Shown here piece by piece: positions 1-64,000 of a stretch of DNA of 64,000 bases. Source of the stretch: Tannerella sp. (lineage in GTDB: Bacteria > Bacteroidota > Bacteroidia > Bacteroidales > Tannerellaceae). Location: assembly GCA_031271805.1 (NCBI GenBank), contig JAISUX010000091.1, positions 29,753 through 93,752 on the forward strand, read 5' to 3'. The position numbers were made by a program, and so were the translations under genes. Position 1 is the first letter of the stretch; every line of letters starts with the position of its first letter. The notes under the pieces were generated by a model. It was not told the DNA's origin. It saw only the letters and a list, made by a program, of their open reading frames with translations, and ran no database searches.

Positions 1-1014
1 CTCGAATTGGACGTCAACTACTATAACACGGTTACCCGCAACCAGATTTGGAACGTCCAAGTATCCAATATTTCGGGCTACAACTACGCGATGAAGAACG
101 CGGGCAAGGTAAGCAGTCACGGCATGGAGGTGAGCCTGAACGCTGACGTCGTCAAATCGAAAACATTCACGTGGCATACAGGCATAAACTGGTCGTTCGA
201 CCGTTCCTATATCGACGAGCTTGATCCTGAAAATCCGGACCTTGTCTTCACTGTCAAGTTGGCCGAAGGCATGTACACCCACGACAAGCTGGGCGAACGT
301 CGCGGCGCACTGTATTCGCGTTATGCCAAGAAATTCGTTTACGACCCCGCCGTCCACTCGCCCGATCTTGCGGCTTACGACGGAGCTATCATCCACGACC
401 AGGCTAAAAAGATTCAGCGTTCGGAGGAGCTTGCCGTGCTCGGCAATTATAATCCCGACTGGATCGGCTCGTGGAACAACTCCCTGCGCTGGAACGGCTT
501 CACGCTCTCGGCCTTGCTGACATGCAACTACGGTAACGACTTTTTCGCGCTCAAAGAAAAGGAATACTACCGCTATGGATTCGCGCCCCAAACGGGCATC
601 GACCGTAACAACGGCGGCGTGCTGCCGGTAAACGAGTTGTGGGACGACCCCGTCAACGGCATTCATCCCTTCCGTCCGGGCGACGAGATTGATCCCGAAA
701 CTTACTGGAAAGAGCATATCGGCGACGGCGAAAACAATGACTACTGGATTCGCGACGGTTCGTATGTCAAGCTCAAGGAGGCTAACCTCGCCTACGATTT
801 CCCGACTTCGCTGCTCCGCAAAAGTTTTATAAAAGGGCTGACCCTTTCGCTTATCGGACGCGACTTGGCGGTCTGGAGCAAAGTCAAATGGGTTGACCCC
901 GAAATATACGGTTATGACGACGAAGGTAAAGGCATCAAAATACCCGGAGCGTCGAAAGGCGGCGGCGTGCCGAGCGCTCGCTCCGTCGGCTTCTCAGTGA
1001 ACGTGAAATTCTGA
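1..1014 (+). CDS. SusC/RagA-family TonB-linked outer membrane protein, C-terminal part (5' end off window)
   Basis: Frame 1 is open from base 1 (LELDVNYYNTVTRNQIW...); C-terminal SusC-like strands and terminal ...RSVGFSVNVKF; followed directly by a SusD. Confidence 0.9.
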   Translation, partial: LELDVNYYNTVTRNQIWNVQVSNISGYNYAMKNAGKVSSHGMEVSLNADVVKSKTFTWHTGINWSFDRSYIDELDPENPDLVFTVKLAEGMYTHDKLGERRGALYSRYAKKFVYDPAVHSPDLAAYDGAIIHDQAKKIQRSEELAVLGNYNPDWIGSWNNSLRWNGFTLSALLTCNYGNDFFALKEKEYYRYGFAPQTGIDRNNGGVLPVNELWDDPVNGIHPFRPGDEIDPETYWKEHIGDGENNDYWIRDGSYVKLKEANLAYDFPTSLLRKSFIKGLTLSLIGRDLAVWSKVKWVDPEIYGYDDEGKGIKIPGASKGGGVPSARSVGFSVNVKF

Positions 1015-1041
1015 AAAATAAACCAATAATCATTAATCATT

Positions 1042-2796
1042 ATGCGTAACATATATATATTTTTAGTAAGTTTTTTCTGCTATATTGCTTTCACGGCCTG
1101 CGATAACTGGGCTGATGATTTCAATGACAACAAGAATATTCCTAAAGTGCTGTCGGACGATCCGGCATCATTCATGGGCGCGATTCTTAACGGTCCTTTC
1201 CGCGACAACTCCGAGTGGGTCGCCCTGCAGAGCGTACAGCCCGTGGTCGGCACCATCGGCCGCAGTCGCTCGCTGAGCCAGGGCGGGCGTCATCGCGCCT
1301 GGCACGACTTCGACGGTCGCGTATGGCCGGTCTGCTACCCTACTCTGCCGAACATCAAGAACGTGCGCAACTCGGCTATCGCTTCCAACCAACCGCAATA
1401 CATCGCCGTGGCCGATATCTGGGAGTCGTGGATAATGTTCACTCTGACAACTTTCTACGGCGATATTCCGTATTTCGCAGCTGTCGAAGATACGCTTGTC
1501 TTTACCGTCGATTACGACCGCCAGGCGCTGATCTATCCGGCGATACTTGAGAAACTGCGTAACGCGAGCGAAATGATCGACGAGAATCCCGTCAATATCG
1601 ACGACAATTCGGATTACCTGTACGCGGGCGACATACGCCGCTGGCAGAAGTTCGCCAACTCGTTGCGCGTCAGGATGGCGATGCACGTGTATAACGCCAA
1701 TCCCGAACTGGCGAAAACGGTGCTTAACGAGATCGTTTCGTCGCCGCAAAAATATCCCGTCTTCCAGAGCAACGACGACAACTGCGCCATGCACTACGAC
1801 GGAAGCAACGACGACCGCAGCTCGGAGTTCTATCGCAGCCCCTCGACCTGGTCGGAGAATTGCCTCGTGAGCAATGTCATGACCGAAAGACTCATTACGC
1901 TCCGCGACCCGCGCCTCCCGCTGTATGCCTATCCGGTCAAAATGGTGCATGAGGAGGATAATTACCTCAAACCGTCGAATCCGGGACCGGTCAAGTATCT
2001 CGGCCACATGTACGGGCTGACTGTGAGCGACGGAGATGCGACATCATGGAACGGCGGCATCGAATATTCATCGGCCGTCGGGCCGTGGTTCCGCCACCTC
2101 GACGCCGAAGGCAACCGCACGGATGAGACGAAAAAGACGCCACTCTTCCTCGTCACTTACCCCGAACTGCTGTTCCTGCTCGCCGAGGCAGCTCAGCGCG
2201 GCATCATCAGCGGCGATGCAAAAACGTACTACGAGACGGGCATAAAGGCGGCTTTCGACCAGTACGGAGCGACGTTCACGAGCGAGGGATACGCCGGCGC
2301 TTATGCTTCCGAGGGACTGGCTTCGGCCGATGCTTATATCGCGCAGGCGCAGGTCAACTGGAACGGCGGGCGCGACAAACTGACGCTCATCGCGGAACAG
2401 AAATGGATTGCGTTGTTCAATGTGCCGTTCGAGTGCTATTTCGATCACCGACGTACGATGCTCCCGCTGCTCAGCTGCTCCAATCTTGCGGCAACCTACA
2501 GCGACGGCAGCGGCACGAAGTTCCCCGCAAGGGCCGACTATCCGGCTTCGGAAGAACAGAGCAACGCCGACGGCTGGGCTAAAGCCCGTGCAACGGGTTT
2601 CGACATCCCCATCACGGGTGACAATAACCGCACGCTCGCAAAAATGTGGCTCATCAACAACGCCAACAGCCCGGACCTTCAAATGCCTGTCTTCGTCGAA
2701 CCGCTCAGGGCGTCCGGCGAATACCCCGGCGGCGAAAACTTCAAAGCATGGTACGATGCGCACTATAAAGAACTCTACTGGTGGGAGTACGAATAG
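1042..2796 (+). CDS. SusD/RagB-family (SusD-like) nutrient-binding lipoprotein
   Basis: Lipoprotein signal (FTACDNW), SusD-like body, directly downstream of SusC. Confidence 0.88.
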   Translation: MRNIYIFLVSFFCYIAFTACDNWADDFNDNKNIPKVLSDDPASFMGAILNGPFRDNSEWVALQSVQPVVGTIGRSRSLSQGGRHRAWHDFDGRVWPVCYPTLPNIKNVRNSAIASNQPQYIAVADIWESWIMFTLTTFYGDIPYFAAVEDTLVFTVDYDRQALIYPAILEKLRNASEMIDENPVNIDDNSDYLYAGDIRRWQKFANSLRVRMAMHVYNANPELAKTVLNEIVSSPQKYPVFQSNDDNCAMHYDGSNDDRSSEFYRSPSTWSENCLVSNVMTERLITLRDPRLPLYAYPVKMVHEEDNYLKPSNPGPVKYLGHMYGLTVSDGDATSWNGGIEYSSAVGPWFRHLDAEGNRTDETKKTPLFLVTYPELLFLLAEAAQRGIISGDAKTYYETGIKAAFDQYGATFTSEGYAGAYASEGLASADAYIAQAQVNWNGGRDKLTLIAEQKWIALFNVPFECYFDHRRTMLPLLSCSNLAATYSDGSGTKFPARADYPASEEQSNADGWAKARATGFDIPITGDNNRTLAKMWLINNANSPDLQMPVFVEPLRASGEYPGGENFKAWYDAHYKELYWWEYE

Positions 2797-2806
2797 TTTG
2801 AAAAAA

Positions 2807-2844
2807 GCGAAGCAATCCGGGGATTTTTTTCCGGATTGCTTCGC
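2807..2844. terminator. 14-bp perfect inverted repeat between convergent genes, probable bidirectional terminator
   Basis: GCGAAGCAATCCGG - ggattttttt - CCGGATTGCTTCGC; lies between the convergent SusD and GH2 genes. Confidence 0.55.
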
Positions 2845-2921
2845 ATGCCCGTATAACGTAATACGTTTAAAGCGCAACATGAGACGATACGAGCAACGAC
2901 ATCATGCGCACAGAAATAAAT

Positions 2922-5900
2922 TTAATGTGAGGGCTTCATGATGAATGTAAATTCGTAATCGCCGTAGGGGATACGGTACTGTTCGAGCGGCAGGGCGCCC
3001 CAACTGTTCACGCAGCCGAGACCCATCTGTTTGAGATCAATACAGAGATTGGTCAGCGGCGAGACGGGAACTTCGGGTGAATGGCGCTGGAGCTTGAAGT
3101 CGCCGTCGTCGAGCGACTCGACTGTGTAGTGCAACGCGGAAGCCGAGAAGGGCTTGTCGCTCACGAACTCAATTTCCGCACCGTCGAGCGACGTGAGCGT
3201 CCAGCATCGCAGGTCGGTCTTTGTGCCCGTCTCCTGCGGGCGGATATAAGGATAGAACTGTTCATCGACCGTCTGGCAGTAGCGGCCGATAAAAGTTGAG
3301 TTGTTGCGGTCGATGTAATTCTCCGTCGGGCCGCGTCCGTAGTAGCGTATGCGGTCGAACGAGGCGGGCAACTGCATCTTCATCCCGAAGCGGAACATGT
3401 CGGATACTTTCGCCGTCTTGTCGGCCGTCATTTTCTGCACAACCTTGACATCGCCACGGCCGTTGATAAGATAGGTGAGCGTCAGTTCGGCCGAGACGTC
3501 TTTGATTTCGTACCTGGCAACAACCTCAACCATACCACCCTCCTTGGCGCTCTTATCAATAGAAACAAGTCTGATGAACGGGTTACGCCATGCTTTGTAG
3601 CGGTTCTGCAGCTGAGCGCCGTAATCATTATCCGTCGGAGCGCGCCAGAAATTGGGTGTCAGAGCGCTGCCGTCGGCTATGTAGCTCTTGCCGCCGACCT
3701 CGTAGCGCGTCAGGTAACCCGTCCGACGATTGAAATCAAGCCTTACACCCTCACTTTCGACGATAAGATAATTGATGTCGTTGTCCTTAATCGCTACTTC
3801 GGGCAGCGGGCAGTTCTTGCAATCGGCTTCGGTAACAAACACCTCCGGCGCCGCCTTGCCAGGCCTTACCTCCAGCTGATTGCGGGCGACGGTATATCCG
3901 GCCGGAAGCAGCGTCTCGGCTTTTTTCAGTTTGAAATAAACATTGAGAAGTATTTCCGCCTCGGGACAAACGGCTGAAAGGTCGTATCCGAGCCGGATTT
4001 TGGCGTTCTGCAGGGGCTTAATGTCAAGGTGTTCGACGACGCCGGACTGCACCGCCTCGCCGTTGGCCAGCAAAGTCCATTCGGCGACATAGTCCGACAG
4101 GTCGCGGAAGAAATTCTCGTTATAGACGTTTATCTCGCCCTTAGCGAGGTCGGCCGCCGTCGCCCAAACGGATTGATAGATGAAGGCCACCTCCTCGGTG
4201 TGCGGGTTGGGCACACGGTCGGGGCTTATCAGTCCGTTGTCGAGGAAATTCTTGTCCGACGCATCGTAGGCATTGAAGTCGCCGCCGTAACCGTAAATAG
4301 CCACGCCGTCCTTATTTTTCCAATGCACCGACTGGTCAACAAAATCCCAAATAAACGCACCCTGGAACTTCGGATATTTGCGAATCAGATCCCAATATTC
4401 CTTGAACCCGCCTTCGGAATTACCCATCGCATGGGCGTACTCGCACTGTATAAGCGGCTTAGTAGCATCTCCCTGGGCGTACCTTTCACTTCCTTTATAA
4501 TCGAGGTACATGGGGCAATAGACGTCCGTAAAGTCATTGCCGTGCGCCTGCTCGTACTGCACGGGGCGGCTTTTGTCCTCGTTCTTTATCCACGTATAAC
4601 AAGCCTCGAAGTTAGGCCCGAAACCAGCCTCGTTGCCCAGCGACCAGAAGATTATCGACGGGTGATTGAAGCCACGCTGCACATTCCTCTGGTTTCTTTC
4701 GAGGTGAGCCGTAGCGAAGAGCGGATTCTTGGCCAAAGTACGCTCGCCGTAGCCCATGCCGTGCGATTCGACGTTGGCCTCGGCAACGACATAAATGCCG
4801 TACTCGTCGCACAGATCGTACCACAAATTGTTGTCGGGATAGTGACACGTACGAACTGCATTTATATTGTTCTCCTTCATCAGGCGAATATCCTGCAACA
4901 TGCGTTCGGGCGAGACATAATAACCCGTATTTGGATCCATCTCGTGGCGGTTAGCGCCCTTGAAAAGCACCGGCTGACCGTTGACCAAAATCTGCGCGTT
5001 CTTCATCTCTATCTTGCGGAAACCGGTCTTGATAGGCACAACTTCGACCGTCCTGTCTCCGGTCTTCAATACGGCCATCACGGTATAAAGATTGGGCGTT
5101 TCGGCCGTCCATTTCGCGGGGTTGGCGAGGCTCAGCGCGGTTGTAATCTTGCCGTTACCCTTCACCGTTTGCGACGCCACAACTTCGCCTTTAGTGTTCA
5201 GCAGGTCGAAACGCACCGTCCCGGCAGCCGACAGCGTCGCTTCTATCGCCAGACTGCCGTCGCGGTATTGCGCATCAAGGTCGGGAGTTATGCGTATATC
5301 CTTTATATATAAAGATTCGCGGGCGTAGAGGTAACAGTCACGTCCGACGCCCGAAAAACGGAAGAAATCCTGGTCTTCGAGATATGTCCCGTCGCACCAG
5401 CGGAAAGTCTGAAAGGCGAACAGGTTCTTCCCCGGTTTGACATATTTCGTGATATCGAACTCGGCTTCGAGCTTGCTATCCTCGCTGTAACCGACAAACT
5501 GCCCGTTTATCCATAGATAAATATTAGAAGTTACCGAGCCGAAGTGGGCGAATATCTGCTTGCCGCTCCAACCGGCCGGGATGGTTATCTCGCGGCGATA
5601 GGAACCGACATTGTTGTTTTCGACCGGCACTTCGGGCGGGTTGTTCTTGAACTGATTATGCCAGGCATAACCGGAATTGATATAAAGCGGCACGCCGTAG
5701 CCGTTGAGTTCCCAAAGTCCCGGCACGCTCATGGTTGCCCAGGCCTTGTCGTCATACGTTGTCTTGAAAAAATCCGTAGGGCGTTGGTCGGAATTTTTAA
5801 CCCAGTGGAATCGCCATTGCCCGTTGATACTTAAAAAATTCCCGGAATTTGCGGGATTGGAACCCAATAGTACTCCTGCCTCCGTCAAAGCGACGTTTTT

Positions 5901-6050
5901 TGCAAGTTCTTCCGACTCGTAGGCAAAATAATCCGTGTGCATGGGTGCACGGTTCAATTGATTGACGGCAGGATTCTTCCATTCGTCCTTTTGTGCTGAT
6001 ACCGAAATACTTACGAGCATCGCACCGCAGATAAAAAGTCTAAATTTCAT
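2922..6050 (-). CDS. GH2 beta-galactosidase (LacZ-type)
   Basis: 1042 aa with signal peptide; GH2 motifs such as LNGYGVPLYINSGYAW, AVRTCHYPDNNLWYDLCDEYGIYVVAEANVESHG, IIFWSLGNEAGFG, IQCEYAHAMGNSEGGFKEYWD. Confidence 0.95.
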   Translation of the reverse strand: MKFRLFICGAMLVSISVSAQKDEWKNPAVNQLNRAPMHTDYFAYESEELAKNVALTEAGVLLGSNPANSGNFLSINGQWRFHWVKNSDQRPTDFFKTTYDDKAWATMSVPGLWELNGYGVPLYINSGYAWHNQFKNNPPEVPVENNNVGSYRREITIPAGWSGKQIFAHFGSVTSNIYLWINGQFVGYSEDSKLEAEFDITKYVKPGKNLFAFQTFRWCDGTYLEDQDFFRFSGVGRDCYLYARESLYIKDIRITPDLDAQYRDGSLAIEATLSAAGTVRFDLLNTKGEVVASQTVKGNGKITTALSLANPAKWTAETPNLYTVMAVLKTGDRTVEVVPIKTGFRKIEMKNAQILVNGQPVLFKGANRHEMDPNTGYYVSPERMLQDIRLMKENNINAVRTCHYPDNNLWYDLCDEYGIYVVAEANVESHGMGYGERTLAKNPLFATAHLERNQRNVQRGFNHPSIIFWSLGNEAGFGPNFEACYTWIKNEDKSRPVQYEQAHGNDFTDVYCPMYLDYKGSERYAQGDATKPLIQCEYAHAMGNSEGGFKEYWDLIRKYPKFQGAFIWDFVDQSVHWKNKDGVAIYGYGGDFNAYDASDKNFLDNGLISPDRVPNPHTEEVAFIYQSVWATAADLAKGEINVYNENFFRDLSDYVAEWTLLANGEAVQSGVVEHLDIKPLQNAKIRLGYDLSAVCPEAEILLNVYFKLKKAETLLPAGYTVARNQLEVRPGKAAPEVFVTEADCKNCPLPEVAIKDNDINYLIVESEGVRLDFNRRTGYLTRYEVGGKSYIADGSALTPNFWRAPTDNDYGAQLQNRYKAWRNPFIRLVSIDKSAKEGGMVEVVARYEIKDVSAELTLTYLINGRGDVKVVQKMTADKTAKVSDMFRFGMKMQLPASFDRIRYYGRGPTENYIDRNNSTFIGRYCQTVDEQFYPYIRPQETGTKTDLRCWTLTSLDGAEIEFVSDKPFSASALHYTVESLDDGDFKLQRHSPEVPVSPLTNLCIDLKQMGLGCVNSWGALPLEQYRIPYGDYEFTFIMKPSH

Positions 6051-6169
6051 AGTCTGTTATGTAATTAATTTGAAAATAAGAGGTCGTAAAGATAGCAATT
6101 TTTTCAGCAAACAATATAAGTTGTGATAAAAAATTCGTATTTTTGCCGTCAAATTATAAAAATAATGTC

Positions 6170-6619
6170 ATGATTTTATTTGATCAAGTGAGTGCGGACA
6201 TCAAATCCGCAATGTTGGCGAAGGACAAGGTGAGGCTTGAAGCTCTTCGCAATGCGAAAAAGTATTTTCTTGAGGCGAAAACAGCGCCCGGCGCTAACGA
6301 CACGCTGACCGACGAAGCAGCCCTTAAGATTCTTCAGAAGTTGGTGAAGCAAGGCAAGGATTCAGCACAGATCTACTCCGAGCAGAACCGTCCCGAACTT
6401 GCCGAAGCCGAGTTGGCACAGGTAGCCGTATTAGAGACCTACCTCCCGAAGCAAATGTCGGCTGAGGAACTCGAGAGCGAGCTGAAGAAGATAATCGCCG
6501 AAGTCGGTGCTACCGGCGCGCAGGACATGGGCAAAGTCATGGGACGCGCCACAAAGTCGCTCGCCGGCAAAGCCGAAGGGCGCGTGATCTCGGAAACAGT
6601 TAAACGACTGCTTTCATAA
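6170..6619 (+). CDS. GatB/YqeY domain protein
   Basis: MILFDQVSADIKSAMLAKDKVRLEALRNAKK...; typical YqeY sequence; start chosen at the internal ATG. Confidence 0.88.
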   Translation: MILFDQVSADIKSAMLAKDKVRLEALRNAKKYFLEAKTAPGANDTLTDEAALKILQKLVKQGKDSAQIYSEQNRPELAEAELAQVAVLETYLPKQMSAEELESELKKIIAEVGATGAQDMGKVMGRATKSLAGKAEGRVISETVKRLLS

Positions 6620-6622
6620 ATT

Positions 6623-8047
6623 ATGGTCACATTCATTATCGCCTTAATCATCCTGGTCGTGGGCTACTTAGTCTATGGCAGGGTGATGGAACGCATCTTC
6701 GGCGTAGAGCCTGAACGCCCTACACCGGCCTATACGATGCAAGACGGGGTCGATTATGTACCGATGCCCTGGTGGCGAGTTTTTTTGGTGCAGTTCCTGA
6801 ATATCGCCGGCCTCGGCCCTATTTTCGGCGCCATTATGGGCGTCATGTTCGGCCCCGCCGCTTTCCTGTGGATAGTCATAGGCACGATTTTCGGCGGCGC
6901 GGTGCATGACTTTATGTCCGGCATGATGTCTGTCCGCGAAGGGGGCGCCAGCCTTCCCGAACTGATAGGCAAAGAACTCGGCAAATATATAAAACTGATC
7001 ATGCGGATATTCACAATCGTGCTGATGGTATTAGTCGGCGCGGTGTTTATCTCCGGCCCAGCCGGACTGCTCGCCGGAATGATCCCCAAGGTAAGCCTGC
7101 TTACCTGGACAATTATCATCTTTGCCTACTATGTGCTCGCTACGTTGCTTCCTGTCGATAAACTCATCGGGCGCATATATCCCGTATTCGGTTTCGCGCT
7201 GTTATTCATGGCGGTCGGCATACTGTTCGCGCTGTTCTACAACGCCGCCCCGATAGTCGAACTGACGAGCGGGCTTGAGACTCACCATCCTAAAGGACTG
7301 CACATCTTCCCGATGATGTTCGTCAGCATAGCCTGCGGCGCCATTTCGGGCTTCCATGCCACGCAGTCGCCCATCATGGCTCGATGTATAAAAAATGAGA
7401 AATACGGCCGCAGATGCTTTTACGGCGCGATGGTTGCGGAAGGCATTGTCGCGCTTGTATGGGCTGCCGCCGCTTCGTCGTTCTTCGGCTCGCTCCAGGG
7501 ATTGCAGGAATATGTCGGCAACCTGCCGGCCAACGCCAACAAAGCCGCCGAAGTCGTCAATATCATCTCCAAGAATTGGCTCGGTATGGTCGGCGGATTC
7601 CTCGCCATCCTCGGCGTAGTCGCCGCACCTATCACTTCGGGCGACACAGCTCTGCGCTCTGCACGCCTCATAGCAGCCGACTTCCTGCACCTCGACCAGA
7701 AACCCATCGCCAAACGGCTTATCATCTCCGTACCGATTTTCATACTCACGTTCGTGATCTTGCAGATGAACTTTGAAGTGCTATGGCGTTACTTCGCTTG
7801 GTGCAACCAAACGCTCGCCGTCTTCACGCTTTGGGCGGTAACGGTCTATCTCTGCAGAAAGAAGAAAGCGTACGTAGTCTCGCTGCTCCCCGCGATTTTT
7901 ATGACTATGGTATGCTCGACTTACCTGTTCGTCGCCCCTCGTCCCGAAGGTATAGGCTTTCCCTACGAAATATCACTGATAATAGGCTCTGTAATAACGT
8001 TTTTTGTTATCGGATGTTTTATTTTATGGAAAATAAAAATCAAGTAA
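6623..8047 (+). CDS. CstA-family carbon starvation / peptide-pyruvate transporter
   Basis: Multi-TM protein with FLNIAGLGPIFGAIMG, GAVHDFMSGMMSVREGGASLPELIG, HATQSPIMARC. Confidence 0.92.
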   Translation: MVTFIIALIILVVGYLVYGRVMERIFGVEPERPTPAYTMQDGVDYVPMPWWRVFLVQFLNIAGLGPIFGAIMGVMFGPAAFLWIVIGTIFGGAVHDFMSGMMSVREGGASLPELIGKELGKYIKLIMRIFTIVLMVLVGAVFISGPAGLLAGMIPKVSLLTWTIIIFAYYVLATLLPVDKLIGRIYPVFGFALLFMAVGILFALFYNAAPIVELTSGLETHHPKGLHIFPMMFVSIACGAISGFHATQSPIMARCIKNEKYGRRCFYGAMVAEGIVALVWAAAASSFFGSLQGLQEYVGNLPANANKAAEVVNIISKNWLGMVGGFLAILGVVAAPITSGDTALRSARLIAADFLHLDQKPIAKRLIISVPIFILTFVILQMNFEVLWRYFAWCNQTLAVFTLWAVTVYLCRKKKAYVVSLLPAIFMTMVCSTYLFVAPRPEGIGFPYEISLIIGSVITFFVIGCFILWKIKIK

Positions 8048-8133
8048 TGATGCGATTTTTTCTGTTTTTTTTGAGAATTAATTAAACCAAATAATAAAAA
8101 TCGTATCTAACAAAAACTCAAAATACAGTTATA

Positions 8134-9027
8134 ATGAGCATTTCAATACGCGCGTTAAACAAACGATATCCAAACGGCAATCATGCGTTGAAAGATATCA
8201 ACATGGAGATACCATCTGGTATGTTCGGCTTGCTTGGCCCTAACGGGGCAGGCAAATCGACCCTTATGCGTATTCTCGTCGCCTTGATGGAACCTACATC
8301 GGGCGAGGTTGACGTCTTCGGTTACAACCTCATGAAAGAAAGAAAAGAAGTACGTAAAATCCTTGGCTACCTGCCGCAGGACTTCCGCTTTTTCGCTAAA
8401 TACAAGACTTACGAGTTCCTCGACTACGCGGCGCGGCTGTCCGGGATGAACAACGGCAAACAACGCCGCCAAGCCGTAGATACGATGCTCGAAAGCGTCG
8501 GGCTGTTCGACGTGCGCGAACGTTATGCCAACAAACTGTCGGGCGGCATGAAGCGTCGCCTCGGCATCGCCCAGGCGCTTATCCACAACCCTAAACTCAT
8601 CATCGTTGACGAGCCGACCACCGGCCTCGACCCGGAGGAACGCATCCGCTTCCGTAACATCCTCGCCGAAGTCAGCAAGAACGATGTAGCAATTATCCTC
8701 TCAACACATATCGTCGGCGACATCTCAAGCACATGCAACTGCATGGCGCTGATGAACAAAGGCGAAGTGGCGTTCTTCGGAGCGCCGCAGGATATGTTGA
8801 AGGAAGCCACCGGCAAGGTTTGGCGCATCAAAATCAAAGGCGACGACCTGCATAAAGTCGATGCCAAATATCCCGTCATCTCAACCATCCCCTCCGGCAC
8901 GGGCTGGGAAGTACAGGTCATTGCCGATGAGATAAAAGACTACGATGCGGAATCCATACCGCCCAATCTCGAACACGCTTATGTGTACTACATGGAAAAG
9001 AAGTTGAACCGTTGGACTAATGATTAA
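8134..9027 (+). CDS. ABC transporter ATP-binding protein
   Basis: Walker A GPNGAGKST, signature LSGGMKRRLGIA, Walker B LIIVDEPTTGLDP, H-loop STHIV. Confidence 0.95.
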   Translation: MSISIRALNKRYPNGNHALKDINMEIPSGMFGLLGPNGAGKSTLMRILVALMEPTSGEVDVFGYNLMKERKEVRKILGYLPQDFRFFAKYKTYEFLDYAARLSGMNNGKQRRQAVDTMLESVGLFDVRERYANKLSGGMKRRLGIAQALIHNPKLIIVDEPTTGLDPEERIRFRNILAEVSKNDVAIILSTHIVGDISSTCNCMALMNKGEVAFFGAPQDMLKEATGKVWRIKIKGDDLHKVDAKYPVISTIPSGTGWEVQVIADEIKDYDAESIPPNLEHAYVYYMEKKLNRWTND

Positions 9028-9032
9028 ACAAT

Positions 9033-12000
9033 ATGTCGGCACTTACAAACATAGGATCCGTCGCTAAATACGAGAGCAAACTGCTGATGCGAAGCTGGTT
9101 TTACAGGATATTCCTTATCATTATCCTCCTGTTTATCACCGTCTTCAATCTCGCATCCATATATGGCGACGCGCCTTTCTGGATAATGAAAGCCATTACA
9201 TCGAACATCCCTTATATCAACCTGCTTTTCCTGAATACGGGGCAGGCAATAATCGCCGTTTTCCTGTCGTCCGAATTTCTGAAAGCCGACAAGAAACTCG
9301 ACACCTCGGAAGTGTTCTACGTGCACCCGCTGAGCAACGCCGAATATGTAATAGGCAAAATCTGGGGCAATATGAGAGTGTTTATCACTCTCGACCTGAT
9401 AGTTATCGCTGTCGTGGTGACTATCAACCTCACATCGGGCTATCCGGTCGATTGGGGCGCATACGTGACATATTTCCTGTTGATCTGCGTTCCTACATTA
9501 ATTTATATATTCGGATTGTCCGTCGGATTAATGCTTGTGCTTAAAAATCAGGCAATTACATTCGTAATACTGTTGGGATATATCGCCCTCACATTGTTTT
9601 ATATAGCCGACAAATTTTACTTCCTGTTCGATTACATGGTGTATAGCCTGCCTTTGGTGAAGTCCGGAATTGTCGGGTTCACCAATGCGGAAATGTTTAT
9701 TAATCACCGCCTTATATATCTGTTTTTAGGTTTGGGATTCCTCTGTGTGGCGATTTTCCTGTTCCGCCGGCTGCCAAACACCCGTTACGGTCGCTACGGA
9801 TGGCTTTTAGTCGCCCTGCTGTTTTTCATTTTCGGAAGTTATTCGGCTTATAATCATGTAAGTACAATATTAGACAGATCAGATTTGAGAGAAACGTTCG
9901 TCAGCGTAAATAATAAGTATGTCAATATGCCTAAAATGGTGATTTTGAGTTATGATATTTACGTCGAGCAACAACCCGAAACAATATCTTCGACCGTTGA
10001 AATGAAGGGAGTTGCGTTTGATAAATCGAAAACTTTCGCTTTCTGCCTGAATCCCGGACTAAAGGTCAACGAAATCGTCGAGGCCGGTTCTCCGCTATCA
10101 TTTACTCGTGATAATCAGATTATTATCATAGATTTCAATCGTGAATTATCGACGGACGACACAATTAGATTCACTATGAAATACGATGGCCGTATCGACG
10201 GAAGGTTTTGTTACCTCGACATCCCCGACGAAATAATTTCGGAAGTGTATTCAAACAACGGCATTTTCAAAATCGACAAACAATACAGTTTCCAGACTGA
10301 AAATTACGTGCTATTCACGCCGGAAGCATATTGGTATCCGAGGCCGGGAACCGCGTATAGCAGCGAAACTCCCGACTGGCAACGCACTTATTTCAGCGAA
10401 TTTAACCTGAGAGTCAAGACGATAAACGGATTGAGAGCCTTGTCGCAAGGGACTCAGTTAAGGCCGCTTCGCCGTGTTAGTCCCGAACTGCGCTATAATC
10501 AGGAACAGCCTCGCTGGCCTCAACGAAGCGACCGTCAAGGAGGCGCTCGCGGACAGGGAGGCTTCCGGGAACAAAGACCCGAAGGCGGATTCCAAGGACA
10601 ACGACCGGAAGGAGGTTTTCAAGGACAACGTCCGGAAGGAGGATTCCAAGGGCAAAGACCAGAAGGTGGATTCCAAGGGCAAAGACCTGAAGGCGGATTT
10701 CAGGGAGAGCGTCCCGAAGGCGGATTCCAAGGGCAAAGGCCGGAAGGCGGATTCCAAGGACAACGACCTGAAGGCGGTTTTCAGGGTCAGAGGCCGGAAG
10801 GTTCCGACAGTCTAAGGCAGTCTCAGGGTTTTGAACGCCGTCGGAGGCCGGACAATTTCGAAGAATCGCCGCGCCGCGACCGCCCGTTCCGTCCCGACTC
10901 ACTGTCCGGAAGATTCGATAGAGCCGAAGCAAACGATTCCGTTGCAGTACCAAAAGACAGTATTTTCATATTCAGGACGGATTATCCGTCGCCGTCACTG
11001 ACGCTTATCATCGGCGACTACGAAGAAAAGACAATGGAAGTTGACTATACCCAATACAGTGTTTGGTATATCAAAGGCAATAATTACTATACTTCGGTCT
11101 TCGATTCCATAATCGACACCATCCCCTCGCAGATCCGCGAACGACGTCGGGCGATAGAAACCAGCTATCTGCTGGATTATTCTTTCCGCCGCCTGTCAAT
11201 CGTCGAGACGCCGGTGCAATTCTTCAGTTACGTGCGTACATGGACACAGGCGCAGGAGAAATTACAGCCCGAAATGATACTTTTCCCCGAAAAAGGCGCC
11301 CTGTTCAACGAAGCCGATTTCGCAGGCCGTATGAAGAGGGAAAAACAAATGGCCAAAAATAACGGCCAGGACATAACCGATAAAGAAGCGACATTGAGGG
11401 CGCTCAACGCGATATTATTCATGTTCCAACGAACAGAAAGCAATATAAACTTTACCGAAGACAGAGGGCAGATAAATATTACGGCTACTCCGAATCCCTA
11501 TTTCATCTTCCCCGAACTGTATAATTTCCGCTACAATATCTATTCATCGGAATGGCCTGTCGCCAACCGTATTGTCGAACTGTATCTGCAAAACAAAACC
11601 GACAATAACCAGTGGATGCGTCAGACTAACGGCATAAGCAACAACGAGAAAGCCAATATCATATTGGGACAATATACGTTCAAGGACTTGCTGTCGAACG
11701 TCGATTATCGCGACTTGCTTGATAATATCGTATCGCTGAAGGCAAATTATCTGTTTGCACCTGCCGAACTGAATAAAGGGAACGATGAGTTCAGGGATTC
11801 GCTTAGGGCAATATTGAAAAGAAATATCTTCACTAACATGACTTTCGAGAGCCTGCTCGATACTCTCGGCTCCATCTCCGGAACCGACTTACGCAAACCT
11901 CTCGAAACATGGAACGATCCGGCTATCTTGCCCGTTTATACCGTAGGAATCCCCGAAGTGGTGAGGTTGACAAACCGCGACAAAGAGGTTTACATCATCA

Positions 12001-12974
12001 GGCTGCAAATAACCAACGATTCCGACGTTGACGGCATTATCAATGTTGAAACAAGTCTCGGCGGCGGTAATTTCGGCGGGTTCGGAGGTCGCATGACCTT
12101 CGGCGGCGGAGGTGGTGGCGTAGGCGGCGGCGGTGCGCGTATAATGTTCGGCGGCGCTCGCAACACCAACTTTGAGGGTGAGACGCGCAAAGTCTCCATA
12201 GCCGCGCATCAGACCAAGAAAATAGTATCCGTATGGGATGAAGCGCCGCGCAGTATCAGCATTAACACCCTGATCTCGGCCAATCTGCCCAACCTGATAA
12301 CCGTGCCCCTGAATAATATTATCCGCGAACGCAACAAACCGATCGACGAGGCCGGCGACTTCATCGTAACCAACGCTTCTTTCAACGTTCCGGGCGAGAT
12401 AATCGTCGATAATGAAGATTCTACTCTGTTCGCCGTCTCAAAGCCCGACATAGTGGGGCTGCTCCCGCAATGGCTCGAAATAGACGACAACAATTCGTTC
12501 CGTTATTCCGGAATATCGAACTGGCGGCCTCCGCTGCAATGGACACTGACGACCAACGAAAAATATTACGGCACACATATCCGCTCGGCCTACGTCATTA
12601 AAAGCGGTAGCGGCAGTCAGACGGCGACATGGAAAATCCCTGTTCCTGCGGCCGGACAATACGAATTGTATTATTATTACAGTCGCTCGAACGACCAGCG
12701 CCGCGGCAGCTTCCGCCCGGGAGGACCGGGAGGACCTGGTGGCCCCGGCGGAGGTAATCGCGGAGGAGGCAGTGGCGGCGATAATGAATATAAATTCAAA
12801 ATCAATTACGACGACGACTACGAAGACGCATACATTAATCTGTGGCGTTCCGACGAGGGCTGGACACCTCTCGGATCGTACTATTTTAATGCCGATACAG
12901 TGAAAGTCATTCTCACAAATCAATGCGGACAATCAACCGTAACCGCCGACGCAGTGAAATTAGTCAGAAAATAA
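9033..12974 (+). CDS. Large ABC-2-type permease with a degenerate M1-peptidase-like extracytoplasmic region, RPEGGFQGQ repeats and a C-terminal golvesin-like domain
   Basis: N-terminal ~6 TM helices; central region reminiscent of Bacteroidetes ABC-permease/M1 proteins but no HExxH seen; C-term ...LWRSDEGWTPLGSYYFNADTVKVILTN...TADAVKLV resembles golvesin-like domains. Confidence 0.75.
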   Translation: MSALTNIGSVAKYESKLLMRSWFYRIFLIIILLFITVFNLASIYGDAPFWIMKAITSNIPYINLLFLNTGQAIIAVFLSSEFLKADKKLDTSEVFYVHPLSNAEYVIGKIWGNMRVFITLDLIVIAVVVTINLTSGYPVDWGAYVTYFLLICVPTLIYIFGLSVGLMLVLKNQAITFVILLGYIALTLFYIADKFYFLFDYMVYSLPLVKSGIVGFTNAEMFINHRLIYLFLGLGFLCVAIFLFRRLPNTRYGRYGWLLVALLFFIFGSYSAYNHVSTILDRSDLRETFVSVNNKYVNMPKMVILSYDIYVEQQPETISSTVEMKGVAFDKSKTFAFCLNPGLKVNEIVEAGSPLSFTRDNQIIIIDFNRELSTDDTIRFTMKYDGRIDGRFCYLDIPDEIISEVYSNNGIFKIDKQYSFQTENYVLFTPEAYWYPRPGTAYSSETPDWQRTYFSEFNLRVKTINGLRALSQGTQLRPLRRVSPELRYNQEQPRWPQRSDRQGGARGQGGFREQRPEGGFQGQRPEGGFQGQRPEGGFQGQRPEGGFQGQRPEGGFQGERPEGGFQGQRPEGGFQGQRPEGGFQGQRPEGSDSLRQSQGFERRRRPDNFEESPRRDRPFRPDSLSGRFDRAEANDSVAVPKDSIFIFRTDYPSPSLTLIIGDYEEKTMEVDYTQYSVWYIKGNNYYTSVFDSIIDTIPSQIRERRRAIETSYLLDYSFRRLSIVETPVQFFSYVRTWTQAQEKLQPEMILFPEKGALFNEADFAGRMKREKQMAKNNGQDITDKEATLRALNAILFMFQRTESNINFTEDRGQINITATPNPYFIFPELYNFRYNIYSSEWPVANRIVELYLQNKTDNNQWMRQTNGISNNEKANIILGQYTFKDLLSNVDYRDLLDNIVSLKANYLFAPAELNKGNDEFRDSLRAILKRNIFTNMTFESLLDTLGSISGTDLRKPLETWNDPAILPVYTVGIPEVVRLTNRDKEVYIIRLQITNDSDVDGIINVETSLGGGNFGGFGGRMTFGGGGGGVGGGGARIMFGGARNTNFEGETRKVSIAAHQTKKIVSVWDEAPRSISINTLISANLPNLITVPLNNIIRERNKPIDEAGDFIVTNASFNVPGEIIVDNEDSTLFAVSKPDIVGLLPQWLEIDDNNSFRYSGISNWRPPLQWTLTTNEKYYGTHIRSAYVIKSGSGSQTATWKIPVPAAGQYELYYYYSRSNDQRRGSFRPGGPGGPGGPGGGNRGGGSGGDNEYKFKINYDDDYEDAYINLWRSDEGWTPLGSYYFNADTVKVILTNQCGQSTVTADAVKLVRK
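10575..10802 (+). repeat. 27-bp in-frame tandem repeat, 8 full units of RPEGGFQG(Q/E) plus a partial unit
   Basis: Direct reading; units differ mainly at synonymous positions. Confidence 0.93.
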
Positions 12975-12991
12975 TAACAAAATATAAACGT

Positions 12992-14500
12992 ATGAAATAT
13001 AGACAGTTAACAGTTAAGATTACAATGCTTATTGCCGGATGGTCAACCGTATCTATCGCTCAGGAAGGCGGGCAGATACGGGAGCCGATGACGATTGAGC
13101 AAGCGCTAAACATTGCCGAGCAGGACAACCCTGCGCTAAAACAGTTGAAGCTGACTCTCGAAAGCTATCAGTTACAACTCGTAGCACGGCGGGCATCGCT
13201 AAAGTCGCAATTCTCATTAGATTTAAGCCCTGTCTCATATAACCGAGGCAGAAGATTCGATACCCGCGTCTCGCAATGGTACACTAATGAGACTTTTAAT
13301 ACTTCCGGCACTTTCCGGGTCGATCAGCCGATCCTCCTGACCGACGGTACCATTTCTCTTATAAATACTTTCGGCTGGCAATCCAATGAATCTTCGGCCA
13401 ATGAACTGTCAACAAACGACGAGAGATTTTCCAACAATCTGTATTTAAGACTTCAACAACCGCTATTTACTTATAACACACGTAAGATGGCGCTTCAACG
13501 ATTGGAAGCTCAATACGAGAATGCGGGAATAGATTATGCCATCCGACGCCTCCAGACCGAGAGCAGTATCACCGAACAGTTTTATAACGTCTATCTTGAC
13601 CAAAGCCAACTCGACATCAGTAAGGAGGAACTGAAAAACTCGGAACAGAGTTATGAGATCATCAAAAACAAAGTCGAATCGGAGCTTCTTGCCAAGGAAA
13701 AACTGTTCGAGGCGGAGTTGAACCTTGCCAATGCACAGTTGAAAGTCGAAAACAGCGCCGTAACTCTCGAAAACGATAAAGATATTCTCAAACAAACTCT
13801 CGGTATTCCTCTCTCCGACGAGATTTCGGTCATCGCCGAAATAGTGGTTGACCCCGTTGCCGTTGATCTCGTCAGGGCCATACGACATGGATTGGAATCG
13901 CGTATGGAACTTCGCCGGCGCGAATTGGCTATTGACGAAGCCGAACTTAAAATGATCGAAATAAAAGACGAGAACAAATTCAAGGGCGATGTTTCACTGT
14001 CCGTGGGAATCGTCGGCGATAATTCAAAAATATCAAAAATATACAGTACACCCGAACAGAACCCGAGTATTGTAGTTAATTTTACCGTGCCGGTGTTCGA
14101 CTGGGGAGCAAGAAGAGCGCGTATCAGGGCGCAAAAGGCCGAACAAACAATAGCCAAACTGGAGTATAATGACCAGAAAACCGATATCGAACTCAATGTG
14201 CGCACGACATGGAGGACGCTCGAGAATACCCGTAGCCAGATTGATATTCAAGAGAAAACCGTCCGAAATGCGCAATTGACATACGACCTGAACCTGACAC
14301 GCTATCGCGAAGGCGAAATCACAGGTATGCAGATAAGTCAGTATCAGACGCAGCTGACAGACGCGAAACTGACGTATTCAAGGACTCTTATAAATTATAA
14401 GAAACAACTTCTCAATCTCAAAATCCTTTCCCTTTACGACTTCGAGAAAGACGAACCTGTCGTTCCGGTAAAAGAAATAACATTAGAAAATAATAATTAA
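12992..14500 (+). CDS. TolC-family outer membrane efflux protein
   Basis: MTIEQALNIAEQDNPALKQLKLTLESYQ..., NLTRYREGEITGMQISQYQTQLTDAKLTYSRTLINYKKQLLNL. Confidence 0.92.
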   Translation: MKYRQLTVKITMLIAGWSTVSIAQEGGQIREPMTIEQALNIAEQDNPALKQLKLTLESYQLQLVARRASLKSQFSLDLSPVSYNRGRRFDTRVSQWYTNETFNTSGTFRVDQPILLTDGTISLINTFGWQSNESSANELSTNDERFSNNLYLRLQQPLFTYNTRKMALQRLEAQYENAGIDYAIRRLQTESSITEQFYNVYLDQSQLDISKEELKNSEQSYEIIKNKVESELLAKEKLFEAELNLANAQLKVENSAVTLENDKDILKQTLGIPLSDEISVIAEIVVDPVAVDLVRAIRHGLESRMELRRRELAIDEAELKMIEIKDENKFKGDVSLSVGIVGDNSKISKIYSTPEQNPSIVVNFTVPVFDWGARRARIRAQKAEQTIAKLEYNDQKTDIELNVRTTWRTLENTRSQIDIQEKTVRNAQLTYDLNLTRYREGEITGMQISQYQTQLTDAKLTYSRTLINYKKQLLNLKILSLYDFEKDEPVVPVKEITLENNN

Positions 14501-14512
14501 AAACATATTGCT

Positions 14513-15565
14513 ATGAAGTATAGAATTTTATTATCTACGGCGGTTGTAGCCTTGATAACGGCCTGCAACTCCCAGATTCAGACAAATCAAAACGAAGTTG
14601 AGACGCCTGTGTCGGTACAGGAAATTAAGAAAGGCTCAATAAGCAAGTTGATTAATACTACCGGAACGGCCACGGCTACCTATAGCGTCGTACTCTCGTC
14701 CGAAATGAGCGGCTTGTACAAATTGCAAAACAACCCCGCTACCGGCCGCCCGTTCAAATTAGGCGACCAAGTGCGTAAAGGCCAGGTTGTTATCCGCTTG
14801 GAAGACAAGGAATACGAAAACGGCATAGCCATTGATTCCAAGAAATTAAGCCTCGATATAGCCGAGCAGGAACAGAAAAAACAAAAGGAACTCTACGAAA
14901 AGGGCGGCGCAACCCTGACCGAGATGCGTAACTCGGACGTATCCTTGACAAACGCGCGTTACAGCCTCGAAAACGCGGTCATCAGCCTCGAAAAGATGAA
15001 TGTCGTAGCGCCTTTCGACGGGGTAATAGTCTCGCTGCCGCATTATACCGACAACGGCCGCATCGCACAGGGACAGGAAATGGTAGGAATAATGTCATAT
15101 TCAAGCCTTTACATGGATGTCAACCTGCCCGAAAGCACCATCGGCTACGTGAAACAGAACCAACCGGTACATATAACCCACTATACTATCCCCGACGATA
15201 CGCTTCAAGGCGTTATAAGCCAATTGTCGCCCGCAATCAGCACCGAGACACGTACTTTCAAGGGAATGATTCAGATCGACAACAAACAACTGAAACTCCG
15301 ACCGGGCATGTTCGTCAAGGCCGATATAGTGGTCGATAGGGCTGAAAGCGCGATTATTATTCCTAAAGACGTCATCATGACAAATCGTAACCGTAAGTAC
15401 GTCTATATCGTAGAACGTAATACGGCCTTCCAGCGTATAATCCAGACCGGCCTCGAAGACGAAGAAAACATCGAAGTTACCGATGGGTTGAAAGAAAACG
15501 ATAACCTCGTTACCCGCGGCTACGAGACTCTGCGCGAAAACAGCCGCGTAAAGATTTTGAAATAA
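14513..15565 (+). CDS. RND efflux periplasmic adaptor (HlyD/AcrA-type) lipoprotein
   Basis: TACNSQ lipobox, VVAPFDGVIVSLPHYTDNGRIAQGQEMVGIM, LRPGMFVKADIVVDRAESAIIIPKDVI. Confidence 0.94.
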   Translation: MKYRILLSTAVVALITACNSQIQTNQNEVETPVSVQEIKKGSISKLINTTGTATATYSVVLSSEMSGLYKLQNNPATGRPFKLGDQVRKGQVVIRLEDKEYENGIAIDSKKLSLDIAEQEQKKQKELYEKGGATLTEMRNSDVSLTNARYSLENAVISLEKMNVVAPFDGVIVSLPHYTDNGRIAQGQEMVGIMSYSSLYMDVNLPESTIGYVKQNQPVHITHYTIPDDTLQGVISQLSPAISTETRTFKGMIQIDNKQLKLRPGMFVKADIVVDRAESAIIIPKDVIMTNRNRKYVYIVERNTAFQRIIQTGLEDEENIEVTDGLKENDNLVTRGYETLRENSRVKILK

Positions 15566-15601
15566 GATTATCTTGATTATAAGATTGAATATCAGTATTT
15601 T

Positions 15602-18600
15602 ATGAATAAAATAATTAGTTTTGCGGTTAAGAATCCCGTTACGATTTGTATGATTGTGCTTGCAATCCTGCTCTTAGGCAAGATTTCATACGACAGGCTC
15701 AACGTAGATTTGCTTCCCGACTTGAACGCGCCGCGTCTCTTCGTCGAGGTCGAGGCCGGCGAGCGACCACCCGAAGAATTAGAAAAACTGTTCGTCGAGA
15801 ACATGGAGTCGATGGCTATCAGGCAGACCGATGTAAGGCAGGTGTCGTCAATCATCAAAGTCGGCTCGGTGAGAATAACCGTCGAATACGTCCAAGGGAA
15901 GGATATGGACGAGGCGTTCCTCGACCTCCAGAAGGCTATGAGCACTTTCTCTACTAATCAAGACATCGAGTCAATAAATATCACTCAACACAACCCTAAC
16001 ACCGACCCTGTGGTGTTGATAGCAATGTCGCACCGCACAATCAGCGATATGTCGGAGCTTAGGAAGATGGCCGAGAGCTATATTCGCAACGAGTTGATAA
16101 GACTTGAAGGAGTGGCCGAAGTGGCGCTGTCGGGCGAAGAAGTGCCGGTTCTGACCATCCGCACCGACCCCTACAAACTGAAGGCTTTCGACCTGACTAT
16201 GGACGACATAGCGCAGAAAATAGAATCTAACAACCAAAGCATTTCGGGCGGACGTGTCAGCGAACTCGGACTGCAATATCTCGTAAAAAGTTCGACGCTT
16301 TTTGCTTCGGAAGAAGATTTCAAACATCTTATCATAAGTTATAAGGCGACCGACGCCACAACAACAACGACCACGACTACTACGACGCAGGACAACCGCG
16401 CCCCGCTCTTTTTGAGCGAAGTAGCGACCGTAAAGTTCGAGAACGCCCGCCCCGAAAATATCGTCCGCATAAACGGCGAACGTTGTATCGGACTGTCGGT
16501 CTATAAAGAAATGCAGTTCAACACCGTCCGGGTGGTTGACCTTGTCGAGAAACAATTAGTCTCAATCCAACAGGCGCTTCCCGGATATAACTTCATGATA
16601 ATCAGCAATCAAGGCACATTCATCAAGCAGGCTATCGGCGAGGTTAAGAACAGCGCAATCATAGGAATTATCCTTGCCGTACTCGTCCTGTTCCTGTTCC
16701 TGCGCCGCATCGGGACGACACTTATTGTCAGCCTCGCTATACCGGTGTCCATAGTTGCGACATTCAACTTGATGTATTTCAACGGATTAACACTCAATGT
16801 CATGACATTGAGCGGCTTAGCTTTGGGAGGCGGCATGTTGGTCGATAACGCCATAGTCGTGATTGAGAGCATCTTCCGAAACTATGAACGCGGCCTAAGC
16901 CGCCGCGATTCGATAATTACCGGCACTTCCGAAGTGTCGGGGGCGGTCATAGCCTCGACGCTGACTACGATTGTGGTATTCCTGCCCATTGTCTATCTGC
17001 ACGGCGCTTCCGGTGAACTTTTCAAAGACCAGGCCTGGACGGTGGCGTTCTCGCTGATTTCGTCGCTGTTCGTCGCACTGTTGGTCATTCCCATGCTCTA
17101 CGACAAGATGACGGGGCGTAAGGACGCCAAAGTCGAAACCAAATCCATAAGGTTTAACTGGTACAGCAATGTTCTGAGCGGACTGATAAGTCATCGTTGG
17201 GTGGTCATTGCAGTGTCTTTCCTGCTGCTCGTCATTTCAGCGCTGTTGGTACCATTCCTTGGTACCGAATTTCTTCCGCGCTCCGAAAGCAAAACCTTCA
17301 CTATCTCGGTGAAAATGCCGGAAGGAACGCGCCTCGAACGCACCGACGCGGTAGTCGGCAATCTCGAATACCTGCTCAAGACAGTGAGCTCCGACAGCCT
17401 CTGCACGATATACAGCCATGTGGGCGAAGGCTCGTCCGACAACGAAGTGTTCGAGGGTGAACATACGGCGATGATGAAGATTATCCTGTCGCCTCAATGC
17501 CCCTATACTCCCGAACAAGTCATGGCTAAATTTGTCGATGTGACTACTAATATCGAAGGCCTCGAACTGACATTCAAACAGGACGATAATTCCTTGGGAG
17601 CAATCTTTGCTACCGACGACAATGTGCCTATCGTTGTCGAAGTCAAGGGCGAAGAACTCGACGAGATATCTAAAATTACGGACGAAATTCTGCCTGTATT
17701 GGAAAATGTTGATGGGATTTATAATATCAAATCGTCGATGGCCGACGGTGCGCCCGAACTTACCGTAACTATCGACCGCACAATGGCTGGAATCAACAAT
17801 ATCACGGTTTCGACTATTATCCAGCAACTACAGCAGTATCTGCAGGGACGCGACGTCGGAAAGATGGATTATAAAGGCGAAATGCGCGATATCGTGATAA
17901 AAGTGCCCGATATAACGGTCAATGACCTCTCCAACCTTATCATTCGTAACGGCACGCAAGAGTACCGCCTTCGCGAATTGGCGACGATAACGGGTTCGCG
18001 TGCACCTAAGGAAATCTTCCGCCGCAACCAAAACCGTATCAACAAGATACTTGCCGACATGAACCCAGGGCGCTCGCTCGATAAGGTGGCACAGCAGATA
18101 CGGACAGCCGTAGCAGATGTAGAACTCCCTAATAATTATACAATTAACGTCACAGGCGAGGAAGAACAACGCCAGGAATCAATGAATAGCCTCATGTTCG
18201 CACTGATACTGTCAATAGTCCTTGTTTTCATGGTGCTCGCCTCGCAGTTCGAATCTTTGCTGCATCCGTTCACAATCCTGCTGACTATCCCACTCTCGCT
18301 CGTAGGCTCGGTTCTGCTGTTCTTTATCACAGGCTCGACGATAAATATCATGGGCGTGATAGGAATAATAATGCTTGCGGGAATCGCGGTCAACAACTCT
18401 ATAATCCTTGTAGGCCGCATCTCTCAACTTAAAACCTCGATGGACCTCAAGAGCGCTATTGTACAGGCCGGACAGCAACGCATCAGACCTATCATCATGA
18501 CAAGCCTCACAACAATCCTCGCCCTGCTGCCGATGGCTTTCAACATCGGAGAAGGCGCTGCATTACGCTCCTCTATGGCTATAGCTGTCATAGGCGGACT

Positions 18601-18700
18601 TGTCACTTCAACACTGATGAGCCTTGTGGTTATACCATGCGTCTATTACGTTTTCGAACGTATGAAACAAAGGGTTTACAAACGTCAGCCGGAAAACTAA
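15602..18700 (+). CDS. RND efflux permease (AcrB/HAE-type)
   Basis: 1032 aa, typical RND topology; LSGLALGGGMLVDNAIVVIESI, GVIGIIMLAGIAVNNSIILVGRI. Confidence 0.95.
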   Translation: MNKIISFAVKNPVTICMIVLAILLLGKISYDRLNVDLLPDLNAPRLFVEVEAGERPPEELEKLFVENMESMAIRQTDVRQVSSIIKVGSVRITVEYVQGKDMDEAFLDLQKAMSTFSTNQDIESINITQHNPNTDPVVLIAMSHRTISDMSELRKMAESYIRNELIRLEGVAEVALSGEEVPVLTIRTDPYKLKAFDLTMDDIAQKIESNNQSISGGRVSELGLQYLVKSSTLFASEEDFKHLIISYKATDATTTTTTTTTTQDNRAPLFLSEVATVKFENARPENIVRINGERCIGLSVYKEMQFNTVRVVDLVEKQLVSIQQALPGYNFMIISNQGTFIKQAIGEVKNSAIIGIILAVLVLFLFLRRIGTTLIVSLAIPVSIVATFNLMYFNGLTLNVMTLSGLALGGGMLVDNAIVVIESIFRNYERGLSRRDSIITGTSEVSGAVIASTLTTIVVFLPIVYLHGASGELFKDQAWTVAFSLISSLFVALLVIPMLYDKMTGRKDAKVETKSIRFNWYSNVLSGLISHRWVVIAVSFLLLVISALLVPFLGTEFLPRSESKTFTISVKMPEGTRLERTDAVVGNLEYLLKTVSSDSLCTIYSHVGEGSSDNEVFEGEHTAMMKIILSPQCPYTPEQVMAKFVDVTTNIEGLELTFKQDDNSLGAIFATDDNVPIVVEVKGEELDEISKITDEILPVLENVDGIYNIKSSMADGAPELTVTIDRTMAGINNITVSTIIQQLQQYLQGRDVGKMDYKGEMRDIVIKVPDITVNDLSNLIIRNGTQEYRLRELATITGSRAPKEIFRRNQNRINKILADMNPGRSLDKVAQQIRTAVADVELPNNYTINVTGEEEQRQESMNSLMFALILSIVLVFMVLASQFESLLHPFTILLTIPLSLVGSVLLFFITGSTINIMGVIGIIMLAGIAVNNSIILVGRISQLKTSMDLKSAIVQAGQQRIRPIIMTSLTTILALLPMAFNIGEGAALRSSMAIAVIGGLVTSTLMSLVVIPCVYYVFERMKQRVYKRQPEN

Positions 18701-18714
18701 TGAATTTATAAGAG

Positions 18715-21700
18715 ATGAATTTTCTGTTAGATAGAAAGATTACGATATGTATGTTGTTTTTGGCTCTTACCCTGCTTGGGTACGTGTCATACAAACAATT
18801 ACCCGTCGAACTGCTGCCCAACGCCGAACTGCCTATGCTCTTCGTCACGGTCAACGGGCAGCAGGAAATGGAACCGGCGTACATCGAATCGGAAGTGGTT
18901 ATTCCGCTCGAAGGGGCGATTAGTTCTATCGGCGGCATCGACCAGATACAGTCGGAAATAACAAGCCGCTCGGCAACGATACAAATTGATTTTAAGGCCA
19001 ATATAAACTTCAAGGCAACGACCCTCAAACTTGAAGAAAAAATGAAAGAGGTATCGTCAACCCTGCCGGAAGACTTTACTATCCGCGTGCAAAAAGTCGA
19101 TGTCTCGTCGATGGCCAATGTCTCGTTTATGTCGCTGCAGGTACGTGGTTCGGGCGGTGTGGACAGGGTTCGCAATGTCGTGGACAAGGAAATCACCGCC
19201 GAACTTGAAAATATCGACGGCGTGGCCGCAGTCAATGTTTACGGCGGACGCGAAAAAGCCATAGAAATACGCCTCGACAAACAGGCTTGCCAAGCGCTGA
19301 ACATCACTACTTCACGTATCAGCACACTGTTGAACAGCAATAACCAGGAAAAAATATATGTCGGTAATGTTGTTGAGACCGGTAATCAATACTTTGTGCA
19401 TGTCAATTCGTCATACACAAAAGTCTCCGAACTTGAGAATCTGGTAGTCGCACCCGGCCCCATCCTGCTCAAAGACGTTGCTACGGTATTTTTCGACCTG
19501 AAAGAGGAGACTTCTTACAGCCGCGTCAACGGCAAAGAAGCGATTTCCGTCTCGCTCGCAAACGATTCGCAGGCTAATCTTATAGACCTCTCGCATCGTA
19601 CACGTGACGTCATCGACCACCTGAACGAAAAACTGAGATCTCTGGATGTAGAAATATCTATTGACAGCGACCAGGCCGAGACGATGGAAGAAAATATCGA
19701 CCAGATCATCAACCTCGCTCTTATCGGCGGCTTGCTGGCTGTACTCGTGCTGTGGTTTTTCCTGAAAAACCTGCGGCTGGTATTCTTCATCGCCCTCTCT
19801 ATCCCGATGTCCGTATTTACGGCGTTCAATCTATTTTACTCGGCAGGCATTTCAATCAATAGTCTCACACTTGTCGGAATGGCGCTCGCCGTCGGGATGC
19901 TGCTTGATAACAGCGTCGTCGTACTCGAAAATATTTATCGTCTTTCCGGCACAGGTTTGCCGCCGGAAAGAGCTGTTATTCAGGGAACTAAAGAAGTATG
20001 GCGAAGTATAGTCGCAGCAACCCTGACTACGGTGACCGTCTTCCTGCCATTCGTTTTTACGGATAATTTCCTGATAAAATTAATCGGCGACCATATAGGC
20101 GTGTCGATCATCTCGACGCTCTTAGTGTCAATGGCCGTAGCTCTGCTGTTTATCCCGATGACGGCCTACGTCATTCTCAAACGCAAAAACAGGAACTCGG
20201 TCTTCTATGAAAAAGTTTCGCTCGACCAGCGACCGGTGCAGGCTTATCTCGTGCTCTTGAAAACTTGCCTGCGCAATCCCGGTGCGGTTATTTTCGGTGC
20301 TATTGCGCTGCTTTTCGTTACGTTGATTTTGTCGCTTGCAACTCTTGTGTCTTCAAACCGCGAAGTCGATTCCGACCGTTTCAATATCCAGGTGACAATG
20401 GGCACCGGCAGCACGCTCGAAAGCACCGATAAGGTCGTCAGACTTGTCGAAGAACGCCTGAATGAAGTACCAGAAAAGTTGGATATCATCAGCAGAATCA
20501 ACGAAGAAGAAGCTACCGTAACACTTGTCCTGCAAGAGGATTACAAGAAAATTTCCAAGCGGACGCTCTCCGAAATCAAAGCTGACGTCGAATCGAAGAT
20601 GCCCGATATCGACGGCGGCGATATTAACGTCTCCGACGCCTTAAGCAGCAGTAGTAGCGGAGGTATAGGCGGCGGAAGTAGTAGTATGAGCGGAATGTCT
20701 TCGTTTATGCGATTACTTGGCATCGGCAATAATCAGGAACGGGTAGTCATCAAAGGCGCAGATTACGATATGATGCAACTTGTCGCTGAAGATGTACGCT
20801 ATTTCCTTGATGACCAGGATTTTATCCAAAATTCAAGGGTGTCATATACCCGTCGCCAACCGGAAGTAGTGCTTGATTTTGACCAGATACTGCTCACTAC
20901 TTACGAAATCACGCGCACAAATATCACTCAAGGCCTCGCAAGCCTCAACACCGAATACTCTTCGAATACGACTTTCAAAGTTAATGATGATTCCTACGAC
21001 ATCATCATCCGCGACCAAACCCCTGAAGAAGAGGAAGCCGAGGAACGCAAACAAAAGACTATCAACGATTTGGAAGCTGTGCAAATCGAAAATTCGAGCG
21101 GCGGACTGCATAACCTGAAGGACATTGCAAGCGTGAATCGCGGCTACGGACGCTCGCGCATAACACGTGTCAACCAGGACAAACAGCTCGAAGTGAGCTA
21201 CAGTTTTATCCGAAGCGTGCAGGATTCGAAATCGCTGCTCGAAAGCTACCGTGCCGATATCGACCAACTCGTCGCCAGCTATAACCTTCCTTCCGGAGTG
21301 GCTATCGAAGTTATTCACGAGGAAGATATGTTCGGCGAATTTAAGTTCCTGATTTTAGCCGCTTTCATACTCATTTTCATGATTATGGCCTGCGTATTCG
21401 AATCCGTCACTACACCTTTCGTGATGCTGTTCACAATACCTCTTGCCGCTATCGGCTCACTTGTCGCTTTGGTATTGACAGGCAACAGTCTGTTGAGCGC
21501 CAACACGCTTATCGGGTTCATCATCCTGCTCGGCGTCGTTGTCAACAACGGCATTATCCTCATCGACTATGTAAATATCCTGCGCAGCCGTGGCTTCCGT
21601 CGCGAGAGAGCGCTGATGATTGCAGGCCTCTCACGCATCCGCCCTATCCTCATTACGAGCATTACCACTATCATCGCCATGTTCCCCATGGCTATGGGCG

Positions 21701-23427
21701 ACAACGAATACGCCGGGGCTATCGGAGCGCCTTTCGCCATAACCGTTATCGGAGGACTGTCATTCTCGTCATTGCTGACGCTCGTCCTTATCCCGACCGT
21801 CTATATGGCGATGGAAAATACCTTGGCATGGTATCGCACGCTTTCGATTAAAACGAAGATACTGCATCTTATACTTATACTGGCCGGAATAGCGTGTATC
21901 TATCTCTATACCGACGATCTGCTGTGGCAGTCGATATATCTTGTCGCACTGGTAATCCTTGTTCCGGGCGTCACTTATTTCGCCCAGACAAGCCTGCGCC
22001 GTGCAAAAGCCGATGTGGTCGATCCGAAGAAGGATATCCATATCGTAATACGCAATCTCGTAAAGATTTACGACCGGCCGGGACTGTTCTCGCGCCAATG
22101 GAACAGCGGCTTAGTAATGCGTAAACGCCTCGGACTCACACTCGAATATCATTCGCTCAAAGACTTTGTCGGCCTCAGTTGGCAGTTCATACTATGGGGC
22201 TTCGGGTTTTATTTCACGTATTTTTATCTCGAAAACAAGTTCTGGTGCTTCCTCTTTTCTTTAGCTATGTATTTCTCGACGCTCCACCTGTGGCGGAAAA
22301 TACGCGCTTACCTTTTCTATCGCTTCAAAGGAAGCCGCACGGTGAAGATTCTCAACCGTATAATATTCTGGACCATACCCGTCCTGATCTTAGGCGGCCT
22401 ATACATAAAACTCGAAAGCGTTTCACTGACCGCAATAATCGGCGTACTGATGATTCTGGGGATAATCATCTATATCACATCGCATTATCTCTACGACAAG
22501 AATATCAATATCGAACGAATAAGCGGGAAATATGCCGGCCTGAAACGTTCGTATTTCCACCTCGTAAAACGCATACCTATATTGGGCAAAAGACGGCGCC
22601 CGTTCAAAGCTCTGCGCGGTATTTCATTCGATATCAAGACCGGAATGTTCGGCTTGCTTGGACCTAACGGCGCTGGTAAATCGACCTTTATGCGCATCAT
22701 CACCGGCATACTCGAACAAAGCTACGGCAGCATGTGGATAAACGGCCTTGATACCCGTGTCTATCGCGAGGAACTGCAAAGCCTCATCGGCTTCCTGCCT
22801 CAGGAATTCGGCACTTATGAGAATATGACCTCGACTGAGTTTCTTGATTATCAAGCCATTCTTAAAGGATTAACCAATGACCGTGTGCGCGCCGACCGTA
22901 TTGAGTATGTCCTCAAGGCCGTACACATGTACGAGCGCAAAGACGATAAAATCGGTTCGTTCTCCGGCGGCATGAAGCAACGTATAGGTATTGCACTGAT
23001 ACTGTTGCACTTACCGCGCATCCTTGTCGTCGATGAGCCTACCGCCGGCCTCGATCCTCGCGAACGCATACGCTTCCGTAACCTGCTCGTCGAACTGAGC
23101 AAAGACCGCGTGGTAATCTTCTCGACCCATATCATCGAAGACATATCGAGTTCCTGTAATCAGGTCGTCGTGGTCAATAAGGGCGAGTTAAAATATTTCG
23201 GCGTGCCCGAAAAGATGGTCGATATGGCCGTAGGAAAGGTATGGAAATTCCATATCGACCCCGATTCGTTCGAGGAAAAACTCGATATGTCGCTGGTAGT
23301 AAATAATATACAGGATGGCGATATGATACAAGTACGCTACCTGTCGGTAGGACAGCCCTACCCCGGCGCCGTTCAAGTCGAGGCTAATCTCGAAGATGCT
23401 TACTTATGTTTGTTGAAAAATATGTAG
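18715..23427 (+). CDS. RND efflux permease fused in one ORF to a multi-TM linker and a C-terminal ABC ATPase
   Basis: 1570 aa with no interruption: RND motifs (LVGMALAVGMLLDNSVVVLENIYR), then ~270-aa hydrophobic linker, then GMFGLLGPNGAGKST, FSGGMKQRIGIALILL, ILVVDEPTAGLDP, STHII. Confidence 0.93.
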   Translation: MNFLLDRKITICMLFLALTLLGYVSYKQLPVELLPNAELPMLFVTVNGQQEMEPAYIESEVVIPLEGAISSIGGIDQIQSEITSRSATIQIDFKANINFKATTLKLEEKMKEVSSTLPEDFTIRVQKVDVSSMANVSFMSLQVRGSGGVDRVRNVVDKEITAELENIDGVAAVNVYGGREKAIEIRLDKQACQALNITTSRISTLLNSNNQEKIYVGNVVETGNQYFVHVNSSYTKVSELENLVVAPGPILLKDVATVFFDLKEETSYSRVNGKEAISVSLANDSQANLIDLSHRTRDVIDHLNEKLRSLDVEISIDSDQAETMEENIDQIINLALIGGLLAVLVLWFFLKNLRLVFFIALSIPMSVFTAFNLFYSAGISINSLTLVGMALAVGMLLDNSVVVLENIYRLSGTGLPPERAVIQGTKEVWRSIVAATLTTVTVFLPFVFTDNFLIKLIGDHIGVSIISTLLVSMAVALLFIPMTAYVILKRKNRNSVFYEKVSLDQRPVQAYLVLLKTCLRNPGAVIFGAIALLFVTLILSLATLVSSNREVDSDRFNIQVTMGTGSTLESTDKVVRLVEERLNEVPEKLDIISRINEEEATVTLVLQEDYKKISKRTLSEIKADVESKMPDIDGGDINVSDALSSSSSGGIGGGSSSMSGMSSFMRLLGIGNNQERVVIKGADYDMMQLVAEDVRYFLDDQDFIQNSRVSYTRRQPEVVLDFDQILLTTYEITRTNITQGLASLNTEYSSNTTFKVNDDSYDIIIRDQTPEEEEAEERKQKTINDLEAVQIENSSGGLHNLKDIASVNRGYGRSRITRVNQDKQLEVSYSFIRSVQDSKSLLESYRADIDQLVASYNLPSGVAIEVIHEEDMFGEFKFLILAAFILIFMIMACVFESVTTPFVMLFTIPLAAIGSLVALVLTGNSLLSANTLIGFIILLGVVVNNGIILIDYVNILRSRGFRRERALMIAGLSRIRPILITSITTIIAMFPMAMGDNEYAGAIGAPFAITVIGGLSFSSLLTLVLIPTVYMAMENTLAWYRTLSIKTKILHLILILAGIACIYLYTDDLLWQSIYLVALVILVPGVTYFAQTSLRRAKADVVDPKKDIHIVIRNLVKIYDRPGLFSRQWNSGLVMRKRLGLTLEYHSLKDFVGLSWQFILWGFGFYFTYFYLENKFWCFLFSLAMYFSTLHLWRKIRAYLFYRFKGSRTVKILNRIIFWTIPVLILGGLYIKLESVSLTAIIGVLMILGIIIYITSHYLYDKNINIERISGKYAGLKRSYFHLVKRIPILGKRRRPFKALRGISFDIKTGMFGLLGPNGAGKSTFMRIITGILEQSYGSMWINGLDTRVYREELQSLIGFLPQEFGTYENMTSTEFLDYQAILKGLTNDRVRADRIEYVLKAVHMYERKDDKIGSFSGGMKQRIGIALILLHLPRILVVDEPTAGLDPRERIRFRNLLVELSKDRVVIFSTHIIEDISSSCNQVVVVNKGELKYFGVPEKMVDMAVGKVWKFHIDPDSFEEKLDMSLVVNNIQDGDMIQVRYLSVGQPYPGAVQVEANLEDAYLCLLKNM

Positions 23428-23430
23428 ATT

Positions 23431-24153
23431 ATGAAGATACGGAAAAATTATATTACAATCGCCGCAAGAATTGTCAGATACAACCTCAAAATCATCTTTG
23501 CGGGCAAGTTCTTTTGGTTTCTTGTCGCCGCCTTTGCCTTCTTCTCGTTCTTCATGTTTCAGGAGGCCTGGGATCGCAACAGCGAAATCAACGAAGGCAC
23601 AATATACACTCTCCTGATGTTCCCATGCCTGCTGTTGATTTTCTACCCGATAGTCTTCGGTATTCAAAACGACGAAGATAATCGTATTCTCGAAATCATC
23701 TTCGGCATCCCTAACTATCGTTACAAGGTATGGGGCATCCGCATGTTGATGGTCTATGTGGCGAACTACTTCATAATCGTGATTTTCGCCTACATCGCCC
23801 GCATATTGCTATACCCCGTCAATATCTTTGAAATGGCATGGCAACTGATATTCCCGATGCTTTTCTTCGGCAATCTCGCGTTTATGTTCACAACAATATT
23901 GCGTAGTGGCAACGGCACAGCCGTAGTGATGATAATCCTCGGCTTATTCTTCATGATCTTTATGAATGAAAATTCGTCGATAAAAAACTCGATGTGGAAT
24001 GTCTTCCTTAACCCATTGACCATCCCCCGCGACATGCACCCGACGATATGGCAAAACACCATCCTCCAAAGCCGTCTGTTCCTGCTAATAGCCGGCGTAG
24101 TCTTCCTGATGATCGGCCTCCTGAACCTCCAAAAAAGGGAAAAATTCATGTGA
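23431..24153 (+). CDS. ABC-2-type transporter permease
   Basis: Short 6-TM membrane protein immediately downstream of the ABC module; RILEIIFGIPNYRYKVWGIRM. Confidence 0.8.
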   Translation: MKIRKNYITIAARIVRYNLKIIFAGKFFWFLVAAFAFFSFFMFQEAWDRNSEINEGTIYTLLMFPCLLLIFYPIVFGIQNDEDNRILEIIFGIPNYRYKVWGIRMLMVYVANYFIIVIFAYIARILLYPVNIFEMAWQLIFPMLFFGNLAFMFTTILRSGNGTAVVMIILGLFFMIFMNENSSIKNSMWNVFLNPLTIPRDMHPTIWQNTILQSRLFLLIAGVVFLMIGLLNLQKREKFM

Positions 24154-24159
24154 TGGTGA

Positions 24160-24225
24160 TTATCGAAACTCCTTCGGTAGCCAAGTTTTTCCGACCTGAC
24201 TGGCCCCCAAAATCAGTAATAGTTT
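24160..24225 (-). pseudogene. Short fossil of an AAA (AAA_14/DUF4143-type) ATPase P-loop
   Basis: Minus strand reads *KLLLILGASQVGKTWLPKEFR*, matching the LLLLGxRQVGKTxLLKEF region of AAA_14 ATPases; stops on both sides. Confidence 0.5.
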
Positions 24226-24388
24226 TTATCCGCGCTTAATTTTCTGTGTGATAGTTGTTTAATATCATTTCACCTGGCAAATCCGATTTCTGTGTGGATA
24301 ATCTCAACTTGTCTAATGTCACAAAACATTAGTAAACTGCAACACTTTGCTTTTTTGTGCAAAAATTTATCTCCGACAAGAATAATTT

Positions 24389-24419
24389 TTTGGAAATATA
24401 AAATAAAGTAGTATATTTG
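24389..24419 (+). promoter_or_regulatory. Bacteroidetes-type promoter (TTTG - 19 nt - TATATTTG)
   Basis: TTTG at 24389-24392 and TATATTTG at 24412-24419. Confidence 0.65.
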
Positions 24420-24425
24420 CAACGA

Positions 24426-24662
24426 AATTATAAACAATTATGATTTAAGAAACAGAAATAAAAAGTGCGTAATGCACACAAAATAAGACATATAAAATAG
24501 CGTTTGCTATTGTTCGAGATGCTGTGAAATGTAGGAAGTTTCTGGATAGTATCTTTAGAATAAGTCAGCGAATGTCTATGCTTTAGCATGGGTATGACTT
24601 TTCCAAGATACAAGGTTATTCCTACAACCGCACAGCATGGAGAGAGTATCCATGCTTTTTTT
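24426..24662 (+). ncRNA. Candidate structured leader RNA / small RNA ending in an intrinsic terminator
   Basis: Nested helices 24521-24526/24631-24636, 24530-24537/24619-24626, 24549-24555/24605-24611, 24562-24567/24595-24600, apical 24576-24581/24586-24591; downstream terminator. Confidence 0.6.
24634..24662 (+). terminator. Intrinsic terminator
   Basis: AGCATGGA - gagagta - TCCATGCT followed by a T-run. Confidence 0.75.
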
Positions 24663-24729
24663 GTCTATATCAGATAATGGAGTAGCCGATAGCCAATTAA
24701 AGTGGAGGCGTAACTTTAATATTTTTTTT

Positions 24730-24894
24730 ATGTACACCCAATTATTAAATGACCTTATAACCAGGTCAGTAAGCGATCTTCAATTCTCGGGGCAATATCC
24801 CGAACGCGAAGAAACTCTTTTTAGCGGACGTTGCAGCGACGGAAGTTGCAGTGGCGATTGTACAGGTTCTTGCCATGGCGATGCTTCGCGTTAA
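24730..24894 (+). CDS. Putative RiPP precursor peptide with C-terminal Cys-rich (CXXX-like) core
   Basis: MYTQLLNDLITRSVSDLQFSGQYPEREETLFSGRCSDGSCSGDCTGSCHGDASR; short leader plus Gly/Ser/Asp/Cys core; upstream of a radical SAM gene. Confidence 0.65.
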   Translation: MYTQLLNDLITRSVSDLQFSGQYPEREETLFSGRCSDGSCSGDCTGSCHGDASR

Positions 24895-24901
24895 AAACTT
24901 C

Positions 24902-24931
24902 GGGGCTGTCCAAAAGCACAGCCCCTTTTTT
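24902..24931 (+). terminator. Intrinsic terminator/attenuator between precursor and maturase
   Basis: GGGGCTGT - ccaaaagc - ACAGCCCC - TTTTTT. Confidence 0.85.
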
Positions 24932-24966
24932 ACATCCAAATATACTAACAAACGAGCGTAAATTAA

Positions 24967-25632
24967 ATGAAAAAATTCAACTTATCAATAATAATGACTC
25001 ATCAGTGTAATCTTAAATGTCTTTATTGCTATGAGACAATAAGAAACAAAAAGGTTATCTGCAAAGATACTGCCGTGAATATTATCAGACACTATTTAAA
25101 TAGTAAAGAATATGATGAAATCGAAATAGACTTTTTCGGAGGTGAACCATTTTTAGAATTTCAAAAAATCAAAGAAATATGTGAATGGGTTTGGAGTCGG
25201 AAATGGCGAAATAATTTCCTCTTTTTTACTACAACGAATGGTACTTTGGTGAAGGGCGAAATTAAGGAATGGTTACGAAATAATAGAAAAAGATTTTGGG
25301 TAAGTGTTAGTTTAGATGGAGAAAGAACAAGCCATAATATGAACAGAAGTAATTCATTTGATTGTATAGACATTCCGTTTTTTTACGAATGTTGGCCATC
25401 TCAAACTTTGAAAATGACTATTTCAAAAGAAACAGTCAACAATTTATATAATAACATTACTTATTTGCACTCGATTGGATTTAAAATAACCGGAACTAAT
25501 TTCGCAGAAGGAATAGATTGGGAAGAAAGAAAATTCACAAAAGTTGTCTGCGAACAATTAGATAAATTATGTCGCTATTATATTGATCATCCTGAAATAG
25601 AGCCTGTTCCATATAAATATGCCAATTTATAA
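24967..25632 (+). CDS. Radical SAM peptide maturase, catalytic part
   Basis: MTHQCNLKCLYCYE (CxxxCxxC), FFGGEPFLEF, FFTTTNGTL, WVSVSLDGER. Confidence 0.9.
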   Translation: MKKFNLSIIMTHQCNLKCLYCYETIRNKKVICKDTAVNIIRHYLNSKEYDEIEIDFFGGEPFLEFQKIKEICEWVWSRKWRNNFLFFTTTNGTLVKGEIKEWLRNNRKRFWVSVSLDGERTSHNMNRSNSFDCIDIPFFYECWPSQTLKMTISKETVNNLYNNITYLHSIGFKITGTNFAEGIDWEERKFTKVVCEQLDKLCRYYIDHPEIEPVPYKYANL

Positions 25633-26050
25633 ATGCGAAGAAAAAAAACGAATGACGAAACGATGTGGATGTGGCGAATTGATGGCCGCGTATGAAGCAG
25701 ATGGGAAAAAATATCCGTGTACTTTTTTTACGCCAATGACTTTTAGTGTAGAACAATTGGCAATTATTGACACTATTGATTGGTCAAATGCTGAATACTT
25801 TATTGATGTAGAATGCTTTAACAACTGCTATATAGAGCCAGTATGTAATAGTTGTTACGGTGCAAATTTATTACAAAACGGTAAATTAAATATTAGAGAC
25901 AAAAGTAGATGTGAACTGATGAAAATCCGCGCCGTCTTTTCTGCGGCTCTTGCTGCGAACAGATTTGTGAAAAAACCAACTGATAATTACGAGAACGCAT
26001 TAACAGCAAAAGCGATTCAAAACATCAACAATTTATTCAATAGGATATGA
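25619..26050 (+). CDS. SPASM-like Cys-rich C-terminal part of the radical SAM maturase (apparent frameshift from the upstream ORF)
   Basis: RCGCGELMAAYEADGKKYPCTFF...VECFNNCYIEPVCNSCYGANLL; 14-nt overlap with upstream ORF in another frame, no independent start context. Confidence 0.8.
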   Translation: MPIYKCEEKKRMTKRCGCGELMAAYEADGKKYPCTFFTPMTFSVEQLAIIDTIDWSNAEYFIDVECFNNCYIEPVCNSCYGANLLQNGKLNIRDKSRCELMKIRAVFSAALAANRFVKKPTDNYENALTAKAIQNINNLFNRI

Positions 26051-26564
26051 AATTTCAAATACGCAAGACTGTAGAACATGACATTGGACTATATAAAAAA
26101 TGCCTTGAGAACGATGAATTCAGATGGTTTCTTTATGGAAATAATAAGTTAAATATAGAAGAAAGTACTTTTTATAGAGGAAAACGACACCAAAAGTTCA
26201 TTGTTTCAAGAATTAACGATGATGATATTGAAGATATGGGGTTTTGTGACTTCTACTATAATCAAGATATTGAAGAATACATATATTCGGTGGAGTACTA
26301 CCAAAGTATTTCAATAGTGGAATTGGATTATTCGCGAATGTCATCGCATTATCATATATGTTCATCATTGATCCTATGAGTATTATTAAGGTGTACATAT
26401 ATAAATATAACCAACGCTCAAAGAGAATGGCGGTCGCATTGGGTTTTCAACCATACGAAGAAACCAACGATGAATACATTTTAAAATTAACTAATAATCA
26501 GTTTAATAATCCATTTGTCGGAAAAATACTAAACAGGTTGGATATTTTGGTTAAGGAAGAATAA
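26047..26564 (+). pseudogene. GNAT-family acetyltransferase, apparently frameshifted at ~26274-26310
   Basis: N-term MKFQIRKTVEHDIGLYKKCLENDEFRWFLYG in one frame; C-term HIFGGVLPKYFNSGIGLFANVIALSYMF...YKYNQRSKRMAVALGFQPYEE in another; ATGA overlap with the preceding ORF. Confidence 0.7.
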
Positions 26565-26598
26565 AGCATATTCATTTTCGCACCGTATTTCTATGACA

Positions 26599-26640
26599 TC
26601 AGAAATCCACGCTTAGACGCAGGTTTAGTTGGCGTCCGGT
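26599..26640. repeat. 42-bp perfect direct repeat, left copy
   Basis: TCAGAAATCCACGCTTAGACGCAGGTTTAGTTGGCGTCCGGT; identical to 28243-28284. Confidence 0.97.
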
Positions 26641-26753
26641 GAATATATGCGAAAAATTTTGTATCTTTCCCCTATAAATTTTATCTGAAATTTTTATTCG
26701 TTTGTGTGTAATTGAAAATTTTATGCTATCTTTGCAATTCAAAATTATGGTAT

Positions 26754-28235
26754 ATGTCCGAATCTCGAAACATAGAAAGCAGCAAATCGATGACCAAACA
26801 GCATTTGTTGGAACATCTGCAAGACATTGAATGGGATAATTTCGAGGTCAAAAAAGCCGAGAACAAATTGCCCCAAAATTGTTGAGATACCGTGAGTGCG
26901 TTTGCCAACACTTCGGGTGGATGGATCGTTTTGGGTGTGTCGCAAAACGGAAAAACATTTGAAATCACAGGCGTTACCGATATGGAAAAATTGGAGCAGG
27001 ACTTGGGAAATACACTGCGTTCAAAAAATAAATTCAATGTAGTTATCAATCCTACTTTTCAAAAATTCAACATTGACGGCAAAAAAGTGTTAGCGTGTTT
27101 TATTCCATCGTCTGACGTTAAACCTGTTTATTACAACAGTTTGCAAAACACTTTCATTCGTACGGGCAGTGGCGACCAGCGAGCCACTGATTTTGAAATC
27201 AGTGCACTGTTTCGCGACCAGACCTTTGGAACAATGTCGGAAAAAATCGTTGAGGGAACTTCGGTTGAGTCGCTGAATAGAAGTTCGTACAACCGTTTTC
27301 GTGAATATCTGAAATGGCGAAATCCAGATTTGCGTTACAATCAAATGAGCGATGACGAATTTAACCGCCGTTTAAAAATTGTAAAAGATGGGAAACTGAC
27401 TTACGGCGGTTTGCTGTTTTTAGGTAAAAACGAAGAAATTACCGACACCTTTTCTGATTTTCGCATTGATTATTTTGAAATTCCGGGTACAAATTATTCC
27501 GATGCCGCAGTTCGTTACACATACCGAATCGACGAACAAGAAAACCTTTGGGAATACTATTTTGTGTTGTTTCAACGCTTGAAAAATTATGCCAATAATC
27601 CATTGACTATCGGTGAAATGGGTATCGGACACGAGGATACAAAAGAGATCGACGCTTTGCGCGAAGCGCTTGTTAACTTGCTCATTCACAGCGACTATTT
27701 CAGTATAATGAAACCGCGTATCCGTGTATTTACCAATCGTATCGAATTTGAAAATCCTGGTAGTTTGCCGCTTCCTGTCGAAGAACTTCTGAAAATAGAC
27801 GAATCGTTACCGAGAAATCCTGTTTTAGCAAAATTTTTCCGTGTAGCAAAACTTTGTGAGAGTGGCGGTTACGGTTTTGATAAAATGCTCGAATGGAAGA
27901 AACAAACCGGCAACAATGTTACTTTTGAAACCTCAATCGGTAAGACAAAATTTGCATTTTTTATCGACACAACAAAGATTGCAAAAGATGAAAGCGACAA
28001 TGAAAATGTCGTAAAGAATGTCGCAAACGATGTCGCAAAGAATTTAACTGAAAGACAGCAAATTATAGTAAAATTCATGTGTGATTTACCCACCATTACG
28101 GCAGAAGAAATGTCGCAAAGGCTATCCGTTGCACAACGCACAATACAGCGTGATATACAGGCACTTACAAAATCGGGAATTGTTCGCCGTGAGGGAGGAC
28201 GTTCTGACGGTAAATGGCTGATTGTAGAACAATAA
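26754..28235 (+). pseudogene. AlbA_2 (Schlafen-like)/RecG-like ATP-binding domain transcriptional regulator with an in-frame TGA at 26883-26885
   Basis: MSESRNIESSKSMTKQHLLEHLQDIEWDNFEVKKAENKLPQNC*DTVSAFANTSGGWIVLGV...; C-terminal HTH (AEEMSQRLSVAQRTIQRDIQAL). Confidence 0.85.
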
Positions 28236-28242
28236 GTTAGTT

Positions 28243-28284
28243 TCAGAAATCCACGCTTAGACGCAGGTTTAGTTGGCGTCCGGT
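28243..28284. repeat. 42-bp perfect direct repeat, right copy (3' end and stop codon of the TonB receptor gene)
   Basis: Identical to 26599-26640; minus strand encodes TGRQLNLRLSVDF*. Confidence 0.97.
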
Positions 28285-30663
28285 AAGATAGTTAGGCACG
28301 GATGATTGTTCTCCATAAACATCTGTAATCCAGTAATATGAATTGGTATTGCTGATGCCGAAGAGGTTGAATACATCGACTCCGAGCCATATATTCTTGA
28401 AATGACTGAAGAAGGCGCGGTCCATGATGGCGTCACTCTCGCCTGCAATCCGGTAAACAAAGCCGATGTCAACGCGGCGGTATGGCGGCAGGCGATAGCG
28501 GAACGATTCCCATCCTTTGTTCGGAATGGTGACCGGCAGACCTCCCGATAACATGCCTTTGAGGTTTATCATTGCCCGCTTGTTGCCCGGGAAATAGTCC
28601 TGAAAATATAGGGAAATGTTATAGAGCTGGTCGTTTGGCGTCGGCACAGTCAGGGTATTGTTAATCGTCTGCCGCGCCTTCATCAGCGAGACGCTAAGCC
28701 ATGAGTCGGCGCCCTGGACGAACTCGCCGAAGAACTTCATGTCGATGCCCATTGAGTAGCCCTTCGCCACATTATAGCCGTAATAGCGAATCTTGACATT
28801 ATCAATGGTATAGGGATTGATGTCATCCAACTTCTTGTAATAAAGCTCGGTAGTAAACTTGAAATTCCGGCTGATGGCGCGAAAAGTGTAGTCGCCGCCG
28901 ATAATAAAATGGGTTGAACGTTGTGAACGCAGTTTAGAGTTGAGATTAACGATGTTATTGCCGTTCTCGTCGGTGACAACCGAGCGCAATTCTTTGTAGA
29001 ACGGCGGCTGATAGTAAAGTCCTGTGGCAAAGCGCATTATCAGGTTTTGTTCCGTTGTGGGAATGAATCCGACAGACAGGCGCGGGCTTATAATCGTCTC
29101 GCGATTGTAGTCCCAATAGCTCCCGCGCACACCGCCGATGACAGTGAACATGCCCTGTGCGGTGCGAAACTTGAAAACATCCTGAATATAAGCCGAATAA
29201 CGCATACTCGACAGATCATTATCCGAAAAGAGGTTGCTGATGACGTTGACGGCCGTGCCTGTCTGAGGCAGGCTATAGCCCGACGAATCGCGACTTTCCC
29301 ACTCGCCTATGCGGTCGCTGATACGCTCGATTTGGGCGTTGACGCCGAATTTGAGCACGTTGCTCGCGTTAATCTTGGCTATCCCGAATGTGCCGACGTT
29401 GGCGACAGTCGAATGTAAACGATTACGGGCGTGTTCGTGGTAACTCGCAACGTCTAAAGCCGATTTGATATCATCGGTCGTCGTTCCTTTTTCGGCCGTA
29501 TTCTGCAAATATTCGCCCGTGATGTCGTAACTTTCTTCCTCACGACTGTTGAAAGCCGAGGCTTGAATGCCATACTGCACATCTTCGCTGCGTGTATATT
29601 TCAGCGTCATTGCGCCGAAAAGCGTTTGAAAACTGTCGCGTTCCTTGCCGTCGAAGTAAACACGGAAACTTAACGGATTCTTAGCCGTACCGTATGAAGT
29701 CATACGAGTATGAGGCGTGAAATTATAGTTGTTAAGCGACAGATTACCAAGAAAATCAGCCTCGAATTTGGAGTTAAAGCGGTAGGTGATAAATGTCTGG
29801 ACGTCAGTGTAATTAGGGTCATATTCCGCCTCAGTATCCATTGTTCCTAACAGCGAGCGGTTGGTCTTGTAACGTACTCCGGTCACTTGAGTGAGCTTGC
29901 CGACCGAATTGCCGACGTAGGCGCTACCGCCGAGCATACTCACTGTCGCCGAGCCTTCAAACTCCTGAGGCCGTTTATAAGTTATGTCGAGAACGGAACT
30001 CATCTTGTCGCCATACCGCGCCTCAAAGCCACCGGCAGAAAACTGCACATTAGCCGTCATCTCCGGATTGATGAAACTCAAGCCCTCCTGCTGTCCGGAG
30101 CGTATCAGTAGCGGGCGGAAGACTTCTAGGCCGTTCACATAAATGATATTCTCGTCGTAATTGCCACCCCGCACCGAATATTGCGTACTCAGCTCATTAT
30201 TAGACGATACGCCGGCATACGTCACGATAAGGCTCTCAATGCTGCCGCCGGAAGGGTCGGGCAATATTTTCATGCGACCGGCGTCAAGCGACTGCATCAT
30301 ATCGGCCTGATTACGGTGTGACGTGACCGATACTTCGCCGAGTTCTATCGACGAGTAACTCATTTTGACGTTCAGCCGGATATCTTGAGTCAGCGAAGGA
30401 ATAATCCGCTCGGATTTGTTGTATCCGAGGCAGGAAAAGACTAATACAACAGAATCGCCGGTCGCTACAGTCAACGAATAATAACCCTTTTCGTTGGTCG
30501 CCGTCCCGATTACCGTCCCTTTAACTCTGATATTGACCAATTCGATAGGGTTATTGTCTGCGTCGCGCACATTACCGAAAATTCGTGCACGACGAACTTC
30601 CTGTCCCATAGCCTCACCTGTCAAAACAGTAAAAATCAGACATATAATTATTCTTTTTATCAT
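28243..30663 (-). CDS. TonB-dependent receptor with N-terminal CarboxypepD_reg-like domain
   Basis: Signal peptide, ARIFGNVRDADNNPIELVNIRVKGTVIGTATNEKGYYSL, plug domain, ...RQLNLRLSVDF terminus. Confidence 0.92.
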   Translation of the reverse strand: MIKRIIICLIFTVLTGEAMGQEVRRARIFGNVRDADNNPIELVNIRVKGTVIGTATNEKGYYSLTVATGDSVVLVFSCLGYNKSERIIPSLTQDIRLNVKMSYSSIELGEVSVTSHRNQADMMQSLDAGRMKILPDPSGGSIESLIVTYAGVSSNNELSTQYSVRGGNYDENIIYVNGLEVFRPLLIRSGQQEGLSFINPEMTANVQFSAGGFEARYGDKMSSVLDITYKRPQEFEGSATVSMLGGSAYVGNSVGKLTQVTGVRYKTNRSLLGTMDTEAEYDPNYTDVQTFITYRFNSKFEADFLGNLSLNNYNFTPHTRMTSYGTAKNPLSFRVYFDGKERDSFQTLFGAMTLKYTRSEDVQYGIQASAFNSREEESYDITGEYLQNTAEKGTTTDDIKSALDVASYHEHARNRLHSTVANVGTFGIAKINASNVLKFGVNAQIERISDRIGEWESRDSSGYSLPQTGTAVNVISNLFSDNDLSSMRYSAYIQDVFKFRTAQGMFTVIGGVRGSYWDYNRETIISPRLSVGFIPTTEQNLIMRFATGLYYQPPFYKELRSVVTDENGNNIVNLNSKLRSQRSTHFIIGGDYTFRAISRNFKFTTELYYKKLDDINPYTIDNVKIRYYGYNVAKGYSMGIDMKFFGEFVQGADSWLSVSLMKARQTINNTLTVPTPNDQLYNISLYFQDYFPGNKRAMINLKGMLSGGLPVTIPNKGWESFRYRLPPYRRVDIGFVYRIAGESDAIMDRAFFSHFKNIWLGVDVFNLFGISNTNSYYWITDVYGEQSSVPNYLTGRQLNLRLSVDF

Positions 30664-30788
30664 ATTCACGCTTGTTTGCAACAATAGATTATAAACGCGA
30701 AAAATCTTAAAAACGTATGTTTCTGTCTGAAAATACTTGGAAATATCGACTATGAAGCGTACATTTGCATTTCATTTTCAGTATAAAT

Positions 30789-31586
30789 ATGGAAAGTTTT
30801 GAATCATTTTTGGGCATGAAAGTTGTGTTGATAGGCGCCGGTAATGTAGCGACGCATCTCTCGACGGCATTGCGGAAAGCCGGATATCGAATATTGCAGG
30901 TTTACAGTCGCAGCATCGAAAGCGCCAAAACTTTGGCTCAAACTTTAAATTGCTCATTTACAACATATTATTCCGAAATACGTGAAGACGCCGACGTTTA
31001 TATTTTCGCCCTGAAGGACGACTCCCTGCCTGATGCCATTGCCGGCATCACACCTAATGACGGCTTATGGATTCATACTTCCGGAAGTGTTCCCATCGAC
31101 GTGTTTAAGGGTTATGTGAAGCGTTACGGCGTCATGTACCCTTTGCAAACATTCTCGAAAGAGCGTTATAAGGATTTCAATAATGTGCCGATTTTCGTTG
31201 AGGGCGTAGGCGAAGACGAGGAGTTTGCAGTGCATCAAATAGCCTCTTCGATATCGAGCTGCGTAAGCTTTTTGTCGTCCGAAAAACGCAAATACCTGCA
31301 CCTTGCAGCCGTTTTTGCCTGCAATTTCACGAATCATCTGTATTCGCTCGCATGGGATATACTTGAAAAACAGGATATTAATCCATCTGTTTTGCTTCCA
31401 TTGATTGACGAGACCGCGGCCAAGGTGCACGTCATGCGTCCTGACACCGCGCAAACCGGCCCCGCCGTCCGTTTCGATACGAATATCATTGCTAAGCACC
31501 TCTCAATGCTCGACGATAAACTATCCGAAGATATTTATAATTTAATAAGCGAAAGTATTCATTATAAAGCAATTACAAAACAATGA
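30789..31586 (+). CDS. DUF2520 / Rossmann-like NAD(P)-binding protein
   Basis: [34 protein letters not shown]-terminal helical region typical of DUF2520 proteins. Confidence 0.85.
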
Positions 31587-32098
31587 TAAATTACGATTTA
31601 ACGAAAATAAAAGCATTTGTATTTGACGTTGACGGCGTTCTGTCGGCAAATGTCATTCCACTCGCTGTCAATGGCGACCCGATGCGCACCGTCAATATCA
31701 AGGACGGTTACGCTCTTCAACTTGCTGTCAAAAAAGGCTTCGAGATCGGCATCATAACAGGCGGTTATACCGACGCGGTACGCATACGTTTCGAACGACT
31801 CGGAATCAATCATATTTATATGCGAAGCAGCATCAAACTCAAAGACTATGAGGATTTTCTGCTCGCGACAGGCCTGAAGGACGAAGAAATCCTCTATTGC
31901 GGTGATGATATGCCGGACTATGCAGTAATGATGCGGGCAGGACTGCCTGTCGCACCAGCTGATGCCGACTTTGAAATCAAACGCATAGCCAAATACGTCA
32001 GCCCAGCAGCCGGCGGTTACGGCGTCGCCCGCGATGTCATCGAACAAACCTTGAAAGTACAAGGCTTGTGGCTCGACGACGATGCTTTCGGATGGTAA
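31583..32098 (+). CDS. KdsC-like HAD phosphatase (3-deoxy-D-manno-octulosonate 8-phosphate phosphatase family)
   Basis: [57 protein letters not shown]. Confidence 0.88.
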
Positions 32099-32196
32099 AC
32101 CGATTCAACGCCGGAACACCGATAAATAATATTTTTTCCTGCGGCTTGTTGTCGATTAGAAAACTTTTGCTACTTTTGTGAAAAATATTTTCGAGT

Positions 32197-34260
32197 ATGA
32201 TTAACAAAGAATTGATAAATCCAAGGAGCATAGTTGTGGTAGGAGGGTCGAACAAGACTTCCAAACCCGGAGGAAACTGTATCCGCAACCTGCTAAACGG
32301 CGGCTATAACGGCAAACTATATGCTGTAAACGCCAAAGAAACTGAAGTTCAGGGTCTTAAATGCTACCAAGATGTGAAGGACATTCCGCAGACCGACTTA
32401 GCTATAATTGCCGTACCGGCGGCGGCTTGCCTCGATATAGTAAAGACCCTTACTGCCGAAAAAGGTGTTAAGGCTTTCATTATGTACACTGCCGGCTTCG
32501 GCGAAGAGAGCGCCGAGGGCGGCAAACTCGAAAAGGAAATCGCCGAGGTCATCGACCGGGCAAAGGCAAGCCTTATCGGGCCTAACTGCATCGGTATGCT
32601 CAACCGTTATCACCACAGCCTTTTCACGCTTCCGATACCGACTATCGACCCTTTCGGCATCGACATGATTTCGAGTTCCGGAGGGACGTGCATCTTTATA
32701 ATGGAATCGGCCATCAGGATGGGCTTACGTTTCAACTCGGTGTGGTCGATTGGCAACGCCGCTCAGATCGGAGTGGAAGACGTGCTCGAATACATGGATG
32801 AGAACTTCAATCCGGCGCTTGACTCCAAGATAAAACTGCTTTATATTGAGAGCATTAGAGAACCGGACAAGTTGCTCGAACACACGACTTCACTTATTCG
32901 CAAGGGCTGCAAGATAGCCGCCATCAAGTCGGGGACATCGAAATCGGGGATACGCGCTGCGTCGTCGCACACCGGCGCGATGGCTAATCCCGACCTTGCC
33001 GTCGAAGCTCTTTTCCGCAAAGCCGGCGTCGTGCGTTGCTACAGCCGTGAGGAACTCGCCACACTCGGCGCCGTATTCACCCTCAAGGAACTGAAAGGCA
33101 AGAATATAGCTATTGTAACTCATGCCGGCGGACCGGCGGTAATCCTGACCGACGCCCTTTCAAAAGGTGGCATGAACATTCCGAATCTGTCGGATACTGC
33201 CATAGCTAAAGATTTGAAAACAAAGCTATTACCCGGATCGTCGGTAAGTAATCCCATCGACATACTCGGTACGGGCGAACCTAAACATCTTGCCGTCGCT
33301 ATCGACTATTGCGAGAAGAAATTTAAGAACATCGACGGAATGGCGGTCATTTTCGGAAGCCCCGGACTGACACAGGTTTACGAGGCCTACGACGTGCTCG
33401 ACAAGAAGATGCGGACTTGCACGAAGCCTATTTTCCCGGTGCTACCGTCGGTAAGTACGGCCTTGGATGAAACTGACTTTTTCGTCAAGAAAGGGCATGT
33501 CAATTTTAGCGATGAGGTAGGTCTCGCCAATGCGTTGACTAAAATCTTGCAAACGCCGCATCCGTTACCTAACAATTTGGAACTCAAAGGAGTAGATATT
33601 CCGGTGATTCGCAGAATCATCGACGGCATACCCGATTCCGGATACATCGCGCCTGCTTATGTTCAATCTCTCTTTAAAGCCGCCGGAATCCCGATGGTCG
33701 AAGAACTTGCGTCGGACAAATGGGACGAGATCCGCGACTTCGCGTCACGCATAGAATATCCTGTTGCAGCTAAAGTCGTCGGGCCTGTACACAAGTCCGA
33801 CGTCGGCGGCGTGGCGTTGAATATCCGTAGCGAGAAGCACCTCGAAATTGAGTTCAACCGCCTGATGGAAATCGCTGGCGCCAAGGCCGTTCTTGTGCAG
33901 CCGATGCTCAAAGGCATGGAACTTTTCGCCGGTGCAAAATATGAAGATAAATTCGGACACATCGTCTTGTGCGGCCTCGGCGGTATTTTTGTCGAAATAT
34001 TCGAGGACGTCGCTTCAGGTCTGGCGCCGCTTGCAACAGAGGAGGCGATCTCTATGATACGCTCCCTGCGCGGCTACAAGGTTTTCAAGGGCGCCCGCGG
34101 GCAGGAGGGCATCGACGAGAACCAGTTCGCCCGCATAATCGTGCATCTTTCAGCCCTTTTGCGCTTCGCCACCGAAATCAAAGAACTCGACATCAATCCC
34201 CTGCTTGCCACCTCGAAAGGCATAATTGCCGTCGATGCACGCATCAGGATTGAAAAATAA
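32197..34260 (+). CDS. ADP-forming acetate/acyl-CoA synthetase (fused CoA-binding, ligase and ATP-grasp domains)
   Basis: [45 protein letters not shown]-term ATP-grasp [18 protein letters not shown]. Confidence 0.92.
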
Positions 34261-34276
34261 TTCGTATATTTGCAAC

Positions 34277-35314
34277 ATGGAAGATAACGAATTTGACATT
34301 AGGGAGGAGGCTCGAAAGAGCGTCCCAGACCGGGAAAAGGAGTTCGAGAACAAGCTGCGACCGCTTGCTTTTGATGATTTCAAGGGGCAAGTGAAGGTGG
34401 TTGATAATCTTAAGGTGTTCGTCAAAGCCGCACGGATGCGCGGCGAGGCGCTCGATCACGTGCTGCTGCATGGACCTCCGGGTCTGGGCAAGACAACGCT
34501 GTCAAACATCATCTCAAACGAACTCGGCGTGGGTATTAAAATCACGTCCGGCCCTGTTCTCGACAAGCCCGGCGACCTTGCGGGCGTGCTGACATCGCTC
34601 GACCGTAACGACGTCCTGTTTATTGATGAAATCCATCGCCTCAGCCCTATTGTGGAGGAATATCTCTATTCTGCGATGGAAGATTATCGCATTGATATTA
34701 TGATAGATAAAGGTCCGAGCGCCCGCTCTATCCAGATAGATTTGTCGCCCTTCACGCTTATAGGCGCCACAACACGTAGTGGTCTGTTAACCAGCCCATT
34801 ACGTGCTCGATTCGGCATAAACATGCACTTGGAATACTACGATGTGGAGACGCTGACACGGATTGTACTTCGTAGCGCGGAGATTCTCGGTGTGAGGTGC
34901 GACCTCAATGCTGCAAAAGAGATTGCCGGACGCAGCCGCGGTACGCCGCGCGTATGCAACTCGCTGTTGCGGCGAGTGCGCGATTTTGCACAAGTCAAAG
35001 GTAGCGGCGACATCGACAAAGCCATCTCCTGCTATGCCCTCGAAGCCCTTAACATCGACCGCTATGGCCTCGACAGCATTGATAATAAACTGCTTAATAC
35101 TATTATAGATAAGTTCGGCGGCGGTCCGGTAGGTCTTACTACCCTCGCAACCGCCCTGAGCGAAGACCCGGGCACGCTTGAAGAGGTTTATGAGCCGTTC
35201 CTGATACAGGAAGGCTTCCTCAAACGCACCCCGCGCGGACGCGAAGTAACCGACCTCGCCTACCAACACCTCGGCAAAACCCGCTTCATCGCACATGGTT
35301 CGCTGTTTGAATAA
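34277..35314 (+). CDS. ruvB: Holliday junction branch migration DNA helicase RuvB
   Basis: [65 protein letters not shown]. Confidence 0.97.
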
Positions 35315-35398
35315 ATAAAATGGAATGTATTTCGGTGATTTTTTGTCGGTTTTATTTTAAAAGAAGAAGAAATGTGTATCTTTGCCCCAAAAAAGCGA

Positions 35399-36910
35399 AT
35401 GGCAGAACTGAGTAATAACAGCGTCTCCGCTATTGAAAAGAGCAAAGGCGGGATGCGGCAATTAGCCAAAGATACTGCTATCTACGGGATGAGCAGTATT
35501 ATTGGGCGTGTACTTAACTGGTTGTTAGTGCCTATGTACACTCGCGTACTTATTAATACTGGTGAGTACGGGATTGTCACCAACATCTACGGCTGGACGG
35601 CGCTGCTCCTGATCCTTCTGACTTACGGTATGGAGACAGGGTTTTTCCGGTTTATAAACCGGAAGGACGAAGCCAAACCGTTGCAAATTTACTCCACAAC
35701 CCTATATAGCATAGCATCTACTTCGCTGATATTCACCATATTAATCTCATCATTCATCTCGCCGGTCAGCGCCGCACTGGGTTATGCCGACCACCCCGAA
35801 TATATCGGAATGATGGCTTGCATAGTGGCCGTTGACGCTTTCTGCTGCATACCTTTTGCCTACCTGCGCTACCGCAACCGCCCTGTCCGCTTCGCAATCA
35901 TAAAGTTGCTCAACATCTTTCTCAACATCTTCCTCAACATCTTTTTCCTCGTGATATGTCCGGCGCTCAATAAGTCCAACTCGCAGTTAATCAGCTGGTT
36001 TTACCGTCCGGACTATGGTGTGGGATACATTTTTATCGCTAATGTGTTTACAACGGCATTTACGCTGCTGATGCTCCTACCCGACATGTTACCGGGATTG
36101 AAAGTCAAGCCTAATATACTGAAACTCAAAGAGATGATACGATATTCATTCCCGTTGCTAATACTTGGCGTAGCTGGGATTCTCAACCAAACGGCGGATA
36201 AGATTCTATACCCGTTTCTCTTTGAAGATAAAGCTGTTGCAGAAGCACAACTCGGCATTTACGGCGCCTGTTTCAAGATTGCCGTCATAATGGTGATGTT
36301 CATTCAGGCGTTCCGATACGCCTACGAGCCGTACATCTTTGCCAAACACCGAGCCGACGATAACCGCAAATCCTACGTCGAAGCCATGAAATATTTCATA
36401 ATCTTTGCATTAGTGATATTCCTCGGCGTGATGTTTTACTTGGATATCATCAAATATTTCGTCGGCTCAAACTATTATGCCGGACTATCGGTCGTGCCGA
36501 TAGTGATGCTCGGCGAACTTTTTTTCGGCATCTATTTCAACCTCTCGATGTGGTACAAACTGACCGACCAAACGCGCTGGGGGGCATATTTTTCGATTAT
36601 AGGATGTGTAGCTACAGTGCTGATAATCATACTATTTGTACCTCATTACGGCTTTATAGCCTGTGCCTGGGCATCGTTTGCAAGTAACTTAGTGATGATG
36701 CTACTCTCGTACTTTATCGGCCGAAAACGCTTTCCCGTAGCTTACGACATGCGTTCGGCCTTGATTTACACCATTTTAGCCACCGCATGCTACTTTGCCG
36801 CCATGTTGCCGGAAATTGATTCGGAAGTGCTGAAATTCGGGTACAGGACGCTTATTTTACTTGCCTTTCTGGGGATAGTGATTAAAAAAGAAAAAATAAA
36901 TAATCATTAA
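35399..36910 (+). CDS. Polysaccharide biosynthesis flippase (Wzx/MATE-like)
   Basis: Multi-TM; LAKDTAIYGMSSIIGRVLNWLLVPMYTRVLINTGEYGIVTNIY. Confidence 0.9.
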   Translation: MAELSNNSVSAIEKSKGGMRQLAKDTAIYGMSSIIGRVLNWLLVPMYTRVLINTGEYGIVTNIYGWTALLLILLTYGMETGFFRFINRKDEAKPLQIYSTTLYSIASTSLIFTILISSFISPVSAALGYADHPEYIGMMACIVAVDAFCCIPFAYLRYRNRPVRFAIIKLLNIFLNIFLNIFFLVICPALNKSNSQLISWFYRPDYGVGYIFIANVFTTAFTLLMLLPDMLPGLKVKPNILKLKEMIRYSFPLLILGVAGILNQTADKILYPFLFEDKAVAEAQLGIYGACFKIAVIMVMFIQAFRYAYEPYIFAKHRADDNRKSYVEAMKYFIIFALVIFLGVMFYLDIIKYFVGSNYYAGLSVVPIVMLGELFFGIYFNLSMWYKLTDQTRWGAYFSIIGCVATVLIIILFVPHYGFIACAWASFASNLVMMLLSYFIGRKRFPVAYDMRSALIYTILATACYFAAMLPEIDSEVLKFGYRTLILLAFLGIVIKKEKINNH

Positions 36911-36980
36911 AATATTCAACAAACAACTATCCATACCGCATTTTTTTTATAAATTTGCGCCTTGATAAAAAATATATTAT

Positions 36981-39122
36981 ATGAATTTAAAGAAAAAAAT
37001 AGGCGCTATTGCGCTATTTATAACATGTTTAGGTCAAATACACGCCGATGAAGGCATGTGGATCATCAATGAACTGAACGCTCAAAGCCTCGCGAAGATG
37101 AAAGAATTGGGATTTACTCCGGATTACAACTTTCTCTATGACAAAGACAATCCGTCGCTGGCTAATGCCGTCGTTATTTTCGGCGGCGGATGCACCGGAA
37201 TAACCGTATCCGACCAGGGCTTGATATTCACTAATCACCACTGCGGCTATTCTGCGCTGCAAAAATTGAGCAGCGTCGAGCACGACTACCTCAAGAATGG
37301 TTTTATCTCGCAAAGCGCTGAGGAAGAACTGCCTGTGGAAGACCTTTCCGTACGCTACCTCAGAGAAATTATCGACGTGACGGATAGCATCATTCCTGTG
37401 ATTTCGGATATCAAGGACGAATACAAGCGCGTCATTACGGCCGATTCGATAGGCAATGTTTTAAGGAGGAGCTTTGAAAAAGGTCGTTTCATTGAGACCG
37501 AACTTGTGCCCTTCTTCGCCGGTAACAAGTATTACATCGTCGCTTACAATGTCTATCGCGATGTACGCCTCGTTTTTGCTCCGCCTTCGACACTCGGCAA
37601 GTTTGGCGGCGACACCGACAATTGGATGTGGCCACGCCATACGTGCGACTTTTCCGTTTTCCGCGTCTATGCCGACTCCACAAACAGCCCGGCCTCATAC
37701 GACAAGAATAACCGTCCATACAAACCAACGTTCTTTGCGGAGGTATCCGTCGGTGGTTATAAAGAAAACGACTTTGCGATGACGATAGGTTTCCCCGGCA
37801 GCACCAATCGCTATTTATCTTCCTGGGGCGTCGATCAACGCATCAACAGCATCAACGCGCCCCGTATCGAAGTGCGCGGAATAAAGCAGGAAATATGGAA
37901 GAAAGCTATGCAGGCCGACGACGCCATACGTATCAAATACGCCTCAAAATATGCCGGTAGCTCTAACTATTGGAAGAACTCTATAGGCATGAACCGCGGC
38001 ATCGCCAACCTCAACGTCATAGAACGCAAACAAGCTGAGGAAGAAATTTTCGATCGCTGGGCGCAAAGGCCTGAAAATAAGGATATTTACGGCGACGTGT
38101 TAAAAACCATCAAAGACGGCTATCTCTCTATCAACGAACAACGCAAGTACCTGACATACTTATCGGAAGCTTTCGCTAACGGCGCCGAAATCATCCGCCT
38201 CGCACGCACATTCGGCAGTATCCCTAATCGTAATCTTTCGACAATCGACATTGAAGATTATCTCGAAGAGCGCATCCGCCCATTTTTCAAGGATTACGAT
38301 CCCGCTTTAGACCAAAAAGTCCTCGCTGCTATGATGAAAATAGCCAAAGAACGTGTCCCTGCCCAATACCTGCCTGACGTTTACAAGGAAATCGACAAGA
38401 AATACAAAGGCGACTACGAACGCTACGCTTCGGATTTGTTCAAAACTACCGTACTGCTGTCGGAGGACAAGATGCGCGAAGTGCTAAAAGACGAGAAAAA
38501 ATACAAAAAGTACGAAAAGAAAGACCCTGCCGCCGTGCTCTCACAGTCGGCGCTGATGTCGCTTATGGAGACTGCCGCTTCGCTCAATGATGCGAGTTAC
38601 GAGATAGAAAAAGGCGAGCGGCTATATTTTGCCGGACTTCAAAAAATATATCCGGATAGCGTATTTTATTCCGACGCCAACTTCACAATGCGCCTGAGTT
38701 ACGGCTCTATTAGCGGATACAGCCCTTATGACGCCGCATGGTACAATTATTATACAACCGATCGGGGCATACTCGAAAAAGAAGATTCGACGAGTTATGA
38801 GTTCTGGCTTCAAGACGACATAATCGACCTTGTCAAGAATCACAACTTCGGTTCGTATGCCAACGATAATGGTGAACTGCAGCTCTGCTTCCTGTCGAAT
38901 AATGACATTACGGGAGGCAATTCCGGCAGTCCGGTCATCGACAAAAACGGACGTCTAATAGGCCTTGCTTTCGACGGCAACTGGGAAGCCATGAGCGGCG
39001 ACATCGCGTTCGAACCCGCCTTGCAGCGCACAATCAGCGTCGATATCCGCTACGTGCTTTGGATGATTGAGAAATGGGGAAAATGCGACAGGTTAATCAA
39101 TGAACTCAAACTCGTAAATTAA
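36981..39122 (+). CDS. S46-family dipeptidyl-peptidase (DPP7/DPP11 type)
   Basis: ADEGMWIINEL, GGGCTGITVSDQGLIFTNHHCGY, GGNSGSPVIDKNGRLIGLAFDGNWEAMSGDI. Confidence 0.95.
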   Translation: MNLKKKIGAIALFITCLGQIHADEGMWIINELNAQSLAKMKELGFTPDYNFLYDKDNPSLANAVVIFGGGCTGITVSDQGLIFTNHHCGYSALQKLSSVEHDYLKNGFISQSAEEELPVEDLSVRYLREIIDVTDSIIPVISDIKDEYKRVITADSIGNVLRRSFEKGRFIETELVPFFAGNKYYIVAYNVYRDVRLVFAPPSTLGKFGGDTDNWMWPRHTCDFSVFRVYADSTNSPASYDKNNRPYKPTFFAEVSVGGYKENDFAMTIGFPGSTNRYLSSWGVDQRINSINAPRIEVRGIKQEIWKKAMQADDAIRIKYASKYAGSSNYWKNSIGMNRGIANLNVIERKQAEEEIFDRWAQRPENKDIYGDVLKTIKDGYLSINEQRKYLTYLSEAFANGAEIIRLARTFGSIPNRNLSTIDIEDYLEERIRPFFKDYDPALDQKVLAAMMKIAKERVPAQYLPDVYKEIDKKYKGDYERYASDLFKTTVLLSEDKMREVLKDEKKYKKYEKKDPAAVLSQSALMSLMETAASLNDASYEIEKGERLYFAGLQKIYPDSVFYSDANFTMRLSYGSISGYSPYDAAWYNYYTTDRGILEKEDSTSYEFWLQDDIIDLVKNHNFGSYANDNGELQLCFLSNNDITGGNSGSPVIDKNGRLIGLAFDGNWEAMSGDIAFEPALQRTISVDIRYVLWMIEKWGKCDRLINELKLVN

Positions 39123-39124
39123 AC

Positions 39125-40117
39125 ATGCGATTTTCCATAATTGTCCCGATATATAACCGTCCGGACGAAGCGCACGAATTGCTCGAAAGCCTTGCTGCTC
39201 AGACATGTAATGATTTCGAACTTGTCCTTGTCGAGGACGGTTCAACCCGACCATGCGACAAAGAAGTCGAGATGTTCAAGGACAAAATGGATATTAATTA
39301 TATTGCAAAGGAAAATTCCGGTCGCAGCGACTCGCGAAATGTCGGAATGAAGAACGCACGAGGCGACTACTTCGTCTTCTTTGACTCCGACTGCATCATT
39401 CCTCCGGACTATTTTTCGACCGTAATAAGCTGTTTAACCGACGATTATGCCGACTGTTACGGAGGCCCCGACCGCGAACATTCGTCATTCACAACAATGC
39501 AGAAAGCCGTCAACTACGCCATGACCTCTTTCCTGACAACCGGCGGCATCAGGGGCGGCAAGATAAACATGGAAAAGTTCAAGCCGCGCACCTTCAACAT
39601 GGGCTTCTCGCGTAAGGTTTACGAGGCGGTAGGCGGTTTCAAGGATATGTATGGCGAAGATATTGATTTGAGCATACGCATCAGCCGCGCCGGATTCGTG
39701 ACCAAACTCTATCGCGAAGCCTACGTCTATCACAAACGCCGCGTCAATCTGAAGCGCTTCTACAAGCAGGTAAACATATTCGGAAAAGCCCGTATCAACC
39801 TCTATAAACTCTATCCCGACTCGTTAAAGTTGGTGCATACTTTGCCCGCGCTTTTTGTTATCGGCGCCGTAGCCATCCTCGTCGCTGCAATCTTCATCAA
39901 CAAATATCTTTTAATTTTACCCGCCGCCTATCTATCGCTGATTTTCATCGACGCCTGCGTCGGAACGCGAAGTCCGAAGATCGCCTTGCTCGCAATTGTG
40001 ACTTCACTTATCCAAATATTCGGGTATGGCCTGGGATTTCTTGAGTCATTTATCAATAAGATAATATTTCGTAAAAGCCTTGAAAATATCGAAACTATTA
40101 AAAAAGTATATAAATAG
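39125..40117 (+). CDS. Family 2 glycosyltransferase
   Basis: FSIIVPIYNRPDEAHELLESLAAQT...LVLVEDGS, FFDSDCIIP. Confidence 0.93.
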   Translation: MRFSIIVPIYNRPDEAHELLESLAAQTCNDFELVLVEDGSTRPCDKEVEMFKDKMDINYIAKENSGRSDSRNVGMKNARGDYFVFFDSDCIIPPDYFSTVISCLTDDYADCYGGPDREHSSFTTMQKAVNYAMTSFLTTGGIRGGKINMEKFKPRTFNMGFSRKVYEAVGGFKDMYGEDIDLSIRISRAGFVTKLYREAYVYHKRRVNLKRFYKQVNIFGKARINLYKLYPDSLKLVHTLPALFVIGAVAILVAAIFINKYLLILPAAYLSLIFIDACVGTRSPKIALLAIVTSLIQIFGYGLGFLESFINKIIFRKSLENIETIKKVYK

Positions 40118-40168
40118 CTCGTTTTAGACCAATTTTAATTAACTTATGACGAAAAAAAGTCCGGGTTA

Positions 40169-40200
40169 TTTGCAAAACATCTGTTTTTTTAGTATCTTTG
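40169..40200 (+). promoter_or_regulatory. Bacteroidetes-type promoter (TTTG - 20 nt - TATCTTTG) of the Fur-family gene
   Basis: TTTG at 40169-40172, TATCTTTG at 40193-40200. Confidence 0.6.
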
Positions 40201-40230
40201 CAACGGTTAAAAAATTGTAATAATAAAAAT

Positions 40231-40659
40231 ATGATGGACAGTACGAGCATTTACTTATCCGGTTTTGGCATACGTCCTTCGATTCAACGTATTGCCATTA
40301 TGCGCTATTTGCAGAATCACAAGACTCACCCGACCGCCGATGAAGTATTCGAGGCCTTGCGGGAGGATATTCCTACGCTCTCAAAAACAACAGTTTATAA
40401 CACTTTGAAATTATTTGTCGATAATGGCGCAGCTCTATACGTAGGTATTGATGAAAAGAACGCCCGTTTCGACGGGAATCTTGAACCCCACACTCATTTT
40501 CGCTGCAAAAAATGTGGAGCTATTACCGATATCCCTATGAACGTTGAAGACTTTTTGCCGAAAGAATTTAACGGAGATATCGACGAATTTTATATCTATT
40601 TGAAAGGATTGTGCGCCCAATGCAAGTCAAATAGTAATTCAAAAAACATCGTTTATTAA
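40231..40659 (+). CDS. Fur/PerR-family transcriptional regulator
   Basis: RPSIQRIAIMRYLQNHKTHPTADEVFEALREDIPTLSKTTVYNTLKLF, HTHFRCKKCGAITDI. Confidence 0.92.
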   Translation: MMDSTSIYLSGFGIRPSIQRIAIMRYLQNHKTHPTADEVFEALREDIPTLSKTTVYNTLKLFVDNGAALYVGIDEKNARFDGNLEPHTHFRCKKCGAITDIPMNVEDFLPKEFNGDIDEFYIYLKGLCAQCKSNSNSKNIVY

Positions 40660-40690
40660 TCACAATGCGAATAAAATCGCAGCTAACTAT

Positions 40691-40725
40691 CACCCGGCAT
40701 GACTAAGATTTTGCCGGGTGTATTT
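40691..40725 (+). terminator. Probable intrinsic terminator downstream of the Fur-family gene
   Basis: CACCCGGCA ... TGCCGGGTG followed by TATTTT. Confidence 0.7.
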
Positions 40726-40828
40726 TGCTTATAATCAGGCAGATGGGCAAAAAAAAAAAAAAACAGAAAAGAATCGGTGATTTTTATGTTTTTTATTTGT
40801 AATTTTGCGTGTATTTACAAAAGGAAAC

Positions 40829-41719
40829 ATGAGTATGAAACCGATGTATCAGGAGCTGTCTTTTTTACCGGCAAATTATATTAATGTGTATAAAGAGGAT
40901 TTGCCGCATTTTGTCGTACCATGGCATTATCATCCCGAAATTGAGATAATGTACATCATTGAGGGTACGGGTACCCGTTTTGTCGGCGATTCGGTAGAAG
41001 CGTACGACGAGGGCGATATCTGCATGATTGGTTCCAATCTGCCCCACGAATGGCGGAATGTGGACAACAAAGCCTGTCCGCGCGCATTTTGCTACTGTTT
41101 GTTTATCCAAAAAGAGCTGTTTTCTACGGGATTATTCAATTTTCCGGAGATGAGGCATTTATACGGTTTGGTTGAACGCGCCGACCGAGGCATTAAATTT
41201 TGCGGAAAAACGCGGACGGAACTTGGCGTCTTAGTGCAAGAATATGTGAAAGAAGAAAAAAGCGCCGCAAAAATCGCCAAATTGATTCTCATCCTTGAGG
41301 TTATGGCGACTACGGACGAATACGAGTTGCTGTCCGGTACGGGGTATGCGATGCAGAATGTAAATACTCATGTATATGAACGTTTGGACAAAGTATGTCA
41401 ATATATCCATAAAAATTTCTCCGAGCCCATACGTTTGGAAGAAGTCGCTTCTTTAGCCGGACTGACGCCTAACTCGTTCTGCCGTTATTTCAAGAAACGC
41501 ATGCGGAAAACATTTATCCAATACCTGAACGAAATACGAATAGGCCATGCCAAAAAACTCCTTATCGAAGGCCGGGAGACCATCGCCACATTGAGCATGG
41601 AATCAGGATTCAACAATGTGTCCAACTTCATAGCACAATTCAAGCGTTCGACCAATATGTTGCCTTCCGAATACCAGCGCATATACCATAAACGAAATGT
41701 TAATGGTAAAATATCATAA
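40829..41719 (+). CDS. AraC-family transcriptional regulator (cupin sensor + HTH)
   Basis: FVVPWHYHPEIEIMYIIEGTGTRFVGDS; IRLEEVASLAGLTPNSFCRYFKKRMRKTFIQYLNEIRIGHAKKLL. Confidence 0.93.
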   Translation: MSMKPMYQELSFLPANYINVYKEDLPHFVVPWHYHPEIEIMYIIEGTGTRFVGDSVEAYDEGDICMIGSNLPHEWRNVDNKACPRAFCYCLFIQKELFSTGLFNFPEMRHLYGLVERADRGIKFCGKTRTELGVLVQEYVKEEKSAAKIAKLILILEVMATTDEYELLSGTGYAMQNVNTHVYERLDKVCQYIHKNFSEPIRLEEVASLAGLTPNSFCRYFKKRMRKTFIQYLNEIRIGHAKKLLIEGRETIATLSMESGFNNVSNFIAQFKRSTNMLPSEYQRIYHKRNVNGKIS

Positions 41720-41800
41720 TTATCAGTTAATATATTGAATCATCATTCTTGAAAATGCGCATATCTTTGTCGCAATTTATTATAATTTTAATTCAATTTC

Positions 41801-44800
41801 ATGAAGAAGATCCTTTATTTTTTGTTCTTTGTAATACCTGTTTTGGGGTATTCGCAAACGTTTCAGATCTCAGGGACAGTAACCGATGCGTCCGACGGCA
41901 GTCCGTTGCCGGGAGCATCGGTCAGGAATCAGCGTAATGCCGGTACCGCTACCGATGTTGACGGAAAATATGTCTTTCAAGTGCAGAAAGGGGATGTTTT
42001 GACCTTTTCATTTTTGGGGATGTTGACTCAAACCGTTAAAATCGAAAATCAAACTACTGTCAATGTCATCCTGATACCCGACGATGTAAGTCTGGAAGAG
42101 GTTGTTGTCATTGCTTACGGACAACAAAAGAAAGTAACGGTTACCGGTGCGGTGTCGAGTATCGGCAACGAAAACCTTGTGCGCTCTCCGGCGGCCTCTT
42201 TAGGTAATGCTATTGCGGGAAAGTTGCCCGGCGTACAAACGGTACAGTATTCGGGTTTGCCCGGCGCCGACGACCCGATTATCCGTATTCGAGGTATAAG
42301 CACTTTCAACGGCGCTGACCCTTTAGTGCTCGTTGACGGAGTAGAGCGCTCATTCAGCCAGATAGATGCGAATGAGGTTGCCGATATTACCATCCTGAAA
42401 GATGCGTCGGCAACGGCGGTGTTCGGAGTGCGAGGCGCAAACGGCGTAATCTTAGTAACAACCAAACGCGGAGATGTCGGCAAACCGAGCGTTACGGTAA
42501 CAGCTCAAGCAGGTATTCAGCAAATCACACGATTTATTGAAACCGTAGATTCCTATACTTATGCAACGTCTTTCAACAATGCCCAGGCAGGCGACGGAGT
42601 AGCAAAAGCTAACCTGAAATTCTCGGATGCTGCTATTCAGCATTTCAAAGACAGAGATTTGCTGATGCTGTATCCCGATACCGACTGGCTGGATTATATG
42701 CTCGACAATCAGGCATGGCAAAAGCAGTATAATATTAATGTAAACGGAGGGAACGAAACGGCAAGATATTTCGTTTCGGTCGGTATGCTTGACCAGGACG
42801 GACTGTTCAAGGATTTCGGGTTCGACCCGGAAGCGCGTTTCAAATACCGCAGATATAATTACCGCGCCAATCTTGATATTAACCTGTCTAAAATCAGCCA
42901 GTTATCGGTAAATATCGGCGGTCGTCTGGAAGCGCGAAACTATATTGGAGATGACGAACAGGAGCTGTTTAGCTATCTGCAGAAAGCGGTGCCGTTTTCG
43001 GGCATCGGTTTGGATTCCGAAGGGCGCCGAATTATAGCAGACCAGGCTTTGGTAGGGGAATATGAAAATTCCGAACTCGGGCGCGTTTACCGCTTGGGTT
43101 ATGTGAAAGACAGCAAAAATGTATTGAACTTAGACTTGCAGTATCAGTTAAAACTTGATATGATAACCAAAGGTCTTGATTTCAAGATAAAAGGCTCTTA
43201 CAACTCGGAATACACGCAGCAGAAAAACCGCAAAAACGGCTATGGGACGGGAATTACATATAAAGCGACAGTCGATCCTTCCGGAGCGCTTGACGAAAAC
43301 GGCAATCCGAAAGTGGTGCTGGTGCGTCAGGGCGACGAGTGGCCTATACCCTATTCGGAAAGCCGATGGGGCGGCAGAAACTGGTATGCGGAGGCAGGAT
43401 TGAACTATGCCCGCAAATTCGACAATCACGATGTGGGCGCGCTTGTGCTGTACAACCAGTCCAAAACATATTATCCGTACGACAACCTGAGCCTGTACTC
43501 ATCCATCCCGACAGGTTATATCGGCCTCGTGGGACGTGTTACGTATAATTATGCAACCAAATATCTTGCCGACATCAATATCGGTTATAACGGATCCGAG
43601 AACTTTGCGCCGGGCAGACGTTACGGCTTTTTCCCGTCCGCGTCTATCGGTTGGATACCATCATCGGAGAAGTTTTGGGAGCCGCTTCACGACTTTATTC
43701 CATATTTGAAATTGCGCGGTTCTTTGGGAAGGGTCGGCAATGACAAAACAGGCGCTAACAGATTTCTTTATCTGCCGGGCGTGTATCAATGGTTAAGCGG
43801 AGGCCCCGACAACCACGGAGTAGCCGGTACGGCAAATTTCGGAACCAATAACAACAACTGGCTGCCGGGCGTCAGGGAAACATCGACGGGAAATCCTTAT
43901 GTAACTTGGGAAACGGCTACCAAACAGAACTACGGACTTGACATGAAACTATTTAACGAAAAGTTCAGCGTCAATATAGACTATTTTATCGAAGACCGTA
44001 CGGATATTCTCGTTTCGAATGCGGCTGTTTTGCCTTCGATATTGGGAATACAGTCCAATTCGGTCAATTACGGGCATGTCCGCAACAAAGGGTATGAAGC
44101 GATTTTGAAATGGGAAGACACGGTAGGCGACGTCTATTATTCCATCTCCCCCACCCTATCTTTTGCCCGCAGTAAGATAATCGACCAGATGGAAGTGCCG
44201 CCCGAATATCCGCATTTATCATCGACAGGCTATCCTGTGTGGCAGCCTTTCGGCTATGAATTTTTTGAGTTTTATGTTGCCGGAGAGACGGAAAAACATT
44301 ATCAGGATAAATACGGCGTGCCGATGCCCGACCAGGGAACGGTGATAAAAAACGGCGACTGTATATATGTTGACCTTACCGATGACGGGAAAATCGACCC
44401 GAATGACAGGCATGCGATAGGATATACGGAGATTCCGGAATATACCGCTTCTGTAAACCTGAGCCTCAGCTATAAAGGCTTCGATTTTTATATGTTTTGG
44501 ATAGGAGCGACGAATGTTAACAGGTATTTGGGACAATATTACCGTCCGCAATGGGGCGCTACCAACAATTCCGCATTGCTGCAATGGGTTTACGATTACA
44601 GTTGGCGTGAGGATAATGCTTCTACAGCACTTTTGCCTCGATTAACTTTTGCCAATATGGCTCACAACACTCTTGACTCGCGCGTATGGCAGATAGATGC
44701 TTCATATATACGCCTGAAAAACATGGAATTGGGATACACATTCCGCAAATTCCCGTGGATTCCTCAAATCGGTAATTTACGGCTGTACGCTACCGGATAT

Positions 44801-44923
44801 AACCTGCTCACCTTCTCAAGATTCAAGGCTAATGACCCTGAAAGCCGAGGCGGCGGATGGCCTAATTCTTTGTCATATCCGATGACGCGGGTGATCAATT
44901 TTGGTATAAAAGTAAACTTTTAA
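41801..44923 (+). CDS. SusC/RagA-family TonB-linked outer membrane protein
   Basis: CarboxypepD_reg-like domain, plug VRSPAASLGNAIAGKLPGVQTVQYSG, DASATAVFGVRGANGVILVTTKRG. Confidence 0.96.
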   Translation: MKKILYFLFFVIPVLGYSQTFQISGTVTDASDGSPLPGASVRNQRNAGTATDVDGKYVFQVQKGDVLTFSFLGMLTQTVKIENQTTVNVILIPDDVSLEEVVVIAYGQQKKVTVTGAVSSIGNENLVRSPAASLGNAIAGKLPGVQTVQYSGLPGADDPIIRIRGISTFNGADPLVLVDGVERSFSQIDANEVADITILKDASATAVFGVRGANGVILVTTKRGDVGKPSVTVTAQAGIQQITRFIETVDSYTYATSFNNAQAGDGVAKANLKFSDAAIQHFKDRDLLMLYPDTDWLDYMLDNQAWQKQYNINVNGGNETARYFVSVGMLDQDGLFKDFGFDPEARFKYRRYNYRANLDINLSKISQLSVNIGGRLEARNYIGDDEQELFSYLQKAVPFSGIGLDSEGRRIIADQALVGEYENSELGRVYRLGYVKDSKNVLNLDLQYQLKLDMITKGLDFKIKGSYNSEYTQQKNRKNGYGTGITYKATVDPSGALDENGNPKVVLVRQGDEWPIPYSESRWGGRNWYAEAGLNYARKFDNHDVGALVLYNQSKTYYPYDNLSLYSSIPTGYIGLVGRVTYNYATKYLADINIGYNGSENFAPGRRYGFFPSASIGWIPSSEKFWEPLHDFIPYLKLRGSLGRVGNDKTGANRFLYLPGVYQWLSGGPDNHGVAGTANFGTNNNNWLPGVRETSTGNPYVTWETATKQNYGLDMKLFNEKFSVNIDYFIEDRTDILVSNAAVLPSILGIQSNSVNYGHVRNKGYEAILKWEDTVGDVYYSISPTLSFARSKIIDQMEVPPEYPHLSSTGYPVWQPFGYEFFEFYVAGETEKHYQDKYGVPMPDQGTVIKNGDCIYVDLTDDGKIDPNDRHAIGYTEIPEYTASVNLSLSYKGFDFYMFWIGATNVNRYLGQYYRPQWGATNNSALLQWVYDYSWREDNASTALLPRLTFANMAHNTLDSRVWQIDASYIRLKNMELGYTFRKFPWIPQIGNLRLYATGYNLLTFSRFKANDPESRGGGWPNSLSYPMTRVINFGIKVNF

Positions 44924-44934
44924 AATTTGAAACA

Positions 44935-46863
44935 ATGAAAATTTCAGAAATAAAAATAGTTCCTTTTCTCCTGATTTTTGCGCTGGGAAGCTGTTTGTTG
45001 CCCTCATGCGTAGATGAAATAAATGTAGGAGACAAATTTTTGGAAAAGGCTCCGGGCGTTGACGTGAATATAGATACGGTATTTATGAAAGCGGAATATT
45101 CAAGATATTTCCTGTGGAATCTGTATAATAGCATCAACTGTCCGTTCAGCGGGGTTAATTTGTTAAATTCCTGCCCAATCGAATCTTTATCGGATATTTT
45201 CCATTCCCACGGAACATGGTCATGGTGTTATGAATATTATTATCCCGGGCTTGTTACCGAGGATTCCCAAGGCGACTGGATACGCGACAAATTCCCGTTT
45301 GCCGGCAACGACGACCGACCGGGTATCTGGCCTGCAATCCGCAAAGGATGGATATTTATTGAAAACATCGACCGTGTGCCCGACATGAACGAATCCGAAA
45401 AAAGCCAGCTGCGAGGAGAAGCGTATATCATCATGGCAACCCGCTATTTGGACGCTTTCAAAAATTTCGGAGGGCTTCCTTTGGTTGACCATTCTTATAT
45501 TGCGGGCGAGAATTACGAAAGAGGCCGCGCTACAACGGAAGAAACCATACAATTCATCGACAGCCTGATTCAAAACGCACTCGGCGAATCGGGATTGCCC
45601 TGGCGAGTAGAGGATTTGGAAAACTGGGCAGGGCGACTGACAAGAGCCGGAGCTTTGGCTCTGCGGGCAAAACTGTACCTGTTCGCCGCTTCGCCGCTGT
45701 TCAACGACGACCAGCCCTATATGCAATACGATAAGGAAGCTCCGTATCAGAATATTCTCCATGTTTGGAACGGCGGCAAAAAACAAACTTATTGGGATGA
45801 ATGCCTTAAAGCTTGCGAGGATTTTTTCAGGGAAAATCAGCAAAACGGCAACTGGTACGCTTTGATTCAGCCCGCTACACAGGATGAAGCCGGTTATTGC
45901 CAAGCATATCGCGAGGCATACTGGTACCGCGGAAACAGCGAAAAAATCATCGAAGTGCACAATGAATACACTCATGGCGAATGGACAGACCAGCTCTTAG
46001 GTCCCGGCAACGTGGCGCACCAGGGATTCTTAAACCCTACATTGGAATTTATGGAAATGTTTCCGATGGCTGACGGCAAAAACTATCCCTATAAAAATAT
46101 TTACGGCACAAACAATCCCGACAATATTGATATTTTCGCCAATCGTGACCCGCGTCTGTATGAAACGATGTTAGTCAACCGTCCGAAATTGCGTGAGAGC
46201 TACATGGGACTTGACCATGTGGAGATATGGAAAGGCGGAAATATAGAGTACAACTCGAATCTTAACGGCTGGGCGATACGTTTCCCGACAGGAATGGCTC
46301 TTTTCAAATGGGTATTGGACTTCTGGACTATGGCAAACCGTCCCGTATCGTATTCCTATATACGAATGGCGGAAATGCACCTGATATATGCCGAAGCCCT
46401 CGCCGAGACAGGCAATTTGACAAAGGCCTGCGAAGAAGTGAACAAGGTGCGCGCCCGCGTGGGATTGGGTAAAATCGAAGTGATGAACCCCGAATTGCAG
46501 CTTACTTCAAATAAAAACAACCTGATTACGGAAATTATGCGCGAACGCGCAGCCGAATTTGGTTTGGAAGACCAGAGGCTTTACGATATCATCCGCCGTA
46601 AAGAAGCAGATAAATTTACGAATCCGCTTCACGAACTGCATACATACAGGAAAACGGCTGACGGACAGAAAGATACACGCTCAGACACTCAACTGCAACC
46701 GGGAGAATCGTGGCCTGATTTTATCTACGATAAAGTGCAGATTACAGCCGGAGCGCGCAGATGGTGGGAACCGGGTTTCTGGACGAATAAATGGTTTCTT
46801 TCCCCGCTTGCACGCAAGGAAATCAATAAGGGTTACGGATTAACGCAAAACCCGGGTTGGTAA
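44935..46863 (+). CDS. SusD/RagB-family lipoprotein
   Basis: LPSCVDEINVGDKFLEKAPG; SYIRMAEMHLIYAEALAETGN; RAAEFGLEDQRLYDIIRRKEAD. Confidence 0.93.
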   Translation: MKISEIKIVPFLLIFALGSCLLPSCVDEINVGDKFLEKAPGVDVNIDTVFMKAEYSRYFLWNLYNSINCPFSGVNLLNSCPIESLSDIFHSHGTWSWCYEYYYPGLVTEDSQGDWIRDKFPFAGNDDRPGIWPAIRKGWIFIENIDRVPDMNESEKSQLRGEAYIIMATRYLDAFKNFGGLPLVDHSYIAGENYERGRATTEETIQFIDSLIQNALGESGLPWRVEDLENWAGRLTRAGALALRAKLYLFAASPLFNDDQPYMQYDKEAPYQNILHVWNGGKKQTYWDECLKACEDFFRENQQNGNWYALIQPATQDEAGYCQAYREAYWYRGNSEKIIEVHNEYTHGEWTDQLLGPGNVAHQGFLNPTLEFMEMFPMADGKNYPYKNIYGTNNPDNIDIFANRDPRLYETMLVNRPKLRESYMGLDHVEIWKGGNIEYNSNLNGWAIRFPTGMALFKWVLDFWTMANRPVSYSYIRMAEMHLIYAEALAETGNLTKACEEVNKVRARVGLGKIEVMNPELQLTSNKNNLITEIMRERAAEFGLEDQRLYDIIRRKEADKFTNPLHELHTYRKTADGQKDTRSDTQLQPGESWPDFIYDKVQITAGARRWWEPGFWTNKWFLSPLARKEINKGYGLTQNPGW

Positions 46864-46897
46864 TATTGTTGAATTTATCACTGTAAATTATAAGAAA

Positions 46898-49690
46898 ATG
46901 AATCATATATTTAAAGTTTGTTTACCTATACTTTTTGCCGTTGCCGGTCAGGTATCTGTCATTGCGCAAGTAATGCCTGAAGACAAAACCCGGCAGAAAG
47001 TGGATTTGGGATTTGGCAAAGAACAGAGCCTGTTTCTCACAACTGCTGCAGCCACCGTTATTTCCGGTGAAGAATTACGGCAAACTTCAGCCATAAGTCT
47101 GGCCGACGCACTCTACGGTCGATTATTAGGATTGACCGCACTCCAGACAGGCGGCTTTGCAGGCGATGAAAGCACAGGGTCTTCCCTAAATATCAGAGGA
47201 AGCCAGACTCTTTCGGACAATGGAATATTAATATTGGTCGATGGGTATGAACGACCTATCAACCGCTTGACGGTGGAAGAAGTGGAAAGCGTTACCGTGC
47301 TCAAAGACGCTGCTGCGGTAGCAATGCTGGGGCATGAAGGCATCAATGGAGTGGTTTTCGTGAAAACCAAACACGGAAAAGCCGGTAAAACGGAGATAAA
47401 AGTCGGATATGACCACAAATACACTTTCGGTCAGGAGTTTGCGGAAATGCTCAACGGATACGATTATGCCGTCGCCCTGAATAAGGCACGCTCCAACGAC
47501 GGACTTACTCCCACCTACACTTCCCAGGAACTCGACCTGTTTAAGTCGGGGACAGACCCTTACTTCTATCCCGATGTAAACTGGAAAGAGTTAGCGTTCA
47601 AAGATGCCGGCTCGGAAAATAACGCTAATTTGTCGGTAACGGGCGGAACTGACAAGGTGCAATTTTACACCCTGCTTGACTATACCGACAGCAAAGGTTT
47701 GCTGAACGCGCCTAAGCAGAAGGATTATGACCCGCAGTTGAAATATTCCAAAGCCAATATCCGCTCTAATGTTGACTTTGAATTGTCGTCAACAACGAAA
47801 ATGTCTGTCGATGTATTGGCAATTTTCCTTGAGACAAGCCGTCCCGCCGATGTTGATGCGAACGGCGCTACTTGGTACGTTTATAAAACTCCGGCAAGCG
47901 CATTCCCATACCAGACTTCAAGCGGAATCTGGGGCGGTAACGAAGCTTACGGCGACGGCAATGTCGTGGCGAAGATTCAGGAATCCGGATATATCAAAAC
48001 CCACCAGAGGCAATTATGGGCAAATGCCAAATTGGAACAGGATTTGAGTTTCTGGCTGAAAGGCTTGAGTTTCGCAATAGGCGGAGGTTATGACAATGCG
48101 TCAAACACCTACGAACAGCGTCACAAGGGACATCAATACGGTTATGAATACTATACCGGCGCTATCGGAGACAAATCCAATACTTCGGAAGTGATTATGG
48201 GTAATAAGCAGGAAAATCTGGAATTTAGCTATTGGGTTGACAGTCAGTGGCGAATAATGCAGGCTTACCTCGGTTTCTATTATCATACGTCTTTCCTTGA
48301 TGAGGATAATTTCAGCGCAGCAGCTGTTTACAATGCAAAAAATGAAGTTCGCGACGGGCAAAGTCAAACGTTTAACCGCGCGAACTGGACCGGCAGTTTT
48401 CATTATGATTACAAGACGAAGTATATTGCCGATTTGGTGCTATCGGCCAACGGTTCCAACCGCAGTTATCCGGCTAAATGGGGATTTTCGCCGACTTTGT
48501 CTTTGGGATATATTTATGCCGACAGTCCGGATAAGTTCCTGACTTACGGCAAATTGCGGGCGTCGGCTGGTATTCTTCATACCGATTATGTTCCGCAAGC
48601 GAGCATCTGGCGTTCCAACTGGGGCGATTCTCACGGCGAGTTCGTTTACGGGCCGAGCTTCTCCCGTTCGTGGGGAGCGTTTATGACCGCTTTCCCGACA
48701 ACAGATTTTTCGCAGGAACAGGCGACAAAATTCAATCTCGGCACGGATTTCCGCCTATTGAACGCACTTGATTTCACTATTGACGGATACTATCAGTTAA
48801 GGTCGCATATTCTGCTGAACGCACGCGAAGAAAACTCGTGGGTAGTCGGTATTCCATCGGCATACTCCGATGTGGGCAAGGTGAAAAGTTATGGAGTTGA
48901 AGCCGGCGTGTATTTCGCAAAGCAAATAGCTAAAGACCTGTATTTCAACGCGGCCGGCATGGTTACCTGGGGCAAAAATGAGATAACGGCGTATATCGAA
49001 AATCCTGCTTATCCCAACCTTTCCGTAATCGGCAAGGGCGTGAACGAAGCGTGGGGACTTGAATCCATCGGCTATTTCAAAGACCAGAATGACATCAACA
49101 ACAGTCCGCGCCAGGAATTTTCGGAAGTCAGCCCGGGAGATATAAAGTATAAAGACCAGAACAACGACGGCGTAATCAACGAATTTGACCGTATCGGTTT
49201 GGGCGGCAACACCGATTTCCCCAACCTGAACTATTCATTCAATCTCGGATTCGAATACAAAGGCTTCGGAGCGAACGCATGGTTCCAGGGAACCGGCGAT
49301 TACATGAAAAATTGTTTGTATATTGACGGAATTTGGGGCGTGGTTTCCGACAACAGGAATCTGTCGCGCGATTATTACGAAAATTCGTGGGACGTTGTCG
49401 GGGAATCGGCTCCGTATCCGCGTTTAAGTTCGCAATACGTGCCTAACAACGCGCAGAACAGCACGACCTGGTATAAAAATGTGCATTTTCTGAAGCTGCG
49501 CAATTGCGAGGTTTACTACAAATTACCGCAAAAGACTTTGAAAAGTCTGCGCATTGAAGGCGTCAAACTGTTTGTGCAGGGGCAGAATCTGTTTTCGTCC
49601 GATAATGTAAATGCAATGGATGCGGAAGTTCTTTCGACCGCTTATCCGGTGTTAAAATCGGTAAATATAGGATTAAATTTAACTTTCTAA
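46898..49690 (+). CDS. Second SusC/RagA-family outer membrane protein, lacking an obvious N-terminal CarboxypepD_reg domain
   Basis: Starts directly near the plug (VISGEELRQTSAISLADALYGRLLGLTALQTGGF); FSLLGFEYKGFGANAWFQG-type SusC C-term. Confidence 0.9.
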   Translation: MNHIFKVCLPILFAVAGQVSVIAQVMPEDKTRQKVDLGFGKEQSLFLTTAAATVISGEELRQTSAISLADALYGRLLGLTALQTGGFAGDESTGSSLNIRGSQTLSDNGILILVDGYERPINRLTVEEVESVTVLKDAAAVAMLGHEGINGVVFVKTKHGKAGKTEIKVGYDHKYTFGQEFAEMLNGYDYAVALNKARSNDGLTPTYTSQELDLFKSGTDPYFYPDVNWKELAFKDAGSENNANLSVTGGTDKVQFYTLLDYTDSKGLLNAPKQKDYDPQLKYSKANIRSNVDFELSSTTKMSVDVLAIFLETSRPADVDANGATWYVYKTPASAFPYQTSSGIWGGNEAYGDGNVVAKIQESGYIKTHQRQLWANAKLEQDLSFWLKGLSFAIGGGYDNASNTYEQRHKGHQYGYEYYTGAIGDKSNTSEVIMGNKQENLEFSYWVDSQWRIMQAYLGFYYHTSFLDEDNFSAAAVYNAKNEVRDGQSQTFNRANWTGSFHYDYKTKYIADLVLSANGSNRSYPAKWGFSPTLSLGYIYADSPDKFLTYGKLRASAGILHTDYVPQASIWRSNWGDSHGEFVYGPSFSRSWGAFMTAFPTTDFSQEQATKFNLGTDFRLLNALDFTIDGYYQLRSHILLNAREENSWVVGIPSAYSDVGKVKSYGVEAGVYFAKQIAKDLYFNAAGMVTWGKNEITAYIENPAYPNLSVIGKGVNEAWGLESIGYFKDQNDINNSPRQEFSEVSPGDIKYKDQNNDGVINEFDRIGLGGNTDFPNLNYSFNLGFEYKGFGANAWFQGTGDYMKNCLYIDGIWGVVSDNRNLSRDYYENSWDVVGESAPYPRLSSQYVPNNAQNSTTWYKNVHFLKLRNCEVYYKLPQKTLKSLRIEGVKLFVQGQNLFSSDNVNAMDAEVLSTAYPVLKSVNIGLNLTF

Positions 49691-49702
49691 CAACGAACGA
49701 AT

Positions 49703-51415
49703 ATGAAACGAACAAATAGATTATTAGCGGTTTTGTTGGCGTTTGGTTTTTCCGGATGTGTTAATTTGGAATACAACGAAGATGTAGTCCGCGACGAAGA
49801 ATGGGTTTACAACAGTCCTTTCAACGGCATCAAGAACTTGGTTTACGATGTTTACGGACAAGCGTTCAGCGAGTTTAAGGATAATTGGGGACTCACCGTT
49901 TACAACGGTTATAACGGCGCTCTCAGGGCATCGGCAACCGATGAGTCGGATTTTGCCAATTCCATATCAAATATTCACAAGTATTACAACGGAGGCTGGA
50001 CCCCGGCAAATCCTTTCCCCGAGACATGGGAAGTAGCTTACCGCGCAATTGCCGAAATTCATTATTTCCTTGAGAACGTCAGCAGAATGAGTTTGGAAGA
50101 ATATCGCTACGACAGTAATTATTCCAATATGGTGCTGCAGTTCGAGCTTTTCCCATACGAACTGCGCTTCCTGAGGGCGTATTTCTATTTTGAATTAGTT
50201 AAAACCTATGGCGATGTGCCTTTGGTAACGACTACGCTTACCAATTCGGAGGCCAACAATGTGGAACGCGCTCCGGTGCAGAAAGTCCTGAAGTTCATCG
50301 TAGATGAATGTGATGCTATCGCAGAATATCTGCCATATACCTATCTTACCGAGCCTTGGCAGGAAACGGGTCGCGCCACACGTCCGGCGGCTTTGGCGCT
50401 GAAAACCCGCGCATTGCTGTATGCCGCTTCGCCGCTGTTCAATACGAACAACGATAAAGAGTTGTGGAAACAGGCTGCGGCTGCCGCCAAAGTCGTGATT
50501 GACAAGGCTCCGGGCTGGGGCATCCGCTTGAGCGCATACAACCAGCTGTGGGGACACGATGCCTTCAATAACGCCGAAATTATCTGGGGAATAGGTCAAT
50601 GGGAATCCAATACTTTCGAGACAAACAACTATCCCGTCGGCGTGGAAGGCGGCAGTTCCGGCAACTGCCCGACGCAGTCGTTGGTGGATTCTTACGAGTT
50701 TGCAAACGACGGCAAGTCTTTCAAGGAGAGGTATCCGCAGTCGCAGATAAACGTTACCCAGGAGCATCCGTATGAGGGATTAGACCCGCGTTTTGCATTG
50801 ACAGTGGTCAAAAACGGCGACCGCTGGCCTACCAACAGCATCCAGCAATTGGAAATCCAAAGCTATCAGAACGGCTTCAACGGCGCTCCGAAGTACAATG
50901 CGACAACTACAGGCTATTATCTGCGTAAATATGTTGACGGCAACTGCGTTACAACCTACAATAACCCCACTGTCCGCCGTCATACATGGATTTACATGCG
51001 TCTGGCCGAAGTGTATCTCAACTACGCCGAAGCAATGTACCGTTACTATGGCGATGCCGATGCAAAGGGCGATTTCGGGATGTCGGCAAACGAAGCCGTA
51101 AATGTACTGCGCAACCGTTCCGACATCAATATGCCGGAATTTTCGGGGTCGGCTAACTTTGAAGAACGCTATATGCGCGAACGTATGGTTGAACTCGCAT
51201 TTGAAGACCATCGTTTCTGGGACGTTCGCCGATGGAAAAAAGGCAATGAATTTTTCGCAAACATAACCGTCGCCAACCAACAATTGGAAAACGGTGATGT
51301 CATTCTAAGAAGGGAGGTCAAAAACCGCCAATGGAACGATAAATATTATCTTTATCCCATTCCGCAGTCGGAATTGCAGAAAAACAGCAAAATGACTCAA
51401 AATCCGGGATGGTAG
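49703..51415 (+). CDS. Second SusD/RagB-family lipoprotein
   Basis: FSGCVNLEYNEDVV; IYMRLAEVYLNYAEAMYRYYG; RMVELAFEDHRFWDVRRWKKG. Confidence 0.92.
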   Translation: MKRTNRLLAVLLAFGFSGCVNLEYNEDVVRDEEWVYNSPFNGIKNLVYDVYGQAFSEFKDNWGLTVYNGYNGALRASATDESDFANSISNIHKYYNGGWTPANPFPETWEVAYRAIAEIHYFLENVSRMSLEEYRYDSNYSNMVLQFELFPYELRFLRAYFYFELVKTYGDVPLVTTTLTNSEANNVERAPVQKVLKFIVDECDAIAEYLPYTYLTEPWQETGRATRPAALALKTRALLYAASPLFNTNNDKELWKQAAAAAKVVIDKAPGWGIRLSAYNQLWGHDAFNNAEIIWGIGQWESNTFETNNYPVGVEGGSSGNCPTQSLVDSYEFANDGKSFKERYPQSQINVTQEHPYEGLDPRFALTVVKNGDRWPTNSIQQLEIQSYQNGFNGAPKYNATTTGYYLRKYVDGNCVTTYNNPTVRRHTWIYMRLAEVYLNYAEAMYRYYGDADAKGDFGMSANEAVNVLRNRSDINMPEFSGSANFEERYMRERMVELAFEDHRFWDVRRWKKGNEFFANITVANQQLENGDVILRREVKNRQWNDKYYLYPIPQSELQKNSKMTQNPGW

Positions 51416-51445
51416 CATATTGTTAAATTTTAATAATTAAGAGAG

Positions 51446-52510
51446 ATGAAAAAGAGTAATTATTTATATCAGTCGGTTTTCTTTATTTTCCTGTTGCTCG
51501 GGCTTGCAATGTACGGCTGCAAGGATGAACAAGGTTCCGCCGCAGAGGAAGGATTATCCATAAAAGTATTCAGTCCCTCAAAAGTGATGGAAGGACAGAA
51601 GATGGACATTACGGGCACAGGTCTCGGCAATGCCACAGCTGTTATCTTTCCCGGCGGCATTAGCGTTACTGCCATCGAGGCAACGAGCGACAACATGATA
51701 AGCGTAATCGTTCCGGCAGGTATTCCCGCCGAAGGCGGGGAACTGTCGGTCAAAGCAGGAGACGAAACGGCTGTCGCCAAAGTGCCTCTGACCGTCGGAA
51801 AACCGCAATATACCGCAATGACGCCAAGCCAGAAAGTCGGCACGGGAGATGAGTTCTTGGTTGTCGGCTCGGATATGGAATTTTTCGAGAAAGTTATTTT
51901 CCCGGGAGAAAGCGGCGATATCGTGATAGACGCCATTGATTTCGAAAGAAAATCCACAAGTTTGCTGCGTATCATGGTGCCTAAGGGGCTTCGTTCCGGA
52001 CCGGGGCAAATCAAACTGCAAACCGTATCCGGTTCGATTATCGCCTTACCCGAAATGGAACTGACAGCAGGTCCCTCCGGCGAATGGCAATGGGTGGAAT
52101 ATATCGCATGGGAAGGCGAATTTGACCTCAACGGCTGGGGCAATAATTTTTATGTCGAAGTAGCCTGGTTCAGAGGCTTGGGACCAAACGGAGAAGGACC
52201 TCAAATAGGCGATATCGTAAAGTTCTATTACACAATCTATTCCTATAACGAATGGCCTCAGTTTAAGTTTAATTACGGCGACTGGAGTGCGATTAACATA
52301 GAGGGATTGGACGGAGGAAGTATTGCACACAAAAACAATGTATTTACTACCAGCGATGTTACCGAATATGAGTTGCCTCCATTGACCGAAGACGACCTTC
52401 TCCCCTGGTTTACAGGCATCAAAGGCTCGAATGCCCTTGTTATCAACGGAGAAAAAATTATCTTCACCAAACTGGCGCTTAAAAAATACATCTGGGTAGA
52501 ATTTGATTGA
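51446..52510 (+). CDS. IPT/TIG-domain surface glycan-binding-type lipoprotein
   Basis: MYGCKDEQG lipobox; SIKVFSPSKVMEGQKMDITGTGLGNATAVIFPG repeats; position after SusD. Confidence 0.8.
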   Translation: MKKSNYLYQSVFFIFLLLGLAMYGCKDEQGSAAEEGLSIKVFSPSKVMEGQKMDITGTGLGNATAVIFPGGISVTAIEATSDNMISVIVPAGIPAEGGELSVKAGDETAVAKVPLTVGKPQYTAMTPSQKVGTGDEFLVVGSDMEFFEKVIFPGESGDIVIDAIDFERKSTSLLRIMVPKGLRSGPGQIKLQTVSGSIIALPEMELTAGPSGEWQWVEYIAWEGEFDLNGWGNNFYVEVAWFRGLGPNGEGPQIGDIVKFYYTIYSYNEWPQFKFNYGDWSAINIEGLDGGSIAHKNNVFTTSDVTEYELPPLTEDDLLPWFTGIKGSNALVINGEKIIFTKLALKKYIWVEFD

Positions 52511-52554
52511 AAATAGTAGAATTGATTCCCTGTCTGTGAAATAATTTGATTAAT

Positions 52555-55191
52555 ATGAAAAGGATAGTATTATTGATTATAGCATCAGCATTGTTGCCGA
52601 TAAATACTTGGGCTACAAAGCTTTATAATATCAGCATCGCAGACAGGGAAATCATTCTCGTCACATTCAGAGACGGCGAAATCACCTTCAGGGACGATGC
52701 GACAGGCTGGAGCGCATATCTTAACGATAACGACGATACGCAAAACAGCCTCGTAACATTCGGTAATCCGCTGAATACCGCCGCGGCCAAACTTGCATCC
52801 AACTGGACAATTTGTTCCGACGACGATGCGACATACGGCGCTACCGGTCTTTCGCCGGTAAACTGCTACCGTAAATCGAAAATCAGCGGAATGGGGCAAT
52901 TCGAGTGGGTCACGGCGAAAAACGATTACAGATACGAGATGCCTTTTGACCATTTTATCTACCTCGTCCTCCCCCAAGCCCTGAAAGACAACTGCAAATA
53001 TACCATCAAAATCAGCTCCGAAACGGAAACCGACAAGACTTCCGTCGAACTTACCTTCGATATTTTCAATTCCCGCTCCGAAGCCATCCATACCAATATC
53101 GTAGGCTTTATGCCGACAAACGATTTGAATTTCGCGGATATTTATCTGTGGATGGGCGATGGCGGACATAGAAATTACAATGGTTTTACAGGCAACAAAA
53201 TATACCTGTACAATATTGATACTGAAGAGAAAAAAGTCGCGGGAACCGTCGGATTCTGGATGGATTCGGGAACGGATGTGGGATATTATGATTTCTTCAA
53301 ATCGCCTGTCTGGAAGGCCGATTTCAGCGCCAATGTTCCTGCCGGGAATTACAGGTTGGTTGTCGAAGGGATAGGATGCAGCGATGATTTTCAAATTCAA
53401 AAGGATATATACAAAAATCCTTATGACGTTTCCGTGAAAGGCTACTATTACATGCGTATCGGGGAAGATTGCATGGAATGTGTGCCCGTGCCCCGCCGAC
53501 CGCTCTACATCCCCGGCAAATCGCCCGAAAATACTGTCGTTTACATCACCACGATGCAACCTTATCATGCCGACTGGACAAAATTTTCAAGAGGCGATTA
53601 TTGGGATAATCCTAACGACTGGGCGGCATACAAAAAAGAAGGCTCGCCGGTCAATACAAAAGCTATCGGAGGTCATTCCGACGCTTTCGACTGGGACCGC
53701 CATCTCGGGCATATTTCCAATATCTACGATATGCTCCTGCCTTATTACATCACGCATGGAACCATCTCCGACGATAATTGCGGCATAAAAGAAAGCGGCA
53801 ACGGAATCCCGGATATCTTGGACGAAGCCCGCAATGAGGTGGATTTTTGGTTGAATCTGCGCGACGGAACGGGATACAGCCATGGCCTGACCAATCCTAA
53901 CAGTCGCAGCGAACTGTTCCAGGCCGGAAATACAACTGTCGCGGCTTGGGCTAATGCGGCCAATTCGGCTATGCTGGCGGAATGTTTCCGCATAGCCGGG
54001 AAAGACGATTTAATGAAAATCTATCTCGATTCGGCAAAAGTCGCTTTCCAATATGCTTTAAGCCAGTCCGATATGATGCTTTACAAAGGCCAGGATGTAG
54101 GCGAGGGCTACGTCAGGGGGAAAGACCTGAGAATGACGGCCGCCGCTTATCTGTACAACCTTACGGGCGATGTGACGTATGAAAATTATTTCGCTCAGGA
54201 TTGCGATATTACCAGCGCCACATCCGTCATCGCCGAACCGGGAAATAAAAACCAATTATGGGCGATAGCCGCGTATCTGTTCACCGACAGAACGGTGAAC
54301 TACCCCCAACTTCTTGCCAATATCAAACGCTCGGTGATATATCAGGCGCGCCAAAAAGAAGCCGGATATATCGAAAAACGCCCCTCGCGACGTGCATCAC
54401 ATGCCGATTTGGGCTATTACCATACCGAGCAAAATGTGCATCATACCATTTTAGCACACGCCATTACCGACGATTCTTCGGAAAAAGCGTTTTTCCTAAA
54501 AGCATTAATAGCCGAAGCCGACTGGGGACTTGGCCGCAATCCTCTGAATATGATACAGATGACCACCGCCGCAACAAAGCTCGAAAACGAACGTAGCGTG
54601 ATGAATGCTTATACGGCAGGACGCAACGACGGCACCCCCGGCGTGCATCCCGGACATACGCCGTACATGAATGTTGACGACTGGGGTGGAAGCATGTTTA
54701 TGGGTTTGCCGAGTTCGCTGTACAAAAACAGCTATCCGGCGCCGGCTACGCCAACCGGCAGTAGCTCTTGGGGTAACGAAATTAAAAAAGTCTGGCCGGA
54801 AGGAGAACTGTTTTTCGAAACGCGCTATGTTTACGCCCATTCCGAATTTACTCCGCAACAGACTATGCGCGGCAAAATGGCGCTGTACGGCTATTTGCAC
54901 GCCTTAGGAAAAGAAGCCGGCGATAATGCAATAGAATATGTCGAGTTGAATGACATAAAACCGCCGGAAGTGTTTCCCAATCCGGCCAAAAACGTCATAA
55001 ATATTCGCTCATTCAACGAATCGCTTCGTTTGCTCGAACTTTTTGACGTTCGAGGACAGCTGTTGAAAAAACAAACGGCTGCCGATTATTTTGCGTCGGT
55101 CAATATTTCCGATTGCCCTTTCAATGTGTATTTCCTGAAAATCACAACAGAGCGCAACGAATATACAAAGAAAGTTATCATCAGAAATTAA
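52555..55191 (+). CDS. GH9-like glycoside hydrolase with N-terminal Ig-like region and C-terminal T9SS (type A) sorting domain
   Basis: GIPDILDEARNEVDFWLNLRDG, GLGRNPLNMIQMTT, C-term VFPNPAKNVINIRSF...YFLKITTERNEYTKKVIIRN. Confidence 0.85.
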   Translation: MKRIVLLIIASALLPINTWATKLYNISIADREIILVTFRDGEITFRDDATGWSAYLNDNDDTQNSLVTFGNPLNTAAAKLASNWTICSDDDATYGATGLSPVNCYRKSKISGMGQFEWVTAKNDYRYEMPFDHFIYLVLPQALKDNCKYTIKISSETETDKTSVELTFDIFNSRSEAIHTNIVGFMPTNDLNFADIYLWMGDGGHRNYNGFTGNKIYLYNIDTEEKKVAGTVGFWMDSGTDVGYYDFFKSPVWKADFSANVPAGNYRLVVEGIGCSDDFQIQKDIYKNPYDVSVKGYYYMRIGEDCMECVPVPRRPLYIPGKSPENTVVYITTMQPYHADWTKFSRGDYWDNPNDWAAYKKEGSPVNTKAIGGHSDAFDWDRHLGHISNIYDMLLPYYITHGTISDDNCGIKESGNGIPDILDEARNEVDFWLNLRDGTGYSHGLTNPNSRSELFQAGNTTVAAWANAANSAMLAECFRIAGKDDLMKIYLDSAKVAFQYALSQSDMMLYKGQDVGEGYVRGKDLRMTAAAYLYNLTGDVTYENYFAQDCDITSATSVIAEPGNKNQLWAIAAYLFTDRTVNYPQLLANIKRSVIYQARQKEAGYIEKRPSRRASHADLGYYHTEQNVHHTILAHAITDDSSEKAFFLKALIAEADWGLGRNPLNMIQMTTAATKLENERSVMNAYTAGRNDGTPGVHPGHTPYMNVDDWGGSMFMGLPSSLYKNSYPAPATPTGSSSWGNEIKKVWPEGELFFETRYVYAHSEFTPQQTMRGKMALYGYLHALGKEAGDNAIEYVELNDIKPPEVFPNPAKNVINIRSFNESLRLLELFDVRGQLLKKQTAADYFASVNISDCPFNVYFLKITTERNEYTKKVIIRN

Positions 55192-55209
55192 TTTAAAATA
55201 TCATACAAA

Positions 55210-56259
55210 ATGAAAACAAAAATTTTTTTAACGCCTCTTTTTATCGCTTTATTACTCTGCGTACAAACAATTTATTCTCAAGATTTTGACCCATGGGGAC
55301 AGGGCGGCGCTATTCCTCCGAGCCGCGATGCCAACAAAAAAGCGATGCCTCTCATCCGCGTTGAAGGCAATAAGTTCGTCGATGCCGACAACAAAACCGT
55401 ACTCTTTCGCGGATTGTCGATATCCGACCCGGATTTGCTTGTCAGACAGGGACATTGGGGCAAAAAACATTTCGAGAAAGTTAAGGAAATGGGCGTAAAT
55501 TTAGTCCGTCTCCCCGTGCATCCTGCGGCTTGGCAGGCAAGAAAGGCTGATAAATACGTACAACTGCTCGATTCGGCGGTTACATGGTGCACCGAACTAA
55601 AAATGTATGTGATAATCGACTGGCATTCAATCGGAAACCTCGAAATGGAGATGTTTGAAAACCCGATTTACATCACCACAAAAGCGGAATCATACGATTT
55701 TTGGCGGAAAATATCGCAGCATTTCAGCGGACATAACACCGTCGCTTTCTACGAATTGTTCAACGAGCCGACAACGTTTGGCGGAAGGATGGGCGTCTGC
55801 TCATGGAGCGACTGGAAAAAAATAATGGAAAATATCATCGCCGTCATCCGCTCTTACGACAAAGAAACAATACCTTTGGTTGCCGGTTTCGATTGGGCTT
55901 ACGACCTCACTCCGATACGGCAGGAACCGATAAATGCTGTGGGTATAGGCTACGTTACCCATCCGTATTCCAACAAACGCACCAAACCGTGGGAGCCTAA
56001 ATGGGAAGAAGATTTCGGGTTTGCCGCATCAACCTATCCTGTTATGGCTACAGAATTTGGGTTCGATGACGTCTCGCCAGTATCGCTTGACGACGCCGGT
56101 CATTACGGCAACAGCATCATCGGATATCTCGAAAGCCGGGGAATTTCATGGGTTGCATGGTGTTTCGACCCTTCATGGCGACCGGTGATGCTAAAAAACT
56201 GGGATTACGAACTCAGCAACAGCGGCGCCTTTTTCAAACAGGCATTTCAGAAAAAATGA
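55210..56259 (+). CDS. GH5 family endoglucanase-like glycoside hydrolase
   Basis: GVNLVRLPVHPAAWQ, YVIIDWHSIGNLE, VAFYELFNEPTTFGG, YPVMATEFGFDD. Confidence 0.92.
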   Translation: MKTKIFLTPLFIALLLCVQTIYSQDFDPWGQGGAIPPSRDANKKAMPLIRVEGNKFVDADNKTVLFRGLSISDPDLLVRQGHWGKKHFEKVKEMGVNLVRLPVHPAAWQARKADKYVQLLDSAVTWCTELKMYVIIDWHSIGNLEMEMFENPIYITTKAESYDFWRKISQHFSGHNTVAFYELFNEPTTFGGRMGVCSWSDWKKIMENIIAVIRSYDKETIPLVAGFDWAYDLTPIRQEPINAVGIGYVTHPYSNKRTKPWEPKWEEDFGFAASTYPVMATEFGFDDVSPVSLDDAGHYGNSIIGYLESRGISWVAWCFDPSWRPVMLKNWDYELSNSGAFFKQAFQKK

Positions 56260-56334
56260 CCGTTTTTCACCCCCTTATATCATGACTAATTTTTGACTAC
56301 ATCAAAAAAATAATCGTAAATAATTATAATTCTG

Positions 56335-56365
56335 TTGCATATTAAAAATATATTATGTACCTTTG
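56335..56365 (+). promoter_or_regulatory. Bacteroidetes-type promoter (TTG - 20 nt - TACCTTTG) for rpsA
   Basis: TTG at 56335-56337; TACCTTTG at 56358-56365. Confidence 0.6.
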
Positions 56366-56431
56366 CACCGCTTTTTTTATATAGAGAGTGGTAACATATT
56401 GTCTAACTTATTAATTTGCAGAGATTTAAAG

Positions 56432-58210
56432 ATGGAAAGTTTAAAAAACATTGTCCCGAACGAAGATTTCAATTGGGATTCGTACGAGAAAGGGGATGAC
56501 CTTACTACGGGAAAGAACGCAGAGGAGTTAACCAAGACTTACGACGAAACCTTGAGTACGGTGAAGGACAAAGAGGTTGTTTTAGGTACCGTGACCGCTA
56601 TGAACAAACGTGAAGTTGTTGTGAATATCGGGTTCAAATCGGACGGCGTAGTGCCAATGTCCGAATTTCGTTACAACACCGACTTGAAAATCGGTGATCA
56701 AGTCGAGGTGTATATTGAAAATCAAGAAGACAAGAAAGGTCAACTTATCCTTTCACATAAGCACGCTCGCGCAGCTCGTTCATGGGATCGCGTCAACGAA
56801 GCGCTTGATCGGGATGAAATCATCAAGGGATTTGTCAAATGTCGCACTAAGGGCGGTATGATTGTCGATGTATTTGGAATTGAGGCCTTCCTGCCCGGTT
56901 CGCAAATCGACGTCAAGCCTATTCGCGACTATGATGTTTTTGTCGGTAAAACCATGGAATTTAAGATTGTTAAAATCAATCAGGATTTCAAGAATGTGGT
57001 TGTTTCGCACAAGGCTCTTATCGAAGCCGAGCTTGAACTTCAGAAGAAAGAAATCATCTCAAGACTTGAAAAAGGCCAGGTTCTGGAGGGTACGGTCAAG
57101 AATATCACTTCGTATGGCGTATTCGTTGACCTCGGCGGTGTGGACGGTCTGATTCATATCACAGACCTCTCTTGGGGTCGCGTTTCGCATCCTGAAGAAA
57201 TAGTTCAACTCGACCAAAAAGTCAATGTCGTAATTCTTGACTTTGACGATGAGAAGAAGCGTATCGCATTAGGTCTCAAACAGTTAACGGCTCATCCGTG
57301 GGATGCTTTAGATAAAGACCTCAAAGTAGGCGACATCGTGAAGGGTAAAGTAGTTGTCATGGCAGATTACGGCGCGTTTGTAGAAATCGCACCGGGCGTC
57401 GAAGGCCTGATTCATGTTTCGGAAATGAGCTGGACGCAACATCTTCGTAGCGCTCAGGATTTCATGAAAGTCGGCGACGATGTCGAAGCAGTCATACTCA
57501 CATTAGACCGCGACGAGCGCAAGATGTCGTTAGGCGTCAAGCAGCTTAAACCCGATCCGTGGGATAATATCGAAGAACGGTTCCCGATCGGCTCGACACA
57601 TAAGGCTAAGGTTTGTAATTTCACTAACTTCGGCGTTTTCGTTGAAATAGAAGAAGGCGTTGACGGACTGATACATATTTCCGACCTTTCCTGGACAAAG
57701 AAAGTCAAACATCCGAGCGAATTTACGGCTCTCGGCGCCGAAATAGATGTTCAAGTGCTTGATATCGACAAGGAAAATCGTCGTTTAAGCCTCGGCCACA
57801 AGCAACTCGAAGAAAACCCATGGGACGTATTCGAATCCGTATTCACGGTCGGATCGATTCACGACGGCACGATTATCGAGACAATGGACAAAGGCGCAGT
57901 CATCTCACTGCCCTACGGCGTCGAAGGCTTTGCAACCCCCAAACATCTTGTCAAAGAAGATGGCACTCAAGCCAAACTTGATGAGAAACTTCAATTCAAG
58001 GTTATTGAATTTAACAAGGAAGCGCGTCGTATAATCCTGTCCCATAGCCGCATTTTTGAAGACGAACAAAAGACGTCGAAGAAAGAAGACGGCAAAAAAG
58101 GCTCGAAAAAAGAAGCCCTTCCGCAATCTTCCGTCGAAAAGACGACCCTCGGCGATATCGAGGAACTTGCCGCCTTGAAGGAGAAGATGGAAGTTGACGC
58201 CAAGAAATAA
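56432..58210 (+). CDS. rpsA: 30S ribosomal protein S1
   Basis: Multiple S1 domains (GTVKNITSYGVFVDLGGVDGLIHITDLSWGR etc.). Confidence 0.96.
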   Translation: MESLKNIVPNEDFNWDSYEKGDDLTTGKNAEELTKTYDETLSTVKDKEVVLGTVTAMNKREVVVNIGFKSDGVVPMSEFRYNTDLKIGDQVEVYIENQEDKKGQLILSHKHARAARSWDRVNEALDRDEIIKGFVKCRTKGGMIVDVFGIEAFLPGSQIDVKPIRDYDVFVGKTMEFKIVKINQDFKNVVVSHKALIEAELELQKKEIISRLEKGQVLEGTVKNITSYGVFVDLGGVDGLIHITDLSWGRVSHPEEIVQLDQKVNVVILDFDDEKKRIALGLKQLTAHPWDALDKDLKVGDIVKGKVVVMADYGAFVEIAPGVEGLIHVSEMSWTQHLRSAQDFMKVGDDVEAVILTLDRDERKMSLGVKQLKPDPWDNIEERFPIGSTHKAKVCNFTNFGVFVEIEEGVDGLIHISDLSWTKKVKHPSEFTALGAEIDVQVLDIDKENRRLSLGHKQLEENPWDVFESVFTVGSIHDGTIIETMDKGAVISLPYGVEGFATPKHLVKEDGTQAKLDEKLQFKVIEFNKEARRIILSHSRIFEDEQKTSKKEDGKKGSKKEALPQSSVEKTTLGDIEELAALKEKMEVDAKK

Positions 58211-58233
58211 ATACATATTACGAGGTTTATATT

Positions 58234-58275
58234 AAAGACGCCCACATTTGTTTTTAAGTGCGGCGTCTTTTTTTT
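58234..58275 (+). terminator. Intrinsic terminator downstream of rpsA
   Basis: AAAGACGCC ... GGCGTCTTT followed by T-run. Confidence 0.85.
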
Positions 58276-58334
58276 GTGAAATTATTTGGTTATACCCTCG
58301 ACTTGTATTATTTTTGCAAGAAATTTTTATTGAT

Positions 58335-58961
58335 ATGAAAAGGAAATTAGTTTATTCGGACATTTTAAGGACAGTGTGGAAGGCTCTCCTGTCGCAAATC
58401 TGGCTGTTAGCCGGGCTGACTATCGGCATTACGATTATAATCTCGCTCCTCTTCATTTTCGCCGTCCCCGCTAAAGGCGAAACGCTTAGGATGAGCGGCA
58501 TAGTAGTATTCGCCATCTGCTTCTTTCTTTGCGGCATCTTTTATATGGGATTTTTGAAAAACTGCTTCCAGACGCTCGACGGCGAGGAAGCGCAATTCTC
58601 GGCTTACGGACAGGTCTCACGTAAGATTATTGAGTTTATTGTCGCCTACATAATCCTATCCATCATCGTTTTTGTCGGCACATTATTTCTTGTCATTCCG
58701 GGAATTTACCTCGCGTTGAGACTGCAATTTTTCGTTGCCGCAATGGTCGAAGACAACGCCGGCATATTCGAATCCCTAAAACGCAGTTGGGATATTACGC
58801 GGGGATATACGCTTGACCTGTTCGTACTTTCGCTTATCTCGATTGCGATATTTATGATAGGAATGATTGCATTTTTAGCGGGCATCTTCGTAGCTGCCCC
58901 TATGACTGAACTTATTTACTGCGCTACATATCGCAAACTAACCTCTCCCATCGCTACATAA
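58335..58961 (+). CDS. Small multi-TM membrane protein of unknown function (DUF4013/YciC-like)
   Basis: Hydrophobic; LVIPGIYLALRLQFFVAAMVEDNAGIFESLKRSWDITRGYTLDLF. Confidence 0.6.
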   Translation: MKRKLVYSDILRTVWKALLSQIWLLAGLTIGITIIISLLFIFAVPAKGETLRMSGIVVFAICFFLCGIFYMGFLKNCFQTLDGEEAQFSAYGQVSRKIIEFIVAYIILSIIVFVGTLFLVIPGIYLALRLQFFVAAMVEDNAGIFESLKRSWDITRGYTLDLFVLSLISIAIFMIGMIAFLAGIFVAAPMTELIYCATYRKLTSPIAT

Positions 58962-58991
58962 AATAAATAATAATTCATAATAAGAAAAACT

Positions 58992-60068
58992 ATGGTATTG
59001 AAAGAAAAATTCAAATGGTCGCTCGTCGTACCGACCAGTATGGGCATCCGCCTCACGCCTACTGCACAGGGGCAACCGATTCACACAAGCAATTATCTCT
59101 TTATGCAGGCCACAAGCGCCGAGACTAACGTCGCCAACGTGCCTGCTTACCTCGGATTGCCGGTAAAAGTGCTGACAACCTTTGTGAAAGGCAGTCCGAT
59201 AGCGCAGTTTATCAAGGACAACCTCCGTAGCCGCAACCTCGCCTACGAAGGCAAGGAAGTGGAACAAGGCGGTCCGTGGGGCTACCGGCATCAGATCAAC
59301 ATCGCCGACAGCGGCTTCGGCTCGCGCGGTCCGCGTGTGTGGAACGACCGCAGCGGAGAGGTAGGACGTACACTCAACGTCAAAGACTTTGATTTGGAGC
59401 GGCTTTTCGGTAGCGAAGGAGTACAGATACTTCATCTGTCGGGACTTATCGGCGCCCTTTCGCCCGAGACAAGCCGTTTCTGCCTTGAGCTGGCGCGTGC
59501 GGCGAAAAAATACGGCACAGCCATCTCGTTCGACCTCAATTACCGTGCGTCGTTCTGGAAAGGTCGCGAACAAGAATTGCACGAAATTTTCAGCGAGATA
59601 GCCTCAATATCGGATGTTTTGGTCGGTAATGAGGAAGATTTCCAACTCTGCCTCGGCATTGAAGGGCCTGAAGCCGGCGGTAAGGATATCGGCGCCAAGA
59701 TTGAGAGTTTCAAGGGGATGATACGCAACGTGAAGAAAACCTACCCCGGCGCGTCCGTGTTTGCAACGACGCTTCGCGAGGTCGTCAGCGCTAATAACCA
59801 CCTCTGGGGCGCTATCATGCTCGAAGGCGATAATTGGCATGTTATTGAACCGCGTCCGATCAATGTTCTCGACCGTATCGGCGGTGGCGATGGTTTTGTC
59901 GGCGGTCTGCTTTACGGCATACTGCGCGGCTGGGAGCCTGTCAAATGGGCGCAGTTCGGTTGGGCTACCGGCGCACTGGCGACGACCTTCCTAACCGACT
60001 ATGGACAGCCGGCCGACGAAGACCAGGTCTGGAGCATCTGGGGTGGTAATGCACGTGTACTGAGATAA
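58992..60068 (+). CDS. PfkB-family carbohydrate kinase
   Basis: FDLNYRASFWKGREQELHEIFSEIASISDVLVGNEEDF, DRIGGGDGFVGGLLYGI. Confidence 0.88.
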   Translation: MVLKEKFKWSLVVPTSMGIRLTPTAQGQPIHTSNYLFMQATSAETNVANVPAYLGLPVKVLTTFVKGSPIAQFIKDNLRSRNLAYEGKEVEQGGPWGYRHQINIADSGFGSRGPRVWNDRSGEVGRTLNVKDFDLERLFGSEGVQILHLSGLIGALSPETSRFCLELARAAKKYGTAISFDLNYRASFWKGREQELHEIFSEIASISDVLVGNEEDFQLCLGIEGPEAGGKDIGAKIESFKGMIRNVKKTYPGASVFATTLREVVSANNHLWGAIMLEGDNWHVIEPRPINVLDRIGGGDGFVGGLLYGILRGWEPVKWAQFGWATGALATTFLTDYGQPADEDQVWSIWGGNARVLR

Positions 60069-60081
60069 ATAGTCATAAAAT

Positions 60082-61347
60082 ATGTTATACTACCAACAAG
60101 GCGCCCGTAACAAGGCTTTCGGGCATGATGAGATCAAAAAGATACTCTTCGAAACATTCGATCGGCTGGGAACACGTCGAAAAGTCCTCGCCATACCGCC
60201 CGATTTCACCCGCTTTCACTCGCGGGCGGGAGAATTGACACGTTATGCTTACGAGTACTACGGCGAGCGGCTGACTGATATTATGCCCGCGCTCGGCACT
60301 CACTTCAAGATGACTGATGCGGAAATTGAAAAGATGTTCCCCGGCGTGCCCAATTCGCTGTTCAGGGTACACAATTGGCGTGATGATGTCGCAACAGTGG
60401 GAGTTGTCCCCGGTGATTTCATCAGGGAAGTATCCGAAGGCGCAGTCGATTACGATGTGCCGGTGCAGGTCAATAAATTGCTGCTCGAAGGCGGCTTTGA
60501 CCTTATCCTTTCGCTCGGTCAGGTTGTGCCTCACGAGGTTATCGGCATGGCGAACTATAACAAGAACATTTTCGTAGGCGTCGGCGGCTCGGAATGTATC
60601 AACAAAAGCCATTTTGTCGGTGCGGCTTACGGCATGGAACGCATCATGGGACGTGCTTCAAACCCCGTGCGTAAAGTCCTTAACTATGCATCCGAAAACT
60701 TTACTAATAACCTGCCTATCATCTATTTACAAACCGTGGTTTCGGAAGGAGAAGATGGACTTCAGATGCGTGGACTCTATATCGGCGATGATTTCGAGTG
60801 TTTCGAAAAAGCGGCGGCGTTATCGCTCGAGACCAACTTCAAGATGGTTGACCGCGAGTTCAAGAAAGTTATTGTCTATCTTGATCCTGAGGAGTTCCGC
60901 AGTACATGGCTCGGCAACAAGAGCATTTACCGTACCCGTATGGCTATTGCCGACGGTGGCGAACTCATTGTTCTCGCACCCGGACTACACCAGTTCGGCG
61001 AAGACCCGACCAACGACAAGCTGATACGCAAATACGGCTATGTCCACACGCCGCAGGTGCTGCAATATGTCCGCGAGAACCAAGACTTGCAAAACAGCCT
61101 CGGCGTCGCAGCTCACCTTATCCACGGCACATCGGAAGGCCGCTTTAGCATCACATACTGCCCCGGACACCTCTCACGGGAAGAAATCGAAAGCGTCGGC
61201 TTCAATTATGCCGAACTTGATGCGATGCTTCAGAAGTACGACCCCTCGACACTAAAAGACGGCTGGAACAGGGTTGACGATGAGGAGATCTACTATATCT
61301 CAAACCCCGCATTGGGGCTTTGGGCTTATCGTGAACGCTTCCATTAA
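60082..61347 (+). CDS. LarA-like (lactate racemase-domain) nickel-pincer-type epimerase/racemase homolog
   Basis: AIPPDFTRFHSRAGELTRYAYEYYGERLTDIMPALGTHFKMTDAEIEKMFP; LSLGQVVPHEVIGMANYNKNIFVGVGGSECINKSHF. Confidence 0.82.
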   Translation: MLYYQQGARNKAFGHDEIKKILFETFDRLGTRRKVLAIPPDFTRFHSRAGELTRYAYEYYGERLTDIMPALGTHFKMTDAEIEKMFPGVPNSLFRVHNWRDDVATVGVVPGDFIREVSEGAVDYDVPVQVNKLLLEGGFDLILSLGQVVPHEVIGMANYNKNIFVGVGGSECINKSHFVGAAYGMERIMGRASNPVRKVLNYASENFTNNLPIIYLQTVVSEGEDGLQMRGLYIGDDFECFEKAAALSLETNFKMVDREFKKVIVYLDPEEFRSTWLGNKSIYRTRMAIADGGELIVLAPGLHQFGEDPTNDKLIRKYGYVHTPQVLQYVRENQDLQNSLGVAAHLIHGTSEGRFSITYCPGHLSREEIESVGFNYAELDAMLQKYDPSTLKDGWNRVDDEEIYYISNPALGLWAYRERFH

Positions 61348-61354
61348 GCCGGCT

Positions 61355-62272
61355 TCACTCTGAGGCGGCGGCAGCGTCGCGGATATATTCGAACATCTTA
61401 CCGATACGTTCACGCTCGTTACCGCTTCCGAGCGTCTCAATTGGCACGTACCCGTGATAATTATGGCGGCGCAGGATGTCGATCACACGCTTGACATCAG
61501 TCTTCGTTTCCACACCGTTGATATACAGGTTTTCCTTGATCTGCCACGAAACGGCATACCGGATCGTCTGCTCAATCTCGCGGTATGGATCGGTGCGGTA
61601 ACTACCGATATCAATCATCAATCCCACAGCGTCGGTTTTTATCAGTGCAAAGAGGTTTTCGACATCCGCAGCCGTTCTCAGGAAGTCGTTATGATTCTGT
61701 ACGGCGAGCGTGATACCGTATTTCTTCGCAAACTCCCCACATTCGTCGATCGCAAGCGCCACCTGCTGCGCCGTCTGAGACCAGGTTCGACCCTCAGGCA
61801 CTCCATTGCCGGAAAAAATCCGCAACGTCGAAGCACCCAACTTAGCCGCCACAACAACCCAATCCTTGACTAATTGCTTCTCCTTCGCCAACGAATCCGC
61901 GTCCGACAACGTGAAGTCATTCCTCACTCCCGTCCCGGCAAACTGGACGCCCTTCCTGAAAGCCCTGTATTTAAGCCTGTTGATATACTCATCGGAAGGC
62001 GTTGCCGGATATCCCTTGAAATAATATCCGGTAGCGTCAATGGCCGCAAACCCTATCTCCGAGCAATAATCAATCACGCTCTCAAGCGTCTCCTCACCTT
62101 TGTTCAACGGCGTGTTGAACGAATACAAATTCAAGGTAATCTTGATCCTGTCCCGAATATCCGAGACACCCGATGATTGCCCGAAAGCCATATTCCCAAG
62201 CGCCAAACCCAAAACCAAAACATTAAAACCGAAACTTCTCATAACCATATAAATTAAACGTACTTGTTGCAA
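61355..62272 (-). CDS. Secreted sugar phosphate isomerase/epimerase-like TIM barrel protein
   Basis: Signal peptide; LYSFNTPLNKGEETLESVIDYCSEIGFAAIDATGYYF, GITLAVQNHNDFLRTAADV, VPIETLGSGNERERIGKMFEYIRD. Confidence 0.85.
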   Translation of the reverse strand: MQQVRLIYMVMRSFGFNVLVLGLALGNMAFGQSSGVSDIRDRIKITLNLYSFNTPLNKGEETLESVIDYCSEIGFAAIDATGYYFKGYPATPSDEYINRLKYRAFRKGVQFAGTGVRNDFTLSDADSLAKEKQLVKDWVVVAAKLGASTLRIFSGNGVPEGRTWSQTAQQVALAIDECGEFAKKYGITLAVQNHNDFLRTAADVENLFALIKTDAVGLMIDIGSYRTDPYREIEQTIRYAVSWQIKENLYINGVETKTDVKRVIDILRRHNYHGYVPIETLGSGNERERIGKMFEYIRDAAAASE

Positions 62273-62474
62273 AGCATTTCATTAGTTTGATGACAGCAAA
62301 GATATAAAATAAATTGGAGTGAAATTGTTACACCGTAGTAAAAATTTTTGCGGAAAAATTATCTATGTCAAAAAATGTCAAACGACTGATGTAAATTTGC
62401 AGACGGATTTAAATTAAAATGTAAAAATTATTTAGTATTTTTGTAGTCAGAAAAATAAATATAAATACAACGGC

Positions 62475-64000
62475 ATGAACGAATTTGCGAACTTGTACCA
62501 ACTCTCAAAAACTTTGCGGTTTGAGTTGAAGCCCGTAGGGGAAACATTGGATTATATCCAAAGAAGTGGTATTTTGGAGCATGATAACCACCGCGCCGAA
62601 AGTTACAAACTCGTCAAGAAAATCATTGACGAGTATCACAAGGACTTTATTGAACGAAGTCTCTTAGGAGTTAATAATAAGGAGTTAGTGGAACTTCTCA
62701 AACAGCATGAACCGCTTTATCGGAAGAAGGATAAAACGGATGCGGATAAAAATGCGTTGAAAGATGTTCAAACGAAACTGCGAAAAGAGATTGTAAAGGC
62801 TTTTGACACAAAACGGCTTTTCGGAAAAGAACTGATTAAAGAAGATTTGCTGGCGTTTGATTATGTGAAACAAAATGCCGAAAACACCGATTTAGTGCTC
62901 GAATTTAAGGATTTTACCACATATTTTACCGGATTCCACGAGAACCGTAAAAATATGTACTCCGACGAAGATAAGTCAACGGCTATTGCCTATCGACTGA
63001 TCCACGATAACCTGCCGAAATTTATCAGCAATATCACGGTTTTTGAGAAGATTAAAGAGCCGCTTGCAGACAAATTGTCTGAATTGTATAAAACATTTGA
63101 AGAATATTTGAATGTACGAGAAATAGCCGAAATTTTCAAATTGGGGTATTACAGCGAGGTTTTGACGCAAACTCAAATTGATGTCTATAATTTGCTAATT
63201 GGCGGGAAAACTTTGGAAGACGGAACAAAACTCAAAGGCTTAAACGAATATATCAACCTTTACAATCAGCAGCAAAAAGATAAAAATGCTCGTTTGCCCA
63301 AATTTACACCGCTTTTCAAACAAATTTTGAGCGACAGAGATGCCATTTCGTGGTTGCCGGAAACATTCAGAGACGACAATGACGTTTTAGAAACAATAGA
63401 AAAAGTTTTTAATGAATTGCCGTTTAATGAAATTCAAGCACTTATTGGAAAAATAAATGATTACGATTTAGAAAAGGTTTTCCTGAGAAATGACACCGGA
63501 TTAACCGATATTTCTCAAAAATATCTTGGGCATTGGTCGGAAATCACAAAAGCGATAGAAACACAGTTGAAATCCGAACATCCGAAAGGCACAAAAGAAA
63601 GCGAAGAAAAATACAATGAAAAAATCGCTAAGTTAATCAAAAATGCCGACAGTTTTTCAATAGCGTATCTTAACCTATGCACGAATAAAAGCATCGAAGA
63701 TTATTTCAAGGCATTCGGCAAAACTACATCCACCGTCATTGCGGACGAAGATCCGCAATCCCCTGATTTATTAGTTCAAATCCAAAACAATTACGAAGCA
63801 GTTAAATCCCTTTTAAATACTTCTTATCCGTCAGATAAAAAACTTAAACAGGACAAACAAAATGTTGAGAAAATCAAAACCCTGCTCGACAGCATAAAGG
63901 CATTGCAATGGTTTATCAAGCCACTGCTTGGAAAAGGCGATGAGCCGGATAAAGATGCCACATTTTACAGTGAATTTGAACGTTTGTGGCAGGAACTCGA
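62475..64000 (+). CDS. cas12a: CRISPR-associated effector Cas12a (Cpf1), N-terminal ~508 codons, continues past window end
   Basis: MNEFANLYQLSKTLRFELKPVGETLDYIQRSGILEHDNHRAESYKLVKKIIDEYHKDFIE...EFKDFTTYFTGFHENRKNMYSDEDKSTAIAYRLIHDNLPKFISNITVF...LDSIKALQWFIKPLLGKGDEPDKDATFYSEFERLWQEL; open to the edge. Confidence 0.95.
   Translation, partial: MNEFANLYQLSKTLRFELKPVGETLDYIQRSGILEHDNHRAESYKLVKKIIDEYHKDFIERSLLGVNNKELVELLKQHEPLYRKKDKTDADKNALKDVQTKLRKEIVKAFDTKRLFGKELIKEDLLAFDYVKQNAENTDLVLEFKDFTTYFTGFHENRKNMYSDEDKSTAIAYRLIHDNLPKFISNITVFEKIKEPLADKLSELYKTFEEYLNVREIAEIFKLGYYSEVLTQTQIDVYNLLIGGKTLEDGTKLKGLNEYINLYNQQQKDKNARLPKFTPLFKQILSDRDAISWLPETFRDDNDVLETIEKVFNELPFNEIQALIGKINDYDLEKVFLRNDTGLTDISQKYLGHWSEITKAIETQLKSEHPKGTKESEEKYNEKIAKLIKNADSFSIAYLNLCTNKSIEDYFKAFGKTTSTVIADEDPQSPDLLVQIQNNYEAVKSLLNTSYPSDKKLKQDKQNVEKIKTLLDSIKALQWFIKPLLGKGDEPDKDATFYSEFERLWQEL

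Follow-up and report, generated by a model that had tools for sequence, protein, structure and literature searches.

Does a 54-residue cysteine-rich peptide, encoded ahead of a radical-SAM enzyme and a GNAT, belong to one of the named peptide-maturation systems, or to a group of its own? The genes in question lie in the window, by which we mean the whole 64,000-nucleotide stretch of DNA analysed here. A preliminary description had placed a radical-SAM RiPP locus at 24730-26050, likened its small peptide to the CXXX-repeat target peptides and suggested that the GNAT might mark a new subtype. We consider it probable that a RiPP operon was acquired horizontally here, and that it belongs to an unnamed radical-SAM/SPASM subfamily intermediate between the CXXX-repeat and PapB families, with the mechanism proposed below.

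Organization of the Locus

The genes are all on the forward strand, in the order 54-aa peptide, terminator, radical-SAM/SPASM maturase and GNAT (Table 1). Much of what had been described before is borne out. The 54-aa ORF, with cysteine gaps of 4, 3 and 3, is exactly as claimed; the terminator reported behind it has a perfect 8-bp stem (stem-loop at 24902-24925) followed by a T tract; and the two maturase motifs, CNLKCLYC and the SPASM-like VECFNNCYIEPVCNSCYG, are both present, in two reading frames. The break in the maturase was implied by the earlier wording "frame-corrected maturase", but the break in the GNAT went unmentioned. The extent first given also needs widening at both ends, as the GNAT continues beyond it and a conserved leader element lies upstream. 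Neither an exporter nor a leader protease is evident beside the window's genes, and no second maturase-like gene was seen in the ORF list.

Table 1. Features of the locus in window coordinates.
Feature	Position	Strand	Sequence or character	Basis or remark
Leader element	24675..24709	+	ATAATGGAGTAGCCGATAGCC-AATTAA-AGTGGAGGC	Stops 20 nt short of precursor ATG
Precursor, 54 aa	24730..24894	+	Leader MYTQLLNDLITRSVSDLQFSG, core RCSDGSCSGDCTGSCHGD	ORF, leader/core comparison
Intrinsic terminator	24902..24931	+	Separates precursor from maturase	8-bp stem, T tract
Maturase, N-terminal part	24967..25632	+	CX3CX2C; stops at frameshift	Homology to L125
Maturase, C-terminal SPASM part, other frame	25619..26050	+	7/7 SPASM Cys retained	Homology to L125
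GNAT-like gene, frame 1	26047..26379	+	Homology up to ~26270	ATGA overlap with maturase stop
GNAT-like gene, frame 2	26277..26564 (start approximate)	+	Motif GGVLPKYFNSGIG	Alignment to L127 GNAT

A Clade of Compact Radical-SAM/SPASM Maturases

The nearest intact maturase, that of locus L125 (genome G328, another family of the same order), is 65% identical over 220 aa; taken part by part, 135/211 residues of the N-terminal and 85/143 of the C-terminal portion are identical to it. The second nearest, that of L022 (G086), is about 55% identical, and among matches within the window's own genus the best is G031. In the phylogeny, the 23 maturases group together with strong support (ultrafast bootstrap 99, SH-aLRT 99), apart from five canonical CXXX maturases from the same bacterial family as the window (L004, L027, L028, L030, L033), and within this clade the enzymes of the window, L125 and L022 make up a subclade (100/98). 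The features expected of a radical-SAM/SPASM peptide maturase were found: a CX3CX2C motif, seven SPASM cysteines (7-8 being typical) and an adjacent precursor gene. The 19 aligned intact maturases have ten invariant cysteines, three in the radical-SAM motif and seven in the SPASM domain, and none of the ten is missing from the two parts of the window's enzyme.

An AlphaFold model of the L125 maturase (pLDDT 94) has the SCIFF maturase CteB as its top PDB match (5WHY/5WGG, E 4e-18), and the top structure match by hmmsearch is likewise 5WGG. Because the CteB profile match starts at CteB residue 96, the N-terminal recognition domain (RRE) is missing; CX3CX2C begins as early as maturase residue 14. 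The top-scoring family models are for maturases of Cys-rich peptides. For most members the top NCBIfam model is NF047865 (PapB), which intact members match at 102-136 bits, well under its cutoff of 340, while TIGR04119 is matched by the maturase's own SPASM part alone (19.4 bits vs 150). A paper naming this maturase family was not found in the open-licence literature. Judged by these scores and by the tree, the family is an unnamed variant among radical-SAM RiPP systems, lying between the PapB and CXXX maturases.

The surroundings of the maturase genes differ among loci. In L034, L128, L024 and L025, a small membrane-segment protein with a zinc-ribbon-like tail (GHRCAHCGSYDT..CNKC) is encoded just upstream. 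At L127 (G488:C8) and L131 (G414:C30), the maturase gene is surrounded by genes for a Ser/Thr kinase, for PP2C-like phosphatases, for M50 or M48 peptidases and for GTPase-like proteins; together these may form a conflict or signalling cluster. Two further ideas were considered and rejected. As to carriage of the window type by phages or plasmids, the system was not found on viral contigs; one 45% relative lies on a Phocaeicola massiliensis plasmid. For membership in a defence system, the viperin-like matches are weak and confined to the shared radical-SAM domain.

Precursor Peptides

The precursor, MYTQLLNDLITRSVSDLQFSGQYPEREETLFSGRCSDGSCSGDCTGSCHGDASR, has cysteines at positions 35, 40, 44 and 48, four within 14 residues. 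It is the sole carrier of C-X3-4-C-X3-C-X3-C among the 514 window ORFs of 30-120 aa; at least four cysteines within 18 aa occur, however, in 12 of these 514, so that cysteine richness alone is not decisive. A search for homologous precursors found the core motif CxDGSCSGxCxGxCxG again, in two copies, directly upstream of the nearest related maturase, in the L125 peptide MLTELLNELILKRLNLLSFTA...RCYDGSCSGNCVGGCDGD...PCYDGSCSGDCVGGCSGT, whose leader is as in the window. The L022 precursor, MTDLLNNSILELVKSLQFNGELEKPLLVPYVCPTGGTE, is also directly upstream of its maturase. None of 2000 shuffles matched the window leader as well as the leaders of these two peptides do. Since the L022 precursor, that of the second-nearest relative, has a single cysteine, a core with four cysteines is not common to the whole subclade.

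An adjacent small ORF on the same strand was judged precursor-like for 22 of the 23 related maturases. Under a strict rule (at least three Cys in the last 30 residues, and Cys plus Gly at least six), 22/23 maturase loci pass, against 1/89 control genes of the same loci; the two counts cover slightly different sets, as L022 fails the strict rule with its one Cys and the pass of L042 looks like chance. This association upholds the original assignment to radical-SAM RiPP loci; the refuting condition named with that assignment, homologous maturases lacking a conserved precursor alongside, was put to the test here and turned out in favour of the assignment. The precursor is upstream of the maturase in the window, L125, L022, L127, L043, L128, L036, L129 and others, and downstream in L024-L026, L034, L035, L041, L003, L130, L131, L144 and L145. 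Precursor cores vary by maturase subclade. That of the window has one C-x-D, two C-x-x-D and zero CX3D, and some precursors of other subclades (CGCFGCGMGCSGTVGM) are devoid of acidic acceptors.

Could the small ORF be a chance Cys-rich frame, and the maturase an orphan? The dozen window ORFs that are as Cys-dense would allow it, as would the scores against TIGR04114, the CXXX-repeat target model (11.7 bits for the window and 16.4 for L125, under the cutoff of 20). Against this stand the leader and core conserved in L125, the leader conserved in L022, and a conserved small-ORF position that a single control gene imitates; comparison across relatives largely refutes a chance ORF, which we regard as extremely improbable. 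The same weak TIGR04114 match can be turned the other way, into an argument that the locus represents a degenerate or short form of the CXXX-repeat system (TIGR04114/04115/04119), and TIGR04115 is indeed the second-best model for the maturase, while the family member L036 has a long CXXX array. Yet the family scores 92-134 bits with TIGR04115, whose cutoff is 350, whereas, within the same bacterial family, genuine CXXX maturases reach 619-639; the two groups are separate clades; and neither a second maturase gene alongside nor an SRREFFK-type leader is present. With both the TIGR04115 and TIGR04114 cutoffs missed and the TIGR04119 partner gene absent, the suggested CXXX-repeat affinity does not stand. 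We reject membership on profile scores and phylogeny, and give it very little probability. An unnamed maturase subfamily with a precursor of its own is the reading that we prefer.

The GNAT Partner

Frame 2 of the window's GNAT-like gene is 34% identical, over 97 columns, to the GNAT encoded right behind the L127 maturase, which aligns in turn to the GNAT of L043, again positioned behind the maturase. The motif GG[VLI]xPxxFNxGIG is common to them. The L127 protein has a weak match to PF13302 (E 1.8e-4, just below cutoff), and the pieces of the window's GNAT-like gene have zero Pfam matches but can be aligned to the L127 protein. Going by these alignments and positions, the GNAT is a real partner of the maturase in three loci, as had been suspected, but with an occurrence in 3/23 loci it does not define the maturase group and is not a mark of the family.

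A Probable RNA Leader Ahead of Several Precursors

In the window, L125, L127, L043 and L003, a near-invariant element, GGAGnnGCCGATAGCC-N(3-9)-AGTGGAGGC, is found some 17-21 nt ahead of the precursor's ATG; in L022 it precedes an extra Cys-containing ORF. Its blocks are GCCGATAGCC and AGTGGAGGC. Detection was by blastn between loci, an approximate scan, pattern searches of the order and the family, a 13-sequence alignment and a sequence model (R2), and reversed-pattern controls gave 0 matches. We rejected the possibility that the element is a peptide (GVADS/KWRR reads), as stops intervene and spacers of 3, 4, 6, 7 and 9 nt are incompatible with one continuous frame; since no reading frame survives these spacers, the element acts at the nucleic-acid level. 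When the pattern was relaxed, 7/393 sampled Bacteroidales genomes matched it, the reversed control giving 0. In four of the seven it is at radical-SAM RiPP loci (the window, G328, G488 and G306, the last with a different radical-SAM enzyme). In the remainder, and in two genomes added by the family search, it precedes a 45-aa ORF, an ADP-ribosylglycohydrolase-like gene or genes for Yip1-like or DUF805-like membrane proteins (labels given by sequence inspection, not profile search), or is near lipoprotein-like genes. The notion of a RiPP-specific element was rejected, as other genes are preceded by it too.

The element is similar to the DUF805b RNA (RF02914) in being a short leader just before a start codon, and the letters CGGA..GCCGAwAGCC..AAAGwG..GG are in both. 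Unlike that RNA, the window element has no outer AGGC/GCCU hairpin, and RF02914 (gathering cutoff 35.6 bits) does not call it even at E 10. A true DUF805b RNA, at 42.3 bits, is found just before the L128 precursor (L128 8499-8535). It is probable, from these shared letters and positions, that the leader element is a variant of the DUF805b RNA class. A broader proposal, which we offer tentatively and hold at somewhat less than even, is that the maturase clade is a distinct RiPP class under a DUF805b-type RNA leader, and that the same leader, placed before precursors of at least two radical-SAM families (also in G306) and before unrelated accessory genes, would define a shared RNA-level regulon of Bacteroidales peptide and accessory genes.

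The locus with the different radical-SAM enzyme, L173 (G306:C23), encodes two proteins resembling radical-SAM peptide maturases, together with several tiny peptides, rich in Cys and Asp, whose common start is YVSEL (MQNEYVSELILMNQMYCMDC..., METGYVSELVFLAN...); there the leader element is also found before a CTYWCE peptide.

Another structured RNA, of about 180 nt and with a terminator at its end, is at 24486-24662 (+) of the window. It folds 5 sd better than shuffles and has no Rfam match. It was found in 13/125 genomes of the bacterial family, one per genome in the search, with varying neighbour genes. In 15 sequences, double changes are seen in 24/32 pairs, and 91.6% of cells are paired vs 38-43% when slid. 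A role as the operon's attenuator is not supported, as elsewhere this RNA is upstream of unrelated genes and the sampled RiPP loci lack it. At L200 1501-1827 (G013:C331), it is 94 nt upstream of a DUF805 RNA (RF03081, 71.6 bits); thus, the two RNAs can be neighbours.

Broken Genes in a Low-GC Island

The host assembly is a Bacteroidales MAG (G000:C56) of 3.07 Mb. Between 24.15 and 28.24 kb, the window has an island whose GC content is mostly 30-39% except near its ends, most of the backbone being at 45-53%. All three of the window's visibly broken genes are inside it: the maturase, frameshifted near 25600-25632; the GNAT, frameshifted near 26270; and an ORF of Schlafen/AlbA type, interrupted by an in-frame TGA where Trp is expected. 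In relatives, the island was not found at either junction, neither flanking gene leading into it. A perfect 42-bp direct repeat (26599-26640 and 28243-28284) duplicates the 3' terminus of a gene for a TonB-dependent receptor-like protein. The two copies bracket 1.6 kb that contains the Schlafen/AlbA-type ORF, which the TGA cuts in its upstream part; the segment looks like an insertion at the gene end. The simplest reading is an acquired island that is now decaying, although faulty assembly of a low-GC region in a MAG may be the cause. Since both enzyme genes are frameshifted, the system was probably inactivated recently, and the window copy is probably inactive.

Proposed Mechanism

We propose that the maturase recognises the 54-aa precursor, presumably via its N-terminal leader (MYTQLLNDLI..VSDLQFSG), and that, using SAM and two auxiliary Fe-S clusters, it would join the four core cysteines to nearby residues. 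The links would most likely be non-alpha thioethers (ranthipeptide type), with Asp, Asn or Thr in the motifs CxG[DNT] and CxD as acceptors. In the window and L125, the repeated module is C-x-D-G-S-C-S-G-[DN]-C-x-G-[SG]-C-x-G-[DT]; therefore, by spacing, the candidate acceptors are Asp at Cys1+2 and D/N/T at Cys2+3 and Cys4+3. By analogy with the closest enzymes, ranthipeptide-type thioethers are likely, given the seven invariant SPASM cysteines and a fold like that of CteB; attachment at beta or gamma carbons is our best guess. The GNAT would serve to acetylate the product or to give the producer protection, the DUF805b-like RNA leader probably tunes precursor translation, and the terminator would keep the precursor in excess over the enzyme.

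It may be asked whether the frameshifts are assembly or base-calling errors in an active locus. The genome is a MAG in 138 contigs, 86% complete, coverage can drop at low GC, and the two maturase halves are about equally conserved, with every key cysteine kept. On the other hand, the three lesions crowd into 3.3 kb while the remaining gene-sized ORFs of the 64 kb look intact, and the maturase break is not at the nearby A8 run. We find such errors doubtful, though far from negligible, and prefer an island in decay. As for the product, SPASM folds serve many chemistries and several precursors of other subclades are without acidic acceptors, which would leave room for sactipeptide links (S to C-alpha) or another change, such as epimerisation or C-C or C-O links. 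However, the four cysteines are the most regular feature of the core, and the best-scoring neighbours, PapB, SCIFF/CteB and QhpD, are known or named thioether formers (PMC9413430, PMC10352776). A product other than a ranthipeptide therefore seems to us unlikely, and ranthipeptide-type thioethers are the chemistry that we favour.

The maturase-precursor family is widespread and unnamed, and its enzyme gene is broken in the window genome. Intact, compact enzyme-precursor pairs for study are those of G328/L125, G086/L022 and the Muribaculaceae MAG locus L043, and they suit the question of how a SPASM enzyme chooses acceptor residues without an RRE domain. The leader element ties RiPP precursors to an orphan cis-regulatory RNA class, the function of which is open to a simple reporter test.

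Comparison with Known Systems

The CXXX-repeat system (TIGR04114/TIGR04115/TIGR04119/TIGR04117) occurs in the same bacterial family and shares with the window locus a regular C-X3 spacing, with Gly and Ser, and a maturase without an N-terminal extension. It differs in that the window's enzyme is in a separate clade and scores low, the precursor is short, with a single module and a different leader, and there is no TIGR04119 partner gene. The PapB/PapA system (NF047865) likewise pairs a single radical-SAM/SPASM enzyme with a Cys-rich peptide that has acidic residues near its cysteines. PapA, however, has six CX3D/E motifs, whereas the window core has four cysteines with C-x-D and C-x-G-D/N/T spacing, and, unlike PapB, the window family is without an N-terminal recognition domain. 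The links made by PapB run from Cys to Asp or Glu, and the enzyme takes Cys-Xn-Asp substrates for n = 0-6 (PMC9413430). The SCIFF maturase CteB (5WGG/5WHY) differs in its other precursor, in its first ~95 residues (the recognition domain), which are absent from the window family, and in an identity of about 22%. It is nevertheless the closest solved structure by sequence and fold, and the window family matches it in having seven SPASM cysteines, the number reported for CteB, Tte1186 and QhpD (PMC10352776).
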